From Actinotalea lenta (lineage in GTDB: Bacteria; Actinomycetota; Actinomycetes; Actinomycetales; Cellulomonadaceae), in contig NZ_JAUQYP010000002.1 of NCBI RefSeq assembly GCF_030586465.1, positions 128,279-192,278 of the forward strand: a stretch of 64,000 nt of DNA. Reading direction: 5' to 3'. Below are positions 1 to 64,000 of the stretch, piece by piece (positions within the stretch are counted from its first letter, which is position 1; each line of letters starts with the position of its first letter). The notes beneath the pieces are model-generated. The model made no database searches. It was given only the letters and a program-made list of their open reading frames with translations, and had not been told where the DNA came from. Position numbers and translations under genes: made by a program.

Positions 1-376
1 TCAGCCACGTGCGGCCCTTGACGCGGCCGATGCCGATCGCGAAGGCGTTCAGCACGGAGACGACCACGCCGAGGATCGCCACCATCGCGGAGATGAAGAA
101 CGAGTTCCACAGCGCGCGGGGGAAGTCCTTCTCGACCCAGAAGTTCACGATGCCATCGGTGTAGAACGACCGGGGGAAGTCCAGAGGACCGGAGGTCGAG
201 TAGTCCGCGGGTGACTTGAACGCGTTCAGCAGGAGCATGAGCAGCGGGAAGGCGATGATCACGGCCAGCACGACCGCGAGGATCACGAGCACCCACTCAC
301 CGGTGGAGCGCCTGCGACGACGCTGCTGGACGGGGGCGGCCTGGGTCGTGGTCGGCGTCAGGGTGGTGGTCGCCAT
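1..376 (-). CDS. Sugar ABC transporter permease, MalG type (partial)
   Basis: This is the N-terminal part of a carbohydrate ABC importer inner-membrane subunit; the gene runs off the window at base 1. About 125 residues are visible. They comprise a basic cytoplasmic N-terminus rich in Thr, Gln and Arg, one clear membrane segment (WVLVILAVVLAVIIAFPLLM), the MalG-type NAFKSPADY stretch, and the start of a second membrane segment. The ATG lies 1 nt after the stop of the upstream permease, so the two are co-translated. It should pair with that MalF-type permease and the binding protein to import a sugar. The EAA loop that contacts the ATPase lies outside the window, and no ATPase gene is visible, so a shared MsiK-type ATPase is likely (inference). 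The family is certain; the substrate is unknown. Confidence 0.9.
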   Translation of the reverse strand, partial: MATTTLTPTTTQAAPVQQRRRRRSTGEWVLVILAVVLAVIIAFPLLMLLLNAFKSPADYSTSGPLDFPRSFYTDGIVNFWVEKDFPRALWNSFFISAMVAILGVVVSVLNAFAIGIGRVKGRTWL

Positions 377-377
377 C

Positions 378-1346
378 TCAGGCCTCCCTCTGCTCGGCAC
401 GGCGCTGAGCGCGCAGGAACAGCAGGGCCACGACCGACACGACGATGGTGACCGAGGTGGCGATGGTCGCCGCGTAGCCCTTGTTCGTCGCGTTGCCGAA
501 GAACTCGATGTAGGCGTAGTAGGACGGCACGTAGGTCGCCTTGTTCGGGCCGCCCTGGGTCATGATGAACACCGGCGCGAACACCTTCAGGGCCGCGATC
601 GTCGTGGTGAGGGTGACGACGAAGACCTCGGGCCTGATCATCGGTCGGGTGATCGCCCCGAAGCGCCGGAACCACCCGGCGCCGTCCAGCTCCGCGGCCT
701 CGTAGAGCTCGGGATCCACGCGCTGCAGGGCGGCCATGAAGATCACCACGGGGTAGCCGATCTGGATCCAGACCATCAGCAGCATGACCGAGAACAGCGC
801 GGTCGCCCCGGTCCCGCCCACCCAGTTCACCGCGACGGCGTGCCCCGTGAGCGTGGAGAGGAACTGGTTGAGCACGCCGCTGGAGTCCGGGTAGAGCACC
901 CACCCGAACAGCACGCCGGCCACCGCGATCGGGATCACCTGCGGCAGGTAGAACGTCGCACGCAGGAAGCTCGCCAGCCGTCCCGAGAACCGGCGCCCGA
1001 TCACGTCGAAGAGCACCGCCGCGAGCACCAGGCCGACGAGCGTCGGGATGATCACCATCGCGACGATCATGTAGATGATGTTGCGGAACGACATCCAGAA
1101 GGCGGCGTCGTGCGCGAGCGCCACCCAGTTGTCCAGCCCGACGAACGTCGGGGTCGTGAAGCCGCCGCGCCAGGACGCGAAGCTGAGCCCGACGTTGTAG
1201 ACGATCGGGTACACCACGACGAGGAGGGTGAGCAGGATGCCCGGGATGAAGTACAGCCAGTAGCCGAGGGAGCTCTTGCCCGGTTCGGGCATCCGGGGCA
1301 GGTCCTCGGGGGACCTGGTGCGGGGCGCGCGGGTTCTGGCGCTCAT
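378..1346 (-). CDS. Sugar ABC transporter permease, MalF/UgpA type
   Basis: A 322-residue inner-membrane subunit of a CUT1 carbohydrate importer. After a basic N-terminus of about 28 residues there are six hydrophobic segments (first LYFIPGILLTLLVVVYPIVY). The cytoplasmic loop that docks the ATPase is recognisable near residues 215-235 as EAAELDGAGWFRRFGAIT, the EAA motif of this family. It lies between the binding-protein gene (57 nt upstream) and the MalG-type permease (1 nt downstream), so the three form one operon read leftwards. Expression is probably set by the LacI protein and operators upstream. Length and topology are normal. The transported sugar cannot be read from the sequence. 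Confidence 0.94.
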   Translation of the reverse strand: MSARTRAPRTRSPEDLPRMPEPGKSSLGYWLYFIPGILLTLLVVVYPIVYNVGLSFASWRGGFTTPTFVGLDNWVALAHDAAFWMSFRNIIYMIVAMVIIPTLVGLVLAAVLFDVIGRRFSGRLASFLRATFYLPQVIPIAVAGVLFGWVLYPDSSGVLNQFLSTLTGHAVAVNWVGGTGATALFSVMLLMVWIQIGYPVVIFMAALQRVDPELYEAAELDGAGWFRRFGAITRPMIRPEVFVVTLTTTIAALKVFAPVFIMTQGGPNKATYVPSYYAYIEFFGNATNKGYAATIATSVTIVVSVVALLFLRAQRRAEQREA

Positions 1347-1402
1347 GGGGGTCTCCGTCCGTCCGGCGCCCGGACCCCGCTGGGTCCGGGCGCCGGCGCG
1401 TG

Positions 1403-2731
1403 TCAGCGGTACTGCGCGGTGCCGGTGTCGTAGTCGGACTGGAGCTGCTGCTCCGTCTGCTTGACGGTGAGCGAGCCGTTGATCAGCCCCTGCAGGCCGG
1501 CGTTGAGGTCGTCGTAGAACGTCGACGTCGGCCAGTCGGGGTAGAACGCCAGACCGTCACGGTCCAGCACCTTGTTGAACAGCGAGATGAGGTCCTGCGC
1601 CTTGGGGTCGGTGATGTCACCGGGGTTGGCCGCCACGGGGAGGCCACCGGCGTTGCCGAGGATCGCCTGGATCTCCGGGCGCATCGTGATGTCGATGAAG
1701 TACGCCGCCATGGCGGAGTGCTGGGAGTCGGTCACGGTGGGGATGACCCACAGGTTCCCGGAGCTGCCCGGCACCAGGGTCGAGCCGGGGAAGTCGGTGA
1801 TCCCGAACGTGAAGTCCTTGATGTCCGTGAGGAACCGGCCGTACCACCACGAGCCCGAGAAGAAGAACGGCGACTTGCCGTTGATGAACGCCAGGCCGGC
1901 GTCCTCAGCGGTCATGCCGGTCGACGCCTTGTCGACGTAGCCCTTGGACACCCAGTCCGCGAGCGTCTGCGTGCCCGAGGCGATCGGGTCCTTGGTGAAG
2001 TCCACCGGGTTGTCGTACAGCTGGTAGTCGTTGACGAACTGACGGTCGGCGTTGTTGAGGACCAGCTGGTACCAGAGCTGGCCGGCCGGGTACTCCTGGG
2101 CGGCGGTGCTCAGCGGGGTGACGCCCTTGTCGACGAACGTCTGCATCTCGGACTCGAGCTCGGCCATCGTCGTGGGCGGCTTCAGGCCGTACTGGTCGAG
2201 CATGTCCTTGTTGTAGTAGAGGAACACGAACTCGCCGTAGTTGGGGACGCCGAAGTGGCTCCCGCTGCCCATGATGCCCTTGTCGCTGTACATGGTCGTG
2301 GTCTGCAGCGACGGCGCGAGCTTGTCGCCCCAGCCGTACTGGCTGTAGTAGCTGTCCAGGTTCTGCAGCACGCCCAGCGTCGACAGCGCGCCCGCGGTGC
2401 CGTTGCCCTTGTTGTACTCGGACAGGTCCGGGGCGTCGGAGGACGTGAACAGCTGACTCGCGGTGTTGCTGAGGTCCTCGAAGGCGGTGGTCTGGTAGTC
2501 GACCTTGGCGCCGGTCTCCTGCTCGAAGGTCTTGGCTGCGGCACGCCAGGCCTTGCCCATCGCCGACGTGTCGTTCTCGTAGACGAGGACGGACAGCGTC
2601 TGGCCGGAGAAGTCGTGGCCGGTGGGGGCTGCGGTGCTGCCGCTCTGGCCGGAGCCGCCGCCCGAGCACGCGGCGATCGACAGTGCCCCGACGGCGAGGA
2701 CCGCCGCGAGACCGTGCTTGCGGTACTTCAT
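1403..2731 (-). CDS. Sugar ABC transporter substrate-binding lipoprotein
   Basis: A 442-residue extracellular solute-binding protein (family 1, CUT1 type) that captures a sugar for the two permeases encoded downstream. The signal peptide ends in a lipobox (LSIAACSGGG), so the mature protein should be lipid-anchored at Cys21 or so, followed by a Gly/Ser/Thr linker. The body has the typical two-lobe signatures, such as FEQETGAKVDYQ and the aromatic-rich GSWWYGRFL in the C-terminal half. A longer open frame continues upstream, but this ATG is preferred because a strong GGAGG site precedes it and the signal peptide starts here. LacI-type operators lie 59-87 nt upstream. The ligand is not predictable; the LacI link suggests an oligosaccharide or monosaccharide. 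Confidence 0.94.
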   Translation of the reverse strand: MKYRKHGLAAVLAVGALSIAACSGGGSGQSGSTAAPTGHDFSGQTLSVLVYENDTSAMGKAWRAAAKTFEQETGAKVDYQTTAFEDLSNTASQLFTSSDAPDLSEYNKGNGTAGALSTLGVLQNLDSYYSQYGWGDKLAPSLQTTTMYSDKGIMGSGSHFGVPNYGEFVFLYYNKDMLDQYGLKPPTTMAELESEMQTFVDKGVTPLSTAAQEYPAGQLWYQLVLNNADRQFVNDYQLYDNPVDFTKDPIASGTQTLADWVSKGYVDKASTGMTAEDAGLAFINGKSPFFFSGSWWYGRFLTDIKDFTFGITDFPGSTLVPGSSGNLWVIPTVTDSQHSAMAAYFIDITMRPEIQAILGNAGGLPVAANPGDITDPKAQDLISLFNKVLDRDGLAFYPDWPTSTFYDDLNAGLQGLINGSLTVKQTEQQLQSDYDTGTAQYR

Positions 2732-2789
2732 GGTTCCTACCTCCTCGTAGTCGGCCCGAGGGCCTGTGGTGGTCGTGCTCGTCGGCCCT

Positions 2790-2818
2790 GTCGAAACGCT
2801 TCGTCGAAGCGCTTCGAC
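2790..2818. promoter_or_regulatory. Tandem LacI-type operators upstream of the sugar ABC operon
   Basis: Two 16-bp inverted repeats overlap by 3 bp. The left one (2790-2805) is GTCGAAACGCTTCGTC, an imperfect copy. The right one (2803-2818) is the perfect palindrome GTCGAAGCGCTTCGAC with the CG-centred core typical of LacI-family sites. The perfect site recurs upstream of the lacI gene (3904-3919), so the regulator encoded at 2848-3876 very probably binds both places and represses the importer until its sugar ligand appears. Confidence 0.85.
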
Positions 2819-2847
2819 AATGGGCGCGACGATGTGCCGATGACGCA

Positions 2848-3876
2848 TCACACGACCTCGGTGGGGTGCGGCACGGGCGCGGGAGCGACCGAGCCGCGGG
2901 AGACGTGGGTGGGCGGCACGAGCGTGACGCCCCCCGGGCTTGTGGCACCCTCGATGAGGCCGACGAGCGTGTCGACGGCCACGGGGCAGGTCAGGGCCGG
3001 ATCCAGCGGCAGGGAGTCGAACGGGAGCGGTGGCCGGCTCGGGTCGGCGGTCATGCCGACCGTGACCACGGAGAGGTCGTCGGGCACGCGCAGCCCGCGC
3101 CGGGACAGGCTCTCCGTCAGCGCCACGGCGACGGAGGTGGGCGTGCTCAGCACGATCGCCGTCACCTCGGGGAGCAGGCGAAGCAGGTCGTCGAGGACCG
3201 CGTGCGGCGCATCGAGATCCGGCCGCACCAGGGCATGGGTGAGGCCGAGCTCGTCGGCGCGCTCGGCGAAGGCCTGCTCGATGCGCAGCGGGTAGTTCGC
3301 CTCGCGGGCGATGACGTCCGCGGGTTGCGAGACCAGGCCGACGGTCCGGTGCCCGGCGGCGTGCAGGGTGTCGACCGCTTCGTGCGCTGCGGCGCGGAAG
3401 TCCAGGTCCACGCAGGTCAGGCCTCCGGTGTCGGCCGGCAGCCCGATGAACACCACCGGGCAGCCCAGGCTGCGCGCCAGGTCGGCGCGCTCGTCGTGCG
3501 CGGCCACGTCGAGCACGACGATCCCGTCCGCCAGCGACGTGGCGGCGGACCGGCGCATCCCCTCGAGCGCGTCGTCCTGGACCAGCAGCAGAGTGTCGTA
3601 GTCGTGGTCGCGCGCGGCGGTCGTGACTGCCATCGCGAAGGCCATGTGCGCGCTGTGGTCGGTGTCCGGGTGCAGGGGCGTGGTGACGGCGATGATCTGC
3701 GAGCGCCGGGCGGCCAGCGCTCGGGCCGCCGCCTTGGGCGCGTAGCCGAGGCGAGCGGCCGCGGCGAGCACCCGCACCCTGGTGTCCTCGGTGATGGAGC
3801 GCTTGCCGGACAGGGCGTACGACACGGTCGAGATCGAGACGCCTGCCTCGCGGGCGACATCTGCGATGGTTGCCAT
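2848..3876 (-). CDS. LacI-family transcriptional repressor
   Basis: A 342-residue LacI/GalR regulator. The N-terminal helix-turn-helix (TIADVAREAGVSISTVSYAL, residues 3-22) and hinge (RVLAAAARLGYAPKAAARAL) are followed by a periplasmic-binding-protein-like ligand domain. It is read in the same direction as the ABC operon and lies directly upstream of it. The 16-bp palindrome at 3904-3919 sits 28 bp before its ATG and the same sequence precedes the binding-protein gene, so it probably regulates itself and the importer. The inducer is probably the transported sugar or a derivative. Normal length, no missing elements. Confidence 0.95.
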   Translation of the reverse strand: MATIADVAREAGVSISTVSYALSGKRSITEDTRVRVLAAAARLGYAPKAAARALAARRSQIIAVTTPLHPDTDHSAHMAFAMAVTTAARDHDYDTLLLVQDDALEGMRRSAATSLADGIVVLDVAAHDERADLARSLGCPVVFIGLPADTGGLTCVDLDFRAAAHEAVDTLHAAGHRTVGLVSQPADVIAREANYPLRIEQAFAERADELGLTHALVRPDLDAPHAVLDDLLRLLPEVTAIVLSTPTSVAVALTESLSRRGLRVPDDLSVVTVGMTADPSRPPLPFDSLPLDPALTCPVAVDTLVGLIEGATSPGGVTLVPPTHVSRGSVAPAPVPHPTEVV

Positions 3877-3903
3877 GTCCAGACCTCGTCGTGATGAACC
3901 GAT

Positions 3904-3919
3904 GTCGAAGCGCTTCGAC
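3904..3919. promoter_or_regulatory. LacI-type operator of the lacI gene
   Basis: Perfect 16-bp palindrome GTCGAAGCGCTTCGAC, identical to the site at 2803-2818. Its position just upstream of the repressor's start codon implies autoregulation. Confidence 0.85.
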
Positions 3920-3987
3920 GTTTTCCAGGACGATAGGTGCCGACCCCGGTGGCGCGCAAGACCGCGTTACGGGATCGTGACCCGCGG

Positions 3988-4824
3988 TCAGCCGGCGGGC
4001 AGGACCTGGTCCGTCTCGGCGGGGGAGGAGGTCGGCTCCGACTCGTCGGCGCGGGGGTGGGGAACGGCCAGGCGCAACGACGCCCACGTCACCACCGCGA
4101 CGAGCGCCCACCCGGCAAGGACGTCCAGGACCCAGTGGTTCCCGGTGACCACGACCACCACGGCGGTGATCACGGCATAGCTCCACGCTGCGACCCGCAG
4201 CGCGGTCGAGCTCGTCGCGGCCCAGGTGGCGAGCGCCACCCACAGCGCCCAGCCGCAGTGCATCGAGGGGAAGGCCGCCAGGTCGTTGGTCAGCGACGCC
4301 ATCGCGGGCGGGACCGAGGCGTGACCGCCCCACCAGCCGTAGTCCGACGTCGTGGCGAGCACGTCGACGAACGGTGGCCCGACGAGCCGTGGCGGAGCAG
4401 TGGGCATCAGCAGGAAGCCGACCAGCGCCGCGCACGTCGCGACCAGCAGCCCCCGGCGGACCGGGGCGTACAGGTGGGGCCTGTGCCGGTAGATCGCCAC
4501 CAGCACCAGGGGCGTGACGATGTAGTGCGCGGCGGAGTACCACACGCTCGCCGCGACGGCGGCGAGCTCCGAGTGCAGCAGGAGGTGGATCGCACCGGCC
4601 TCGACGTCCAGGCCGAGGCGTCGTTCGATCCCCAGCAGGTTCCCCGCCGCGTGTTGCGCCGGGGACAGGTCGGAGTCCGCGAACGAGCGCACGACGGTGT
4701 AGGCGACGTAGACGCCCACCAGCAGGCACAGCTCGCGCAGACCGCGGCGGGGCTGTCGCGCCGGCCCGCGACCGGCCTCCGGGAGCGCTGCCTGGAGATC
4801 GGTCTGTCCTGGAGCGGAGCTCAT
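3988..4824 (-). CDS. PAP2-superfamily membrane protein (Aur1/Ipt1-like)
   Basis: A 278-residue polytopic membrane protein with about six hydrophobic segments. It carries PAP2-type active-site motifs: FPSMHCGWALW (motif C2, with the proton-donor His) and TGNHWVLDVLAGW (motif C3, with the nucleophile His and an Asp). The classical first motif KxxxxxxRP is not evident, as in the PAP2_3 subgroup that includes inositol-phosphoceramide synthases and actinobacterial inositol phospholipid enzymes. It may dephosphorylate a lipid or transfer a phospho-inositol head group at the outer face of the membrane; which of these cannot be decided. Divergent from the secreted repeat protein at 5123, with about 300 nt between them. 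The C-terminus is a charged tail. Confidence 0.85.
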   Translation of the reverse strand: MSSAPGQTDLQAALPEAGRGPARQPRRGLRELCLLVGVYVAYTVVRSFADSDLSPAQHAAGNLLGIERRLGLDVEAGAIHLLLHSELAAVAASVWYSAAHYIVTPLVLVAIYRHRPHLYAPVRRGLLVATCAALVGFLLMPTAPPRLVGPPFVDVLATTSDYGWWGGHASVPPAMASLTNDLAAFPSMHCGWALWVALATWAATSSTALRVAAWSYAVITAVVVVVTGNHWVLDVLAGWALVAVVTWASLRLAVPHPRADESEPTSSPAETDQVLPAG

Positions 4825-5122
4825 GCGCGATTCGTCCTCGTCGTTCCCAGCCGCCGACGATCACCCCCTCGTGTCGGGCGCCGTTCCATGGCGGAGCCGG
4901 CTGCAGCGCCGACGGTCGACCACTTGGTGTACCAGGTCAGGGTCGGCTGCGCACGCAAACGCCCCCCACGGCTCAAGATCGGGACCAACGTCCTCGCCGG
5001 CCGCCACGCCCACTCGCCTCGAACCGGCGGTCCGGGCCTTCCCGGGCACGGCCCGGAGGCGTAACGTCGCAGGAGATCGGCCGGGCCGAGGACCGGCACC
5101 TCCGGTGGACATCGGGGCGGAC

Positions 5123-6892
5123 ATGCGTCGAACCCTCAGGGCGGTTGGCGTGTCGCTGGCGACTGCCATGGTGCTGGCGAGTCCGATGGCAGCCGCCGCG
5201 CAGGAAGCGCCCAGCCCCGACGCGAGCCCCAGCGCTGCGCCGACAGGCGACGAGCAGACGGTCGAGACTCCGGGGCCGGACGCGGTCGACGAAGAGCTCG
5301 GGGATGCCGGCGGGTCCGAAACTTCCGACGGCACCGAACCCGCCGATGTGCCCGAGGCCGCTGAGGAGGGCGTCGAGTCCCCCGACGGTGCCGAGGAGGC
5401 TGACCCGACCGCGGAGGCTGACCCGACCGCCGGGGCTGAGCCGGTCGCGGAGGCTGGGCCGACCGCGGAGGGTGAGCCGGTCGCGGAGCCGGAGCCGACA
5501 ACGGACGCCACGGGCGAGGTGGCCGAGCCTTCCCCGGGGTCTGAGGAGGCGGGGACGGATCAGGCTCCGGCGGACGAGCCCGGGGCTGGCGCCGAGCCGG
5601 CGGATGAGCCGACTGCACCGGAGCCTGGCGCCGAGCCGGCGGGCGAGCCGAGTGCACCGGAGCCTGGCGCCGAGCCGGCGGGCGAGCCGAGTGCACCGGA
5701 GCCTGGCGCCGAGCCGGCGGGCGAGCCCGGGGCGCCGGGGCACTCGCCGGGGGATGCCGGGGTGCCGGTGGACGAGCCGACGACGGAGCTCCCGGGGCCG
5801 CCCGCCAGCGATCCGGTGCCCGATCCCGCGGTTCCGGTGCCCGATCCTGCGGTTCCGGTGCCCGATCCGGGTTCTCCGCGGCGCGTACCGCCGTCCACGC
5901 CCGCACCTGCTTCGACACGGGTCGCCCCCAATGCGCCGGCGGTGCTCAGCACGATCCCGCACGGGCCCTCGCCGCTCGCGGTCGGGGCCGCCGCGCTGGG
6001 CTTCTTCCCCTCCTACCAGCCCCAGCTGTTCTGTGACCCGACCCCGAAGCCCGGGACGGCCTACCTGGCGCACCTCGCGCTCAGCTACTTCGGCCAGGGA
6101 CACCTGGCGGGGATCAGCAGGGCGTGCACGGTGGGCGGCCGGAGCGAGCACAAGGAGGGTCGGGCGTTCGACTGGGCCGTGAGCGTCGACGTGCCGGCCC
6201 AGAAGGCGGCCGGGGACGCGTTCGTGCAGTGGCTGACCGCCGTCGGACCGGACGGGAAGGTCGGGTACAACGCCCGGCAGCTCGGCGTGATGTACATCAT
6301 CTGGAACCGACACATCTGGCTCAACACCAGCGCGGACGCGGCGTGGCGGGACTACCACGGGCCGAGCCCGCACACGGATCACGTGCACGTCTCGTTGACC
6401 TGGGCCGGCGCGTACGAGCGGACGCCGTGGTACGGGAGCGACCCGGGTGCCTCCCGGGACCTGCCCGGCTACCTCGCGCGGGTCTGGGCGGGACTCGTCG
6501 CCGGCCGGCTGGACGAGACCAGGCTGGACGAGGGGTGGCCGGACGAGACGTGGCTCGGCGGGCCCGGGCGGAACGGGGCGTGGCTCGTCAGTGCCGGCTG
6601 GGACGGCTCGTGGCTCGCCCGGGCCGGGCAGGACGCGGCCTGGCTGGGCGGCGCTGGCTGGGACGGGCCCTGGCTCGGCGGAGCGGGCGGGGATGGGGCC
6701 TGGCTCAGCGCCTGGCTTGGCAGCCTGGTCGGCCCCGAGGGGTCGCCCCCGGTCGCCACCGAGACCGTGCTGGTCCACCGGGCCGCCGTCGCCGCGCGGG
6801 TGTACCGAGACCTCCGGGACCGGCTGGCCCAAGTCGCGCAGATGGAGTCCGCACCCCTCGACACTGGGGCAGGAGCTCCGAGCCTCCTCTGA
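5123..6892 (+). CDS. Secreted low-complexity protein with ARB_07466/M15-like zinc-peptidase domain
   Basis: A 589-residue exported protein in three parts. A signal peptide (residues 1-27, ending MAAAAQ) leads into about 250 residues of acidic Pro/Glu/Ala-rich sequence with tandem repeats. A globular domain follows at about 290-450. It contains SEHKEGRAFDWAV and HTDHVHVSL, matching the SxHxxGxAxD and HxDHxH zinc-ligand pattern of D-Ala-D-Ala carboxypeptidase-like folds (ARB_07466-like family). The third part, about 462-535, is a run of Trp-Leu-Gly repeats such as AGWDGPWLGG, then a short helical tail. The open frame extends upstream, but the ATG at 5123 begins the signal peptide. The probable site of action is the cell wall. 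Whether the domain is catalytic is unknown; the residues needed to bind zinc appear present. Confidence 0.82.
   Translation: MRRTLRAVGVSLATAMVLASPMAAAAQEAPSPDASPSAAPTGDEQTVETPGPDAVDEELGDAGGSETSDGTEPADVPEAAEEGVESPDGAEEADPTAEADPTAGAEPVAEAGPTAEGEPVAEPEPTTDATGEVAEPSPGSEEAGTDQAPADEPGAGAEPADEPTAPEPGAEPAGEPSAPEPGAEPAGEPSAPEPGAEPAGEPGAPGHSPGDAGVPVDEPTTELPGPPASDPVPDPAVPVPDPAVPVPDPGSPRRVPPSTPAPASTRVAPNAPAVLSTIPHGPSPLAVGAAALGFFPSYQPQLFCDPTPKPGTAYLAHLALSYFGQGHLAGISRACTVGGRSEHKEGRAFDWAVSVDVPAQKAAGDAFVQWLTAVGPDGKVGYNARQLGVMYIIWNRHIWLNTSADAAWRDYHGPSPHTDHVHVSLTWAGAYERTPWYGSDPGASRDLPGYLARVWAGLVAGRLDETRLDEGWPDETWLGGPGRNGAWLVSAGWDGSWLARAGQDAAWLGGAGWDGPWLGGAGGDGAWLSAWLGSLVGPEGSPPVATETVLVHRAAVAARVYRDLRDRLAQVAQMESAPLDTGAGAPSLL
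5576..5737 (+). repeat. Tandem 39-bp coding repeats (EPGAEPAGEPSAP)
   Basis: Four units in a row. The first (5576-5620) is a 45-nt variant; units 2-4 (5621-5659, 5660-5698, 5699-5737) are 39 nt each, with 2 and 3 identical. Each encodes 13 residues of the acidic linker. Near identity at DNA level suggests recent slippage or unequal crossover, so copy number probably varies between strains. Confidence 0.95.
5813..5875 (+). repeat. Tandem 21-bp coding repeats (PVPDPAV)
   Basis: Three 21-nt units encoding Pro-Val-Pro-Asp-Pro-Ala-Val or a close variant at the end of the acidic linker, just before the globular domain of the secreted protein. Confidence 0.9.
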
Positions 6893-6924
6893 CAGCGCCC
6901 CCGCCGGCCGAAAGGCGCACCCGC

Positions 6925-6960
6925 AGGCGAGAGGCGCACCCCGGGGTACACCTCTCGCCT
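6925..6960. terminator. Hairpin between convergent genes
   Basis: AGGCGAGAGG (6925-6934) pairs perfectly with CCTCTCGCCT (6951-6960), and the inner bases extend the stem with two mismatches. It lies between the stops of the secreted protein and the aldo/keto reductase, so it could end transcription from both sides. No U-tract, as usual in high-GC actinobacteria. Confidence 0.7.
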
Positions 6961-6993
6961 GGATGTGCACCCCTCACGCGGGTGCGGGTGTCG

Positions 6994-7926
6994 CTACGGC
7001 ACGGCGTAACCGGCGGTGCGGAACAGCTCGTACCACTCGGCCCTGGTCAGCGGCACGTCGGACCCGGCGGCCGCGTCCGCGACCCGCTGCGGCGTCGTGG
7101 TGCCGAGCACGACCTGCATCTGCGCCGGGTGGCGGGTGATCCAGGCGATGGCGACGGCCAGCCGGGTGACGTCGTACTTCGCCGCGAGACGGTCGAGGAC
7201 GGTGTTCAGCTCGGGGAACTGCGGCGAGTCGAGGAACGTGCCGGTGAAGAACCCGGCCTGGATGGGCGACCACGCCTGCAGCGTGATGTCGTGCAGCCGG
7301 CAGTAGTCGAGCGTGCCGGTGTCCCGGGCGACCGACTGGTCCAGGTCGGCCATGTTCGCGGCGACGCCCTGCGCCACCAGAGGGGCGTGCGTGATCGACA
7401 GCTGGACCTGGTTCGCCACGATCGGTTGGCGCACGTACCGGCGCAGCAGCTCGATCTGGCCCGGCGTGTGGTTGGACACCCCGAAGGCCCGGACCTTTCC
7501 GGCGCTGTGCAGCGCGTCGAAGGCCTCGGCGACCTCCTCGGGCTCGACCAGGGCGTCCGGGCGGTGCAGCAGCAGGATGTCCAGGTAGTCCGTGCCGAGG
7601 GCGGCCAGCGTGCCGTCGACCGCCTCGGTGAGATGGTCCGCGGAGAAGTCGAAGTACGGCCCCTCGCGCACGATGCCCGCCTTGGACTGCAGGGTCACCT
7701 TCTCGCGCTGCGAGGGGGTGAGCTGCATCGCCTCACCGAACCGGCTCTCGCAGCCGTGCAGGGACGAGCCGTACACGTCGGCGTGGTCGAAGAAGTCGAT
7801 CCCGTGGTCCAGGGCGGTGCCGACCAGGGTGCGTACCTCCTGGTCGGACATCTCCTGGATCCGCATGAGGCCGAGGACGACGTTGGGGACGGTCGTCCCC
7901 GTGGTGGACAGCGGTACGCGGCGCAC
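6994..7926 (-). CDS. Aldo/keto reductase
   Basis: A 310-residue NADPH-dependent aldo/keto reductase (YdhF/Tas-like group) that reduces carbonyls to alcohols; the substrate is unknown. The family tetrad is visible: Asp and Tyr in FFDHADVYG (residues about 48-56), Lys in LQSKAGI, and His in ILLLHRPD. The open frame runs on upstream, but a GTG at 7926 is chosen because GAAGGAG stands 6 nt before it and the beta-barrel starts at once. It lies 23 nt downstream of a second aldo/keto reductase and both point away from a LysR gene, suggesting joint control of a redox or detoxification operon. Confidence 0.9.
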   Translation of the reverse strand: MRRVPLSTTGTTVPNVVLGLMRIQEMSDQEVRTLVGTALDHGIDFFDHADVYGSSLHGCESRFGEAMQLTPSQREKVTLQSKAGIVREGPYFDFSADHLTEAVDGTLAALGTDYLDILLLHRPDALVEPEEVAEAFDALHSAGKVRAFGVSNHTPGQIELLRRYVRQPIVANQVQLSITHAPLVAQGVAANMADLDQSVARDTGTLDYCRLHDITLQAWSPIQAGFFTGTFLDSPQFPELNTVLDRLAAKYDVTRLAVAIAWITRHPAQMQVVLGTTTPQRVADAAAGSDVPLTRAEWYELFRTAGYAVP

Positions 7927-7949
7927 GGTGCGCTCCTTCGTGGTCGGGT

Positions 7950-8807
7950 TCAGGCCTGGGACAGGGTGGCGATCTCGTCGGCGGTCAGCACGAGGTCGGC
8001 CGCACCCGCGGAGTCGCGGATGCTCTCCGGGCGGGAGGCACCCGGGATCGGGATCACGACCGGTGCGAGTGCGAGCTCCCACGCGAGCGTCACCTGGTAC
8101 ACGCTGACGTCGTGGTCGGCCGCTACCCGGGCGAACGCCTCGTGGTTGGCCGCCAGGTCGCCGGACCGGGCGATGCCGCCGAGCGGGCTCCACGGCAGGA
8201 ACGCGATGCCCCGCTGCGCGCAGTGCTCGAGCTCGCCCAGGCTGGAGCGGAACCGGGGGGAGAACTGGTTCTGCACGGAGACCAGCCGCCCGGACAGGAT
8301 CTCGTGCGCCTGGTCGATCTGATCGACGTTCGCGTTGGAGATGCCAGCGCGGACGATGACTCCCTCGTCGAGCAGCTCGACCAGGGCGCCGATCGAGTCG
8401 GCGTACGGCACCTTCGGGTCGGGCCGGTGGAACTGGTAGAGCCCGATCGCCTCGACGCCGAGGCGCTTCGCCGAGGCCTTCGCGGCCTCCTTGAGGTAGG
8501 TCGGGTCGCCGTTCTGCGTCCAGCTGCCGTCGCCCGGACGCAGGTGGCCGCCCTTGGTCGCGACGATCACCTCGGAGGTGTCGCCGTACTCGCGCAGGGC
8601 GCGCGCGATGAGCTCCTCGTTGTGCCCGACCTCGCCCGCGTCGCGGTGGTAGGCGTCCGCGGTGTCGATCAGGGTGACACCCGCGTCCAGCGCGGCGTGG
8701 ATAGTGGCGATCGAGCGAGCGGCGTCCGGCCGTCCCTCGATCGACATCGGCATGCCGCCGAGGCCGATCGCCGAGACCGTGCGGTCGCCAAGGGTGCGCT
8801 GCTGCAT
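7950..8807 (-). CDS. Aldo/keto reductase
   Basis: A 285-residue soluble NADPH-dependent aldo/keto reductase. It has the N-terminal GLGGMPMS strand, the Asp/Tyr pair in LIDTADAYHRD, Lys in VATKGG and His in LYQFHRPDP. The C-terminal cofactor loop is seen as IPIPGASRPESI. ATG 8807 is preferred over a GTG four codons upstream because GAGGA precedes the ATG and lies between the two. A candidate promoter stands at 8851-8880. First gene of a two-reductase operon opposite the LysR regulator at 8919; likely its target (inference). Confidence 0.92.
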   Translation of the reverse strand: MQQRTLGDRTVSAIGLGGMPMSIEGRPDAARSIATIHAALDAGVTLIDTADAYHRDAGEVGHNEELIARALREYGDTSEVIVATKGGHLRPGDGSWTQNGDPTYLKEAAKASAKRLGVEAIGLYQFHRPDPKVPYADSIGALVELLDEGVIVRAGISNANVDQIDQAHEILSGRLVSVQNQFSPRFRSSLGELEHCAQRGIAFLPWSPLGGIARSGDLAANHEAFARVAADHDVSVYQVTLAWELALAPVVIPIPGASRPESIRDSAGAADLVLTADEIATLSQA

Positions 8808-8850
8808 GGTGGTCCTCACGTCGGTGTTCCCCCGGTCGGGGCCGATCTCG

Positions 8851-8880
8851 ACCCTAGGGAGCGTTAATCTACAAGTCCAA
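8851..8880 (-). promoter_or_regulatory. Candidate promoter of the aldo/keto reductase operon
   Basis: On the minus strand TTGGAC (8880-8875) and TAGGGT (8856-8851) are separated by 18 bp, close to vegetative actinobacterial consensus. It lies in the short divergent gap with the LysR gene, where such regulators usually bind. Confidence 0.5.
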
Positions 8881-8918
8881 CAACTGTCTGCGATGAAATT
8901 CAGAAGCGGGGCCGATCA

Positions 8919-9893
8919 ATGGATCTGCGGCAGATGGAGTACCTCGTCGCGCTGTTCGAGGAGCGCCAGTTCACCCGGGCCGCGGCCCTGGCGGGAGTCT
9001 CGCAGTCCGGGCTGTCCGCCGCGATCCGGAGCCTCGAGGACGAGCTCGGCACGTCGCTGTTCACCCGGACCACCCGCCGGGTGGAGCCCACCGCCGCCGG
9101 CCAAGCCCTGCTGCCGCATGCCCTGGCCATGCTCGAGCAGGCGACCGCCGCGCGGGACGCGGTGGTGCGGGCGTCCCGCGAGCTGGCCGGCACGCTGCGG
9201 ATCGGCGCCGAGCAGTGCCTGGGGATCGTCGACGTCGCGGCCCTGCTCGAGCGCTTCGGGCGGCGCTTCCCGCACGTGCGGGTCGAGTTCACCCAGGCCG
9301 GGTCGCACTCGTTGGTGGCGATGGTGCGCGACGACGAGCTGGACGTCGCGCTGGTCGCCACGACCGACCACCTCGGCGGGTTGGTCCAGACCGAGCTCGG
9401 CCGTGAGCCCCTCGTCGTCCTGCTGCCGCCCGAGCACCCGCTGGCGGGCCGCCCCCGGCTGGGGTGGCACGACCTGGCCGGCGAGTCGTTCATCGACGTC
9501 CACCCGTCCTGGGCGCTGCGGCCCCTCAACGACGGGGCGTGCACCGCTGCCGGGGTGCACCGCCGCGTCGCGCTGAGCGTCAACGACGTGCACACCCTGC
9601 TCGAGCTCGTCGACCGCGGGCTGGGCGTCGCGGTGGTCCCTCATCACGTCGCGGCCAAGCCCCAGGCCGCGCGCCTGGTGCGGGTGAGCCTGCCGGACCA
9701 GGCTGCGCCGGAGTGGGTGGTGTCCGCCGTCACTGCCGCGTGGGACCGGGCCGCGTCGCCTGCCCCGTACCTGCTCGAGCTCCTCGCCGATGCGCCGGCC
9801 TGCCCGACCCCCGCCACCCACCGCAGGGAGGTGGCGGCAGAGGTGTCCCTGGCCGATCGGTGCGCGCCGGGCTCTACTGGTGGGGTTGCCTGA
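8919..9893 (+). CDS. LysR-family transcriptional regulator
   Basis: A 324-residue LysR regulator. The winged helix-turn-helix occupies residues 1-60 (EERQFTRAAALAGVSQSGLS, then AIRSLEDELGTSLFTRTTRR), followed by a periplasmic-binding-like effector domain. It is divergent from the two aldo/keto reductases with 111 bp between starts, the classic arrangement for control of the neighbour and of itself. The effector is unknown. Normal length; nothing odd. Confidence 0.94.
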   Translation: MDLRQMEYLVALFEERQFTRAAALAGVSQSGLSAAIRSLEDELGTSLFTRTTRRVEPTAAGQALLPHALAMLEQATAARDAVVRASRELAGTLRIGAEQCLGIVDVAALLERFGRRFPHVRVEFTQAGSHSLVAMVRDDELDVALVATTDHLGGLVQTELGREPLVVLLPPEHPLAGRPRLGWHDLAGESFIDVHPSWALRPLNDGACTAAGVHRRVALSVNDVHTLLELVDRGLGVAVVPHHVAAKPQAARLVRVSLPDQAAPEWVVSAVTAAWDRAASPAPYLLELLADAPACPTPATHRREVAAEVSLADRCAPGSTGGVA

Positions 9894-9945
9894 CGTGAGG
9901 TCCCGATCCACCCGTCGACCAGAACCCCAAGGAGACAGCACCCCG

Positions 9946-10986
9946 ATGCGTGCCACAGTGATGTACGGCGCGGGCGACGTCCGCGTCGAGACCCTGCCCG
10001 ACCCGGTGATCGTCGAGCCGACCGACGCGATCGTGCGCTCGGTGCGCGCCTGCATCTGCGGGTCGGACCTGCACCCGTACCACTCGCTGCCGCCCTTCCC
10101 GGCCGGCGCCCCGATGGGCCACGAGCTCATCGGCGTGGTCGAGGAGGTCGGCACGGACGTGACGACCGTCGCCGCGGGCGACTTCGTCGTCGTCCCGTTC
10201 GCGTTCTCGGACAACACCTGCCCGTACTGCCGGGAGGGTTTCCACACCGCCTGCCTGCACGGCGGGTTCTTCGGGCCCGGCATCGGTGGGCTCCAGGCGG
10301 AGCTCGCCCGGGTGCCGCAGGCCGACGGGACGCTCGTGAAGGTTCCCGACCTCGGTGACGCCGACGACGCGACGCTCGCCTCGCTGCTGGCCTTGTCCGA
10401 CGTCTACCTCACCGGCTACCACGCGGCGCACATGGCCGACGTGCAGCCCGGCCAGATCGTCACGGTCATCGGCGACGGTGCTGTGGGTCTGTCCGCGGTG
10501 CTCGCCGCCAAGCGGAGGGGCGCCGAGCAGATCATCCTCATGGGTCGCCACGAGTCCCGGACCGACCTGGGCCGCGAGTGGGGTGCGACCGACGTCGTCG
10601 CCGAGCGCGGGGACGAGGGCGTGGCCAAGGTCGTCGAGCTCACCGGTGGGCTGGGCGCGCACGCGGTGCTCGAGGCCGTCGGGCACATGCCGGCCTACCA
10701 GCAGGCCTACGGCGTGGTGCGCCCCGGGGGGATCATCTCCCGCGTCGGCGTGCCGCAGTACGAGGAGGCGCCGGTGGGCTTCGGCTCGCTGTTCGCCAAG
10801 AACGCGCGCCTGGCCGGCGGTCCCGCGCCCGTGCGCGCCTACCTCGAGGAGGCCGTGGCCCAGGTCGTGGCAGGCGAGCTCGCCCCGGGCAAGGTCTTCG
10901 ACCGCACGATCGGCATCGAGGACGTCCCGGACGGGTACCGCGCGATGGACGACCGTGAGGCGCTCAAGGTCATGATCGCGTTCTGA
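9946..10986 (+). CDS. Zinc-dependent alcohol dehydrogenase (MDR family)
   Basis: A 346-residue medium-chain dehydrogenase that oxidises an alcohol with NAD(P). Catalytic zinc ligands are visible in ACICGSDLHPY (Cys) and MGHELIGVVEEVG (His-Glu). The nucleotide-binding motif is VIGDGAVGL. The structural zinc lobe is reduced: CPYCREGFHTAC shows three cysteines where the classical enzyme has four. A longer frame exists upstream, but AAGGAG precedes this ATG. A hairpin follows the stop, so it may be transcribed apart from the hydrolase and lut genes. Substrate not predictable. Confidence 0.92.
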   Translation: MRATVMYGAGDVRVETLPDPVIVEPTDAIVRSVRACICGSDLHPYHSLPPFPAGAPMGHELIGVVEEVGTDVTTVAAGDFVVVPFAFSDNTCPYCREGFHTACLHGGFFGPGIGGLQAELARVPQADGTLVKVPDLGDADDATLASLLALSDVYLTGYHAAHMADVQPGQIVTVIGDGAVGLSAVLAAKRRGAEQIILMGRHESRTDLGREWGATDVVAERGDEGVAKVVELTGGLGAHAVLEAVGHMPAYQQAYGVVRPGGIISRVGVPQYEEAPVGFGSLFAKNARLAGGPAPVRAYLEEAVAQVVAGELAPGKVFDRTIGIEDVPDGYRAMDDREALKVMIAF

Positions 10987-10990
10987 CATC

Positions 10991-11026
10991 CTGGGCCCCT
11001 GCCGTCCCTGCGCGGGAGGGCCCCAG
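10991..11026 (+). terminator. Hairpin terminator after the alcohol dehydrogenase
   Basis: CTGGGCCCCT (10991-11000) pairs with AGGGCCCCAG (11017-11026) with one mismatch, and an inner GTCCC/GGGA pairing extends the stem. It starts 4 nt after the dehydrogenase stop. Confidence 0.6.
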
Positions 11027-11067
11027 CCGACCCGCGGACGGCCCGTGGCCGGCGCGAAGGAGGACCG

Positions 11068-12033
11068 ATGCCCCTCGAGCCCACGCTCGCCGCCCGCCTG
11101 CCCCTGCTCGATGACCTCACGACCTGGGATCCGCAGGACCCGAAGGACGTGGCGCGGATCCGCCAGTGGGAGCGCGACACCGAGCCCTACGAAGGGCCCG
11201 ACGTCCCCACGCGCGACGTGCAGCTCACGGCCGGCGCATCGCACTTCCGCGTGCGGGTCTACGGCGCCGGGGCGGGCACCGACCCGTGCCTGGTCTGGGT
11301 GCACGGCGGGGCCTTCGCGTTCGGGGACCTCGAGATGAACGAGGCGGACCTGGTGTCCCGTGAGCTCGTCGCGCGGACCGGCGGCGTCGTCGTGTCCGTG
11401 GACTACTCGCTCGTCCCGCACGTGACCTACCCGGTCCCGCACCGGCAGGTCGCCGCCGCGGTCCGCTGGGCGGTCGAGCACGCCGCCGAGCTCGGGGTGG
11501 ACCCGCGGCGGGTGTCGCTCGGTGGAGCGAGTGCGGGTGGTGCGCTGAGCCTGGCGGCTGCGCGCGAGCTGCATGCTGCCGGTGGTGTCGAGCCCGCCTG
11601 CCTGGTCCTGGCCTACCCGGTCGCCCACCACCGCTGGCGCACGGACCCCGAGCAGGAGCGCCTGATGACCGGGCTGCCGCCCCTGGTGCGGTTCCCGCCC
11701 GAGGCGATCGCCGGAATCAATGACGACTACGTCGCGTCGCACGACGACCCGCGGTGGGCGTTCGTAGACCTCGACCCCGACGGTCCTGTGGCCGCGGTCA
11801 CGGGCCTGCCGCCGGCCCTGGTCCTGGTGTGCGAGTACGACGACCTGCGAACCAGCGCCGAGCTCCTGGTCGAGCAGGCGGCCGACGCCGGGTGGCCGGT
11901 CGAGCGCCGGCTCTGCGCCGGGATGCTGCACGGCCACCTCAACAGGACGCCGGTGCTCGACGAGGTCGCGGCGAGCCTGGACGCCATCGCCCGGGTGGTC
12001 CGCGAGGGCACGATCGACTCGCGTCGGGTCTGA
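11068..12033 (+). CDS. Alpha/beta-hydrolase, hormone-sensitive-lipase family esterase
   Basis: A 321-residue carboxylesterase-like hydrolase. The oxyanion-hole motif HGGAFAFGD and nucleophile elbow GGASAGGA (Ser) identify the HSL (family IV) group. The remaining triad residues should be Asp in CEYDDLRT and His in GMLHGHLN. It has no signal peptide, so it is cytoplasmic. A strong GAAGGAGG site sets the ATG. Its stop is 13 nt from lutA, so it probably belongs to the lactate-oxidation operon and might release a hydroxy acid from an ester (inference). Confidence 0.9.
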   Translation: MPLEPTLAARLPLLDDLTTWDPQDPKDVARIRQWERDTEPYEGPDVPTRDVQLTAGASHFRVRVYGAGAGTDPCLVWVHGGAFAFGDLEMNEADLVSRELVARTGGVVVSVDYSLVPHVTYPVPHRQVAAAVRWAVEHAAELGVDPRRVSLGGASAGGALSLAAARELHAAGGVEPACLVLAYPVAHHRWRTDPEQERLMTGLPPLVRFPPEAIAGINDDYVASHDDPRWAFVDLDPDGPVAAVTGLPPALVLVCEYDDLRTSAELLVEQAADAGWPVERRLCAGMLHGHLNRTPVLDEVAASLDAIARVVREGTIDSRRV

Positions 12034-12046
12034 GCCGGAGAGCGGC

Positions 12047-12817
12047 ATGCGGATCGCGGTCTTCGCCACGTGCCTGGTCGGCACGGTCGCCCCGCGCGCG
12101 GCCACGGCGACCGTGCGGCTGCTCGAGCGGCTCGGCCACACCGTCGACATGCCCGCCGACCAGGCGTGCTGCGGCCAGATGCACGTCAACACCGGCTACG
12201 GGCCGGAGGCGATGGGCGTGATCCGCAACCACGTCCGCACGTTCGCCCCGGTCCTGGACGGGCGGTGGGACGCGATCGTGGCACCGTCCGGGTCCTGCGT
12301 GGGCTCGATCCGCCACCAGCAGGCGGACGTGGCACGCCGCAACGGTGACGACCGGCTCGCCCGCACCGCCGAGCAGGTGTCCGCGCGCACGTACGAGCTG
12401 TCCGAGCTGCTGGTCGACGTGCTCGGGGTCACCGATGTGGGCGCCTGGTTCCCGCACACCGTGACCTACCACCCGACCTGCCACTCGCTGCGGGTGCTGC
12501 GCGTGGGGGACCGGCCCCGGCAGCTGCTCGAGGCCGTGGAGGGGATCGAGCTGCGCGAGCTCGGTGAAGCCGAGCAGTGCTGCGGGTTCGGGGGGACCTT
12601 CTCGCTGAAGAACTCCGAGACGTCGGCAGCGATGGTGACGGACAAGGCCGACGAGGTGGTCGCGACGGGGGCCGAGGTGGTGGCCGCTGGGGACTGGTCC
12701 TGCCTGCTGAACATCTCCGGCGCGCTGGACCGGCGCCGTACCGGGGTCCGGGCCGCGCACCTCGCGGAGATCCTGGCGTCGACGCGCGACGAGCCGTGGC
12801 AGGGGGCTGACCTGTGA
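12047..12817 (+). CDS. lutA: L-lactate oxidation complex subunit LutA
   Basis: A 256-residue (Fe-S)-binding oxidoreductase subunit with two CCG domains: ADQACCGQMHVNTGY near residue 45 and AEQCCGFGGTFSLKN near residue 180. LutA works with LutB and LutC to oxidise L-lactate to pyruvate in the cytoplasm. Length matches the family. Its stop overlaps the GTG of lutB (GTGA), so the two are translationally coupled. Confidence 0.93.
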   Translation: MRIAVFATCLVGTVAPRAATATVRLLERLGHTVDMPADQACCGQMHVNTGYGPEAMGVIRNHVRTFAPVLDGRWDAIVAPSGSCVGSIRHQQADVARRNGDDRLARTAEQVSARTYELSELLVDVLGVTDVGAWFPHTVTYHPTCHSLRVLRVGDRPRQLLEAVEGIELRELGEAEQCCGFGGTFSLKNSETSAAMVTDKADEVVATGAEVVAAGDWSCLLNISGALDRRRTGVRAAHLAEILASTRDEPWQGADL

Positions 12818-14316
12818 GCACGTTCCTGGGGATGCCCACCGTGCGCCCGCAGCCGTCCCGGCCGCCGCGGGACCCGCTGCGCTGGGGGGCGTCCTTCCCG
12901 CACGCCGCGCACGAGACGTTGGCTGACGGTCAGCTGCGCGCGAACCTGCGCACCGCCACCCGGACGATCCGCGACAAGCGGCGCCGGGTGACAGCCGAGC
13001 TGGACGACTGGGAGCAGCTGCGCGACGCGGGCGCGGCGATCAAGGCGTCGGCGATGGCACGGCTCCCGGACCTGCTGACCCAGCTCGAGGAGTCCGTCAC
13101 GGCGCGCGGCGGCGTGGTGCACTGGGCGCGCGACGCCGCCGAGGCGAACGAGGTCGTCACGGGCATCGTGCGCGAGGCCGGGGCGCGCGAGGTCGTCAAG
13201 GTCAAGTCGATGGCCACCCAGGAGATCGGCCTCAACGAGGCGCTCGCCGAGGCGGGGATCGACGCCATCGAGACCGACCTGGCCGAGCGCATCGTGCAGC
13301 TCGCCGGCGACCAGCCGAGCCACATCCTGGTGCCCGCGATCCACCGCAACCGGGAGGAGATTCGGGAGATCTTCACCCATCGGATGGGCGACGCGCCGGA
13401 GGGGCTGTCCTCGGAACCACGCGAGCTCGCAATGGCCGCGCGGGCGCACCTGCGGGCCCGGTTCCTGCGTGCCGAGGTCGCGATCAGCGGCGCGAACATG
13501 GCGATCGCCGAGACCGGCACGGTCGCCGTCGTGGAGTCCGAGGGCAACGGCCGGATGTGCCTGACGCTGCCGCGCCTGCTGGTCACCGTGATGGGCATCG
13601 AGAAGGTGCTGCCCACGGCCCGCGACCTCGAGGTGTTCCTGCAGCTGCTGCCGCGGTCCTCGACGGGCGAGCGCATGAACCCTTACACGTCGATGTGGAC
13701 CGGGGTCACGCCGGGTGACGGCCCCCAGGAGTTCCACCTGGTGCTGCTGGACAACGGCCGCACGCGGGCGTTGGCCGACGAGCTCGGCCGCCAGGCGCTG
13801 CACTGCATCCGGTGCTCGGCGTGCCTGAACGTGTGTCCCGTGTACGAGCACACCGGCGGGCACGCGTACGGGTCGGTGTACCCGGGGCCGATCGGCGCGA
13901 TCCTCACCCCGCAGCTGCTCGGGGTGGGCGAACCGGGTGGCCCGGCAGGCGCGCACGACCCGACCGGGTCCCTGCCGTTCGCCTCGACGCTGTGCGGCGC
14001 ATGCTTCGACGCCTGCCCGGTGAAGATCGACATCCCGGCGGCGCTGGTGCACCTGCGGGAGCGCTCGCTGCACCCGCCGGGCCCGCACGCGCCGTCGGCG
14101 ACGGACGTCTCGATGCGGGTGGCCGCCCGGGTGCTGTCCTCGGGGCGCGCGCTGCGCTGGGCGGGGCGTGCCGTCGCCCTGGTGGGTCGGCTGACCGGCG
14201 GCCGGGCGATCCGGTGGCTGCCGTGGCCGGGTTCGTTGTGGACCCGGGTGCGCGACGCTCCGGTGCTGCCGGTGCGGTCCCTGGCGGCCTGGTGGGCAAG
14301 GAGGTCACTGCGATGA
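12814..14316 (+). CDS. lutB: L-lactate oxidation iron-sulfur protein LutB
   Basis: A 500-residue protein with an N-terminal LUD domain and a C-terminal ferredoxin-like region that binds two iron-sulfur clusters: CIRCSACLNVCPVYE near residue 330 and CGACFDACPVKIDIP near 395. The family signature VYPGPIGAILTP lies between them. It probably carries electrons within the LutABC complex. It begins with GTG overlapping lutA and ends overlapping the ATG of lutC (ATGA). Normal length with all cluster cysteines present. Confidence 0.94.
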   Translation: MSTFLGMPTVRPQPSRPPRDPLRWGASFPHAAHETLADGQLRANLRTATRTIRDKRRRVTAELDDWEQLRDAGAAIKASAMARLPDLLTQLEESVTARGGVVHWARDAAEANEVVTGIVREAGAREVVKVKSMATQEIGLNEALAEAGIDAIETDLAERIVQLAGDQPSHILVPAIHRNREEIREIFTHRMGDAPEGLSSEPRELAMAARAHLRARFLRAEVAISGANMAIAETGTVAVVESEGNGRMCLTLPRLLVTVMGIEKVLPTARDLEVFLQLLPRSSTGERMNPYTSMWTGVTPGDGPQEFHLVLLDNGRTRALADELGRQALHCIRCSACLNVCPVYEHTGGHAYGSVYPGPIGAILTPQLLGVGEPGGPAGAHDPTGSLPFASTLCGACFDACPVKIDIPAALVHLRERSLHPPGPHAPSATDVSMRVAARVLSSGRALRWAGRAVALVGRLTGGRAIRWLPWPGSLWTRVRDAPVLPVRSLAAWWARRSLR

Positions 14317-14942
14317 CGGCACCGTCCACCGCGCGAGCGGAGATGCTCGGCCGGATCCGCCGCGCACTCGGGCAGAGCCGGTCCGTCGAGGTGGAGCGGC
14401 ACTACCACCGCACGGGCGCACTGGTGGCGGGTTCCGGGGAGGTCCTCGACCTGCTCGCCGAGCGGCTCGAGGACTACCGGGCCACGGTGGTCCGCACGGA
14501 CGCGTCGGCGGTGCCGCGCGTGGTGGCCGACCTGCTCGACGTGCCGAGCGTGGCGGTGCCGGACGGTGTACCGGCGCCATGGCTGGCCGAGCTGACCGCC
14601 GAGGTCCGTCGGGACGAGCCGGCGCTGACGCACGCGGAGCTCGACGACACGGCTGCGGTGCTGACCACCTGCCGGGTGGCGATCGCCGAGACCGGGACCG
14701 TGGTGCTCGACGGTGGCCCGGGGCAGGGGCGCCGTGCGCTGACGCTGCTGCCGGATCGGCACGTGGTGGTGGTCGAGGCGGACCAGGTCGTGCACAGCGT
14801 GCCGGATGCCATCGCGAGGCTGGACGTCACGAGGCCGCTGACCTGGATCTCCGGGCCGAGCGCGACGAGCGACGTCGAGCTGGTCCGGGTCGAGGGTGTG
14901 CACGGTCCTCGGGACCTGAGAGTGGTCCTCGTCGACGGCTGA
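14313..14942 (+). CDS. lutC: L-lactate oxidation protein LutC (LUD domain)
   Basis: A 209-residue LUD-domain protein and third subunit of the Lut system. The signature IAETGTVVLDGGPGQGRR, followed by the strand TLLPDRHVVVVEADQVV, is typical. The long open frame upstream is out of register with lutB; ATG 14313 overlaps the lutB stop (ATGA) and has GGAGG nearby. Last gene of the operon; it faces the MogA-MoaC gene. Confidence 0.92.
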   Translation: MTAPSTARAEMLGRIRRALGQSRSVEVERHYHRTGALVAGSGEVLDLLAERLEDYRATVVRTDASAVPRVVADLLDVPSVAVPDGVPAPWLAELTAEVRRDEPALTHAELDDTAAVLTTCRVAIAETGTVVLDGGPGQGRRALTLLPDRHVVVVEADQVVHSVPDAIARLDVTRPLTWISGPSATSDVELVRVEGVHGPRDLRVVLVDG

Positions 14943-14986
14943 CGTTCGGCGCGCGGGTCCTCGGGCGTCCCGCGTCGGAGCCGCCG

Positions 14987-16048
14987 TCAGGCGGGAGCGT
15001 CCTCGGCCCGCCAGGTGCCCGACCGGCCCCCCGACTTGGCCACCACCCGCACGTCGGTCAGGGTGGCCCCGCGGTGCACGGCCTTGACCATGTCGATCAG
15101 GGCCAGGCCCGCGGCCGTGACGCTCGTGAGCGCCTCCATCTCGACCCCGGTGCGGTCGGCGGTCCGCACGGTCGCGGTGATCCCGACGGAGTCGGTACCG
15201 ACCTCGAGGTCCACCACGACGCCGTGCACGGCGACCGGGTGGCACAGCGGCACGAGGTCGGGGGTGCGCTTGGCGGCAGCGATGCCGGCGATCCTCGCCA
15301 CACCGAGGGCGTCGCCCTTGGGCAGCGCCCCGTCGGCGAGCAGCCGGATCACGTCGGGGGTCACGACGACGCGCCCGCTCGCCGTGGCGGTCCGCACGGT
15401 GACCTCCTTGTCCGCGACGTCCACCATGCGCGCGGCGCCGTGCTCGTCGACGTGCGTGAGGCGCGCACCGGTCGGGCGCGCCTCGTCCGCGGTCCCGGGG
15501 TGCGGGGCGTGGTGGCCGGCGTGCGCAGCGGCTGGGGTCTCGGCGGTGTCGGCGCGGTGGCCGCTGTGGTCCCCTCCGGTGTGGTCGCCTCCGGCCACCT
15601 GGTCGAGCAGGTGGCCGAGCAGCGGCACGACCACCTCGAGCCCGTCCCGGACCCCTCCGGTGCTGCCGGGCAGGTTCACCACGACCGCGCCTTCGGGCGT
15701 GACGCCGGCCAGTCCGCGGGACAGCACCGCCGTCGCGGGGCCGCCGGACCGTCGGATGGCCTCGGCCAGGCCGGGCAGCTCCCGGGCGAGGAGCGCGCGG
15801 GTGCCCTCCGGTGTGCGGTCCCGGGGCCCGACACCGGTGCCGCCGCTGGTGAGCACGACGCGGGCGCCGCGTGCGACGGCCGCGCTGATGGCCCCGCGGA
15901 CGTTCTCGGCGCCGTCGGCCACGACCACCGCGTCGGGGGTGGAGAACCCGGCGTCGCGGAGCGCACGGACGGCGAACGGACCGGAACGGTCCTCGGCAAG
16001 CCCCTGGGCGCAACGGTCCGAGGCGACGATCACGGCAGCATCCGGCAC
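14987..16048 (-). CDS. Bifunctional molybdenum cofactor protein MogA-MoaC
   Basis: A 353-residue fusion for molybdopterin synthesis in the cytoplasm. Residues 1-155 form a MogA/MoaB domain (IVASDRCAQG, LTSGGTGVGPRDRTPEGT), which adenylates molybdopterin. A His-rich linker of about 40 residues (GGDHTGGDHSGHRAD and more) follows. Residues about 195-353 form MoaC (LVPLCHPVAVHGV, TGVEMEALTSVTAAGLALID), which helps make cyclic pyranopterin monophosphate. The start is uncertain: GTG 16048 is chosen because the -10-like TACCGT lies 6 nt before it, giving a leaderless transcript; GTG 16054 or 16105 would add a few residues. No other molybdenum genes are in the window. Confidence 0.9.
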   Translation of the reverse strand: MPDAAVIVASDRCAQGLAEDRSGPFAVRALRDAGFSTPDAVVVADGAENVRGAISAAVARGARVVLTSGGTGVGPRDRTPEGTRALLARELPGLAEAIRRSGGPATAVLSRGLAGVTPEGAVVVNLPGSTGGVRDGLEVVVPLLGHLLDQVAGGDHTGGDHSGHRADTAETPAAAHAGHHAPHPGTADEARPTGARLTHVDEHGAARMVDVADKEVTVRTATASGRVVVTPDVIRLLADGALPKGDALGVARIAGIAAAKRTPDLVPLCHPVAVHGVVVDLEVGTDSVGITATVRTADRTGVEMEALTSVTAAGLALIDMVKAVHRGATLTDVRVVAKSGGRSGTWRAEDAPA

Positions 16049-16154
16049 GCCCACACGGTAGCGCCCCGGGACGACGGAGCCGCGCGGGTGAATCTGGGAC
16101 GCCACCGCCGACTCGTCGGGCGTCAGACCGGGACCTTCGACCCAGAGGCGGATA

Positions 16155-18419
16155 GTGTCCGACGCGGGGGGTGGTTCGGTGGATCGGCGGCACGCGACGG
16201 CGCGGGAGTCGGACGATCAGGGTCGGTCCGAGCAGGGCAGCGGGCCCGCGCGAGGGGCGGAGGCGCCCGCGGCGCTCGGCGCGTCGGCATGGGACGAGCT
16301 CGCGGAGATGGAGCAACGCTGGGCGGCGCTGCTCGACTTCTCCCCGCACCCGGTCATGGTGGTGCGGGTGCCGGACGGGACCGTGCTGCTGGCGAACCCG
16401 GAGGCTCAGCGCTCCTTCGGGGCGTCGCAGGACCCCGTCGGTCGGCGGCTCGCCTCCCTGCTCGGCATCGAGTCCGCGCCCTCGCTCCAGGCCCGCCTCG
16501 AGGCGGTCGACGAGTCGGGCGAGGCCGAGGTCGTCCTCAAGCAGGCGGCCTGGCCGGGGCGGGGGAGCGTCCCGGTGGAGCTGCGCCTCGCCTCGGTCCG
16601 CTGGCACGGCGAACCGGCGGTGCTGGCCAAGGTCCGCGACCTGTCCGACCGGATGACCGTCGAGTACCAGGCCGAGCAGCTCCTGGCCGTCGAGCAGAAG
16701 TTCCGTCAGGCGTTCGAGGGGGCGGCGATCGGGATGGCGCTCGTGGCGGTGGGCCCGGTGCCCGCGGCCGGCGCGTTCCTCGAGGTCAACGAGGCTCTGT
16801 GCACCCTGCTCGGTCGCGACGCCGATGACCTCGTGGCCTGCACGTTCGCAGAGGTGTCCCACCCGGACGACGCCGGGATGGGCTACGAGGTGCTCCGGAG
16901 CGTGAGTGAGGGTGAGCTGGCGCGCGGGGTCGTGGAGCAGCGCTACCTGAGGCCCGACGGTCGCGTGGTCTGGGCGCGGGTGACGACCTCCGCCGTCCGG
17001 GGCAGCGACGGACAGGTCAGGCACCTGGTCTCCCAGGCGGAGGACATCACCGCACGCAAGGACGCCGAGGCACAGCTCGCGCACCAGGCGCTGCACGACT
17101 CGCTGACCTCGCTGCCCAACCGCGCCCACCTCATGGAGCACCTCCAGTCGGCCATCGCGCGTGCGACCCGCACCGCCCGTGTCGTCGGTGTGCTCCACCT
17201 GGACATCGACGACTTCAAGGACGTCAACGACTCGCTCGGGCACACGGCGGGGGACGCGGTGCTCGTCGAGATCGCCCGGCGGGTCACCGACCTGCTCCGC
17301 GACGGCGACGTGGCCGCCCGCCTCGGCGGCGACGAGCTCGTCGTCGTGTGCGATGACCTGACGGACCCGTCCGAGATCCAGGTGCTCGCCCAGCGTGTCG
17401 TGGACGCGGTCACCAGACCGATCGAGGCCGCCGGTCATGTGCTGCACCTCACGGCGAGCGTGGGCGTCGCCACGGGAGGGGTCGGGGCGACGCCCGTCCG
17501 GTTGGTCCGGGACGCCGACGCGGCGATGTACCGCGCCAAGCGGAGCGGCAAGGCACGTTACGAGATGGGCGACGACTCGCTCGCGGCGCTGGCCATCCGC
17601 CAGATCGAGATCTACGACGGCCTGCACCGCGCCCTGGAGCGCCACGAGCTACGGCTCGTCTACCAGCCGATCCTCGACCTGTCCGAGGACCGCGTCACCG
17701 GCGTCGAGGCCCTGCTGCGATGGGACCACCCCGAGCGCGGGGTGGTCGGGCCGGCCGAGTTCATCGACGTCGCCGAGAGCCGCGAGCTCATCGTGCCGAT
17801 CGGGCGCTGGGTCCTGCACGAGGCGGTCCGGCAGGCCACCCTCTGGTTCAGTGAGTTCGGTGCCGACGCCCCCAGGATGTGGGTGAACATCTCCGACCGT
17901 CAGGTCGGCCGGCACGACCTCGCGGGCCTGGTCCGCGGTGCGCTGGACGACACGGGACTTCCGGTCGAGCTGCTCGGCCTCGAGCTCACGGAGCGGCAGG
18001 TGGTGCGCACCGGGCACTCGGTCCGCTCGGACCTCGCGGCGATCCGCGGCCTCGGCGTGGGGCTGGCGATCGACGACTTCGGGACGGGTCGGACCGGGAT
18101 CGACTACCTGCGCGAGCTTCCGGTCTCGCACCTCAAGATCGACCGGACGTTCGTCTCGGGCCTGGGCCAGGACCGGACCAACACGGCGCTCACCGACGCG
18201 ATCATCACGCTCGGTCGCGGGCTGGGTCTGACGGTCACCGCCGAGGGCGTGGAGACCTCCGACCAGCTCGGGCGGCTGCGCCAGGCGGGCTGCCACCGGG
18301 TGCAGGGCTACCTGCTCGGCCGCCCGCAGCCGCCCTCGGCCGTCGCGGCGACGTTCGGTGCTGGGTTCGGGGCGCCCACGGGCGCCGGCCCCGAGCAGGA
18401 GCAGCCGCCGGGCCCCTGA
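16155..18419 (+). CDS. PAS-GGDEF-EAL cyclic-di-GMP signalling protein
   Basis: A soluble 754-residue protein. Two PAS sensor domains (about 45-165 and 175-300) are followed by a GGDEF diguanylate cyclase domain whose active-site loop reads GGDEL at about 391-395. An EAL phosphodiesterase domain starts with EALLRW at about 518. The EAL residues look intact (ELTERQ, IDDFGTG, KIDRTF, AEGVET), so it can probably degrade cyclic-di-GMP. The Phe-to-Leu change in GGDEF may lower or keep cyclase activity. No membrane segment. The start is GTG 16155; GTG 16179 behind GGGGGG is an alternative. Divergent from the MogA-MoaC gene. Confidence 0.93.
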   Translation: MSDAGGGSVDRRHATARESDDQGRSEQGSGPARGAEAPAALGASAWDELAEMEQRWAALLDFSPHPVMVVRVPDGTVLLANPEAQRSFGASQDPVGRRLASLLGIESAPSLQARLEAVDESGEAEVVLKQAAWPGRGSVPVELRLASVRWHGEPAVLAKVRDLSDRMTVEYQAEQLLAVEQKFRQAFEGAAIGMALVAVGPVPAAGAFLEVNEALCTLLGRDADDLVACTFAEVSHPDDAGMGYEVLRSVSEGELARGVVEQRYLRPDGRVVWARVTTSAVRGSDGQVRHLVSQAEDITARKDAEAQLAHQALHDSLTSLPNRAHLMEHLQSAIARATRTARVVGVLHLDIDDFKDVNDSLGHTAGDAVLVEIARRVTDLLRDGDVAARLGGDELVVVCDDLTDPSEIQVLAQRVVDAVTRPIEAAGHVLHLTASVGVATGGVGATPVRLVRDADAAMYRAKRSGKARYEMGDDSLAALAIRQIEIYDGLHRALERHELRLVYQPILDLSEDRVTGVEALLRWDHPERGVVGPAEFIDVAESRELIVPIGRWVLHEAVRQATLWFSEFGADAPRMWVNISDRQVGRHDLAGLVRGALDDTGLPVELLGLELTERQVVRTGHSVRSDLAAIRGLGVGLAIDDFGTGRTGIDYLRELPVSHLKIDRTFVSGLGQDRTNTALTDAIITLGRGLGLTVTAEGVETSDQLGRLRQAGCHRVQGYLLGRPQPPSAVAATFGAGFGAPTGAGPEQEQPPGP

Positions 18420-18492
18420 GCCGCGGGCGCGCCCCAGCAAACGTCCAGGTCGTCGTCGGCTTGCGCTCAGGTGATCGGATCACGATCCCGCC

Positions 18493-19743
18493 ATGACAGT
18501 GGTCGCTGCACGGCGGACGGCGTCGCAGACGCACGCCCAGGACTCGACACCCGCACCGGTGGTGCTGGACCTCGTGATCCCGGTCTACAACGAGGTCCGA
18601 GGCCTGGAGGCGTCGGTGCGTCGGACCCGGGAGTTCCTGGACGCCGAGCTCGGGTACCCGACCCGGATCGTCATCGCGGACAACGCCTCGACGGACGGCA
18701 CGGGCGAGCTCGCGACCCGGCTGGCGGCAGAGATCGCCGGTGTCACAGCCGTGCACCTGGACGCGAAGGGTCGGGGCCGCGCCCTGCGAGCCGCGTGGCA
18801 GGCCTCCGAGGCGCCCGTGCTGGCGTACATGGACGTCGACCTGTCCACCGACCTCGCCGCGCTGCTGCCACTGATCGCGCCGCTGCTGTCCGGCCACTCG
18901 CACGTCTCGATCGGCACGAGGCTCGCCCGGTCCTCCCGCGTGGTGCGCGGGCCGCGGCGGGAGCTGATCTCGCGGGCGTACAACCTGCTGCTGCACGCCG
19001 CGCTCGGGGTCGGCTTCTCCGACGCGCAGTGCGGGTTCAAGGCCGTGCGTTCCGACGTCGCGCACGAGCTCCTGCCCCTGGTGGCGGACGAGGAGTGGTT
19101 CTTCGACACCGAGCTGCTGGTGCTCGCGGAGCGCGCCGGGCTGCGCATCCACGAGGTGCCCGTGGACTGGGTGGACGACCCGGACAGCCGGGTGGACGTG
19201 GTGCGAACCGCGGCCGCGGACCTGCGGGGCATCGCGCGGCTGACCCGTGACCTCGCCCGGCGGCGTGTCCCGCTGGACGAGGTGGCGGCCCGGCTCAGCA
19301 CCCGCGCCACGGTTCCCCAGGTCGGACTCGTGGGTCAGCTCCTGCGGTTCGCGCTGGTGGGTGGCCTGTCCACGGTGGCGTACGCCATCCTCTACCTGCT
19401 GCTCGCCGGCCCCATCGGACCGCAGCCGGCGAACCTGGTCGCGCTGCTGCTGACCGCGATCGGCAACACCGCGGCGAACCGCCGCCTCACCTTCGGGGTG
19501 CGCGGCTCCGCCGGGCTGGCACGCCATCACGGGCAGGGGCTCGCGGTGTTCCTGCTCGGGTGGGCCCTGACGGCCGGGGCGCTGGCATGGGTGCACGCGG
19601 CGGGCACGACGAGCCGGGCAGTCGAGCTGGCCGTGCTGGTGGGTGCGAACCTGCTGGCCACCGGCGTGCGGTTCGTCCTGCTGCGGCAGTGGGTCTTCCG
19701 GCGGGGGCGCGCGCGGGAGACCGTTCCCGCGATCGGCTCGTGA
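18493..19743 (+). CDS. Polyprenyl-phosphate glycosyltransferase fused to GtrA-like domain
   Basis: A 416-residue fusion. Residues about 18-260 are a family 2 glycosyltransferase of the dolichol-phosphate-mannose-synthase type (VIPVYNEVRG, IADNASTDGTG, YMDVDLSTDL with the metal-binding DVD, CGFKAVRSD). Residues about 275-410 are a GtrA-like domain with four membrane helices, thought to flip or anchor the lipid-linked sugar. It should load a sugar from a nucleotide donor onto a polyprenyl phosphate at the inner membrane. The stop overlaps the GTG of the next gene, a GT39-type transferase that would use the product. The pair resembles B. subtilis ykcC-ykcB. Confidence 0.9.
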   Translation: MTVVAARRTASQTHAQDSTPAPVVLDLVIPVYNEVRGLEASVRRTREFLDAELGYPTRIVIADNASTDGTGELATRLAAEIAGVTAVHLDAKGRGRALRAAWQASEAPVLAYMDVDLSTDLAALLPLIAPLLSGHSHVSIGTRLARSSRVVRGPRRELISRAYNLLLHAALGVGFSDAQCGFKAVRSDVAHELLPLVADEEWFFDTELLVLAERAGLRIHEVPVDWVDDPDSRVDVVRTAAADLRGIARLTRDLARRRVPLDEVAARLSTRATVPQVGLVGQLLRFALVGGLSTVAYAILYLLLAGPIGPQPANLVALLLTAIGNTAANRRLTFGVRGSAGLARHHGQGLAVFLLGWALTAGALAWVHAAGTTSRAVELAVLVGANLLATGVRFVLLRQWVFRRGRARETVPAIGS

Positions 19744-21728
19744 CAGCGGCGCTCGGCAGGGCGGCCGGCGGAGCTCCCGTCGCCGCGGCCAGCGCCCCGA
19801 GGGCGCCGGCCCGAGCGCCGTGGGAGCGCTGGGCGACCGCGGGACTCCTCGTCGCGACCGCGGCGCTGTACCTGTGGGGCCTGGACCGGTCAGGTTGGGC
19901 GAACAGCTTCTACGCGGCAGCCGCCCAGGCGGGCGCCGCGAGCTGGAAGGCGTTCTGGTACGGCGCCTCCGATGCGGGCGCGTCGATCACGGTGGACAAG
20001 CCGCCCTTCTCGTTGTGGCCGATGGCGTTGTCGGTGCGGGCGTTCGGCCTGACGCCGTGGTCGATCCTGGTGCCCGAGGCGCTGATGGGGGTGGCGTCGG
20101 TCGCCGCGCTGCACGCCTCGGTGCGGCGGGTCGCCTCAGCGGGCGCCGCTCTCCTGGCCGGCGCGGTGCTGGCGGTGACTCCTGTGGCGGTGCTGATGTT
20201 CCGCTACGACAACCCGGACGCGATGCTCGTCCTGCTGCTGACGTTGGCGGCCGGAGCAGTGCTGCGTGGCGTCGAGGACGGCCGGACGCGCTGGATGCTG
20301 CTGGCCGGGGCGCTCGTGGGACTGGCGTTCCTCACCAAGCAGCTCGAGGCCTTCCTGGCGGTGCCCGCGATGGGTTCGGCCTGGCTGATGGCCGCTCCGG
20401 TCCCGCTGCGCCGGCGGTTGCGGGACGGTGCGCTCGCCGTCCTCGCGGTGGTCGCCGCGGCCGGGTGGTGGGTCGCCCTGGTGGAGCTCGTCCCGGCGTC
20501 GGCCCGGCCGTGGATCGGCGGGACGAGCAACAACTCGTTCCTCGACCTGACCTTCGGGTACAACGGCGTGGGCAGGCTCACGGGGAACACGATCGGTCGG
20601 ACGCACGTCGTCACCGCGGGTGCCGTGGGGAGGATCCTGGTGGGCAGCACCGCCGTGCAGTTCTCCTGGCTGGTGCCTGCGGCGGTGGTCCTCGCGGCGG
20701 CCACGTGGTGGTTGCGCCGCGGTGCTCCGCGGACTGACCCGGTTCGCGCCGCCCTGGTGCTGTGGGCCGGGTGGCTGCTGGTGACCGGGGCAACGTTCAG
20801 TGTCATGCACGGGGTTTCCCACTCGTACTACACGGTGGCGCTCGCGCCTGCGACCGCGGCGATGGTGGGCATCGGGGCGGGCGCGGTCTGGAGGCGGCGC
20901 GACCGGCCGTGGGCACGTGCGCTGCTGGCCGGGGTGGTGGCCCTCACGGGTGCGTGGTCGGTGCTGCTGCTCACGCACAGCCCGGCCTGGAACCCGTGGC
21001 TGCGGCCCCTGGTGGCGGGGCTGACGGCGCTCGGTGCGGTGGGGTTGCTGGTCCCCGGTCGTGCCGGCCTGGGTCGCATGCGGCAGGTCCTGGCGGCACG
21101 GCGGTCCGCACCCGTGCGACGCGCCGCCGTCGTGGTGTCCCTCGCAGCTGTTCTCCTGGGTCCGGTGGCGTACTCCCTGCAGACCGTGGGGGCGGTGCAC
21201 ACCGGGTCGGTGCCGGTCGCCGGCCCGCGCGCCGACGCCGGCCGCGCGGCGTCGGCCGGGTTCGCGGCAAGCATGCTCGGACGTGCGAGCGGGGGGCCCG
21301 CCGGGCGCCTTCGCGCGGGAGGGGCGTCCGGGACGCGCCTTCGCCCCGGGGTGGCGCCGGGCAGGCGGAGCGGCCCCGGTGGCGTGAGCCCGGCGGTCCG
21401 CGACCTGCTGCTCCGGGACTCGGCGCGATACACCTGGGCCGGGGCCGCCGTGTCGTCCCCGCTCGCAGCGTGGTACCAGCTCGGGGTCCGCCAGGCGGTC
21501 ATGCCGGTCGGCGGTTTCAACGGCACCGATCCGTCCCCCACGCTGCGCCAGTTCCGGGCGGACGTGGCCGCCGGGCGGATCCACTGGTTCATCGGCGGTG
21601 GGCGGATCTACGGGAGCCAGCCGAGCGGCACGCTCGAGGCGCAGCGCATCGCGGCGTGGGTCCGCGCCACCTACCCGGTCCAGGTCGTCGACGGGGTGCG
21701 GTTGTACGACCTGAGCCCCACGCGGTAG
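19740..21728 (+). CDS. GT39/ArnT-like membrane glycosyltransferase (YkcB-like)
   Basis: A 662-residue polytopic GT-C transferase. After a Pro/Ala-rich cytoplasmic N-terminus comes a first membrane segment. The catalytic loop follows, with DRSGWANSFYAAAAQAG carrying the acidic residue and VDKPPF. About ten further hydrophobic segments are followed by an extracytoplasmic C-terminal domain (about 530-662, PVGGFNGTDPSPTLRQF). It should move a sugar from a polyprenyl-phosphate carrier to a target outside the membrane. The frame is open for 180 nt upstream, but GTG 19740 overlaps the stop of the partner transferase and is preferred. A low-complexity Gly/Arg stretch (about 515-545) separates membrane and outer parts. 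The acceptor is unknown. Confidence 0.88.
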   Translation: MTAALGRAAGGAPVAAASAPRAPARAPWERWATAGLLVATAALYLWGLDRSGWANSFYAAAAQAGAASWKAFWYGASDAGASITVDKPPFSLWPMALSVRAFGLTPWSILVPEALMGVASVAALHASVRRVASAGAALLAGAVLAVTPVAVLMFRYDNPDAMLVLLLTLAAGAVLRGVEDGRTRWMLLAGALVGLAFLTKQLEAFLAVPAMGSAWLMAAPVPLRRRLRDGALAVLAVVAAAGWWVALVELVPASARPWIGGTSNNSFLDLTFGYNGVGRLTGNTIGRTHVVTAGAVGRILVGSTAVQFSWLVPAAVVLAAATWWLRRGAPRTDPVRAALVLWAGWLLVTGATFSVMHGVSHSYYTVALAPATAAMVGIGAGAVWRRRDRPWARALLAGVVALTGAWSVLLLTHSPAWNPWLRPLVAGLTALGAVGLLVPGRAGLGRMRQVLAARRSAPVRRAAVVVSLAAVLLGPVAYSLQTVGAVHTGSVPVAGPRADAGRAASAGFAASMLGRASGGPAGRLRAGGASGTRLRPGVAPGRRSGPGGVSPAVRDLLLRDSARYTWAGAAVSSPLAAWYQLGVRQAVMPVGGFNGTDPSPTLRQFRADVAAGRIHWFIGGGRIYGSQPSGTLEAQRIAAWVRATYPVQVVDGVRLYDLSPTR

Positions 21729-21756
21729 GGATGGCATCGACCGAGACGGAGGACGC

Positions 21757-22218
21757 ATGCCACGCACCATCGCGACGACCACGACCGTCGACCTGGACGG
21801 GCTCCTGGAGTTCGTCCGCCCACGCCACCGGATGATCCTGCTCACGCGGCGAGCCGATGGCGGCCCGCAGGCCTCCCCGGTGACGGGTGGCGTCGACGAC
21901 TCCGGTCGCCTCGTCGTGTCGACGTACCCGGAGCGCGCCAAGACCCGCAACGTCCGCCGCCGCCCCGAGGCGAGCCTCGTGGTGCTGTCCGACGACTGGA
22001 GCGGGGCCTGGGTGCAGGTCGACGGGCCGGCGGACGTGGTGGACGCGACTCAGGACGTCGAGCCCTTCGTGGAGTACTTCCGCAACATCTCCGGTGAGCA
22101 CCCGGACTGGGACGAGTACCGTCGGGCGATGCTCGACCAGGGCAAGTCGCTGATCCGGGTCACCCCGCGTCGGTGGAGCCCGATCTCGACAGGCGGGTTC
22201 CCAGCCAGGCTGGCCTGA
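21757..22218 (+). CDS. PPOX-class F420-dependent oxidoreductase
   Basis: A 153-residue split-barrel flavin/F420 protein of the actinobacterial PPOX class. The motif LVVSTYPERAKTRNVRRRP in the cofactor-binding region and DVEPFVEYFRNISGEHPDW are typical. Members bind F420 or FMN in the cytoplasm and reduce varied substrates; the one used here is unknown. It lies 28 nt after the glycosyltransferase without an obvious terminator between. The last codons (FPARLA) are partly duplicated downstream as a direct repeat. Confidence 0.9.
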   Translation: MPRTIATTTTVDLDGLLEFVRPRHRMILLTRRADGGPQASPVTGGVDDSGRLVVSTYPERAKTRNVRRRPEASLVVLSDDWSGAWVQVDGPADVVDATQDVEPFVEYFRNISGEHPDWDEYRRAMLDQGKSLIRVTPRRWSPISTGGFPARLA

Positions 22219-22261
22219 CCCGGCGGTCTTCCCGTCCGGCCAGGCTGGCCTCACCCGGCGG
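22204..22261. repeat. 23-bp direct repeat duplicating the end of the PPOX gene
   Basis: Copies at 22204-22226 and 22239-22261 differ at one base. The first copy spans the final codons and the stop of the flavin protein gene; the second has the TGA changed to TCA. Each copy contains the dyad GCCAGGCTGGC, which could fold as a small hairpin. Confidence 0.85.
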
Positions 22262-22287
22262 GGTCGCACCTCTCTGGCCACGCGTCC

Positions 22288-22376
22288 ACGCCCCCGGAAC
22301 CCGCGCGCGGTTGCGCCTCTACGCCCCCGGAACCCGCGCGCGGTTGCGCCTCTACGCCGCCGGACCCCGCGCGCGG
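22288..22376. repeat. 33-bp tandem repeat at the 3' end of the DUF222 gene
   Basis: Units at 22288-22320 and 22321-22353 are identical, and a partial third (22354-22376) has two changes. It covers the downstream edge of the DUF222-HNH gene; the stop of the restored reading frame falls at the junction of units 2 and 3. Confidence 0.9.
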
Positions 22377-23775
22377 GGTGGAGGTGGAGGCAGCAGCGGG
22401 TCGGGGCTGACGATGTGGACCCGGCCCGTCGGGGAACGCCAGAACGTCGCGCCGGAGACGGATCGCGACTGGCGTACCAGCCGCCGTGGGTCTTGAGACG
22501 GTGGTGGTGGCGGCACAGGACCTGAAGGTTCGGCTCGACGGTCTGCCACCGGGCCGGCCTGTCGGGGTCGAAGGGGGTGACGTGGTCGATGTCGCACCGG
22601 TGGGCCGGCACTCGGCAGCCGGGGAATCGGCATGTCCGGTCCCGGTCGATGACGGCCCTGGCCAGCTCCGCGCTCGGCCGGTAGCCGTCGGTCCCCGGTG
22701 GGCACGTGAGGGGGAGGCCCTCGTCGTCGACCCGCACGACCCGTGGCACCGCGTCTCCGAGCAGGTGGGCGACGGCGGTCAGGGGAACCAGGCCGTAGCC
22801 GTCGAGGTGGGCGACGTCCCGGAGGTTCGCGAGGTCGGCCGAGGTGGGGGAGGGCCCGGTGGTGGACGGATCGGTGCGGGAGGGACCGGTGCGGGCGGGT
22901 GCGGGGGCGCCCACGCCCGGTGCGCCGGCACCGGCCGCGACCGTCACGAGCAGGTGCGGACGGCGGTGCTGGCGCACCGGCAGGGGCACGCCGTCCGGCC
23001 CGAGACCGCTGTCCAGGAGCCGTCGAGCCATCGCGGTCAGGGCGTCCGCGCGGCGCTGGTCGACGTCGCGCTCGTCGCCGGTCTCGCGATGCGCGGCCGC
23101 AGCCTCCAGGGCGGTCATCACGGTCGTGGCGTCGGCGGCAGGCAGCAGGGCGGTGATCCAGGCCATCGCGTCCGGTGGCGGTGTCATGCGGACGCACCGC
23201 TCGCGGCGTGCGGCCTCGTGGCGGGCCGCGGCCGCCTCGGCGTCCAGCGCGAGCTCGGCAGCGCGCACGTCCGAGCGCAGCTGCGGCACCGTACGCTCGT
23301 CGGCGGTGTCGAGCACGGCCTCCAGCACGGCGTTGGCGTCGGGACGTGCCAGGTGGTCGGTCTCGCGGATGAGGACCTCGGCCTTGCGGACCGAGATCAG
23401 CCCGTCGTGAAGGGCCCGGGCGAGGCGTGGATACCGCGCCAGCCCGACGGACAGCTCCGCCTTCCCCTGCCCGACCCGACGGGTGACCCCGAGGCGCGTG
23501 GCGATCTCGTCGGGGACCCTCTCGAGGGCGATGCCGGAGCTCGCGCGTGCGAGGAGCTCGTCGACCCACCGTGCCTGCTCCGCGGCCGCCCACGCGCCGA
23601 CACGCTCCCAGCCGGCCACGCCCTCGAGCGTCTCCTCGTCGCTCAGGGCCGCGGGGTCGATCTCCAGGAGTCGTGCCACCAGGCCCACAGAGGGCAGGCG
23701 GGACTCGAGCTCCGCGGCGACCGGGTGGCGCTCCACCCAGGTCCGCGGCGCTGGAGACCCCACGCGCTGCGACAT
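22352..23775 (-). pseudogene. DUF222 (13E12 repeat) HNH endonuclease with a C-terminal frameshift
   Basis: An actinobacterial DUF222-HNH protein of about 474 residues if the frame is restored. DUF222 fills roughly residues 30-300, then a Pro/Thr-rich linker, then the HNH nuclease (CRFPGCRVPAHRCDIDHVTP and LQVLCRHHHRLKTHGGW). After SRDP the expected ending GATFWRSPTGR with a stop at 22352 is in the -1-shifted frame, so one base is missing near 22458-22461. As written, the frame runs on to 21589 with Arg-rich nonsense across the neighbours. The nuclease residues precede the shift, so activity may survive. The start is ATG 23775 after GAAGGAG. A LexA-like box lies 16 bp upstream. It could be a true mutation or a sequencing error. 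Confidence 0.82.
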
Positions 23776-23790
23776 CGGCACTCCTTCGAG

Positions 23791-23806
23791 TCGAACACCT
23801 GTACGA
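23791..23806 (-). promoter_or_regulatory. LexA-like SOS box upstream of the DUF222-HNH gene
   Basis: TCGAACACCTGTACGA matches the actinobacterial SOS consensus TCGAAC-N4-GTTCGA with one mismatch. On the minus strand a -10-like TATCGT (23808-23803) overlaps it. DUF222-HNH genes are known to be frequent SOS-regulon members in actinobacteria, which supports the call. Confidence 0.7.
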
Positions 23807-24025
23807 TACCGATGCCCTCCGACACGCGGACCCCCGGGGGCGCAGCGTGGCCCGGCCCCCGTGAGACGACCTGGCAGCGTGGGCCGGGTCGACGCCGTGG
23901 GGCCGCACTCCGCGGCTCTGCCGCCGTGCGGTCAGAGCGTCGGCGGTAGTCTGCGCCTGCGCGGCCCGGGCGAGCGGGTGTCGGTACACGGGCCAGAGGT
24001 CGCGGCGTCCGAAAGGTGCACGGGG

Positions 24026-24697
24026 ATGTCAGAGCAGGGTCCGGCGAGGGGGCAGCGTCGGGCTCGTCGTCCGAAGACCTCGAGCGGCGCACGCAAGCGT
24101 GAGCAGATCCTGGACGCATCGGTGCAGGTCTTCGGGACCGGGGGTTCGGCGGCGGTGACGCACCGTGCGGTCGCCGAGGCCGCACAGGTGCCCCTGGGGT
24201 CGACGACGTACTACTTCGCCGACCGCGACGACCTGCTGCTGCAGACGATGGCGCACGCGCGGGAGGCCGAGGCCAAGCGGCTGGCGGGCATCGTCGAGGC
24301 GCTGGACGGCCCCCTCTCGGTGGGTCAGGCGGTGGACGTCCTGACGGAGATGTTCTTCGACAAGACCGTCGCGGACCCGCTGTACGACCTCGCGCTCTTC
24401 GAGATGTTCATGGAGGCCACCCGGCAGGCGGCGCTGCGCCCCGTGACGCGCGACTGGTCGGCGATGATCGCCGCGCTGGTCGACCGCGTGCTGCCTGCGA
24501 GCGACCCGGCACTCCCGCGTGACCAGGTGGTCCAGATCGTTGCGTGCCTCATCGACGGGCTGATGCTCGAGGCGGTGTCGAACGCTGAGCTCGAGGTCGC
24601 CGACCTGTCCGCCCGGCTGCGGGTGGTCGTCGCCCGGTTGTGCACGGCTGAACCCGGCTCGCGGTGGGCGGCCGAGAACCGAGGACATAGGTCCTGA
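24026..24697 (+). CDS. TetR-family transcriptional regulator
   Basis: A 223-residue TetR repressor. The basic N-terminal arm leads into the helix-turn-helix (REQILDASVQVFGTGGSAAV, then THRAVAEAAQVPLGSTTYYF), and the rest is an all-helical ligand domain. The open frame extends far upstream, but this ATG follows GAAAGG and starts just before the DNA-binding domain. It lies directly upstream of, and is co-oriented with, the agmatine operon. Two matching operators stand between its stop and the permease gene, so it probably represses that operon until agmatine or a related polyamine is present (inference). Confidence 0.92.
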   Translation: MSEQGPARGQRRARRPKTSSGARKREQILDASVQVFGTGGSAAVTHRAVAEAAQVPLGSTTYYFADRDDLLLQTMAHAREAEAKRLAGIVEALDGPLSVGQAVDVLTEMFFDKTVADPLYDLALFEMFMEATRQAALRPVTRDWSAMIAALVDRVLPASDPALPRDQVVQIVACLIDGLMLEAVSNAELEVADLSARLRVVVARLCTAEPGSRWAAENRGHRS

Positions 24698-24715
24698 CGG
24701 CGCGAGGCGAGGAGT

Positions 24716-24751
24716 TGTACATTCGTACACGTCAAGTTGTACGAATGTACA
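24716..24751. promoter_or_regulatory. Twin TetR-type operators of the agmatine operon
   Basis: TGTACATTCGTACA (24716-24729) and TGTACGAATGTACA (24738-24751) are exact reverse complements of each other. Each is itself a dyad TGTAC-N4-GTACA. They are spaced 22 bp apart, about two helical turns, 61 bp before the permease start. This fits cooperative binding of two TetR dimers on one DNA face. Confidence 0.85.
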
Positions 24752-24812
24752 CATCTGGACGATCCCGGTCGTCCCGATGTGTCCATGAGCGGCACCACGC
24801 AAAGGAGCTCCC

Positions 24813-26300
24813 ATGGCCGCGCACACCGATCGACCCCCGGCGGCGGACGGCGCCAAGACCCGCCCCGCTTTCCGCATGTTCGACATGGTGCTGTTCTCGG
24901 TGGCAGCGATGCTGCTGCTGTCCCAGCTCACGCTGACCGCCTCGGTGGGTCCCTCGGCGATCTTCTGGACCGTCGCGATCATCATCGTGTTCTTCGTGCC
25001 GTACGGCCTGGTCACGGCCGAGCTCGGGTCGGCCTACCCCGACGCCGGCGGCATCTACGCGTGGGTCGTGCGAGCCTTCGGCAACCGGTGGGGCAGCCGG
25101 GTGTCGTGGTGGTACTGGGTCAACGTCGGTCTGTGGGTGCCCAGCGTGTACCTGATGTTCTCCGGCGCCATCTCGTCGATGTTCTTCGACGGGGAGCTCA
25201 ACTTCTGGATCCAGGTCGCGATCACGGTCGTGCTCATCTGGGTCAACTACTGGGTGAACGCGCGCAGCCTGGAGACCGGCACGTGGGTGTCGAACCTCGG
25301 CGCCGGCATCACCCTCGCGGTGATCGCCGCCCTCGCCGTCGCGGGCGGCATGTACGCCTCGGCGCACGGCTCGGCGACCGAGTGGTCGTTCTCCGCGCTC
25401 CTCCCGACCGACGCGCTGCCGGCCCTCGCGCTCGCGCTGCCGATCATCATCTACAACTTCCTCGGCTTCGAGCTGATGTCCTCGGCCTCGACCCAGATGG
25501 AGAACCCGCGACGCGACGTGCCGCGGACCATCCTGGTCGCCGGCGCCCTGATCGGCGGCTTCTACCTGATCGCGACCATCGGCATGCAGCTGATCTTCCC
25601 CGCCGAGGAGATCTCCGAGACCACGGGCCTGCTCGACGCGCTGCAGCGCGGCTTCGGCGACTCGGGGGCCGCGCACGTCGTGGTGACCGTGCTCGGCATC
25701 GGCGCACTGTTCTGCTTCTTCGCGAGCCTCGTGCCCTGGACCATCGGGGCCAACCTCGCGGCCGCGGAGTCGGCCCAGCACGGTGACCTGCCCAAGGTCT
25801 TCGCCCGCAAGCACCCGGTGCGGGGCACGCCCACCGGTGCAGCGATGCTGACCTCGGTGGTCGGCACCGTGTTCACGGTGGGCTACGCCGCGCTCTTCTC
25901 CCTCACCGACGGCGCGATCGACGACGTGTTCTGGAACCTCTTCGCGTTCTCCTCGGTGATCTTCCTGCTGCCGTACATCGTGATGATGCTCGCGTTCGGC
26001 AGGCTGCGCCGCATCGACGCGGCGGCGACCCGTCCCTACCGCGTCCCCGGCGGCGCCGCGCTGACCCGGCTGATCACCTGGGTGCCGACCGTGCTGCTCG
26101 CGGCCGCCGCGGTGTTCTTCGTCTGGAACCCGTTCGACTTCTCATGGCCCGTGACGGGGTCGATCCTCATCGGCCTGGCGGTGACCGTCGTGCTCCAGGA
26201 GTGGTTCTGCTTCAAGTCGCCGCAGTGGGCCCGTGACCGGGCTCTCGAGCGCGGCGAGGACCCTGACGCCGAGCCACAGCTCGCCGACGCCTCCCTCTGA
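24813..26300 (+). CDS. APC-family amino acid/polyamine permease (probable agmatine transporter)
   Basis: A 495-residue APC-superfamily inner-membrane transporter with 12 predicted helices. Signatures include [10 protein letters not shown] in helix 1, [17 protein letters not shown] in helix 2, and [20 protein letters not shown] near residue 215. It is the first gene of the cluster with AguA, putrescine carbamoyltransferase and carbamate kinase, and sits behind two TetR operators. It most likely imports agmatine or exchanges it for putrescine, as in known agmatine deiminase clusters. AAAGGAG precedes the ATG. The family is certain; the substrate is inferred from context. Confidence 0.9.
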
Positions 26301-26311
26301 AAGGTCGCACG

Positions 26312-27409
26312 ATGACCCGCACCCTCGGCTCCACCCCGCTCGCCGACGGCTACCGCATGCCGGCCGAGTGGGCCCACCACAGCGGCTGCTGGCTGGTCTG
26401 GCCCGAACGGCCGGACAACTGGCGGCTCGGCGCCAAGCCCGCGCAGGCAGCGTTCACGACGGTCGCCGAGGCGATCGCCCAGGGCGAGCCGGTGACCGTC
26501 GCGGTCTCCGCCCGGCAGTACGACAACGCCCGCAGCCAGCTGCCCGAGCATGTCCGGGTGGTCGAGATGTCCAACGACGACTCGTGGATGCGCGACATCG
26601 GCCCCACGTTCGTCGTGGACGGCGCCGGAGACGTGCGCGGCGTCGACTGGGACTTCAACGCCTGGGGCGGCCTGGTCGACGGGCTGTACTTCCCGTGGGC
26701 GGCCGACGACGCCGTCGCGCGCAAGGTCTGCGAGATCGAGGGCCGTGACCGCTACAAGGCGCCGCTGGTGCTGGAGGGCGGCTCGATCGACGTCGATGGC
26801 GAGGGCACGGTCCTGGTCACCGAGGAGTGCCTGCTGTCCGAGGGCCGCAACCCCGACCTGAGCCGCGAGGAGATCGAGCAGCACCTGCGCGACTACCTAG
26901 GCGTCGAGGTCGTGGTGTGGCTGCCGTACGGCGTCTACCTCGACGAGACCAACGGCCACGTGGACAACTTCTGCCGCTTCGCGCGACCCGGCACCGTGAT
27001 GCTCACCTGGACCGACGACGAGACCGACCCGCAGTACGAGCGGTCGGCCGCGGCGCTGAAGGTCCTCGAGACGTCGACCGACGCGCGCGGGCGCACCTTC
27101 GACGTCGTGAAGATCCACCAGCCGGGGCCGATCCACATCACCGCCGAGGAGGCCGCCGGCGTGGACTCGGTCGAGGGCACGCTCCCGCGCGAGGCGGGGG
27201 ACCGGCTCGCGGGCTCGTACGTCAACTCCTACCTCGGCAACGACGTGGTCGTGCTGCCGGTGTTCGACGACCCGCACGACGACGCCGCGGTGGCCGCCTA
27301 CACCGAGCTGTTCGCTCCGCGCCGGGTGGTGACCGTCCCCGGGCGGGAGATCCTGCTCGGCGGCGGCAACGTGCACTGCATCACCCAGCAGGTGCCCTCC
27401 GGGCACTGA
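26312..27409 (+). CDS. aguA: Agmatine deiminase AguA
   Basis: A 365-residue agmatine deiminase (guanidino-modifying fold) that hydrolyses agmatine to N-carbamoylputrescine and ammonia in the cytoplasm. The family signatures [34 protein letters not shown] and the catalytic-cysteine motif [12 protein letters not shown] (Cys about 356) are all present. Length is normal. The start is 11 nt after the permease stop. The product is the substrate of the next gene. Confidence 0.97.
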
Positions 27410-27415
27410 GCTCTC

Positions 27416-27450
27416 GCTGCGGCCCGGGTGCGACGGCCTCGGGCCGCAGC
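27416..27450 (+). terminator. Hairpin between aguA and ptcA
   Basis: GCTGCGGCCCG (27416-27426) pairs perfectly with CGGGCCGCAGC (27440-27450) around a 13-nt loop, 6 nt after the aguA stop. Inside an otherwise tight operon it may act as a partial terminator or an mRNA-end stabiliser that sets the ratio of AguA to the later enzymes. Confidence 0.6.
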
Positions 27451-27545
27451 GCCCCACACCCATCGGCCGGGCGCCCGACGCGCCCGACCGCAGCCCGTTC
27501 TGCCCGGCAGCGGGCCGGACCGACCCACGAAGCAGGAGATCGACC

Positions 27546-28553
27546 ATGGCCGTCCGCCACTTCATCGACACCACCGAGCTCACCAAGGACGAGGTCCTCG
27601 ACATCGTCAGGCTCGGCCTGAGCCTCAAGCGGTGCGTGCAGGTGGGGTACTACCCGCCGCTGCTCGCCGGCAAGACCCTCGGGATGATCTTCGAGCAGTC
27701 CTCGACCCGCACCCGGGTGTCCTTCGAGACCGCGATGACCCAGCTCGGCGGCCACGCGCAGTACCTCGCCCCCGGGCAGATCCAGCTGGGCGGCCACGAG
27801 ACCATGGAGGACACTGCACGTGTGCTGTCCCGGCTCGTCGACGTGATCATGGCGCGCGTCGCCCGGCACCGGACGGTCGTGGGCCTCGCGGCGCACGCCA
27901 CCGTCCCGGTGCTCAACGGCATGTCGGACTACAACCACCCCACGCAGGAGATCGGCGACCTCATCACGATGGTCGAGCACCTGCCGGCCGGCAAGCGCCT
28001 GGAGGACTGCACGGTCGTGTTCGTCGGCGACGCCACCCAGGTGTGCGCCTCGCTCATGATGATCACCACCAAGGTCGGGATGGACTTCGTCCAGTACGGC
28101 CCGCGGGGCTTCCAGCTCAAGCCGGAGATGCAGGAGATCGGGCGGCGCAACGCGGCCGCGTCCGGCGGCTCGGTCACCGTCACGGACGACCCGGCCGTGA
28201 TCGAGGGCGCGGACTTCGTCTACACCGACGTCTGGTACGGCGACTACGAGGCCGAGCTCGGCGAGGCCGAGCGGCTCGCGGTCTTCATGCCGACCTACCA
28301 GGTCGACGCCGCGATGATGGCCAAGGCCGGTCCGGGCGCGCGGTTCATGCACTGCCTGCCGGCGACCCGCGGCGAGGAGGTCACCGACGAGGTGCTCGAC
28401 TCGGCGGCGTCGATCGCGTTCGAGGAGGCCGGCAACCGCCTGACCGCCCAGCGCGCGCTCCTGGTGTACTTCCTGCGGCCCGAGCCGGCGGACCCGCACA
28501 AGGTCGCCGCCGCCAAGGCCGAGCTCGACGGCGTGCTCGCCGGGATCCTCTGA
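27546..28553 (+). CDS. ptcA: Putrescine carbamoyltransferase
   Basis: A 335-residue transcarbamylase of the ornithine/aspartate carbamoyltransferase fold. The carbamoyl-phosphate loop SSTRTRVSF is at about residue 54, HPTQEIGD near 137, and [12 protein letters not shown] near 275. Features that favour putrescine over ornithine are the context between agmatine deiminase and carbamate kinase, the [15 protein letters not shown] stretch, and the extended C-terminal helix. The reaction is phosphorolysis of N-carbamoylputrescine to putrescine and carbamoyl phosphate. AGGAG precedes the ATG. Confidence 0.93.
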
Positions 28554-28562
28554 GAGGCCCCG

Positions 28563-29549
28563 ATGTCCCGCATCGTCATCGCGCTCGGGGGCAACGCCCT
28601 GGGTGACACCCCGGCGGAGCAGCGCGAGCGCATCGACGGCGCCGCCCCGGCGCTCGTGGGGCTGATCGCCCAGGGGCACGAGATCATCGTCTCGCACGGC
28701 AACGGGCCGCAGGTCGGCGCCATCCACCTTGCGTTCGACGTCGCCTCGAGCAGCACCGACCGCGTGCCGAGCATGCCGCTGCCGGAGTGCACGGCCATGA
28801 GCCAGGGCTACATCGGCTACCACCTGCAGCAGGGCATCCTCGCCGAGCTGCGCCGGGTGGGCATGCCGTGGCACGTCGCCACCGTCGTCACGCAGGTCGA
28901 GGTCGACCCGCACGACCCGGCGTTCGACCGGCCCTCCAAGCCGATCGGCGGGTTCTACGACGAGCCGACCGCGCGCGAGCTCATGGCACGCGACCCGCAG
29001 CTGCGGATGGTCGAGGACGCCGGGCGCGGCTGGCGCGTCGTGGTGCCCTCGCCGCAGCCGGTCGACATCGTCGAGCGGGACTCGATCCTCAACCTGCTCG
29101 ACCACGAGTTCGTCGTGATCGCGTGCGGCGGTGGGGGAGTGCCGGTCGTGCGCGGTGCGGACGGTTCGCTGCAGGGCGTGCCCGCGGTGATCGACAAGGA
29201 CTTCGCATCCGCGGCGCTCGCCGAGGCGGTCGGGGCCGACTACCTCTTCATCCTCACCGCGGTCGACCGGGTCGCGATCGGGTTCGGCACCCCGGACCAG
29301 CGCGACCTGGACGAGCTGGACCTGGCCACCGCGCAGCGGTACGTCGACGAGGGTCAGTTCGGCGCCGGGTCGATGCTGCCCAAGGTGCAGGCCGCGATGC
29401 GGTTCGCGGCCAGCGGGCCTGGGCGGCGGGCCGTGATCTGCTCGCTCGACAAGGCCCCGCTCGCGATGCAAGGGCTCAGCGGCACCGTGGTGCGAGGGGT
29501 CGAGGTACCCGCAGCCGCGCTGCGGTTCAAGGTCGCCTCCCCCCACTGA
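28563..29549 (+). CDS. Carbamate kinase
   Basis: A 328-residue amino-acid-kinase-fold enzyme. It transfers the phosphate of carbamoyl phosphate to ADP, giving ATP, CO2 and ammonia, and is the energy-yielding last step of the agmatine pathway. Motifs: RIVIALGGNALGD at the N-terminus, SHGNGPQVG, VVIACGGGGVPV, and FGAGSMLPKVQAA near residue 260. It starts 9 nt after the carbamoyltransferase stop, ending the operon. Equivalent to ArcC or AguC; normal length. Confidence 0.95.
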   Translation: MSRIVIALGGNALGDTPAEQRERIDGAAPALVGLIAQGHEIIVSHGNGPQVGAIHLAFDVASSSTDRVPSMPLPECTAMSQGYIGYHLQQGILAELRRVGMPWHVATVVTQVEVDPHDPAFDRPSKPIGGFYDEPTARELMARDPQLRMVEDAGRGWRVVVPSPQPVDIVERDSILNLLDHEFVVIACGGGGVPVVRGADGSLQGVPAVIDKDFASAALAEAVGADYLFILTAVDRVAIGFGTPDQRDLDELDLATAQRYVDEGQFGAGSMLPKVQAAMRFAASGPGRRAVICSLDKAPLAMQGLSGTVVRGVEVPAAALRFKVASPH

Positions 29550-29606
29550 TCCGGCCGTGGTCGCACGACGCGGGGCACACGCCTAGCCTGGGGGTGGAGG
29601 AATCCG

Positions 29607-31094
29607 ATGTCCGACCACCCGCCCACCATCGCCGACGGCCCGCAGCTGATCGCCTACGCCGACCGGCTGGGCGGTGACCTGGCCGGGCTGCGGGAGCTGC
29701 TCGACGGGCCGCTCGCCGGGGCGTTCGACGGGGTGCACGTCCTACCGTTCTTCGACCCCTACGACGGGGCGGACGCGGGCTTCGATCCCAGGGACCACAC
29801 CACGGTCGACCCGCGCCTCGGGGACTGGGACGCCGTCCGCCGGCTCAGCGAGGGCCGCCTCGTGATGGCCGACGTCATCGTCAACCACGTCTCGGCGGAC
29901 TCGCCCCGGTTCGCCGACGTGCGCGAACGGGGCGACGCCTCGCCCTGGGCGCCGATGTTCCTCACCCTGTCCTCGGTGTTCCCCGAGGGCGCGACCGAGG
30001 AGGACCTGGCGGGGATCTACCGGCCACGGCCGGGCCTGCCGTTCACCCTGATGACGCTCGGCGGCCGGCGCCGGCTCGTGTGGACCACGTTCACCTCGGA
30101 GCAGATCGACCTGGACCTGCGCCAGCCCCAGGCCTGGGACTACGTGGCGTCGGTCATCGACACCATGACGCGCGCCGGTGTCCGGCTGCTCCGGCTGGAT
30201 GCCGTGGGGTACACGGGCAAGGAGCCCGGGACCTCGTGCTTCATGACGCCGTCCACCTACGCGCTGACCGACCGGATCGCCCGGTACGCGCACGAGCGGG
30301 ACGCGCGCGTCCTGGTCGAGGTGCACGGGCACTACCTGCAGCAGGTGGAGATCGCGCAGGCCGTGGACCTGGTCTACGACTTCGCACTGCCACCGATCGT
30401 GCTGCACGCCCTGACCGCGGGTGACCTCGCCCCGCTCGAGCGGTGGCTCGCGGTCCGACCGTCGAACACCGTGACGGTGCTGGACACGCACGACGGGATC
30501 GGCGTGGTCGACGTCGGGGAGAGCGACCTGCGGCCCGGTGAGCCCGGTCTGCTCGCACCCGCGCAGATCGACGCGCTCGTCGAACGCATCCACGCGAACA
30601 GCGAGGGGACGAGCCGGCGGGCCACCGGTGCCGCCGCGTCGAACCTCGACCTGTACCAGGTGAACTGCACGTTCTACGACGCGCTGGGCGGCGACGACCG
30701 GCGCTTCCTGCTGGCCCGGCTGATCCAGCTGTTCGTCCCCGGGATCCCGCAGGTGTACTACGTGGGGCTGCTGGCGGGGAACAACGACATGGACCTGCTG
30801 GCGGCGACCGGCGTGGGGCGCGACGTCAACCGGCACCGCTACGTCGCCGGCGAGGTGGAGGAGGCGCTCGAGCGCCCGGTGGTCCGGGCCCAGCTCGAGG
30901 CCTTGCGGCTGCGCCGGACGCACCCGGCGTTCGGCGGCGAGTGCCGGTGGGTCACGGACGGCACCCGAGGGACCGCGACGTGGCGCGCGGGAACCGGGTC
31001 CGTCGAGCTCTCGTTCGACGTCTCGGACGCGACCTTCCAGGTCCGGGAGGGTGACCGGGTGCTGATGAGCGACGTGTCGCCCGCGGAGGCCTGA
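29607..31094 (+). CDS. Sucrose phosphorylase (GH13_18)
   Basis: A 495-residue GH13 enzyme closely resembling Bifidobacterium sucrose phosphorylase throughout. Shared stretches include DGVHVLPFF, DGADAGFDP, NHVSADSPRF, TEEDLAGIYRPRPGLPF and ATGAAASNLDLYQVN. Catalytic residues are visible: nucleophile Asp about 198 (LRLDAVGY), acid/base Glu about 238 (VEVHGHY) and stabilising Asp about 293 (LDTHDGIG). It converts sucrose and phosphate to glucose-1-phosphate and fructose in the cytoplasm. GGAGG lies 6 nt before the ATG and TAGCCT (29584-29589) is a plausible -10. It stands alone between the agmatine operon and the nSTAND gene. Confidence 0.93.
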   Translation: MSDHPPTIADGPQLIAYADRLGGDLAGLRELLDGPLAGAFDGVHVLPFFDPYDGADAGFDPRDHTTVDPRLGDWDAVRRLSEGRLVMADVIVNHVSADSPRFADVRERGDASPWAPMFLTLSSVFPEGATEEDLAGIYRPRPGLPFTLMTLGGRRRLVWTTFTSEQIDLDLRQPQAWDYVASVIDTMTRAGVRLLRLDAVGYTGKEPGTSCFMTPSTYALTDRIARYAHERDARVLVEVHGHYLQQVEIAQAVDLVYDFALPPIVLHALTAGDLAPLERWLAVRPSNTVTVLDTHDGIGVVDVGESDLRPGEPGLLAPAQIDALVERIHANSEGTSRRATGAAASNLDLYQVNCTFYDALGGDDRRFLLARLIQLFVPGIPQVYYVGLLAGNNDMDLLAATGVGRDVNRHRYVAGEVEEALERPVVRAQLEALRLRRTHPAFGGECRWVTDGTRGTATWRAGTGSVELSFDVSDATFQVREGDRVLMSDVSPAEA

Positions 31095-31207
31095 CCGGTT
31101 GCCGCGCACCGGAGACCGTCCTGCGTCGGCCCCGTTCGATACCGTGTGCGACCAACGGCGGGGCTGGGGCACCTCGCCGCGCAGGCACGCCGGCGGAGGG
31201 GGGAGCC

Positions 31208-34200
31208 GTGGCCGAGTCGACCATCCGGACCGAGGAGATCGCGACCCGGGAGGACCTGGCCCGGGCCCTGACCGCCGTCCGCGAGTCGCGCGGCATGACC
31301 GTGCGGGAGGTCGCCGCCGCTGCGCACACGCCGGCAGCGACCGTCGGCGGCTACCTCACGGGCCGGCACCTGCCGCCGTTGGCGGCGATGGACTCGTTCA
31401 GGCGTGTCCTGGACGCGCTCGGCGTCGCGCCGCAGGAGCAGGAGGCCTGGGCCGACGTCGTCGGCCGGCTGCGGCGCGCGCCCGGTCGGCGCCCCGCGAA
31501 CAGCCCGGCGCCGTACCGCGGCCTGGTCCCCTACGAGCCCGAGGACGCGGCGGTGTTCGTCGGCAGGGAGGCTCTCACGGCCTCGCTGCTCGGGCGTGTG
31601 GTCGAGGCTCGCCGACCCGTCGTGGTGCTGGGGCCGTCCGGGTGCGGGAAGTCGTCCCTGCTCCGCGCCGGGCTGGTCGCCGAGCTCCGCGGCGCGGGGT
31701 ACACGGCCGTCGTGGTGACGCCGACCGGTCTGCGGGAGGAGGCCCGCGAGCTGCCCACGGGTGCCGTGCTCGTCGTGGACCAGCTCGAGGAGGCGTTCGG
31801 GACGGGCCGCGGGCACCCGCAGGAGCTCGTCGAGGAGCTCGCCCGGGCCGCCGAGCGCGGCGTGCGCGTCGTCGTCGCCCTGCGGGCCGACTTCTTCGAC
31901 CGCGCCCTCGAGGTCGAGCCGATGCCGGGTTGGCTGGCACACGGTCCGGTGATCGTCGAGCCCCTGACCGCCGCCGACCTGCGCAGGGTCGTGCTCGAGC
32001 CAGCGCGGGCCATGGGGATCGAGGTCGAGGAGGCCCTCGTCGACGTGCTCCTGGCGGAGGCGACCGCCGGGATCGCGGCCGGCCGGTTCCTGGACGCGGG
32101 AGCGCTGCCGCTGGTCTCGCACGCGCTGTACGTCACCTGGGCGACGTCGCCCGGCCACCGCCTGACCCTCGCGCACTACCGCGAGGCGGGCGGGTTCTCC
32201 GGGGCGATCGCCAAGACGGCCGAGGACGTCTTCGCGGATCTCAGCCCGGCTCAGCAGGAGCTCGCACGCCGCATCCTGCTCCGCCTGGTCCAGGTGCGCG
32301 ACGGGGCCCCCGACACCCGCCGGGCTGCCGACCGCCGCGAGCTCGCGTCCCCCGACGCCATCGAGGTGCTGGACGCTTGCATCGCCGCCCGGCTCGTGAC
32401 CTCCGACCTCGGCCGCGTGCAGCTCGCCCATGAGGTGCTCCTCACGGCGTGGCCACGGCTGCAGGAGTGGCTGGAGGCGGACCGTGACCGGCTGCGCGTG
32501 CGCGGACGGCTCAGCGAGTCCGTCGAGCACTGGGTCGCCGCCGACCGGAACCCGGACCTGCTCTACCGGGGCTCCGCGCTGGACTCCGTGCAGGCCCTGA
32601 CCGCGACCGGTGACGACGTCCCCGAGCTCACCGAGCCCGAGCGCGCATTCGTGGCGGCGTCCCTGGAGGCCCGGCGCCTGCGGGAGGTCCGCAGGCGGCG
32701 CTCGGCCCGGCGCCTGCGTGTGCTGGCCGGCAGCCTCGCCATCGCCACCGTCGCGGTCGCGGCGCTCGCGGTCGTCGGATGGCTGCAGAACGCGACGTTG
32801 CACCGCGAGCGCGACCTCGCTGTCTCCCGCCAGCTCGCGGTCACGTCGCGGACCCTCGCCCAGACGGACCCGGCGACCGCCGCACAGGTGGCACTCGCCG
32901 CCCTGGACGCGACGAACTCCGTCGAGGCACGCTCCGCACTGCTGAGCGCGTCGGGGAGGACGCCGGTGGCCCGGCTCGCGCAGCTCGACGGCATCGTCAA
33001 CTCCCTCGCTGCGGGCCCGGGCGGCGGAGCGCTGGCCGTGGGGACGCAGAACCACACGGTCCAGCTGTGGTCCACCGCGGACCCCGCCCGGCGGTTGGCG
33101 GACCTGGTGGTGGGGGACCAGCCGATCTACGCCGTGACCTTCGCGGGCTCGGTGCTGCTGGCCGGGGGCGGCGACGGGGTGCTGCGCGCGTGGGACACGA
33201 GCGACCCGGGCGCCCCGAGAGCGATGAGGGTGCAGGGCGCGGACGTCGGCACCACGATCTACGGCCTCGCGGTGGACACCACTGATCGGCTGGTCGCGGC
33301 GGGCGTCAACGACGGGACCGTCCGCCTGTGGCGGCTGGCCGGCACGACCCTGCTGCCGCTGTCGACCATCGCCGCCTTCGACGGCACGGTCCAGAGCGTG
33401 GTCTTCGACGCATCGACGCTCATGGCTGCCGGCTCCGACGGGCTGCTGGGCCGGTGGGACGTCACCGACCCGACCTCGCCGGTGTCGCTCGGCGCACCCG
33501 TCACCGCGGCCGACGGTCACATCGCCTCGCTCGACGTGTCGCCGGACGGGACGACGGTCGCGGTCGGCTCGTGGGACCAGACGGTGCACCTGTGGGACGT
33601 GTCCGACCCCGCCTCCCCGGTTGCCGGTGCCACGCTGCGGGGCCCCGCGTCGTGGGTCAACGGCGTCCGGTTCAGCCCGGACGGGCGTGAGGTGGCGGCG
33701 GCGAGCTCGGACAAGCACCTGTGGACCTGGGACGTGTCGACGGGTGTCGCCACCCACGTGCTGCCCAGCCCGGCCCTGCAGATCGCGACGGCGTGGGCCC
33801 CGGACGGGTCCGAGCTGTACGGCGCCGGTGGTGACGGGGCGCTGAGTGCGTGGTCCTATCCCGGGCCCGCGTTGACCGGGCTGGGCTCCGTGGTCGCCCA
33901 GCCCACGACGGTCGGTGACGTGACCGTGACCGCGACCGCGGACGGCCTGCGGCTCTGGGACGTGTCCGACCCGGAGAACCCGAGGACGATCAGCCTGACC
34001 CCCGCCCCGGAAGGCGTCCGGCTGGACGGCGCCCTGGACGTGTCGCCCGAGCTCGGCCTCGTGGTTGCCGGCGACCGGGACGGGGCGCTGGTCGTCTGGG
34101 ACATCAGCGACCCGAGGGCGCCTGTGCTGCTCGGCACCCGGCACGCGCACACGTCCTGGGTGGAGACCGTGGACGTCGACCCGACGGGCACGCGAGTGGC

Positions 34201-34903
34201 GCTGTCCGACGACGACGGAACGGTCAGCCTGTGGGACCTCTCCTCGGGGCTGCCCGAGGCGCCCACCGCCGTCATCGACGCGGGCGGCATGGTGTACTCC
34301 GCGTACTTCTCACCGGACGGCAGGACGCTGGTCACCGCGATCCTCACGCTCGGGACCGTGCAGCTGTACGACGTCCGCGACCTCGCCGACCCGCGGCCGC
34401 TCGGGCCCGCGCTGACCGGCCCCGACGGCTACGTCTACCATGCGGTCTTCAGCCCCGACGGTCGCACGGTGGCCGCGAGCGGCAACGACGGCACGGTGTG
34501 GTTGTGGGACGTCACGGACCCCACCGCGCCGGTGCAGCTCGGCACGCCGCTGCGCTGGGGGGACGGCTACGCGATGGTGCTCGCGTTCTCGCCGGACGGC
34601 ACCCGGCTCGCCGGGGCGATGACGGACGGCACGCTCCGGCTCTGGGACGTGACCTCCCTGGAGCACCCCACGCGGTTCGCGACGCTGGAAGGTGGCACCG
34701 GCACGGTCTACGGGGTCGTCTACTCGCCGGACGGCTCGCACGTCAGCTCGGCCGGCTCGGACCGTACGGTGCGCATCTACGCCACGTCGCTCCGGGCGGC
34801 TTCGGCCGAGATCTGCAGGCAGGTGCGGCGCGGAGTCGCGATGACGCCCACGGAGTGGGAGCAGCTGGCCGGGGACCTGCCCCTCCCGCAGCTGTGCTCG
34901 TGA
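31208..34903 (+). CDS. HTH-nSTAND NTPase-WD40 membrane protein
   Basis: A 1231-residue multidomain protein. An XRE-like helix-turn-helix (about 14-70: LTAVRESRGMTVREVAAAAH) precedes an nSTAND1 NTPase with Walker A GPSGCGKSS (about 142-150) and Walker B VLVVDQLEE (about 186-194). A winged-helix/helical region follows, then one membrane segment (about 503-527). A C-terminal stretch from about 570 to 1190 holds roughly 13 WD40-like repeats (LWDVSDPASPV, SPDGRTVAASGNDGTVWLWD). The single membrane span would place the NTPase inside and the propeller(s) outside the cell. STAND proteins work as ligand-triggered switches; the trigger and output here are unknown. GTG start behind GGAGG. Confidence 0.88.
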   Translation: MAESTIRTEEIATREDLARALTAVRESRGMTVREVAAAAHTPAATVGGYLTGRHLPPLAAMDSFRRVLDALGVAPQEQEAWADVVGRLRRAPGRRPANSPAPYRGLVPYEPEDAAVFVGREALTASLLGRVVEARRPVVVLGPSGCGKSSLLRAGLVAELRGAGYTAVVVTPTGLREEARELPTGAVLVVDQLEEAFGTGRGHPQELVEELARAAERGVRVVVALRADFFDRALEVEPMPGWLAHGPVIVEPLTAADLRRVVLEPARAMGIEVEEALVDVLLAEATAGIAAGRFLDAGALPLVSHALYVTWATSPGHRLTLAHYREAGGFSGAIAKTAEDVFADLSPAQQELARRILLRLVQVRDGAPDTRRAADRRELASPDAIEVLDACIAARLVTSDLGRVQLAHEVLLTAWPRLQEWLEADRDRLRVRGRLSESVEHWVAADRNPDLLYRGSALDSVQALTATGDDVPELTEPERAFVAASLEARRLREVRRRRSARRLRVLAGSLAIATVAVAALAVVGWLQNATLHRERDLAVSRQLAVTSRTLAQTDPATAAQVALAALDATNSVEARSALLSASGRTPVARLAQLDGIVNSLAAGPGGGALAVGTQNHTVQLWSTADPARRLADLVVGDQPIYAVTFAGSVLLAGGGDGVLRAWDTSDPGAPRAMRVQGADVGTTIYGLAVDTTDRLVAAGVNDGTVRLWRLAGTTLLPLSTIAAFDGTVQSVVFDASTLMAAGSDGLLGRWDVTDPTSPVSLGAPVTAADGHIASLDVSPDGTTVAVGSWDQTVHLWDVSDPASPVAGATLRGPASWVNGVRFSPDGREVAAASSDKHLWTWDVSTGVATHVLPSPALQIATAWAPDGSELYGAGGDGALSAWSYPGPALTGLGSVVAQPTTVGDVTVTATADGLRLWDVSDPENPRTISLTPAPEGVRLDGALDVSPELGLVVAGDRDGALVVWDISDPRAPVLLGTRHAHTSWVETVDVDPTGTRVALSDDDGTVSLWDLSSGLPEAPTAVIDAGGMVYSAYFSPDGRTLVTAILTLGTVQLYDVRDLADPRPLGPALTGPDGYVYHAVFSPDGRTVAASGNDGTVWLWDVTDPTAPVQLGTPLRWGDGYAMVLAFSPDGTRLAGAMTDGTLRLWDVTSLEHPTRFATLEGGTGTVYGVVYSPDGSHVSSAGSDRTVRIYATSLRAASAEICRQVRRGVAMTPTEWEQLAGDLPLPQLCS

Positions 34904-34917
34904 CCCGCCGGAAGCCG

Positions 34918-35466
34918 TCAGCGGCCGGCGTCGGGCAGGCAGTAGCGCACGAAGGACCCGGAGACCTGGGCTGTCGGTGACGCCACGAACTCCTCGAGCG
35001 GCCTCGCCCTCGTCGAGCACACGGACGCCTGGTGGCGAGCGGAGACGACGGCGATGTCACGCGCGAGGAGCGCGCCCGCCGCGCCCGCCCTGAGGGTCAG
35101 GGTCACGGAACCGAAGTCGCGTCCGGCGGCGGCACGGAAGACCACGACGAGCGTGCTCGGGGTCAGCCAGCCCGCGCCGCGCTTGGCGTGCGTGCTCGTG
35201 ACCTGGTCGTAGGGGACGCAGACCAGACCCTCCGGCGTCCCCGGGTCCGGCGCGTGCCGCCACGGCACGAGCCCGGGCCGCGCTGCGCGGTGGGGCGGGC
35301 CCAGGACCGTGATCCCGACCCGACCCAGCCGCAGGGTGGCGGCGACGTCCGACGATCGCGGTCGCCCGCCGTCGGTGACCGTGACGCTGGTGACCCGCAC
35401 GGTCCGGACCGGGCCGTGCGGCGCTGACCCGCCGGCCCGCAGGTCGGCGTGCTCCTCGACACGCAT
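34918..35466 (-). CDS. Hypothetical protein
   Basis: A 182-residue protein that I do not recognise. It has no signal peptide or membrane segment and is predicted rich in beta strands. Noticeable stretches are VRTVRVTSVTVTDGGRP, LGRVGITVLGPPHRAA and FGSVTLTLRAGAAGALL. The open frame continues upstream but ATG 35466 follows GAAGGAG at 6 nt, so this start is firm. It converges with the nSTAND gene (14 bp between stops) and is divergent from the response regulator. Codon bias is normal for the window, which supports a real gene. Confidence 0.72.
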   Translation of the reverse strand: MRVEEHADLRAGGSAPHGPVRTVRVTSVTVTDGGRPRSSDVAATLRLGRVGITVLGPPHRAARPGLVPWRHAPDPGTPEGLVCVPYDQVTSTHAKRGAGWLTPSTLVVVFRAAAGRDFGSVTLTLRAGAAGALLARDIAVVSARHQASVCSTRARPLEEFVASPTAQVSGSFVRYCLPDAGR

Positions 35467-35812
35467 GGACGTCTCCTTCGCCGGTCCTCCCGCCGCGGCG
35501 GGAGGCGCTCGTCCCATGACACCGGACGGACGCACCGAGGAGGGCGTCCACGCTGTCCGGGCTTGTCCGGACATTGGCGTCCCCTGGCCGGGGGACTTGC
35601 CGCACCCTGCCCTGCCGGGGAAGGTGGCCCGCGGACCGGGAGTCGTCCCCGCCCGGATGTGACGGGCATGGGTCCGGCGCGTGGCACCTCCCGCTGACCG
35701 GAGGTGTGATGGGCGAGTCACGACGCGCGGCCCGGGTGGTCGGCGGTGGCCGCGAGCTGGGGGCGCTGCCACCGTCGGGTACCCACCACGGCTCGCGCCG
35801 TAACCTGACACC
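35467..35812. other. 346-bp divergent intergenic region
   Basis: The gap lies between the hypothetical protein and the response regulator. It contains a perfect 20-bp palindrome (35486-35505, CCTCCCGCCG arm), a pair of TGTCCGG repeats around 35557-35574, and the regulator's likely promoter at its right end (TAACCT at 35801-35806). I find no convincing coding sequence. A 38-codon frame from ATG 35709 with GGAGG in front is possible but overlaps the regulator start. Confidence 0.6.
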
Positions 35813-36472
35813 ATGTCCGGTATGAGCAGGGGGTTCCGGGTCGGCGTCGTGGACGACCATCCCGCGATCGCCGCCGGTGTGCCGGTCGGTCTGCGTGACC
35901 ACCTGCCGCTGGACGGCGAGTGTCCGGTCGCTTCGACGGTGCGCGGGCTGCTGGAGACCGCGCACGAGCTGGACGTGGTGCTGCTGGACATCCGGTTGCA
36001 GGACCGCAGCGCGCCGGCCGACAACGTGCGTCGGCTCGTGGCGAGGGGATGGCCGGTGCTGCTGTTCACCCAGGTCCGCCAGCCTGCCGTCGTGGCCGCG
36101 TGCCTGCAGGCCGGCGCCGCCGGCGTGGTGGGCAAGCACGAGGGATGGACGACCTTGGCGGCTGCGGTGCGGACGGTGGCCGGCGGTGAGGACCACGTGA
36201 ACGCCGACTGGGCCGCCGCGCTGCGGGTGCTGGTCGAGGGCAGGGCTCCGGCGCTGGCTCCTCGTGAGGCCCAGGTCGTGAACCTGTACTCGACCGGCCT
36301 CCCGATGAAGTCCGTCGCGCGTCGCCTCGGGGTGGGGGAGGAGACGGCGAAGGAGTACCTCGCACGCGTCAAGCGCAAGTACCTCGAGGCCGGCCGTCCG
36401 GTGCACACCCGGAGCGAGCTCTACCTCCGGGCCCTGGAGGACGGTCTGCTCGACCCTCCGGGCGGCGTCTGA
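35813..36472 (+). CDS. NarL/LuxR-type response regulator
   Basis: A 219-residue two-component regulator. The receiver domain (about 8-125) has the acidic pair in VVDDH (14-15), phospho-acceptor Asp59 in VLLDIRL and conserved Lys108 in VVGKHEG. The LuxR-type helix-turn-helix (about 148-205) reads LAPREAQVVNLYSTGLPMKS then VARRLGVGEETAKEYLARVK. It starts 7 nt after a -10-like TAACCT with no ribosome-binding site, so it may be leaderless. A sensor kinase starts 5 nt after its stop. Confidence 0.93.
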   Translation: MSGMSRGFRVGVVDDHPAIAAGVPVGLRDHLPLDGECPVASTVRGLLETAHELDVVLLDIRLQDRSAPADNVRRLVARGWPVLLFTQVRQPAVVAACLQAGAAGVVGKHEGWTTLAAAVRTVAGGEDHVNADWAAALRVLVEGRAPALAPREAQVVNLYSTGLPMKSVARRLGVGEETAKEYLARVKRKYLEAGRPVHTRSELYLRALEDGLLDPPGGV

Positions 36473-36477
36473 GGACG

Positions 36478-38664
36478 ATGCGCACCGACGAGGTCGTCGT
36501 CCGGGAGACCTTCCACCGGGTGGCGGCCGGCGTGGTCGCCATCAACCTGGTGGTGTCCGCCGTGGACGTGGTGGCGGGACCTGGCGTGTACCGCCCCGGG
36601 TTCGCCCCGGCCGTGCTCGCCGTGCTGGCCCTGCTCGTGGTGTCGACGGTGCACCGTTCCTTCGCCGGGCGCGGCGCCCAGGAACCGCTGCGCGGAGCGG
36701 TGGCTGTGGCCGTACTCGCCCTGGCGCTGCACCCGTGGGCCGTGCTGCGTCCTGTCCCGTACCCCCCGTTGCTGCACGCGCTCGGTGCGGTGATCACGAT
36801 CTCGGCGATCGCGTCCGTGCGGCTCTCGCTCGCGGTCGTCCCGGCCTTCGCCCTCGCGGTCGCAGTCCTTCGGGCGCCGTTCCTGGGGTCGTTCCAGGCG
36901 GCTGCGGAGGCCACCCTGCTGGCGCTCGACGGCCTGGTCGTGACCGCCACGGTGCACGTGCTCGCCCGGGCTGCCCGGTCGGTGCACGAGGCCGTGGGAC
37001 ATGCGTGGGAGCTCGCCGAGGAACGCACCCGGGTCTGGCAGCGCACCCGGACCCGCGAGCAGTGGGACGGCCTGGTGCACGACAAGGTGCTGGGCGCGCT
37101 CGACCTGGCCTCTCGCTCGGTGCACGAGCGCGGTCCGGCGGGCGCCGCCCGCGCGCTCGCGGCCGAGGCGCTGTCCGCGCTGCGCGGCGAAGGCCTGCCT
37201 TCCTCGCCGGCGGTGGAGCGCTGGGCGGCGCACGCGGGTCGGCTGGGGCTGGACGCCCGGTTCCGGGTGCACGGCCGACTCGAGAACGCCGAGGTGCGGG
37301 ACGCCTTCGTCGGGGCCGTCAACGAGGTGCTGTCCAACGTCGAGCGGCACTCCGGGCAGCGGTCGGTCACGGTGTCCGGCTTCCTGCGGGCCGGGAACGC
37401 GCGGATCGTCGTCACGGACCCGGGACGGGGCTTCGACCCGGCATCGGTCGGTCCCGGGGTGGGGCTGCGCACGTCCGTGGCGGCGCGCATCCGGGCGGTG
37501 GGCGGCGACGTCGAGGTGCGGTCCGGGCCCGGTGACGGGACTGCTGTCGTGCTGACCTGGAAGCCGCTCGAGGCTCCCGCCCGGTCGTCCGCGCTCCAGT
37601 GGCAGCTGCGGAGCTTCACCCCGCTCGTCGCCTTGGCGTGGGCCGTCCTCGCGGTCGTGCTGGCGGTCAGCCGCGGTCGATGGGCCACGACGCCCTCGCC
37701 CGTCGCCGCCGCCGCGGTGATCCTCGGCCTCGTCGCCCTCACCGCGGGCGCGACCGCGCTGCCACCCACCCGGCGGCACGGCGCCCTCGTCGCAGCCGGC
37801 GCCCTGGTGGTGGCCCTGACCGGCGCGCTCGACACCGCGCTCGCTGCACCCACGGACTGGAGGTACTGGTACGTCAGCGCCATGACGCCGGCCCTGGCCG
37901 GTGTGGCGTACCGGTTCGGCCACTGGCTGGGACTGTGGACGGCCACGGCGCTGACCGCGGCCGTGATGCTCGTGGACGGTGTGGGGGGACGCCCCTTCTG
38001 GGACGTCCTGACGGGGCCGGCCCCCGTGCTGCTCGCCGTGGTCGTCGCGTCCGAGCTGATCCGCGCGGCGCTCTCCGACGCGTGGACGACGGTCGAGGAA
38101 GCCGGCCGGCAGGCGGCCGAGCTGCGCCTCGCCCTCGCCGCCGAGGCGGAGCGCGAGAGCGAGGCGGAGTCGCGGATCGCGGCGCTCGAGGGCACCGTCG
38201 CTCCGGCCCTCGTCCGCATCGTCTCCGATGAGCCCCTGTCCGCCGCGGACGCCGAGGAGCTCGAGCTGCTGGAGTCCGCCGTCCGTGACCAGCTCGTGGC
38301 CGCCAGGTTGTTCGACGAGGAGCTGGCCGCCGCGGTGCGACGGGCGAGGGGGCGCGGGGTGGACGTCGACGTGGTCGCCGCGGCCGCGCCCGGCAGGCAT
38401 GCGTCGGGCGACTGCGCGGGCTGCCGGCCCGCAGTGCGAGCCCTCCTCGACCACGTGCCCGGCGGGACGCGGGTGCGGATCTCCTGGGCGGGGCCCGACG
38501 TGACGGCAGCGACCGTGACCGCTGTCGGCGCGGGCCTGGCCCCGGCTGCTGCGGCGGTTCGCGCGGCGGGAGCCGGGCAGGGGGGTGCGCTGCAGGTGAG
38601 TGAGGACGAGGACGCCGTGCTCGTCACGTTCCTGCCGCGGGACGTCTCCGAGGAGCCGGGCTGA
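36478..38664 (+). CDS. Membrane sensor kinase with a second, degenerate kinase-like half
   Basis: A 728-residue protein with two similar halves. Half one has about five membrane helices (20-155), a coiled coil, a HisKA_3 helix with the phospho-acceptor His201 (GLVHDKVLGALDLA), and an HATPase domain with N-box NEVLSNVERHS (about 282) and DPGRGFDP. Half two has about five more helices (about 380-530), a coiled coil, and a 130-residue C-terminal region. That region keeps the shape of a dimerisation and ATPase module (VAPALVRIVSDEPLSAADAE, then ARRARGRGVDVDV-like sequence) but lacks an obvious His or N-box. It should phosphorylate the LuxR-type regulator encoded 5 nt upstream. The stimulus is unknown. 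Confidence 0.87.
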   Translation: MRTDEVVVRETFHRVAAGVVAINLVVSAVDVVAGPGVYRPGFAPAVLAVLALLVVSTVHRSFAGRGAQEPLRGAVAVAVLALALHPWAVLRPVPYPPLLHALGAVITISAIASVRLSLAVVPAFALAVAVLRAPFLGSFQAAAEATLLALDGLVVTATVHVLARAARSVHEAVGHAWELAEERTRVWQRTRTREQWDGLVHDKVLGALDLASRSVHERGPAGAARALAAEALSALRGEGLPSSPAVERWAAHAGRLGLDARFRVHGRLENAEVRDAFVGAVNEVLSNVERHSGQRSVTVSGFLRAGNARIVVTDPGRGFDPASVGPGVGLRTSVAARIRAVGGDVEVRSGPGDGTAVVLTWKPLEAPARSSALQWQLRSFTPLVALAWAVLAVVLAVSRGRWATTPSPVAAAAVILGLVALTAGATALPPTRRHGALVAAGALVVALTGALDTALAAPTDWRYWYVSAMTPALAGVAYRFGHWLGLWTATALTAAVMLVDGVGGRPFWDVLTGPAPVLLAVVVASELIRAALSDAWTTVEEAGRQAAELRLALAAEAERESEAESRIAALEGTVAPALVRIVSDEPLSAADAEELELLESAVRDQLVAARLFDEELAAAVRRARGRGVDVDVVAAAAPGRHASGDCAGCRPAVRALLDHVPGGTRVRISWAGPDVTAATVTAVGAGLAPAAAAVRAAGAGQGGALQVSEDEDAVLVTFLPRDVSEEPG

Positions 38665-38680
38665 GAGCCGGGGCGGTTCC

Positions 38681-38696
38681 CCCGCCACGTGGCGGG
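38681..38696. terminator. Palindromic hairpin after the sensor kinase
   Basis: Perfect 16-bp palindrome CCCGCCAC/GTGGCGGG, 16 nt after the kinase stop. A likely end of the regulator-kinase operon, though the loop must open from within the stem. Confidence 0.45.
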
Positions 38697-38728
38697 CGGC
38701 GCCCGGCGTGGTGCGCAACGATGGTGCG

Positions 38729-39682
38729 ATGTCCACCTCACGCCTGGGGATCGGCCTGGCCGCCGTCGGCCGGCCCGCCTACATCACCGGCCACCGGTCC
38801 GCCGACCTCGGCGACGGTCGTACGCCCGAGCAGCTCGAGGCCCGCACGCACGCCCTGCTCGACGCCGCGTACACGTCAGGGATCCGGTACGTGGACGTGG
38901 CTCGGTCCTACGGGCGTGCGGAGGAGTTCGCGGCCCACTGGCTCGACGAGCGTGGGCTCTCGGACGTCGAGGTCGGCTCCAAGTGGGGATACCGGTACGT
39001 CGGCGACTGGGACATGGCGGCCACGGTGCACGAGGTCAAGGACCACTCACTGGCCGCGTTCCGCGAGCAGTGGCCGGCGACCCGTGCACTGCTGGGCCAG
39101 CACCTGGGCAGGTACCTGGTCCACTCGGCGACCCTGGACACGGGTGTGCTCGCGGACGCCGCCCTGCACCGCGAGCTGGCGGCCCTGCGCGAGCGGGGTG
39201 TTCGGGTCGGCATCTCCACGTCCGGCCCCCGGCAGGCAGACGCGGTTCGGGCGGCGCTGGACGTCATGGTGGACGGCGAACCGCTGTTCACCGCGTTCCA
39301 GGTGACCTGGAACCTGCTGGAGCCGAGCGCCGGACGCGCGCTCGCCGAGGCGGCCGACCGGGGAGCCCAGGTCGTGGTCAAGGAGTCGGTCGCCAACGGA
39401 CGGCTCGCCCCGGGGGGCTCCGACGGTACGGCTGGGGTCGACCTCGTCGCCGCGCTCGCGGCCGCCCAGGGCCTGAGCCCCGACCAGCTGGCCGTCGCCG
39501 CGGCGCTGGCGCAGCCGTGGGCCTGGCGTGTGCTGTCCGGCGCGGCCACGCCCGCGCAGCTCGCGTCGCACGTCGCGGCGGCGGACGTCGCCCTCGACCC
39601 CGGCCTGCTCGAGGCGGCCATGGCTGCGGCCGAGGACTCGAGCGCCTACTGGGCGGCGCGCTCGGCCCGTCCCTGGACCTGA
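38729..39682 (+). CDS. Aldo/keto reductase
   Basis: A 317-residue aldo/keto reductase of the actinobacterial group that begins GIGLAAVGRPAYI. The tetrad is mostly visible: Asp and Tyr in YVDVARSYG, Lys in VGSKWGY; the His position reads LVHSATLD. A C-terminal cofactor region resembles VVKESVANGRL and LSGAATPAQL. Cytoplasmic, NAD(P)H-dependent; substrate unknown. It converges with the SipW peptidase gene. ATG 38729 is chosen because it begins the first beta strand; AACGAT lies 6 nt before it. Confidence 0.9.
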   Translation: MSTSRLGIGLAAVGRPAYITGHRSADLGDGRTPEQLEARTHALLDAAYTSGIRYVDVARSYGRAEEFAAHWLDERGLSDVEVGSKWGYRYVGDWDMAATVHEVKDHSLAAFREQWPATRALLGQHLGRYLVHSATLDTGVLADAALHRELAALRERGVRVGISTSGPRQADAVRAALDVMVDGEPLFTAFQVTWNLLEPSAGRALAEAADRGAQVVVKESVANGRLAPGGSDGTAGVDLVAALAAAQGLSPDQLAVAAALAQPWAWRVLSGAATPAQLASHVAAADVALDPGLLEAAMAAAEDSSAYWAARSARPWT

Positions 39683-39722
39683 GCACGCCACCGCGGCGCG
39701 CCACCGCACGTCAGGACGCGGC

Positions 39723-40268
39723 TCAGTGGGCCGGAGCGCTCACGGTCGCCGACGCGGTGCCGGGTGCGGGTCCGTGGGTCCGGTCGCGCCGCGCCGCCGG
39801 CGGCCTGCCCGGCACGTCGGGCGGGAAGAACAGGCCCCACAGCAGCCAGAGCCCGACGAACGCGCTCATCAACGATGCGGCACCCGTGGGCTGCCGGAAG
39901 AAGACCAGCACGTATCCCAGGGCGCCGGTGCCCGCGACGACGCGGCCGAGCACGGCGTGGTGCGGGATCGTCCACGCGTCGGGCTCGGGGTTGGCGTCGC
40001 CCTTCGTGGAGTAGCCCGCGCCGCTGACCGCGTGCACGCGGTGCGTCACCATGCCACCGCCGGCGTGGAACGTGATCACGTCGCCGACCTCCGCATCGTC
40101 GGCAGGACCGTCGACCACGAGGGCTCCCGTCGGGTACGTCGGCGCCATGGACCCGGTGCGGACCGCGTAGAGCCGGTACCCCTCGTGCCAGGCCACCGCG
40201 GCCCCCACTGCCAGGCCCACGACGAGGACGACCAGTGCGCTCACGAGCACACGGCGAACGCGCGTCAT
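39723..40268 (-). CDS. SipW-type signal peptidase I
   Basis: A 181-residue membrane serine protease of the ER/archaeal-like (S26B, SipW) class. Helix 1 (about 7-27) precedes the catalytic Ser40 in RTGSMAPTYP and the catalytic His76 in VTHRVHAV; these replace the Ser-Lys pair of ordinary LepB. GDVITFHAGGGM lies between. A second membrane segment (about 130-150) and a Pro/Arg-rich cytoplasmic tail follow. It should cut the signal peptide of the TasA/camelysin-like protein encoded just upstream. ATG 40268 lies after GGGAGG; a longer frame upstream is not needed. A strong hairpin separates the two genes. Confidence 0.9.
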   Translation of the reverse strand: MTRVRRVLVSALVVLVVGLAVGAAVAWHEGYRLYAVRTGSMAPTYPTGALVVDGPADDAEVGDVITFHAGGGMVTHRVHAVSGAGYSTKGDANPEPDAWTIPHHAVLGRVVAGTGALGYVLVFFRQPTGAASLMSAFVGLWLLWGLFFPPDVPGRPPAARRDRTHGPAPGTASATVSAPAH

Positions 40269-40290
40269 GCCCGCCTCCCGAGGTGTGGTG

Positions 40291-40320
40291 CGGCGGGGTC
40301 CTGCGGGCAGGACCCCGCCG
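40291..40320 (-). terminator. Strong hairpin between the TasA-like and SipW genes
   Basis: CGGCGGGGTCCTG (40291-40303) pairs perfectly with CAGGACCCCGCCG (40308-40320) around the loop CGGG. It sits 11 nt after the exported-protein gene and 22 nt before the peptidase gene, so partial termination would make the substrate more abundant than its peptidase. Confidence 0.75.
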
Positions 40321-40330
40321 CGACGGCCGA

Positions 40331-41020
40331 TCAGTAGTTCTGCGCGTCGGGCCGCACGCCCGCCTGGGTGGCGACGATCTTGTACGGCACGGTCCACTCG
40401 ACCTGGTTCTGCTGGGTCTGCCGACCGGTGAGACCGAACGTGACGTGCACGGTGGCGCCCTGGCCCGTGGTCAGGTTGGAGGACAGCTTGATCGCCGTGG
40501 GCACGCCGCAGTACGGCGGCGTGTCGCTCGGGCTGGTGGCCTGCTGGGCGCTGCCGCCGTGGCCGTTCGCGTCGACAGGACACCCGCCCGACTCGCCGGC
40601 GGGCGCCGAGGCCAGGTTGTAGGACTGGAAGAGCGGCCCGTCGCTGCCGACCGAGACCGCGAAGTGGCCGTAGCGCCCGAGGCCGCCGTCAGGGACCAGC
40701 GCGCCCTCGTCCTTGGGCCCGGTGAAGCCCTGGTAGCCGGCGGTCTCGGGGTCGAAGACGAGCCAGACGTCTGCCGGTCCTGTGGTGTCGACGTGGTAGG
40801 TGACGTCCTGGGTCTTGTCCGTGCCGGGCACCAGGTCGGCGAACGACAGGTTCGTCTCTGTCGTGCTCAGGGTCAGGTGACCCGAGCTCGAGCTGATGGT
40901 GCCGTCGGCGCTGTCCGTGAAGTAGGCGCCGGTCCCGGAGACCGCGAAACCCACCAGAGCGGCCGTGAGGCCGGCCGTTCCGACGAACCCGCCAAGTCGT
41001 AGTGCCGTGAACGTGCTCAC
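40331..41020 (-). CDS. TasA/camelysin-like exported protein with SipW-type signal peptide
   Basis: A 229-residue secreted protein. The N-terminus (about 8-34) is a SipW-dependent signal peptide with the typical cut-site region GTGAYFTDSADG. The mature part is a beta-rich jelly-roll-like domain as in TasA/camelysin (HLTLSTTETNLSFADLVPG, QDVTYHVDTTGPADVWLVFD). One Cys pair (GGCPVDANG and PYCGVPTA) could form a disulfide. It may be a surface or fibre protein. GTG 41020 is chosen for its GGAGGG site; a longer upstream frame is spurious. The next gene downstream is its probable signal peptidase. Confidence 0.85.
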   Translation of the reverse strand: MSTFTALRLGGFVGTAGLTAALVGFAVSGTGAYFTDSADGTISSSSGHLTLSTTETNLSFADLVPGTDKTQDVTYHVDTTGPADVWLVFDPETAGYQGFTGPKDEGALVPDGGLGRYGHFAVSVGSDGPLFQSYNLASAPAGESGGCPVDANGHGGSAQQATSPSDTPPYCGVPTAIKLSSNLTTGQGATVHVTFGLTGRQTQQNQVEWTVPYKIVATQAGVRPDAQNY

Positions 41021-41226
41021 AAGTGTCCCTCCGCGATCCGCATGGGAGCGTCGGTCTCGCCACTGGCTCGTCCCCCGGGATCGGCGACCGGACTCGGCGG
41101 GGGCTTCGTCGCCTCGCTCACGGCCCGTCGGCCGGGCCGCGTTCCGCACCGTATTGGTGGGCGTTTCGACCCGGATAGCACCCATTTGTGGGACATGGGC
41201 CCGCCTGGGTGCCGTGTGGGCAGGAG

Positions 41227-41274
41227 CACGGCACGCGGGGGCGCTCAGGGGGCGTGGCACCCCCGCGTGCCGTG
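41227..41274 (-). terminator. Terminator of the Tm-1/PEP-hydrolase operon
   Basis: CACGGCACGCGGGGG (41227-41241) pairs perfectly with CCCCCGCGTGCCGTG (41260-41274), a 15-bp stem with an 18-nt loop, 2 nt after the stop of the PEP-hydrolase-like gene. This insulates the TasA-like gene further along the same strand. Confidence 0.85.
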
Positions 41275-41276
41275 GG

Positions 41277-42098
41277 TCAGAACGTGATCGCCTTGAAGTC
41301 CTCGGTCTGCTTGCGGATGGCGACCTCGGTGGGCAACCGCTCGATCGACGAGGCGCCGTAGAACCCGACGATCCCCTCCGTGTGGTCGAGGATGTACTGC
41401 GCGTCGGGCGGCTCGGCGATCGGGCCGCCGTGGCACAGGCACAGGATGTCGGGGTTGACCTTCTTCGCCGCGTCGGCGAGCTCCTGGACCTTGGCCGCGG
41501 CCTGCTCGAGGGTGAGCGCGGTCTGGGCACCGATGGTCCCGGCCGTGGTCAGGCCCATGTGCGGCACGAGGATGTCGGCCCCGGCCCTGGCCAGCTCGGC
41601 GGCCTGCTCGGCGTCGAACGCGTACGGCGTGGTGAGCAGGTCCATCTCGTGGGCCATCCGGATCATGTCGATCTCGGGGCCGAAGCCCATCCCGGTCTCC
41701 TCCAGGTTGGCCCGGAAGACCCCGTCGATCAGGCCCACGGTCGGGAAGTTCTGCACGCCCGCGAACCCGGCCTCCTTGACTTCCCGCAGGAACACGGGCA
41801 TCAGCCGGAACGGGTCGGTGCCGTTCACACCCGCGAGCACCGGGGTGTGCTGGACGACCGGCAGCACCTCCCGCGCCATGTCCATGACGATCGCGTTCGC
41901 ATCGCCGTAGGCGAGCAGCCCGGACAGCGACCCGCGGCCGGCCATCCGGAACCGCCCCGAGTTGTAGATCACCAGCAGGTCGATGCCACCGGCCTCGGCC
42001 GACTTCGCGGTGATCCCGGTGCCCGCCCCGCCGCCGATGATCGGCTTGCCGGCCGCCACCTGGGCGCGGAACCGCGCGAGGATCTCTTCCCTGCTCAT
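41277..42098 (-). CDS. Phosphoenolpyruvate-hydrolase-family TIM-barrel protein
   Basis: A 273-residue TIM-barrel protein of the PEP-hydrolase-like family (TIM_br_sig_trns). Signatures are [20 protein letters not shown] near the N-terminus, [19 protein letters not shown], and [18 protein letters not shown] near 225. Members commonly occur beside or fused to Tm-1-like proteins, as here; the physiological reaction is not settled. Its ATG directly follows the TGA of the Tm-1-like gene, so they form one operon. A strong terminator follows. Confidence 0.9.
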
Positions 42099-42099
42099 G

Positions 42100-43329
42100 T
42101 CAGCTCTCCTTCTGGATGTGGTGGTCGAGGGCCTCGGCCATCGCTGCCCCGAAGCCCTGGTCGTTGATCGCCTGGTCCAGCTCGTGCACCGTCACGGCGC
42201 TGCCGGCCAGGCCTTCGCGCAGCGCGGCGAACAGCGCCGCATCCGCGTCGGCGTCCCGGAACGGGGCGCCGTCCACGTCGATCGCGCTCACCCCGCGCAG
42301 CGGCACGAACAGCTCCGTCGGACCCGTCGCGGCGGCGAGCTTGCGCGCGATGCGGCGTCCCAGCTCGGCCATCTCCTGCGTCGTGGTGCGCATCAGCGTG
42401 ACCGTGGGGTTGTGCACGAACAGGTTCCGGCTCTCGAACTGCGGCGGCACGGTGTCGCGCGGGCCGAAGTTCACCATGTCGAGCGCACCGAGACTCACCA
42501 CCTGGGGCAGGCCGAGCGCCCCGGCGATCTCCAGCCGGTCGGGCCCGGCGGACAGCACGCCGCCCACCAGGTCGTCGCACAGCTCCGTGGTGGTCAGGTC
42601 GCAGACGCCGGCGAGCATGCCGGAGGCGACCAGCTTCTCCATCGCGCGTCCGCCGGTGCCCGTGGCGTGGAACACCAGGACCTCGTAGCCCAGGTCGGTG
42701 AGGCGCTCGCGGGCCTCGTTGGCGGCCGGCGTGGTGACGCCGAACATCGTCAGGCCGATGAGGGGCTTGTGCTCGGCAGCGCCGCCCGCCGCGGCGCGGG
42801 CCTCGTAGGCCTTGGCCATCCCGGCGGCGGCCGCCGCCGCGTTGCCCAGCACGGCCTCGGAGACGGAGTTGATGCCGGCCACGTCGACCACGGAGTACAT
42901 CAGCGTCGCGTCGACCTCGCCGACGTACGGCTTGACGTCCCCGCTGGCCATCGTGGAGACCAGCACCTTGGGCACGCCGATCGGCAGGGCCTGCATCGCG
43001 GGCGCGGCGACGGACGAGCCGCCCGACCCGCCCACGGCGAGCATGCCGTGCACGCGGCCCTCGTCGAACAGGCGGCGGATCACCACTGCGGCGCCCGAGC
43101 CCATCACCGCCATCATCTCGCCGCGGTCGCGCCGCTCCCGCAGGGCGCCGGCGTCCGCGCCCGCGGCTGCGATGACCGCGTCGGAGGAGACGTCCGCCAT
43201 GGGGCTCGTGGAGAACGAGCCGACGTCCACGGCCAGCACGTCCACGCCGTTCTCGACGAGCCGGTCCTTGAGCCAGCCGTACTCGACACCCTTGGTGTCG
43301 AGCGTGCCGAGGAGAGCCACTGTCGCCAT
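42100..43329 (-). CDS. Tm-1-like ATP-binding protein (UPF0261)
   Basis: A 409-residue UPF0261/Tm-1-like protein. The N-terminal domain (1-180) begins [20 protein letters not shown] and holds the nucleotide-binding [11 protein letters not shown]. The C-terminal domain includes [19 protein letters not shown] and [14 protein letters not shown]. It is named after the tomato Tm-1 inhibitor of tobamovirus RNA replication; the bacterial role is unknown. The frame is open upstream, but this ATG starts the conserved strand. First gene of a two-gene operon with the PEP-hydrolase-like protein, divergent from a MocR regulator that may control it. Confidence 0.9.
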
Positions 43330-43473
43330 CGACCTCACCCTTGTCTGGTCGCGCCTCGCCCCCGAGCGGGGGCCCGGATGCTTCGACGTTAGGCGCGCGC
43401 CCCGGGACCCGTCTGTGCCAATCCGGGCCGGGTGGCCCTTCTCCGGGGCCGGTTGCGCTGACATGGTGAGACC

Positions 43474-44859
43474 GTGGCCCCGACGACGATCGCCGCGAGC
43501 GAGCTCAGCCGCCTCCTGGGGGCGTGGGCCACGGGGGATGGCACACTCTCGCGCGATCTCGCCGCGTCGCTCGTCGAGCTGATCCGTGCGGGCCTGATCC
43601 CGCCTGGAGCGGGGTTGCCCGCCCAGCGTGCGCTGGCTGGCGCTCTGACCGTCTCGCGGGGCACCGTCACCGCCGCGTACGAGGCGCTCGCCGCCGAGGG
43701 GTATCTGGCGACCGACCGGGGGTCGGGCTCGCGCGTGCGCTCGGCGCACCACTGGTTGCACCGCGAGCTCAGCGGGCGGTTCTTCTCCTTCACGAACGCC
43801 CCGGGCGACGTCGTCGACCTGTCCACCGGGGCGCTGCCGGCCTCGCCGGTCACCTACGACGTGCTGGCCAGGCCGGTCACCGACCGGATCGGCAGCTATC
43901 TGGTGACCGACGGCTACTTCCCCGCCGGGCTGCCCGCGTTGCGCCAGGCGATCGCCGACCGGTTCACCGCGGACGGCACGCCGACCTCACCAGAGGAGAT
44001 CCTGGTGACCTCCGGTGCGCAGGAGGCCACCTGGCTCGCGATCACCGGCTTGGCAGGTCCTGGAGACCTGGTGCTGACCGAGGAGCCCACGTACCGGGGG
44101 GCGCTGGAGGCCCTGCGGGGTGCCGGCGCGCGCGTCGAGGGCATGCCCATGGTCGACGGCGGGCTGGACCCCACCCGGGTGCGACGGGCCGCCGCACGGA
44201 GCCCGGAGCTGCTGTACTGCCAGACGTCGATCCACAACCCCACCGGGCAGACGATGACCGCGGCGGCGCGCCACGCCCTGGCCGACGTCATCAACAGCAC
44301 CGGCCTGGCAACCATCGAGGACGCATGCTCGGCCGACCTCACGCTCGCGGGGCACGGCGCCGCACCGACCTTGGCACGCCTGGTGGACCCCGCGCTCCTG
44401 GTCACGATCGGCAGCGCGTCCAAGCTGTTCTGGGGCGGCATCCGGATCGGCTGGATCCGGGCCGCCCCCGAGCGGATCCACGGGCTGGTCGAGCTGCGCA
44501 AGCCCGTCGACCTCGCCACCTCGGTCGTGGACCAGCTGCTCGCCGTGGACCTCATCGGGCACACCGAGGTCGCTCGGCACCAGCGGCGCGCGATGCTCAC
44601 CGAGGCCCTCGCCGGCGCGACCGCCACGCTCCACGAGGTGGCGCCCGACTGGACCTGGGAGCCGATCGCGGGTGGGTCGGGGCTGTGGGTGGACACCGGC
44701 GACGACGCGGTCGCTCTGGTCGAACGCGCCAAGCGCGCGGGCGTCAAGCTCGTGGCCGGCCCGGGGTTCTCCACCTACGGCGGCTACGGCGACCACCTGC
44801 GCCTGCCGGTCTGGCACGACCCGGACGTGCTGCGCACGGCCCTGGCGTCCGTGGTGTGA
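43474..44859 (+). CDS. MocR-type GntR/aminotransferase regulator
   Basis: A 461-residue PLP-dependent regulator. An N-terminal GntR winged helix (about 20-90: GAGLPAQRALAGALTVSRGT then VTAAYEALAAEGYLAT) is joined to a class I aminotransferase fold. The PLP-binding Lys is in TIGSASKLFWGGIRIGW, with the ring-binding Asp in TIEDACSADL. It probably senses an amino compound through PLP and regulates the divergent Tm-1-like/PEP-hydrolase operon; start codons are 144 bp apart. GTG start. Normal length, all key residues present. Confidence 0.9.
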   Translation: MAPTTIAASELSRLLGAWATGDGTLSRDLAASLVELIRAGLIPPGAGLPAQRALAGALTVSRGTVTAAYEALAAEGYLATDRGSGSRVRSAHHWLHRELSGRFFSFTNAPGDVVDLSTGALPASPVTYDVLARPVTDRIGSYLVTDGYFPAGLPALRQAIADRFTADGTPTSPEEILVTSGAQEATWLAITGLAGPGDLVLTEEPTYRGALEALRGAGARVEGMPMVDGGLDPTRVRRAAARSPELLYCQTSIHNPTGQTMTAAARHALADVINSTGLATIEDACSADLTLAGHGAAPTLARLVDPALLVTIGSASKLFWGGIRIGWIRAAPERIHGLVELRKPVDLATSVVDQLLAVDLIGHTEVARHQRRAMLTEALAGATATLHEVAPDWTWEPIAGGSGLWVDTGDDAVALVERAKRAGVKLVAGPGFSTYGGYGDHLRLPVWHDPDVLRTALASVV

Positions 44860-44941
44860 GCACGCCGAACGGCACGTGCGCGGCACGCCGGTACCCGGGG
44901 CGCAGCGGGGTCGCAAGCCCGAGGGCGTAGCGTCACGGGTC

Positions 44942-46936
44942 GTGACTCCTGACGACCTTCCTCTGCTGCGCACCCCTGGTACCCCGGCCATCTCCCCCGA
45001 CGGCAGGAGCGTCGTCGCCTCGGTGATCCGCCCCGACCTCGAGTCCGACGAGTACGTCGGCCACCTGTGGCGGGTCCCGACCGACGGCTCTGCCCCGCCG
45101 CACGCGTTCACCCGCGGACACCGCGACACGGCACCGGTCTGGTCGCCTGACGGGCGGTGGGTGGCCTTCCTGCGCGCCGAGCCCAAGGGCCGCCCCCAGC
45201 TGTGCGTGGTGGATGCCGACGGCGGCGAGCCCGTGCGCCTCACCGACGCGCCGCTCGGCGTGAGCGAGGCCGCGTGGTCCCCGGACTCGCGCCGCCTGGT
45301 CTACGTCGCCCGCGTGCCGGACGAGGGTCGCTACGTCGCCGACGGGGACCCGTCCGCCGAGGCTCCGCGCCTGATCACCGAGTACCAGTACCGGCACGAC
45401 GGCGTCGGCTTCACCCGCGACCGCCGCAACCACCTGTTCCTGGTCGAGCTGCCCGGCGCGCCCGACCAGCGGGACGCCGTACCGCCCGCACCGCCCGAGC
45501 CGCGCCGGCTCACGTCCGGCGACGTGGACGTCACGGGCGCCCGGTGGATGCCGGACGGGACCCGGCTGGTCGCGGTGGCCGCCGTGCACGCCGGTCGCGA
45601 GGACGACCTGCGCAGCGACGCCGTGCTGGTCGACGTCGCGACGGGCGAGCTGCGGCCGCTCACCGACGCCGGGTCCGGCTCGACGCTCGGCGTGGTGACG
45701 GTCGCCCCGGGCGCCGACGGCAGCGTGTGGCTCCTGGCGCAGGACCTCGGTGCGACGGGGCGGGCCTTCGTCGCGGCGCAGACCGCGCTGTACCGGCTGG
45801 ACCCCGCCGACGGGTCCGAGGACGGCGGGCCGCGGCGGTTCACCGATCCGGAGGACATGGACCTGCTGCCCGGCGTCCTGGTGCCCGCCGGCGACCAGGT
45901 GCTGGTGGCCGACCAGCGCCGCGGGGACGTGCTGCTGCTCGCCGTGCCCGCTGCCGGCGGACCGCCCCGGGTGCTGGTCGACGGGCCGGCCGTGCTGCGC
46001 GGAGCGGACGCCGCGGGCGGCACCGTCGTGGCCGCCGTGGCCGACCCGACGTCGTCCGGCGAGCTCGTGGCGCTCGACGCCGACGGGCGCCGCACGCTGA
46101 CCGCGTGGTCGGACCCGGTCCGGCCGACGGTGCGGGTGCCGCGTGAGCTGGTCGCGGCCGCCCCCGACGGCTACCCGGTGCACGGCTGGCTGACGCTGCC
46201 CGACGCCGAGCGGCACGGTCCCGGCCCCTACCCGACCGTGCTCATGATCCACGGCGGGCCGTTCGCGCAGTACGCCACGGGCCTGTTCGACGAGGTCCAG
46301 GTGCTGGCCGGGGCCGGGTACGCCGTGGTGCACGGGAACCCGCGCGGGTCCGCCGGCTACGGCGCCGAGCACGGACGGGCCATCCACGGCGCGTTCGGCA
46401 CCGTCGACACCGACGACGTGCTCGCACTGCTGGACGCCGCGCTCGCCGACCCGGCGCTGGACGCGGACCGGGTGGGCGTCATGGGCGGCTCCTACGGCGG
46501 GTACCTCACGGCGTGGCTCACCACGAGGACCCACCGGTTCGCCGGGGCGATCGTGGAACGTGGCTTCCTCGACCCCGTGAGCTTCGTGGGGTCCAGCGAC
46601 ATCGGGTGGTTCTTCGGGCTGGAGTACCTGGGGGACCAGGCGACGGAGCACGGCGCCGCGTCGGTGGCCGCGCAGTCCCCGATGGCGCACGTCGGTCAGG
46701 TGCGCACCCCCACGCTGGTGATCCACTCCGAGCAGGACTGGCGGTGCCCGGTCGAGCAGGGACAGCGCTGGTTCGTCGAGCTCAAGCGGCGCGGCGTGCC
46801 GGTCGAGCTGCTGCTGTTCCCCGGTGAGGGGCACGAGCTGAGCCGGTCCGGCCGCCCGAGCCACCGCAAGGCCCGGTTCGAGCACGTGCTGCGCTGGTGG
46901 TCGGCCCGGCTCGCGGAGCCCGCGGTCACGCCGTGA
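44942..46936 (+). CDS. S9-family prolyl oligopeptidase
   Basis: A 664-residue serine peptidase. An N-terminal seven-bladed beta-propeller (about 1-390, with repeats such as ISPDGRSVVASV and VWSPDGRWVAFLR) guards a C-terminal alpha/beta-hydrolase domain. The triad is visible: Ser in GGSYGGYLTAWL (about 519), Asp in SEQDWRCPVEQG and His in GEGHELS. There is no signal peptide, so it acts on small peptides in the cytoplasm. GTG 44942 lies 8 nt after a -10-like TAGCGT, suggesting a leaderless message. Its stop overlaps the GTG of the response regulator (GTGA). Confidence 0.92.
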   Translation: MTPDDLPLLRTPGTPAISPDGRSVVASVIRPDLESDEYVGHLWRVPTDGSAPPHAFTRGHRDTAPVWSPDGRWVAFLRAEPKGRPQLCVVDADGGEPVRLTDAPLGVSEAAWSPDSRRLVYVARVPDEGRYVADGDPSAEAPRLITEYQYRHDGVGFTRDRRNHLFLVELPGAPDQRDAVPPAPPEPRRLTSGDVDVTGARWMPDGTRLVAVAAVHAGREDDLRSDAVLVDVATGELRPLTDAGSGSTLGVVTVAPGADGSVWLLAQDLGATGRAFVAAQTALYRLDPADGSEDGGPRRFTDPEDMDLLPGVLVPAGDQVLVADQRRGDVLLLAVPAAGGPPRVLVDGPAVLRGADAAGGTVVAAVADPTSSGELVALDADGRRTLTAWSDPVRPTVRVPRELVAAAPDGYPVHGWLTLPDAERHGPGPYPTVLMIHGGPFAQYATGLFDEVQVLAGAGYAVVHGNPRGSAGYGAEHGRAIHGAFGTVDTDDVLALLDAALADPALDADRVGVMGGSYGGYLTAWLTTRTHRFAGAIVERGFLDPVSFVGSSDIGWFFGLEYLGDQATEHGAASVAAQSPMAHVGQVRTPTLVIHSEQDWRCPVEQGQRWFVELKRRGVPVELLLFPGEGHELSRSGRPSHRKARFEHVLRWWSARLAEPAVTP

Positions 46937-47634
46937 AGGTGCTGCTCCTGGAGGACGATGCCGAGCTCGCGCCCGAGGTGGTCGCCGGGCTGCGCCGGAA
47001 CGGCTTCGTGGTCGATCACGTGACCACGTGCGCCGACACCGACCTGCAGGTCGCGGTGACGCACTACGACTGCCTCGTCCTGGACCGCCGGGTGCCCGAC
47101 GGGGACGCACTGGACTGGTTGGCGGCGGCGCGGGCGGACGGTCTGCGGGTACCGGCGCTCATGCTCACCGCTCGTGCAGAGGTGGGTGACCGGGTGGACG
47201 GGTTCGAGCGCGGCGCCGACGACTACCTGGTCAAGCCGTTCGCGTTCCCCGAGCTCGTGGTGCGGGTGCGCGCCCTGGCGCAGCGGACACCGGGCGCGCG
47301 TCCGCGGCTGCTGACCGCGGGCGGCCTGACCCTCGACGTTCCGCGCCATCGGGTCACCCTCGACGGGGTGCTGCTCACCCTGACCGCCAAGGAGTTCGCG
47401 GTGCTCGAGGTGCTCATGGAACACGCGGGAGAGGTGGTGACCCGCGCCGAGCTCGTCGAGCGGTGCTGGGACGAGATGAGCGAGCCGTCCTCCAACGTCG
47501 TGGACGTGCTCATGGGGCAGCTGCGCCGCCGGCTCGGCGTGCCCGGCCTCATCGAGACAGTGCGTGGGGTGGGCTACCGCCTCGGGACGGACGGTGACCA
47601 GGACGGCGACCGGGACGGCGCAGGGACGCGGTGA
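46933..47634 (+). CDS. OmpR/PhoB-type response regulator
   Basis: A 233-residue regulator. The receiver domain has acidic residues in LLLEDDAE (7-9), phospho-acceptor Asp51 (CLVLDRRVPDGD) and Lys in YLVKPFAFPE. The C-terminal winged helix shows LTAKEFAVLEVLMEHAGEVV and the usual ending TVRGVGYRLG. The start GTG overlaps the peptidase stop and the end overlaps the kinase GTG, so all three proteins are translationally coupled. The Asp/Gly tail (DGDQDGDRDG) is a short extra. Confidence 0.94.
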   Translation: MKVLLLEDDAELAPEVVAGLRRNGFVVDHVTTCADTDLQVAVTHYDCLVLDRRVPDGDALDWLAAARADGLRVPALMLTARAEVGDRVDGFERGADDYLVKPFAFPELVVRVRALAQRTPGARPRLLTAGGLTLDVPRHRVTLDGVLLTLTAKEFAVLEVLMEHAGEVVTRAELVERCWDEMSEPSSNVVDVLMGQLRRRLGVPGLIETVRGVGYRLGTDGDQDGDRDGAGTR

Positions 47635-48848
47635 GCCCGGCGCTGCGCCGCATCCGGGTGATCCGATGGACCACCACCGGGGTGTTCGCCATCACCACCG
47701 CCGCCTGCCTGACGGTGCTCGTGGTTCTCGCGCTGCGGGTGGACTCGACCTCCCGGCTCCGGTCCCTGACCGACGGGTTGGCCAACCAGGCGAGCATCCT
47801 CGGTGAGGTCATCACGTACACCGACGGGTCGCTCGACCTGTCCCGCCTGCAGCAGACCCAGGACCTGCGCATCGCCCCCGTCGTCGGAGTGGTCACCTCG
47901 GACGCCATCGCGTACGCCGCACCGGACCAGTCCGCGCTCCCGGCCGACGCCGAGCTGCGCCGCGTGCTCCGGCAGGTCACGGACAGCCCCGGCGTGACCT
48001 CGTTCACGGCCCCCCAGGCGTCCGGCGCCGAGCTGCACTGGGCCGCGGCTCCGGTGATCGGGGTGAGCCCGCAGGGCGTCGGCGTGCAGGGGGCCGTGCT
48101 GGTCGGAGGTCCGGTGCCGGGTGCGGCCGAGCACGCCAGGCTGGCACTCGCCCTCGCCCTGACGGCCGTGGCGCTCGTGGCGCTCGCCGCCGCGCTCGGG
48201 CACGTGATCTCCGGCTTCGCGATGCGCCCGGCGGTCCGGGGCCTCGCGGACCAGGAACGCTTCCTGGTGGAGGCCTCGCACGAGCTGCGCACCCCGCTCG
48301 CGGTGCTCGCGGTGCAGCTCGACGAGGCGCGCGCCGGTGGCGAGGATGCGCTGGGCCGAGCGCGCCGGCAGGTCGACCGGCTCGCGGCGATCACGTCCGC
48401 GCTGCTGCTGCGCGCCCGCGCGAGTGCGGGCACCACGCGGGTGACCCGCGAGCCGCTCCGGCTCGACCAGCTGGTCGAGTCCGTGCTGGGCGAGGCCGTG
48501 CCCGAGGCACTCGCCGACGGCCGGGTCGTGCTGGACGCACCCCCCGTCGTGGTCGAGGCGAACCCGGAGCTGGTGTCCCACGCGGTCCGCAACCTCGTGG
48601 ACAACGCGCTGCGGCACGGCGCGCCACCCGTCACCGTCGCCCTCCGGCCAGGCGAGATCGAGGTGAGCGACACGGGCCCGGGCATCCCCGTCGCACAGCG
48701 CCGTCGGATGCAGCGCCCCGGCGTCGGCCGCGGCGAGGGTACCGGCACCGGTCTGGCGATCGTCGCCTGGGTCGCGCGCGTGCACGGCGGGCGGCTGGTG
48801 CTCGACAGTGCACCCGGCGGCGGTCTGCGGGCCGTGCTGCGCTGGTGA
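47631..48848 (+). CDS. Sensor histidine kinase
   Basis: A 405-residue membrane kinase. Two membrane helices (about 14-36 and 170-195) enclose a 130-residue outer sensor domain. HisKA follows, with phospho-acceptor His217 in EASHELRTPLAVL, then HATPase with N-box NLVDNALRHG, DTGPGIP and GTGTGLAIV. A HAMP domain is not evident between helix 2 and HisKA. It should phosphorylate the OmpR-type regulator. The stimulus is unknown; coupling to a peptidase hints at peptides or amino acids (inference). Confidence 0.93.
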   Translation: MSPALRRIRVIRWTTTGVFAITTAACLTVLVVLALRVDSTSRLRSLTDGLANQASILGEVITYTDGSLDLSRLQQTQDLRIAPVVGVVTSDAIAYAAPDQSALPADAELRRVLRQVTDSPGVTSFTAPQASGAELHWAAAPVIGVSPQGVGVQGAVLVGGPVPGAAEHARLALALALTAVALVALAAALGHVISGFAMRPAVRGLADQERFLVEASHELRTPLAVLAVQLDEARAGGEDALGRARRQVDRLAAITSALLLRARASAGTTRVTREPLRLDQLVESVLGEAVPEALADGRVVLDAPPVVVEANPELVSHAVRNLVDNALRHGAPPVTVALRPGEIEVSDTGPGIPVAQRRRMQRPGVGRGEGTGTGLAIVAWVARVHGGRLVLDSAPGGGLRAVLRW

Positions 48849-48907
48849 ACCGGGCTCGCACAGCCGCTTCATCGTCCGCTCATGGGACCAGCGCCACACT
48901 CGTCGGC

Positions 48908-49591
48908 ATGAGAACACCGCACCGCCTCCGCTGGCTCGCGGGATCGGCGGCGGCTCTGAGCCTCGTCCTGGCGGGGTGCTCGGCCGGATCCGGGTCCCCG
49001 GCTTCCCCGAGCAGCTCGAACCCGCCGGCGTCGAGCAGCGCCTCGTCGACGCCCACGTCGCCGACCACCGCCTCGCCGACCACGTCGCCGACGCCCACCG
49101 CTGCGCCTACCGCTGTACCCAGCGGGAGCCCGTCCTCGTCACCGACCTCGATGCGGTCCACCCGGTGCGCGTCGGCGCACCTGACGGCGTCGCTCGCGCC
49201 CGGCGGAGGGGGCGCGGCCGGCAGCGCGCTGCCCTACCTGGTCCTGACGAACACCGGGAGCACCCGCTGCACGCTCCAGGGCTGGCCGGGGGTGTCCTTC
49301 GTCGGCGAGGGCGACGGGACGCAGCTCGGCGCGGCCGGAGACTTCGACAGGTCGAGCCCGCACGGGGCCGTCACGCTGGAGCCGGGCGGCTCCGCGCACG
49401 CACCGCTGCGGATCGCCCAGGCCAGGAACTACCCGACGGCCGACTGCCACCCGGAGGCCGCCGACGGTCTGCGGGTCTACCCGCCGGGTGAGACCCATGC
49501 GCTGTTCGTCGCGTCCGGCGACTTCACGGCGTGCCGCAGCGACTCCGTGCCCCTCATCACGGTGCAGGCGCTGCTCCCCGGCGCCTCCTGA
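48908..49591 (+). CDS. DUF4232 lipoprotein
   Basis: A 227-residue predicted lipoprotein. The signal peptide ends in the lipobox LVLAGCSAG (Cys about 23). A Ser/Thr/Pro-rich spacer of about 60 residues follows, then a DUF4232 domain (about 90-225: LTASLAPGGGGAAGSALPYL then VLTNTGSTRCTLQGWPGVSF). The four cysteines of the domain could form two disulfides. Function unknown; such proteins sit on the outer face of actinobacterial membranes. It lies 59 nt after the sensor kinase and could be its target or partner. An upstream in-frame start at 48845 is rejected because it would bury the signal peptide. Confidence 0.88.
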   Translation: MRTPHRLRWLAGSAAALSLVLAGCSAGSGSPASPSSSNPPASSSASSTPTSPTTASPTTSPTPTAAPTAVPSGSPSSSPTSMRSTRCASAHLTASLAPGGGGAAGSALPYLVLTNTGSTRCTLQGWPGVSFVGEGDGTQLGAAGDFDRSSPHGAVTLEPGGSAHAPLRIAQARNYPTADCHPEAADGLRVYPPGETHALFVASGDFTACRSDSVPLITVQALLPGAS

Positions 49592-49607
49592 GGCGCCCCT
49601 CGGCCGG

Positions 49608-49631
49608 TCCTGCGGGGGAGGGCCCGCAGGA
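49608..49631 (+). terminator. Hairpin after the DUF4232 gene
   Basis: TCCTGCGGG (49608-49616) pairs perfectly with CCCGCAGGA (49623-49631) around a 6-nt loop, 17 nt after the stop. Confidence 0.75.
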
Positions 49632-49656
49632 TCGACGGCGGCGGCGAGCCGTCGGA

Positions 49657-49689
49657 CGCAGGCCCGGACCGTGACGGTCCGGGCCTGCG
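49657..49689. terminator. Long palindromic hairpin before the MFS gene
   Basis: Perfect 16-bp arms around a single central base (CGCAGGCCCGGACCGT and its complement). A second hairpin after 49608-49631; the tandem arrangement suggests a strong terminator, although a regulator site cannot be excluded. Confidence 0.7.
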
Positions 49690-49735
49690 CACGCCACTAG
49701 GCTCGTGCGGTGCCGGGCGCCCGAAGGAGCGGACG

Positions 49736-51082
49736 TTGACCGAACCCGAACCACCCGCGCCGGCCCGCGTCGCCAGGGGCCGGCGCACCCTGATCGACCT
49801 CGCGCCACTGCGTGAGTCCCCGGCGTTCGCGCGCATGTGGGCCGGCAACGCCGTCTCCGCCGTCGGTGCCCAGCTCACCGTCGTCGCGGTCGGGCTGCAG
49901 GTCTACGACCTGACCTCCTCGACCTTCGCGGTGTCGTTGGTAGGCCTGTCCGCCCTGGTGCCCACCGTGGTAGCGGGCCTGTACGGCGGCGTGCTGGCCG
50001 ACGTGCTGGACCGTCGCCTGCTGCTGCTGGCTGCGGCGATCGTCGCCTGGCTGTCCACGGCAAGCATCGCCGCGCTCGCCTGGGCGGGCCGGGAGACGGT
50101 GCTGAGCCTGTACGTGCTCACGGCCCTGAACGCAACGGCCGCCACGGTGATCGGTGCGACCCGCAACGCGGTGGTCCCGCGCCTCCTGCCGATGCGGCTG
50201 CTGCCCGCCGCGGCCGCGCTCGAGGGCCTCGTGTTCGGGCTGGCCGTCACGGTGGGGCCCGCGCTCGCGGGGGTCGTCGTCGCGGCGGCAGGCTTCGCGC
50301 CCGCGTACACCGTCGACGCGGTCCTCTTCGTCGGGGCGTTCCTGGGGATCGTGTCCCTGCCGGCCGTGCGCCCCGAGGGTGAGGTGACCCGGGCCGGGCT
50401 GCGGTCCCTGCTGGACGGCGTGCGGTTCCTCGGCACGGCCCCCAACGTGCGCGCCTCGTTCGCGGCGGACATCGCCGCGATGGTGCTGGGTCAGCCGCGC
50501 GTGCTCTTCCCGGCGGCCGGTGCCGTCGTGCTGGGCGGCGGTGCGGTGACGGTCGGCGTGCTGACGGCCGCCGGCGCGGTGGGCGCGATGCTCAGCGGGC
50601 TGCTGTCCGGGCGGTTCACCGGGATCCGGCGGCAGGGCGTCGCGATCGCACGGGCCGTGCAGGTCTACGGCGGCGCGGTCGCCGTGTTCGGGGGCGTCCT
50701 GGCGATCACGGCGCTCACCCGATCCGGGCCCGCCGCGGGCTCGGTGACCTCGGTGACCGGCGCGCACCTGCCGGCCATCACGGCGGCGGCGGTGGTCCTG
50801 GCGGTCGCGGGCGCCGCGGACAACGTCTCGGTGATCTTCCGGCAGGCGGTCCTCCAGTCCGCGGTGCCGGACGTGATGCGCGGGCGGCTGCAGGGCATCT
50901 TCATGGTGGTCGTCACAGGCGGCCCGCGCGTCGGTGACCTGTACGCCGGGGCGCTCGCCACCGCGGTCGCGCTGTGGTTCCCGCCGCTGCTGGGTGGGCT
51001 GGTGATCGTCGGCGTGCTGGCGGCCCTGCTGCGCTGGCAGCCCACCTTCCGGCACTACGACGCGCGGCACCCCGAGCCCTGA
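49736..51082 (+). CDS. MFS transporter (EntS-like)
   Basis: A 448-residue major facilitator with 10-12 membrane helices. The N-terminal FARMWAGNAVSAVGAQLTVV and loop VLADVLDRRLLLL are typical of the enterobactin-exporter-like (EntS/MFS_3) group. It probably exports a small molecule; which one is unknown. The start is TTG 49736, preceded by GAAGGAG at 6 nt. TAGGCT (49698-49703) is a possible -10. It ends 32 nt before the 2-hydroxyacid dehydrogenase gene. Confidence 0.88.
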   Translation: MTEPEPPAPARVARGRRTLIDLAPLRESPAFARMWAGNAVSAVGAQLTVVAVGLQVYDLTSSTFAVSLVGLSALVPTVVAGLYGGVLADVLDRRLLLLAAAIVAWLSTASIAALAWAGRETVLSLYVLTALNATAATVIGATRNAVVPRLLPMRLLPAAAALEGLVFGLAVTVGPALAGVVVAAAGFAPAYTVDAVLFVGAFLGIVSLPAVRPEGEVTRAGLRSLLDGVRFLGTAPNVRASFAADIAAMVLGQPRVLFPAAGAVVLGGGAVTVGVLTAAGAVGAMLSGLLSGRFTGIRRQGVAIARAVQVYGGAVAVFGGVLAITALTRSGPAAGSVTSVTGAHLPAITAAAVVLAVAGAADNVSVIFRQAVLQSAVPDVMRGRLQGIFMVVVTGGPRVGDLYAGALATAVALWFPPLLGGLVIVGVLAALLRWQPTFRHYDARHPEP

Positions 51083-51114
51083 CCGGCCCCGCCCGGACGC
51101 GGGAGGATGGCCGC

Positions 51115-52035
51115 ATGCTCACCGTCACCGTGCCCGACCAGACCCTGCGCGACCGCCTCGCCGACCTTCCGGTCGACCTGCACACCTGGGACCTGGCGTC
51201 CGCCGACGGGGCCCCGGACGGAGCTGTCGACCTGGTCGTGATGCCGTTCATGGCGCCGGCGTCGACGCTCGGGGTGCTCGACGGGCTGCCCGTGCGTGCC
51301 GTGCAGAGCCAGGCGCTCGGCTACGACCACGTGGCCGACGTGCTGGCGCCGGACGTGGCGTTCGCCAACGCCGCCGGGGTGCACGAGGCGGCGACGGCAG
51401 AGCACACCCTCGCCCTGGTCCTGGCCGCGCAGCGCGACCTGCCACGCTTCGTCGGCGAGCAGGTCACCGGCGACTGGGACCAGCGGTTCGCCCCGGGGCT
51501 CGTCGGCCGGACGGTGGTGCTCGTCGGCGTCGGCGGGGTGGGGGAGGAGATCCGCCGCCGGCTCGTGCCGTTCGACGTCGAGGTGGTCCGGGTCGCGTCG
51601 CATGCCCGCACCGACGGCCTCGGCCCGGTGCACGGCGTCGACGAGCTCGCGGACCTCGTGCCGGGCGCCGACGTCCTGGTGCTCGCGGTGCCGCTCAACG
51701 GGGGGACACGGCACCTGGCGGACGGGCGGCTGCTGGCCGCGATGCGTCCCGGCGCGCTCGTCGTGAACGTGGGGCGTGGTCCCGTGGTGGACACCGACGC
51801 GCTGCTCGCGGCGGTCCGGGACGGTCGGGTGCGCGCCGCGCTCGACGTGGTCGACCCGGAGCCGCTGCCCGCCGACCACCCGCTGCGGACCACGCCCGGC
51901 GTGCTGCTCACCCCGCACGTCGCCGGCCGCACCACGACCATGACGGACCGCGTCGTCGCCCTGCTGCGCACCCAGATCGAGCACCTGGCCGCCGGTGACC
52001 CCCTCGACCACCTGGTGGACCTCCGCCGCGCCTGA
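51115..52035 (+). CDS. D-isomer-specific 2-hydroxyacid dehydrogenase
   Basis: A 306-residue NAD-dependent dehydrogenase that interconverts a 2-oxo acid and a D-2-hydroxy acid. The dinucleotide motif is VGVGGVGEEI (about 140-150). Catalytic residues are Arg in VNVGRGPVVD, Glu in DVVDPEPLP and His in LTPHVAG. GGAGG lies 8 nt before the ATG. Substrate unknown (glyoxylate, hydroxypyruvate or others). It may share a transcript with the MFS gene. Confidence 0.92.
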   Translation: MLTVTVPDQTLRDRLADLPVDLHTWDLASADGAPDGAVDLVVMPFMAPASTLGVLDGLPVRAVQSQALGYDHVADVLAPDVAFANAAGVHEAATAEHTLALVLAAQRDLPRFVGEQVTGDWDQRFAPGLVGRTVVLVGVGGVGEEIRRRLVPFDVEVVRVASHARTDGLGPVHGVDELADLVPGADVLVLAVPLNGGTRHLADGRLLAAMRPGALVVNVGRGPVVDTDALLAAVRDGRVRAALDVVDPEPLPADHPLRTTPGVLLTPHVAGRTTTMTDRVVALLRTQIEHLAAGDPLDHLVDLRRA

Positions 52036-52075
52036 GGATCGGCGCCGCCCGGCGCACGGCCCGCGCGCGGCGGCG

Positions 52076-52264
52076 TCACGCCGGGCAGCAGGCCACGGCC
52101 GTCGCCCGCGGCAGTCCCTGGCGCGCGGCCCGTACGGGCTCGCGGCGATGGGGCGTGACCGCCGACGCGGCAGCCCTGGTTCGGGCGGCGAGCTGGTGGG
52201 CCAGGCGTTGCTCGAGCTCGCGCTCCATCTGGCGGTAGACCACGAGGTACAGGTCGGGGTACAC
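52076..52264 (-). CDS. Small protein downstream of arsM
   Basis: A 62-residue protein that I do not recognise. It starts with GTG 4 nt after a near-perfect GAGGAGG site, and the N-terminal half (MYPDLYLVVYRQMERELEQR) looks helical and charged. The C-terminus is basic and ends VACCPA with a Cys pair. It lies 29 nt after arsM on the same strand, so it is probably in the arsenic operon. The Cys pair could bind arsenite (inference). Confidence 0.55.
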   Translation of the reverse strand: MYPDLYLVVYRQMERELEQRLAHQLAARTRAAASAVTPHRREPVRAARQGLPRATAVACCPA

Positions 52265-52293
52265 GGTTCCTCCTCGGTTGGTGTCGTGACGTG

Positions 52294-53094
52294 TCAGTGG
52301 CCGGTGTGGGCGGCGTCGCCGGCGCAGCAGGTCGCCTCCGCGGCGGCCGGTGCGGTGGCGCGGATGATCGCCGAGTGCAGACCGTCGGCGACCGGGTGCG
52401 TGAACGTGACGGACGCGTCCACGAAACCCGCTGCGGCGAGCTGCTCGAGGTACTCGCTGCGGGACAGCGCCCCGGCGATGCAGCCGACGTAGCTGCCGCG
52501 CTCGGCACGGTCGTCGGGGGACAGGTGGTCCTCGGCGACGACGTCGGACACCCCGAGCCGCCCGCCAGGTGCGAGCACGCGGAACGCCTCACGGAGCACC
52601 GCCGGCTTGTCCACGGACAGGTTGATCACGCAGTTGGAGATCACCACGTCCACCGCGTCGTCGGGCAGCGGCAGGTCCTCGATCGTCCCCTCGCGAAACT
52701 CGACGTTCGTCGCCCCGGCCTCGGCGGCGTTTCGCCGGGCCAGGTCGAGCATCTCGGGGGTCATGTCGACGCCGTAGACGAAGCCGGCGGGGCCCACGCG
52801 CCGCGCCGACAGCAGCACGTCGATGCCGCCGCCGGAGCCGAGGTCCAGCACGCGCTCGCCCTCCGCCAGCTCCGCGACGAGCAGCGGGTTGCCGCACCCG
52901 AGGGAGGCCTGGACGGCGGCGACCGGGAGGGCGGAGATGTCAGCGGCGCCGTAGAAGGACGACCCGAACGGGGTGTCCTCGCTCGGCCGGCAGCAGTCGG
53001 TGGAGCGGCGGGCCGACGCCGTCGCGGCCTCGGCGTAGCGGGCGCGCACGTCGGCCCTCAGCTGGATCTGGGTCTGGGTGTGGGTCTCGGTCAC
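52294..53094 (-). CDS. arsM: Arsenite methyltransferase ArsM
   Basis: A 266-residue SAM-dependent methyltransferase that methylates As(III). The SAM motif is VLDLGSGGGIDVLL (about 83), followed by VYGVDMTPEMLDLARRNA. Arsenite-binding cysteines are in STDCCRPSE (N-terminal), ISNCVINLSVDKP and YVGCIAGAL; a further pair lies at the C-terminus (ATCCAGD). GTG 53094 is preferred because GGAGG is 5 nt upstream; an ATG four codons earlier would overlap that site. It is divergent from arsR with about 100 bp between, where ArsR should bind. Confidence 0.93.
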   Translation of the reverse strand: MTETHTQTQIQLRADVRARYAEAATASARRSTDCCRPSEDTPFGSSFYGAADISALPVAAVQASLGCGNPLLVAELAEGERVLDLGSGGGIDVLLSARRVGPAGFVYGVDMTPEMLDLARRNAAEAGATNVEFREGTIEDLPLPDDAVDVVISNCVINLSVDKPAVLREAFRVLAPGGRLGVSDVVAEDHLSPDDRAERGSYVGCIAGALSRSEYLEQLAAAGFVDASVTFTHPVADGLHSAIIRATAPAAAEATCCAGDAAHTGH

Positions 53095-53106
53095 GGTCGC
53101 CTCCAT

Positions 53107-53196
53107 GCATGAACATTGATGAGTGTCGATGTGCGCTACCGTGGCACACGTATCGACCGCTGTCAATATGGACATAGATCGATATATGCTGCCGAC
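53107..53196. promoter_or_regulatory. Divergent arsR/arsM promoter-operator region
   Basis: This AT-rich gap stands out from the GC-rich surroundings. Three GTCGAT/ATCGAC/ATCGAT motifs occur at 53125, 53152 and 53178, with CAAT/ATTG half-sites nearby, consistent with ArsR binding on both promoters. TATGCT at 53185-53190 stands 6 nt before the arsR ATG as a leaderless -10. Confidence 0.6.
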
Positions 53197-53553
53197 ATGG
53201 TCACCAAGCTCCCGCTCGATGTCGCGGCTGCCGGCGAGGCGTGCTGCGCGCCGCTCGTCACGGAGACGATCACCGCCGAGCAGGCCGAGGTCCTCGCCGC
53301 CAGGATCAAGGCCCTCGCCGACCCGGCCCGCCTCCGGCTGGTCTCGCTGCTCGCCGCCAGCCCCGGCGGTGAGGCGTGCCAGTGCGACCTGACCGAGCCA
53401 CTCGGACTCTCGCAGCCCACGGTCTCCCATCACCTCAAGGTGCTGTACCAGGCGGGTCTGGTGGCCAAGGAGAAGCGCTCGACCTGGGTGTACTACTCCG
53501 TGGTGCCCGAGGCGTTGGCCACGATCGCCGACGTGCTGACGCCGGGGCGGTGA
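53197..53553 (+). CDS. arsR: ArsR-family arsenite-responsive repressor
   Basis: A 118-residue winged-helix repressor. The core DNA-binding region reads DLTEPLGLSQPTVSHHLKVL. Metal-binding cysteines are in EACQCDL, the position of the classical ELCVCDL motif in helix 3, plus an N-terminal pair (GEACCAPL). It should release DNA when As(III) or Sb(III) binds, inducing arsM and itself. An upstream frame from 53116 is rejected: it runs through the operator. ATG 53197 lies right after the -10, so the message is probably leaderless. Confidence 0.92.
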   Translation: MVTKLPLDVAAAGEACCAPLVTETITAEQAEVLAARIKALADPARLRLVSLLAASPGGEACQCDLTEPLGLSQPTVSHHLKVLYQAGLVAKEKRSTWVYYSVVPEALATIADVLTPGR

Positions 53554-53665
53554 CCACCGTCGGGCCCTCCGGCGTGCACGAGCAGGGGCGGGGCCCTGCG
53601 GCCTGGCCCTCGGCCGTCTGCGAGGTTGCGGCGATCGTGCAGGCCGCACCGCCCGACCGCCCCCG

Positions 53666-54403
53666 TCAGAGGTGGTAGTCGAAGCCCAGCCGGATCTTGT
53701 CGCCGCGGAACACGATCATCGAGTACTCGAACGGCGTGCCCGTGGCGTCGGAGATCACGTCCTCCAGGCGCAGCACCGGACGTCCGCGCCGGGTGCCGAG
53801 CAGCTGGGCCTCCTCGGTGCCGGCCGCGCTGGCCTCGAGGTGCTCGACGACGTGCTTCATGGACAACCCGTAGTGCTTCTCGAGGATGACGCAGAGCTGC
53901 TCCCCGGCGGCGTCGTGCCGGCCCAGGTCGGGGGCCAGGGAGGCCGGGACGTAGGAGTGGTGCAGGCTCAGCGGCTCGTCCTGCGCCGAGCGCAGCCGGT
54001 GGATCGCGTGCACGGTCGCGCCGTCCGGGAGGCCGAGCTTCTCGCGCACGAGCGGCGAGGCCTCCTCGATGCCGCTGGACAGCACCACGGTGGACGTGTG
54101 GTAGCCGGCCGCCTCGAGCTGTTCCCGGACACCCTGGTAGGCGGGGGACACTGCGTCGAAGCGCTGGGGCGCGACGAACGTGCCCTTGCCCTGCACCCTG
54201 AACAGCAGCCCCTCTGCCACCAGGGTGTTGAGCACGCCGCGCGTGGTCATCCGGCTGAGGCCGTAGATCTTCGTCAGCTCGTTCTCCGACGGGATGCGCT
54301 GGTTCGGGCGCCACTCGCCGTCGGCGATCCGGGCCCGCAGCTCGGCGTCGAGCTGGGCGTACAGCGGCACGGCGGACTCGCGGTCCAGCACGGGACTCGA
54401 CAC
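53666..54403 (-). CDS. GntR-family regulator, HutC/UTRA type
   Basis: A 245-residue regulator. The N-terminal winged helix (about 12-78: RIPSENELTKIYGLSRMTTR, then GVLNTLVAEGLLFRVQGKGT) is joined to a UTRA ligand-binding domain (about 95-240, ending EYSMIVFRGDKIRLGFDYHL). It is the last gene of the aldolase/HAD/DhaL/DhaK series, with a hairpin before it. Candidate operators lie upstream of the aldolase (57954-57988), so it probably controls the whole set in response to a sugar phosphate or amino sugar-like ligand (inference). Confidence 0.92.
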   Translation of the reverse strand: MSSPVLDRESAVPLYAQLDAELRARIADGEWRPNQRIPSENELTKIYGLSRMTTRGVLNTLVAEGLLFRVQGKGTFVAPQRFDAVSPAYQGVREQLEAAGYHTSTVVLSSGIEEASPLVREKLGLPDGATVHAIHRLRSAQDEPLSLHHSYVPASLAPDLGRHDAAGEQLCVILEKHYGLSMKHVVEHLEASAAGTEEAQLLGTRRGRPVLRLEDVISDATGTPFEYSMIVFRGDKIRLGFDYHL

Positions 54404-54498
54404 CGCTCAGCCTCCCTCGCGTGCACGCCGGGCGTGGCGGGCCAGTCTACTGGCGGGCTGGGCCGGTCCCACGCCGGGCTGGGTCCCACGCCGGGCCA

Positions 54499-54532
54499 GG
54501 TGGGGGCGGGGCGCGGACTCCCCACCCCCACC
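54499..54532 (-). terminator. Hairpin after dhaK
   Basis: GGTGGGGGCGGGG (54499-54511) pairs with CCCCACCCCCACC (54520-54532) with one mismatch around an 8-nt loop, 11 nt after the dhaK stop. Confidence 0.7.
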
Positions 54533-54542
54533 CGCGGTCCGC

Positions 54543-55538
54543 TCAGAACACCCGGTAGGCGATCTCCGCGGGGGCCTCGAGCAGGCGCTCGATCTCGTCG
54601 TCCAGCTTCACCAGGGTCAGCGACGCGCCCGCCATCTCCAGCGACGTGCAGTACTCGCCGACGTAGCTGCGTGCCACGGTGATGCCCTGGTCGGCCAGCT
54701 TGCGGTGGGCGATCCCGAAGAGCAGGTACAGCTCGCTGATCGGGGTGCCGCCGAGGCCGTTGATCATCAGCGCGACCCGGTCGCCCGAGGCGTACGGCAG
54801 GTCAGGGACCACCGCGCCGAGCAGCTCGTCGACGATCTCGTCCGCGGTGACGAGCGTCGCGCGGCGCCGGCCCGGCTCGCCGTGGATGCCGACGCCGACC
54901 TCCATCTCGTCCTCGCCCAGCTCGAACAGCGGGGAACCCTTGGCGGGCGGGGTGCACGCGGTCAGGGCGATGCCCATCGACCGCGTCACCGAGTTGACCT
55001 TCTCGCCGATCCGCACGACCTCGTCGAGCTCGGCGCCCTCCTCGGCGGCCGCACCGACGCACTTCATCACGAAGAAGTTCCCGGCCACGCCGCGGCGGCC
55101 CACGGTGTAGGTCGAGTCCTGGACGGCGACGTCGTCGTTGATGAAGAGCGTCGCGACCTTGATGCCCTCGGCCTCGCTCATCTCCTTGGCCATGTCGAAC
55201 GCCATCCGGTCGCCCGTGTAGTTGTTGACCAGAAGCAGCACGCCCTTGTCGGACCTGAGCAGCTTGACGGTCTCGTAGACGTAGTCCATCGGCGGCGCTG
55301 CGAACACGTCACCGGGGCAGGCGCCGTCGAGCATGCCCTTGCCGACCACCATGACGTGGGCCGGCTCATGGCCCGAGCCCGAGCCCTGGACGATCGACAC
55401 CTTGTCGGCGCGGGGGGCGTCCGCCCGCATGATGAGGTTGTACTTGGGCTCGTACTTCAGGGTGTCCGGGTTGGCCAGGGCGATGCCCGTGAGCATCTCG
55501 GGGACGAACTGCTTGGGGTCGTTGACGAACTTCTTCAC
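54543..55538 (-). CDS. dhaK: Dihydroxyacetone kinase subunit DhaK-like
   Basis: A 331-residue DhaK-fold protein that binds dihydroxyacetone or a similar ketose covalently for phosphorylation by DhaL. The substrate His is in EVGVGIHGEPG (about 210) and the binding loop is VQGSGSGHEPAH (about 45). GTG 55538 is preferred because GGAGG stands 5 nt before it; a GTG four codons earlier overlaps that site. Partner dhaL lies immediately upstream. No DhaM phosphotransferase gene is visible, so the pair probably uses ATP. The ketose could also be erythrulose or another C3-C4 sugar. Confidence 0.9.
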   Translation of the reverse strand: MKKFVNDPKQFVPEMLTGIALANPDTLKYEPKYNLIMRADAPRADKVSIVQGSGSGHEPAHVMVVGKGMLDGACPGDVFAAPPMDYVYETVKLLRSDKGVLLLVNNYTGDRMAFDMAKEMSEAEGIKVATLFINDDVAVQDSTYTVGRRGVAGNFFVMKCVGAAAEEGAELDEVVRIGEKVNSVTRSMGIALTACTPPAKGSPLFELGEDEMEVGVGIHGEPGRRRATLVTADEIVDELLGAVVPDLPYASGDRVALMINGLGGTPISELYLLFGIAHRKLADQGITVARSYVGEYCTSLEMAGASLTLVKLDDEIERLLEAPAEIAYRVF

Positions 55539-55640
55539 CACTGCCTCCACGCAACTCAGATCGACTTCCGGTGGCCGGCCGCATCCGGGCGACCGGTCGG
55601 CCCCGCGCGGCGGCGGGGAGACTGGCTGGGCCGGGGCCCG

Positions 55641-56270
55641 CTAGGACCACTGCTCGGCGATCGCGGTCGCGATCACCCCGATCGCCGTGGCACCCGCGTC
55701 CACCGAGCCGATCGAGCGCTCGCCGGTGTAGGCCGCACGGCCCCGCATCGCCTGCATGGTCTGGGTGGCCTGGGCCGCCTCACGCGCGGTCGCGGCCGCA
55801 GCGTCGGCGATCTCCTTCGTGCTCGCGCCGTCGGCGAGCCTGGCGGCGATCGTGTCCCGCATCGGCACGATCGCGTCCAGGAGGGTCTTGTCGCCGACGT
55901 CCGCGCCGCCGCGGGCCTTGATGCCCTCGACCGCGGCGTCCAGCATCGCCAGGACCGTGTCCCCGTCCAGCGTCTCGCGTGACTTGACCGCCATCGCGGC
56001 GCGCAGGAACGCGGTGCCCCAGATCGGGCCCGACGTCCCGCCGATCCGCCCGGTGATGATGAGGGCGATCTTCTGCAGGAACGTCGCGGCGTCGGTGCGG
56101 TCCAGGTCGTCCCAGTCGGCCAGCACGATCTCGAAGCCGCGCGCCAGGGAGTACCCGAAGTCGCCGTCACCGACCACCGAGTCCAGCTCGCCGAAGTAGG
56201 TCTCGTTGTCGACGGCGGTCCGGGCGATGATCTTCACGACGCGCTCGATGCCTGCCAGGTCCACGGCCAT
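55641..56270 (-). CDS. dhaL: Dihydroxyacetone kinase subunit DhaL-like
   Basis: A 209-residue DhaL-fold nucleotide-binding subunit. The magnesium-binding Asp motif is VVGDGDFGYSLARG (about 31) and the phosphate-binding turn is IGGTSGPIWGTAFL (about 92). It transfers phosphate from ADP/ATP to the substrate held on DhaK. It lies 4 nt after the HAD gene and 102 nt before dhaK. Length is normal. Confidence 0.9.
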   Translation of the reverse strand: MAVDLAGIERVVKIIARTAVDNETYFGELDSVVGDGDFGYSLARGFEIVLADWDDLDRTDAATFLQKIALIITGRIGGTSGPIWGTAFLRAAMAVKSRETLDGDTVLAMLDAAVEGIKARGGADVGDKTLLDAIVPMRDTIAARLADGASTKEIADAAAATAREAAQATQTMQAMRGRAAYTGERSIGSVDAGATAIGVIATAIAEQWS

Positions 56271-56274
56271 GGCC

Positions 56275-57057
56275 TCACTCCTTCGTGATCTCGACGAGCT
56301 GTGCCAGGTCGGCGAGCGTGACCTCGTCGCCGATCCCGAGGTGGTGGGGGTCCGCGAGGACCTCCGTCGGGGTGCCGGGGGCGTCCCCGAGGCTGCTGAC
56401 CACCAGCGCGGCGCCGGTGAAGTCCTCGTCGTGGGTGTACGTGCTCACGGTCACGACGGTGGTCAGCCCGGCCGCGAGCGCCGCCTGCAGCCCGTTGGCG
56501 CTGTCCTCCACGACGATCACGTCTGCCGGGTCGAGCCCCATCCCCTCCAGGGCGAGCAGGTAGATGTCCGGCGCGGGCTTCTTGTGCGCGACCACGTCGC
56601 CGGCGAACACCGCGAACCGTGCGGCGAGCTCGGGTCCCACGGCGTGCTCGAGCACGGCACGGACGGAACGCTCCGCCGAGGTCGAGGCGACCCCAAGGGC
56701 CCACCCCGCCTCGGCGGCTGCCGCGACGACCCGGGCGATCCCCGGGCGGCCCGGCAGCGCACCGGCCTCGACCAGGGCGATGTAGGTGTCGGTCTTGCGG
56801 CGGTGCCAGTCGGCGAGCATGGCGCGCTGCTCCGCCGGGTCGCTCGGCAGCCCGGCCTGCGCGACCAGCTCGGGGGTGAGCAGGGCGGCCATGCGCTCCT
56901 TGCCGCCCCCGATGAGCACGTACCGGCCGTACTCCTCCTCGCTCCACCGGACCGGGAGGCCCACGGCCTCGAACGTCGCGTTGAACGCGGGACGGTGACC
57001 GTCGCGCTCGGTGTCCGCCAGGACGCCGTCGCAGTCGAAGACCAGCGCGGGGCTCAT
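56275..57057 (-). CDS. HAD-superfamily phosphatase/phosphomutase (CbbY-like)
   Basis: A 260-residue HAD-IA hydrolase. Motif I is VFDCDGVLADTERDG with nucleophile Asp8 and acid/base Asp10. The helical cap includes YVLIGGGKERMAAL, as in the CbbY group. Motif II Ser/Thr is in GVASTSAERS, motif III Lys in AHKKPAPDIYLL, and motif IV is VVEDSANGLQAAL. It should remove or move a phosphate on a sugar phosphate. Its ATG overlaps the aldolase stop (ATGA), so the two are coupled. The substrate is unknown. Confidence 0.88.
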   Translation of the reverse strand: MSPALVFDCDGVLADTERDGHRPAFNATFEAVGLPVRWSEEEYGRYVLIGGGKERMAALLTPELVAQAGLPSDPAEQRAMLADWHRRKTDTYIALVEAGALPGRPGIARVVAAAAEAGWALGVASTSAERSVRAVLEHAVGPELAARFAVFAGDVVAHKKPAPDIYLLALEGMGLDPADVIVVEDSANGLQAALAAGLTTVVTVSTYTHDEDFTGAALVVSSLGDAPGTPTEVLADPHHLGIGDEVTLADLAQLVEITKE

Positions 57058-57923
57058 CGGGCCGCGTCCTGGGCGTGACCGGTGGACCCGAACCGGTCCA
57101 GGTGGCCCGCGACCTCGGCCTGCACCGCGTCGGAGATGTCCCGGAACATCGACGGCGGGTCCCATCTCCCGGTCTGCTCGGCCTTGGCGGTGTGTGCCTG
57201 CGCGGACTTCATGTAGGCGAGCTTCAGCCCGGTCGAGATGTTGATCTTCGAGACACCGGCCTCGATGAACGCGCGGAACGCCTCGTCCGTGAGCCCGGTG
57301 CCCCCGTGCAGCACGATCGGCAGGTCCGTGAGCCCGGTGAGCTCGCGCACCCGCTCGGGCAGGAGGACCGGAGAGCGGGTGTACAGCCCGTGGGCCGTGC
57401 CCAGCTGCGGGGCCAGCAGGTCGACACCCGTGCGCGTCGCCACCTCGACGAGGGTGGCCACGGAGTAGGCGTGCACGGCCTCGTCGGACCCGATGTCGTC
57501 CTCGACGCCGACGATGTTCTCGATCTCGCTCTCCACGTCGACGCCGGCGGCGTGCGCCTCGGCCACCACCTCGGCGGTCTCGCGCTCCGCGGTGGCGAGG
57601 TCGCGGTCGGAGGCGTCGAACAGCACGGATGACCAGCCGGCGGCGACGACCTGGGAGATCACGTCGCGGTGCGGGCAGTGGTCCAGGTGGAGCGCGACCG
57701 GCACCGGGGCGTCCTGGGCGGCGAGCCGGACCATCGTGGTGAGCAGCTCGACGCCGATCGACCGGACCGTCTTGACGGAGACCTGCACGATGACGGGGGA
57801 GGAGCGTTCGGTGGCCGCGGCGACCACCGCGCGCAGGCTGAGGTCGTCCAGGATGTTCACCGCGGCGACCGCGTAGCCGCCCTCTCGTGCGCGACGTGCC
57901 AGCCGAGCCGTGGACGTGATCAT
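57054..57923 (-). CDS. Class II ketose-bisphosphate aldolase
   Basis: A 289-residue class II (zinc) aldolase. Metal and catalytic signatures are ALHLDHCPHRD (Asp/His), ESEIENIVGVED, PQLGTAHGLY, VLHGGTGL and KINISTGLK. It is shorter than housekeeping fructose-bisphosphate aldolase and closer in length to tagatose/sorbose-type enzymes. It should split a ketose (bis)phosphate to dihydroxyacetone phosphate and an aldehyde. ATG 57923 follows GAGGAGG at 5 nt. First gene of the five-gene set with HAD, DhaL, DhaK and GntR; operator-like repeats lie 31-65 nt upstream. Confidence 0.9.
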   Translation of the reverse strand: MITSTARLARRAREGGYAVAAVNILDDLSLRAVVAAATERSSPVIVQVSVKTVRSIGVELLTTMVRLAAQDAPVPVALHLDHCPHRDVISQVVAAGWSSVLFDASDRDLATAERETAEVVAEAHAAGVDVESEIENIVGVEDDIGSDEAVHAYSVATLVEVATRTGVDLLAPQLGTAHGLYTRSPVLLPERVRELTGLTDLPIVLHGGTGLTDEAFRAFIEAGVSKINISTGLKLAYMKSAQAHTAKAEQTGRWDPPSMFRDISDAVQAEVAGHLDRFGSTGHAQDAAR

Positions 57924-57953
57924 CGGGGCCTCCTCGCCGAGCCCTCCGCGATC

Positions 57954-57988
57954 AGGACCTATGTCCTGCTGGACAGGACTATACAAGT
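57954..57988. promoter_or_regulatory. Candidate GntR operators of the aldolase operon
   Basis: AGGACCTATGTCCT (57954-57967) is a dyad AGGAC-N4-GTCCT. AGGACTATACAAGT (57975-57988) shares its AGGAC half; its complement reads ACTTGTATAG, like HutC/UTRA-type GntR half-sites. The two lie 21 bp apart, about two helical turns. The minus-strand TATAGT within the second could serve as a -10. Confidence 0.6.
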
Positions 57989-58167
57989 ACGGATGTCAAC
58001 GTCCAGCCTGTCGGTAGAACGTGCACGGGACGTGCGCGGGCCGGTCGGCACCGCCACCGCCGGAGCTGCTGGCGCGGCGGCTGCGCCGCGGTCTATCGTC
58101 CAAGTGGACACAGACGTCCGTTTAGAGCCGGGTGGCGAGTCCGACCCGTTGAGACGAGGAGGCCCCT

Positions 58168-59229
58168 GTGGCTGGACAGCTGAGTGCGAAGAGCACCATC
58201 AACGCGTGGCTCAAGCACCCCGTCGGGGGCGCGATCCTGCGCGAGATGCTGGCGGCCGGAGGGCAGGACGAGAAGGCGCTGCGCCCGGTGCGGATGTTCT
58301 CCCTCGAGCGTGTGGCGTCGATGAGCCGCGGCCAGATGACGGACGAGATGGTCGCGGACATGGTGGCCCGCGCCAATGCGGGTGGCGCCCAGGAGGCGTC
58401 CGGCGAGGCTGCGGAGGCGGTCGCCGGCGCCGCGCAGGCGGTCGGCCAGGAGACCGGGGAGGCCACCCCGCCGCCGTGGGTCGAGCGCATCGTGCCGGAC
58501 CGGTTCGCGGGTCGCACCGTGATCGTCACCGGCGCGGGGTCGGGCATCGGCCGGGCGACCGCGTCCCGGATCGCTCGCGAGGGCGGACGCGTGGTCGCGG
58601 TGGACGTGTCCGAGCAGCGGCTCGCGGAGGTCGCCGCCGAGCACCCCGGGATGATCACCGTGACGGCGGACATCACCGACCCCGAGGGCGTGGCCGGCAT
58701 CGTGGCCGCAGCCGGGGACCGCATCGACGGTCTCGCCAACGTCGCCGGGGTGATGGACGACATGACCCCGTTGCACGAGGTGCGCGACGCGGTGTGGCGC
58801 CGGGTCATGTCCGTCAACGTCGACGGTGCGTTCCTGCTCACGCGCGCCGTGCTCCCTGCGATGCTGGCGGCCGGACACGGGTCGGTGGTCAACGTGGCCT
58901 CGGAGGCGTCCCTGCGCGGCAGCGCCGCCGGCCTGGCGTACACGACGTCCAAGCACGCCGTCGTCGGCCTGACCAGGAGTGCCGCGTTCATGTACGGCCC
59001 GTCGGGGATCCGCGTCAACGCGGTGGCGCCGGGTCCGGTCGCCACCAACATCGAGGCGACGTTCGCCTCCGAGCTCGGTGGGCAGCGGCTCGGCCCCTTC
59101 ATGGCGCTGATCCCGCCGATCGCCGAGCCCGCGCAGCTCGCGGCGTCGATCACGTTCCTGCTCAGTGACGACGGGACCAACCTCAACGGCGTGATCCTGC
59201 CCTCGGACGGGGGCTGGTCGGTCGCCTGA
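58168..59229 (+). CDS. SDR oxidoreductase with an extra N-terminal module
   Basis: A 353-residue protein. Residues about 115-353 form a classical short-chain dehydrogenase: cofactor motif VTGAGSGIGRAT, NVAGVMDD, catalytic Ser in NVASEAS, and Tyr/Lys in YTTSKHAVVG. The first 65 residues (STINAWLKHPVGGAILREML, FSLERVASMSRGQMTDEMV) resemble the small helical tail found at the C-terminus of some GH3 beta-glucosidases, followed by an Ala/Glu-rich linker. That similarity is from memory. GTG start after GAGGAGG. Substrate unknown. Confidence 0.88.
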   Translation: MAGQLSAKSTINAWLKHPVGGAILREMLAAGGQDEKALRPVRMFSLERVASMSRGQMTDEMVADMVARANAGGAQEASGEAAEAVAGAAQAVGQETGEATPPPWVERIVPDRFAGRTVIVTGAGSGIGRATASRIAREGGRVVAVDVSEQRLAEVAAEHPGMITVTADITDPEGVAGIVAAAGDRIDGLANVAGVMDDMTPLHEVRDAVWRRVMSVNVDGAFLLTRAVLPAMLAAGHGSVVNVASEASLRGSAAGLAYTTSKHAVVGLTRSAAFMYGPSGIRVNAVAPGPVATNIEATFASELGGQRLGPFMALIPPIAEPAQLAASITFLLSDDGTNLNGVILPSDGGWSVA

Positions 59230-59440
59230 GGCCCGAGGCGGCGCCGACGCCGACGGGTCTGCACGCTGCTGACGCGAATCGCGCAGTTGACCACGGGATG
59301 GTGCGCCCGGACGGGTGATCGCGCGCGGGGATCGGTTGTGCCGCGAGGGCATCGGTCGATACGTAGGACGTTCGGCCTGCCCGCCCCCCGTCACGCCTGA
59401 GCCCCCCAGCCTGATGTGACACCCGTTCTACGGAGTCCTC

Positions 59441-61057
59441 ATGGAGCAAGTCCCCCCGGTCGCGCACCCCCGCGGCCGCCGAGTGTCGATCCGGACCAAG
59501 ATCCTCGGCATCGGCGTCGTCGCCACCGTCTTCCTGGCCGGCATCGGCTCGTTCGCGGTGAGCCAGCTCGTCACCCTCCGGGCACACGCCGCCCACCTCG
59601 CGGAGGTCCAGACCAGCGTCAACGGCGCCCTGTCCACCCTCACGGACGCGATGTGGAACGTGCGGATGAACGTCTACGCCGTCGCGGCCGCCCTCCCCGC
59701 GGAGAAGGACACCGCTGGCGCCGCCGTGACGAAGGCCTTCGAGGACCTGCACACCAGCGCCGACGCCTTCGCCGCGACCTACGAGTCCGAGACGGGCGCC
59801 AAGCCTGCCGTGTGGGCGGACTTCACCACCGCGCTCGCCGCCTACGACACCCAGGTCGGCGGTGCCATGGTCTCCGCCGGGCTGGCGGACAACCGGACGT
59901 CGTTCGCGGCGATCAAGGCCGGGGGTGCCGCCAAGGCGGGTGCTGACCTGATCGCGCACCTCGGTGAGGTGCAGAGCGAGGTCGGGACCCTGATGGACCG
60001 GATCGCCGCGGACGCCGCGGCGGCGGCCGCCCGTGCGACGCTGCTGACCGTCGTCGCCGTCGTGGCGGGTTCGCTGCTCGTCCTCGTGCTCGGGTGGTTC
60101 GTCGCGGGCGGTGTGCGGCGCTCGGTGGTCTCCGTCAAGCGCAGCGTCGACGCGCTGGCCACCGGAGACCTGACCGTCGTCCCCGAGGTCCGTTCGCGTG
60201 ACGAGCTCGGCGAGATGGCCCACGCGATGGGGGAGGCGCTCGGGCGGCTGCGCACCCTGATGGCGGAGGTCGTGCGGACCGCGCAGTCCGTCGCGTCCTC
60301 GGCGGAGGAGCTCTCCGCCGCGCAGACCCAGGTCGCGGCCGGCTCCGAGGAGACCTCGGCCCAGGCCGGCGTGGTCTCCGCCGCTGCGGAGGAGGTGTCG
60401 CGCAACGTCCAGGCCGTGGCGGCCGGTGCCGAGCAGATGGGCGCCTCGATCCGCGAGATCGCGACCAACGCCACGGAGGCGGCGCGGGTCGCCGGGACCG
60501 CCGTGGAGGCCGCTCGCTCGACGTCGGCCACGGTGCACCAGCTGGGCGCGTCGTCGCGGCAGATCGGTGAGGTGGTCAAGGTCATCACGACGATCGCCGA
60601 GCAGACCAACCTGCTGGCGCTGAACGCCACGATCGAGGCCGCGCGGGCCGGGGAGGCCGGCAAGGGCTTCGCCGTGGTCGCCGGCGAGGTCAAGGACCTC
60701 GCCCAGGAGACCGCCCGCGCCACGGAGGACATCGCCCGCCAGGTCGAGGCGATCCAGGCGGACACCACGGGTGCCGTCGCCGCGATCGGGAACATCTCGG
60801 AGATCATCGACCGGATCAACGGCTTCCAGGAGACCATCGCCTCCGCGGTCGAGGAGCAGACGGCGACCACCAACGAGATGTCCCGCGGGGTCGCCGAGGC
60901 CGCGACCGGATCCGGCGAGATCGCCACCAACATCGTGGGCGTCGCGTCGGCGGCGGAGGACTCCACCCGCGTGCTGTCCGACCTGGGGGCCGCCGTCGCC
61001 GAGCTCGCCGCGATGGCCGCCGGCCTGCAGTCCCAGACCGCCGTGTTCACCTACTGA
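59441..61057 (+). CDS. Methyl-accepting chemotaxis protein
   Basis: A 538-residue chemoreceptor. Helix 1 (about 20-42) and helix 2 (about 202-224) flank an outer four-helix-bundle sensor domain of about 155 residues. A HAMP domain (about 225-280) and the cytoplasmic signalling domain follow, with the conserved hairpin tip [20 protein letters not shown] (about 387-406). It should signal through CheW/CheA to the flagella, so the organism is probably motile. No C-terminal CheR-binding pentapeptide is visible. Ligand unknown. GGAG precedes the ATG. Confidence 0.94.
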
Positions 61058-61141
61058 GGCAAGGTCCGCAGGCCCCGTCGTCCCGCACGGGCGGCGGGGC
61101 CCTGCGCGCGCCGCGCGCCCGTCCCGGTCCATGATGGAGAG

Positions 61142-61699
61142 ATGACCGACCCCCTCACCGGGCGGCTGCTGGTGGCCGTGCCCGGCCTCCTCGACCCGAA
61201 CTTCCGGCACGCCGTCGTCCTGGTCCTGGACCACAACGACGAGGGCACCCTCGGGGTGGTCGTCAACCGCCCGCTCGAGGTGGACGTGGACGCCGTGCTG
61301 CCCAGCTGGCAGCGGCTCGCGACGCCGCCGGGCCGGTTGTTCCAGGGCGGACCGGTCGGCCTGGACGGCGCCCTCGGCGTGGTCCTGGTGTCCACGACCA
61401 CGGCGCCGCCACCGGGTATCGACCGGGTGTCCGGACCCTTCGGGCTGATCGACCTGGACGCCGAGCCCGAGACGCTCGCGGGCCAGGTCGCCGAGCTGCG
61501 GGTGTTCGCCGGCCACTCCGGGTGGGCCGGCGGGCAGCTCGAGGCCGAGATCGCGGCCGGGGACTGGCTCGTGCTCGACGCCGACGAGCGGGATCCCTTC
61601 TCCGTCGCGCCGGAGAAGCTGTGGAGCCAGGTGCTCAGGCGCCAGGGCGGCGACCTCGCGCTGCTGGCCAACGCCCCGGAGGACCCGCGGCTCAACTGA
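61142..61699 (+). CDS. YqgE/AlgH-family protein
   Basis: A 185-residue member of the UPF0301 (YqgE/AlgH) family. Signatures are RLLVAVPGLLDPNFRHAVVL at the start, EGTLGVVVNRP, and FAGHSGWAGGQLEAEIAAG near 125. The molecular role is unknown; in pseudomonads AlgH affects alginate regulation. Soluble and normal length. The 3' end including the stop codon is duplicated just downstream. Confidence 0.92.
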   Translation: MTDPLTGRLLVAVPGLLDPNFRHAVVLVLDHNDEGTLGVVVNRPLEVDVDAVLPSWQRLATPPGRLFQGGPVGLDGALGVVLVSTTTAPPPGIDRVSGPFGLIDLDAEPETLAGQVAELRVFAGHSGWAGGQLEAEIAAGDWLVLDADERDPFSVAPEKLWSQVLRRQGGDLALLANAPEDPRLN

Positions 61700-61739
61700 C
61701 TGCGGCTCGGCTCGCGGCTCAACTGACTGCGGCTCGGCT
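61686..61739. repeat. 27-bp perfect tandem duplication over the yqgE stop
   Basis: Two identical 27-nt copies, 61686-61712 and 61713-61739. The first carries the last codons and TGA of yqgE and the second follows directly, giving a second in-frame TGA. A third, diverged partial copy follows at about 61743-61757. Confidence 0.92.
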
Positions 61740-61770
61740 GGCCCGCGGCTCGGCTGACGGCGACCGGCCC

Positions 61771-61822
61771 TTGCCGGGCGTCGTGCAGCCCTCCTAGGGT
61801 GTAGAACGTTGTCGACAACGTT
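61771..61822 (+). promoter_or_regulatory. Xylanase promoter with an 18-bp palindromic operator
   Basis: TTGCCG (61771-61776) and TAGGGT (61795-61800) are spaced by 18 bp. AACGTTGTCGACAACGTT (61805-61822), a perfect palindrome with a central CG, covers the expected transcription start. This is the layout of LacI-family repression. It differs from the operators at 2803 and 3904, so another repressor, not in the window, should bind. Confidence 0.75.
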
Positions 61823-61869
61823 ATTACAGGGAGTCGGCACGGTTCACACCAGTGCAAAGGGGCACTCCG

Positions 61870-63051
61870 ATGAGACGCATCACGATGACACTGGCCGCAG
61901 GTGCGGCGGCGGCAGCGCTCGCCGTCACCCTCCCGGCATCGGCCCGCTGGCACACGGGCGATCCGCAGGACCAGAGCCTGCGGGCGCTCGCCGCCGACCA
62001 CGGTCTGTACGTGGGGACGGCGATCGACGTCGGTGCGCTGTCCGACCCGACGTACTCGCAGATCGCTGCGAGCCAGTTCTCGACGGTCACCGCCGAGAAC
62101 GCGATGAAGTGGGAGACGATCGAGCCCGAGCGCGGGGTCTACAACTGGGCTCCGGCGGAGCAGTTCATGGCGTTCGCCAAGGCTCACGACCAGAAGGTGC
62201 GCGGCCACGTGCTGGTCTGGCAGAACCAGCTCCCGGCGTGGCTCACCGAGGGCGTGGCCGACGGCAGCATCAGCAAGGCCGAGCTGCGCGGCATCCTGCA
62301 CGACTACATCACTGCCGTCGTGACCCACTTCCAGGGTCGCATCTGGCAGTGGGACGTCGTGAACGAGGCCGTCACCGACCCCTGGGACTCGCCGGACGGC
62401 CACATCACCTACAAGGGGTTCTGGTACGAGAACCTCGGTGCGGGCTACATCGCCGACGCGTTCCGCTGGGCGCGCGCGGCGGATCGTCAGGCCCTGCTGA
62501 CCTACAACGACTACAACATCGACGCCTTCGGGGACGGCGGGCCGCTGGACAAGACGCAGTTCGTCTACGACATGGTCAAGGACCTGCGAGCCCAGGGCGT
62601 TCCGATCGACGTGGTGGGCAGCCAGGCGCACCTGTCGACCCGGTACGGCAACTACTCGCCGTTCCAGATCGCCGACGCGCAGCAGAAGTTCGCGTCGCTC
62701 GGTGTCGCCACCGCGCTGACCGAGGTCGACGTGCGCAACCTCATGCCCGCCGAGCAGACCGGCGACACGATGAACCCGCTGCTCCAGGCGCAGGCCTACG
62801 ACTACAGCGCCCTCATGCAGGGCTGCCTGGCGTCGCGGCACTGCATCTCGTACACCGTCTGGGGCTTCGACGACGGGCACAGCTGGACCAACACCTGGGA
62901 CTTCGGCGCGGGCGCCGGGGCCGAGGCGATGGCCACGCTGTACACCGCCGACTACCAGCCCAAGCTCGCCTACCGGGCGATCCAGGCCGACCTGGCCTTC
63001 ACCGGCGCGCCGCAGGTGCTCTCGCGGATCCCGCAGCACCCGACGCGCTGA
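61870..63051 (+). CDS. GH10 endo-1,4-beta-xylanase, secreted
   Basis: A 393-residue xylanase. The signal peptide (1-26, ending TLPASA) is followed by a single GH10 barrel. Catalytic residues: acid/base Glu166 in WDVVNEAVTD and nucleophile Glu285 in ALTEVDVRN. Substrate-site signatures AENAMKWETIEP, HVLVWQNQLPAWL and TYNDYNID are present. No carbohydrate-binding module or anchor is attached, so it is freely secreted. ATG 61870 is chosen because AAAGGGG precedes it and the signal peptide starts there; a GTG six codons earlier is less likely. The strong operator upstream implies sugar-dependent control. Confidence 0.95.
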   Translation: MRRITMTLAAGAAAAALAVTLPASARWHTGDPQDQSLRALAADHGLYVGTAIDVGALSDPTYSQIAASQFSTVTAENAMKWETIEPERGVYNWAPAEQFMAFAKAHDQKVRGHVLVWQNQLPAWLTEGVADGSISKAELRGILHDYITAVVTHFQGRIWQWDVVNEAVTDPWDSPDGHITYKGFWYENLGAGYIADAFRWARAADRQALLTYNDYNIDAFGDGGPLDKTQFVYDMVKDLRAQGVPIDVVGSQAHLSTRYGNYSPFQIADAQQKFASLGVATALTEVDVRNLMPAEQTGDTMNPLLQAQAYDYSALMQGCLASRHCISYTVWGFDDGHSWTNTWDFGAGAGAEAMATLYTADYQPKLAYRAIQADLAFTGAPQVLSRIPQHPTR

Positions 63052-63173
63052 GCCACCGCCGTCGCCCGCCTGGGCGACAGCAGCCGAGATCGGGTGTCCG
63101 CCCAGAGATCGGGTGTCCTCGGCACCCGCTCGGGCACCCGATCTCGGCGCACGTGGCGGGAGGGGCGGGGGCG

Positions 63174-63788
63174 TCAGAGGAGGTCGCTCGGGGCCACCAG
63201 GAACACGCCCTGCGCGAGCCTGAGCTCCTGCATCCCCAGGTGCCGGTAGAACGCCAGCGCACGCTCGTTGTCGGGCGCGATGCCGAGGTGGACCCCGGGC
63301 GCCCCCCGGTCCCGGGCGGCGGCGAACAGCGTGCTCATCAGCCGCCGACCCCAGCCGTGGCCCTGCACCGCCGGCAGCAGGTCGATGTGCAGGTGGGCCG
63401 GGTAGGGGGCCAGCTCCGGGAGGAGGTCGCGCTCCGGCTCGTGCAGCGCCCGCACGAGACCCTCCTCCAGCGCCGTGGGCCGTGGCCCGGGCGGGTAGCG
63501 GCCGCCGACCCGCGGCAGCCAGTCGCGGCGCACCGCGGCGGCGAACGCCGCGCTGTCGGCAGTGCCGACCACGTACCCCTGCACGCTGCCGGCGACGTCG
63601 AGGACGAACGCCAGCCCCGGGTCGAGGACGAGGTACGGCAGCGCGAACAGGTCCGCCCACAGCCCGTCGTCGGTCAGCAGCCCGGTCGCGTCCCGGCCCG
63701 AGTCGGCGGTGCGCAGGCAGATGTCGGCGAGTGCCGCGGCGTCGGGCCGGCGCGCGGCACGGATCGTGCCCTGCCCGGCCCCGGGCAC
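63174..63788 (-). CDS. GNAT-family N-acetyltransferase
   Basis: A 204-residue acetyl-CoA-dependent acyltransferase. The coenzyme A loop is VQGHGWGRRLM (about 140-150), preceded by the strand LHIDLLPA and followed by GVHLGIAPDNERALAFYRHL. The long insertion between the first strands recalls GNATs resembling the second domain of O-GlcNAcase, but the substrate is unknown. GTG start with no clear ribosome-binding site. The stop of a 44-codon gene lies 4 nt upstream, suggesting co-transcription. Confidence 0.87.
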   Translation of the reverse strand: MPGAGQGTIRAARRPDAAALADICLRTADSGRDATGLLTDDGLWADLFALPYLVLDPGLAFVLDVAGSVQGYVVGTADSAAFAAAVRRDWLPRVGGRYPPGPRPTALEEGLVRALHEPERDLLPELAPYPAHLHIDLLPAVQGHGWGRRLMSTLFAAARDRGAPGVHLGIAPDNERALAFYRHLGMQELRLAQGVFLVAPSDLL

Positions 63789-63792
63789 GTGC

Positions 63793-63927
63793 TCAGGCGT
63801 GGGCGTGCCTCCGGGTCCTCGCCGGGACGTCCCAGGCGGGTGCGGCGGCCGATGCCTCGAGGGCGGCGGCGGGCTCCAGGTCGAGTCCGGCGAGGCGTGC
63901 CAGGGCGGTGGCGAGTGCGGTGCTCAT
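63793..63927 (-). CDS. Small 44-residue protein upstream of the GNAT gene
   Basis: A short gene with good signals: GAAGGA 5 nt before an ATG, and a stop 4 nt before the GNAT start. The product begins MSTALATALARLAGLDLEPA, then EASAAAPAWDVPARTRRHAHA. It has an amphipathic helix-like first half and a basic, His-containing tail, with no signal peptide or cysteine. I do not recognise it. It could be a small regulatory protein, a leader peptide for the GNAT, or a peptide precursor. Confidence 0.5.
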   Translation of the reverse strand: MSTALATALARLAGLDLEPAAALEASAAAPAWDVPARTRRHAHA

Positions 63928-64000
63928 GGTGGTCCTTCGCGGAGCTCTCGAGCGGTCCTGCCGTGCGCGGGCCGCCTCCAGGCTACGAGTCCGCTGCGGG

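Follow-up and report, generated by a model that had tools for sequence, protein, structure and literature searches.

On the minus strand of the 64,000-nucleotide stretch of Actinotalea lenta DNA analysed here (the window), a unit of about 1.4 kb is read by us, with a probability of roughly 0.6, as a self-contained operon for the export of a matrix fibre, in which c-di-GMP would control translation and a leaky hairpin would lie between the two genes. In reading order, the minus strand carries an 18-bp hairpin, a riboswitch, the gene of an exported substrate, an inter-gene hairpin and the gene of a signal peptidase. According to the proposed mechanism, c-di-GMP would bind the class-II riboswitch in the leader and alter the access to the ribosome site located behind the aptamer, setting in this way the translation of a TasA-like subunit. 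The subunit would cross the membrane by Sec, and its SipW-type signal peptide would be cut by a dedicated Ser-His peptidase encoded next; the N-terminal strand freed by the cut could then allow the subunits to assemble into a polymer on the cell surface. The inter-gene hairpin would leakily end most transcripts after the substrate, and the peptidase, a catalyst, would be made from the minority of read-through transcripts and thereby kept below the substrate.

Both protein genes of the original prediction are confirmed. The substrate gene (41020..40331, minus strand) has a GTG start and encodes a protein of 229 aa with a SipW-type signal peptide, and the peptidase gene (40268..39723, minus strand) has an ATG start and encodes 181 aa. 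The upstream gene, which belongs to the PEP_hydrolase family (42098-41277), is unrelated to the unit, and just 3' of its stop lies the 18-bp hairpin (41274..41227, minus strand), predicted to be a terminator-like unit boundary; the next gene downstream of the peptidase, of the aldo/keto reductase family, is convergent and ends at 39682. No TapA-like gene was found in the unit on inspection of the neighbouring genes. The pair had been described as being accompanied by nothing else, which is correct for protein genes, but the leader also contains a c-di-GMP-II-GAG riboswitch that had been missed. As a whole, the exported TasA-like substrate with a Ser-His peptidase and the conserved hairpin stood up to the analysis, apart from this omission and from an overstated link to TasA and camelysin.

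The riboswitch aptamer (RF03169; 41125..41040, minus strand) covers model positions 1-86, its full length, on the same strand as the substrate and 19 nt ahead of its GTG. At 55.9 bits (E 2.4e-8 for the 64-kb window) it exceeds the gathering score of 40 and is the sole match above any Rfam gathering score in the window; one copy was found in the genome, that of this leader, and none of 14 control genomes had a match. A ribosome-site-like GGAGGG, recognized by reading the sequence, is placed at 41032..41027 (minus strand), 8 nt past the aptamer. In the six loci measured, this one included, the spacer between aptamer and start codon is 17-22 nt; a leader terminator would not fit into it, which suggests control at the level of translation. 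With the outer stem imposed on the folded leader, the ribosome site became clearly more open at this locus, from 0.17 to 0.51; in the other five leaders its openness rose slightly in two (+0.02 and +0.06) and fell by 0.09-0.11 in three. This folding includes neither pseudoknot nor ligand, and imposing the stem costs 6-24 kcal/mol of stability relative to free folding. Since no common sign of the switch across the six leaders emerges from folding without the pseudoknot, we infer the sign from biology, by which high c-di-GMP most probably turns the switch ON. The genome contains 27 GGDEF and 19 EAL matches, so c-di-GMP is very likely made; among these matches is a GGDEF-EAL protein encoded at 17088-18326 of the window (plus strand), about 22 kb from the operon.

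The c-di-GMP-II-GAG RNA was reportedly first described by Weinberg et al. in 2017. In the literature searched, one paper names the RF03169 family, a single time, in a section on riboswitch identification (PMC9943018). A literature search, limited for subscription papers, found no link of RF03169 to TasA-like/SipW-type pairs among the papers listed and no paper containing both ‘TasA-like’ and ‘Cellulomonas.’ In the sampled genomes, RF03169 matches occur in 11 of 150 for the family, 18 of 396 for the order (15 above the cut-off) and 61 of 394 for the class (57 above the cut-off). The DNA was read for a subset of these matches amounting to 60 loci (13 + 29 + 18, with three of the last 18 below the cut-off), and the order riboswitch, substrate, peptidase was found in seven, namely the present one and those designated G053, G063, G013, G047, G089 and G405. 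A riboswitch specific for TasA-like pairs is therefore rejected, as only these 7 of the 60 loci precede such a pair. At two further loci (L102 and L135) the protein encoded behind the riboswitch is exported and its signal is SipW-like, and no peptidase was seen within 1.5 kb. The remaining loci, judged by eye on crude ORF lists, include many exported proteins, some glycosyltransferases and several genes of unclear type; the exported proteins and glycosyltransferases, as putative targets, would fit a surface or matrix regulon. In other families of the order, RF03169 lies ahead of genes resembling family-2 glycosyltransferases, again by eye (L133, L137, L139, L140, L141 and L142), which suggests a possible c-di-GMP control of surface polysaccharide in those lineages. 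Weak matches (34-36 bits, below the cut-off) precede genes for collagen-like repeat proteins, where the frame is readable, at L143, L144 and L145, and contig 32 of the bin G022 (L002, L012 and L013) carries three high-scoring copies in about 4 kb, each before a different exported-looking protein.

The substrate had been called TasA/camelysin-like, and it stays under the curated cut-off in each family tested: it scores 14.7 bits against 22.5 for camelysin (PF12389) and 12.3 against 450 for TasA (NF046066), and TIGR04088 gives no match for it and none above cut-off in its genome. At E up to 1, PF12389 matches seven of the eight aligned proteins, this one included (best E 1e-4). The motif GAYFTD around the expected cut at A32/Y33 is kept in all eight rows of the alignment and fits the pattern A-(Y/F/W)-F-x-D that marks the mature N-terminus behind a SipW-type signal peptide. 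The further feature suggested for the substrate, a pair of cysteines, is real, with C147 present in 8/8 and C171 in 7/8 of the aligned proteins. Within the family, 7 of the 150 genomes searched, its own included, have a homologue of the substrate, and a search of the phylum with alignment A2 matched 4 of 396 genomes, again with its own among them and the other three weak.

A comparison of the family profile with the PDB returned the TasA fibre 8aur as the sole hit at E up to 1 (E 0.43), and in the alignment FTDS, beginning at F34, is paired with FNDI of TasA, at the N-terminus of the solved chain. An AlphaFold2 model of the substrate, built on eight sequences (pTM 0.70, mean pLDDT 66, 76 residues under 50), also ranks 8aur first in Foldseek, at E 3.8e-3, probability 0.93 and TM-score 0.34, with no match at E 0.001 or less. 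In VIA-align 2 the same fibre comes first (Z 6.2, rmsd 4.1, 133 aligned) and CUB domains are tied at Z 5.7; in our judgement, the CUB matches would reflect a shared beta-sandwich topology. Other fibre subunits appear among the structure matches, that is, the archaeal bundling pilus 7ueg and the Pap, type 1 and CS20 pilins. The profile and fold lines are each weak; taken with a signal peptide of the SipW type and a peptidase encoded next to it, they make a TasA-like substrate likely, on a modest fold match. The protein might instead be another small exported surface protein, an adhesin or camelysin-like, and not a fibre subunit, with the same logic of export and control. Scores below the TasA and camelysin cut-offs, a weak structural match with CUB domains tied and a unit without a TapA-like gene speak for this; nevertheless, the first place of the TasA fibre in two aligners, its being the sole PDB profile hit and the presence of donor-strand subunits among the matches lead us to consider it rather unlikely.

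The second gene had been predicted to encode a Ser-His signal peptidase; this, and its assignment to the SipW type (S26B-like), is borne out by a TIGR02228 score of 77.4 bits, above the cut-off of 51.85, and by the alignment, in which the Ser (GSM) and the His (THR or VHR) that replace the Ser-Lys dyad are invariant in 11/11 peptidases. These eleven are the ones caught by the motif, a filter that missed the other peptidases of the genome and, among the first 13 pair loci, the peptidases of G131 and Leekyejoonella. The score against the Bacillus SipW equivalog NF046067 is 56 bits, below the cut-off of 190, which indicates a SipW-type peptidase and not Bacillus SipW itself, and PF10502 is likewise below cut-off (18.9 against 22.9 bits). 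The peptidase is probably dedicated to its neighbour; the genome also contains further S26 genes, namely a second TIGR02228 match above cut-off (58.7 bits) and three PF10502 matches above cut-off (147, 76.3 and 28.1 bits), so that, by gene content, processing of the substrate by general peptidases is possible. A second Ser-His peptidase gene (L069:8778-9368) is flanked by small exported proteins that share a GGTIQAG...DCQ motif, in a region (L069:8315-11904) that corresponds to about 1168315-1171904 of contig C1 of the same genome. A 16-bp hairpin is located at the start of this gene (L069:8797-8831); whether it falls within the coding sequence or ahead of it depends on which start codon is used.

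Between the substrate and the peptidase genes lies a perfect, GC-rich hairpin (40321..40290, minus strand), placed as predicted and slightly longer than the 13 bp proposed: 15 nt are fully complementary, with 2 nt between the arms (40290-40304 and 40307-40321), and the folded form has 14 bp and a 4-nt loop. The stem begins at the tenth nucleotide past the substrate stop (9 nt between) and ends 21 nt ahead of the peptidase ATG, in front of which a ribosome-site-like GGGAGG can be read at 40279..40274 (minus strand). No U tract follows the stem, the next 10 nt containing one T, and no canonical terminator-like site was found in 37000-43000, where the GC-rich stem is present and the U tract is not.

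The presence of the hairpin in relatives was assessed by a hairpin score: the 120 nt that follow each substrate stop were searched for near-perfect stems, and the best of these was scored. A score of at least 33 is reached in 13 of the 14 substrate-peptidase pairs (12 of 13 without the window) and of at least 39 in 11 of the 14. Twelve of the first 13 pair loci are at or above 33, the remaining one being Nakamurella lactea with 19.5, and the fourteenth pair, G405, which belongs to another family of the order and was found through the riboswitch, scores 39. The stems start 4-50 nt past the stop and differ in sequence between loci. At each of the 12 positive loci the observed score is reached by 0-2 of 300 dinucleotide shuffles (2/300 at the present locus), at Nakamurella lactea by 102 of 300, and for the G405 hairpin by 0 of 300 mononucleotide shuffles. 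Among more distant peptidase loci of the family, 5 of 22 reach 33, over a longer searched stretch (30 loci were read, of which seven were pair loci already counted and one was without the motif). The proportion in the pairs, set against these 5 of 22, indicates that the hairpin is more than chance and goes with the pair more than with such peptidases generally; the distant loci give no support to the idea that it is a common feature of all SipW-type loci.

Base rates of hairpins were obtained in the same genome from the window and 400 kb, comprising 287 gene ends, with crude gene calls (300 genes in 464 kb, both studied genes missed) and with hairpins in convergent gaps liable to be counted from both sides. 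On this scale, a score of at least 33 is found in 8 of the 40 gaps between co-directional genes (60-200 nt) and in 13 of the 30 ends of convergent gaps (30-200 nt), and one of at least 39 in 5 of the 40 and 9 of the 30, respectively. The mean number of T in the 10 nt after the hairpin is 1.6 in 15 convergent and 0.85 in 13 co-directional cases and 1.31 in 13 pair loci, against one T at the present locus and about 1.4 expected by composition. The stem under study is therefore like the other gene-end hairpins of this genome, that is, long, GC-rich, soon after the stop codon and T-poor. The hairpin could also be a by-product of the high GC content, as the frequency in co-directional gaps might suggest. 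The z-score for the folding of a 106-nt segment surrounding the stem, with 6 of 200 shuffles folding as well, points in the same direction, being only -1.88 because the DNA is very GC-rich, and is for this reason weak as proof of the stem. In view of the shuffles at the 12 positive loci and of the hairpin recurring in 13 of 14 pairs, however, an origin from base composition appears very improbable.

Terminators whose U tract is weak or missing have been reported from Streptomyces, typically with 3-4 U in 10, and termination is stronger where the U tract is present (PMC12207403); for GC-rich genomes, I-shaped terminators have been considered as well (PMC8914203). These reports make a U-less stem a plausible leaky terminator. 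The main rival to it is a stabiliser of the 3' end: an RNase would cleave between the genes, the stem would protect the 3' end of the substrate mRNA and the peptidase half would decay, giving the same ratio with no termination. Such protection would suit a long and stable stem so close to the stop and free of a U tract, but the genome's other gene-end hairpins are alike and also T-poor, and we regard it as unlikely, if a serious alternative. Another explanation is that the hairpin is a full terminator and the peptidase has a promoter of its own, hence with no ratio control by read-through. The stretch between stem and peptidase start offers more room for a promoter in some relatives (about 96 nt in G089, 46 nt in G047 and 26 nt in G405), but the 21 nt of the present locus make a separate promoter there unlikely, and G063 has 17 nt. 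Moreover, no sigma-70-like site was found in 37000-43000, a weak test in this phylum, and a promoter between the genes seems improbable. Because of the short distance from stem to ATG and of the likeness to the other gene-end hairpins of the genome, we take a putative control of the peptidase-to-substrate ratio to be the interpretation that makes most sense for the hairpin.

Riboswitch and hairpin are distributed differently over the pairs. The riboswitch is ahead of 7 of 14 distinct pairs, and of 5 of 12 among those found by substrate homology, from which the pairs of G089 and G405, found through the riboswitch, are left out. Five of the seven family homologues, with identity of at least 52%, have it, and the other two (39 and 32%) do not. 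The pair is present in records of Pengzhenrongella frigida, Nakamurella lactea, Flexivirga endophytica and Leekyejoonella antrihumi, as well as in bins labelled Actinomycetes, Pseudonocardiales and Acidimicrobiaceae; two of these seven records, Pengzhenrongella frigida and the Actinomycetes bin, carry the riboswitch. Nakamurella lactea (L108), in which the pair is present and hairpin and riboswitch are both absent, is a natural control for both elements.

In Bacillus, matrix control runs through protein regulators, and in the B. subtilis operon the peptidase gene is located between tapA and tasA, so the gene order differs from the one described here. Like the tapA-sipW-tasA operon of B. subtilis (PMC9674648), the unit would combine a subunit bearing a SipW-type signal peptide with a dedicated membrane peptidase in the same operon; TasA subunits assemble by an N-terminal donor strand, according to the same source. 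Unlike that operon, the present unit is devoid of a TapA-like gene and has a c-di-GMP riboswitch preceding the substrate; its protein is below the TasA cut-off. The nearest published parallel found is sipW-bsaA of Clostridium perfringens, which encodes a signal peptidase and a polymer-forming matrix protein and has a predicted terminator with read-through directly after the matrix gene (PMC7395162). There the peptidase gene is upstream of the matrix gene, whereas here it is downstream, and the terminator of C. perfringens therefore does not lower the peptidase relative to the substrate; control there is by temperature and the BsaRS two-component system, unlike the riboswitch of the present unit. 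In Bacillus cereus, TasA/CalY and CapP form a comparable system, with TasA/CalY-type filaments that are sortase-independent, and comprise two subunits and a chaperone-like protein, compared with one subunit here (PMC13082335).

Operons of tasA-sipW type are known; what is new is an actinobacterial TasA-like protein under a c-di-GMP riboswitch and a hairpin that is a conserved part of the module, a layout that was not met for TasA/SipW systems in the literature searched, limited for subscription papers. We would give even odds to the broader view of a conserved actinobacterial fibre module with two RNA elements in series, in which the riboswitch would decide when the fibre is made and the hairpin how much peptidase is made per subunit. 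To our knowledge, the targets of c-di-GMP in many Actinobacteria and the makeup of their biofilm matrix are poorly known, and this locus names, in about 1.4 kb that could be transferred to a laboratory host, a candidate matrix protein, its peptidase and the second messenger expected to control that protein. If this holds, c-di-GMP would be connected to a TasA-like fibre directly through RNA, and the hairpin, kept in form and not in sequence, would be a natural test case for leaky, U-less termination as the setter of a ratio.
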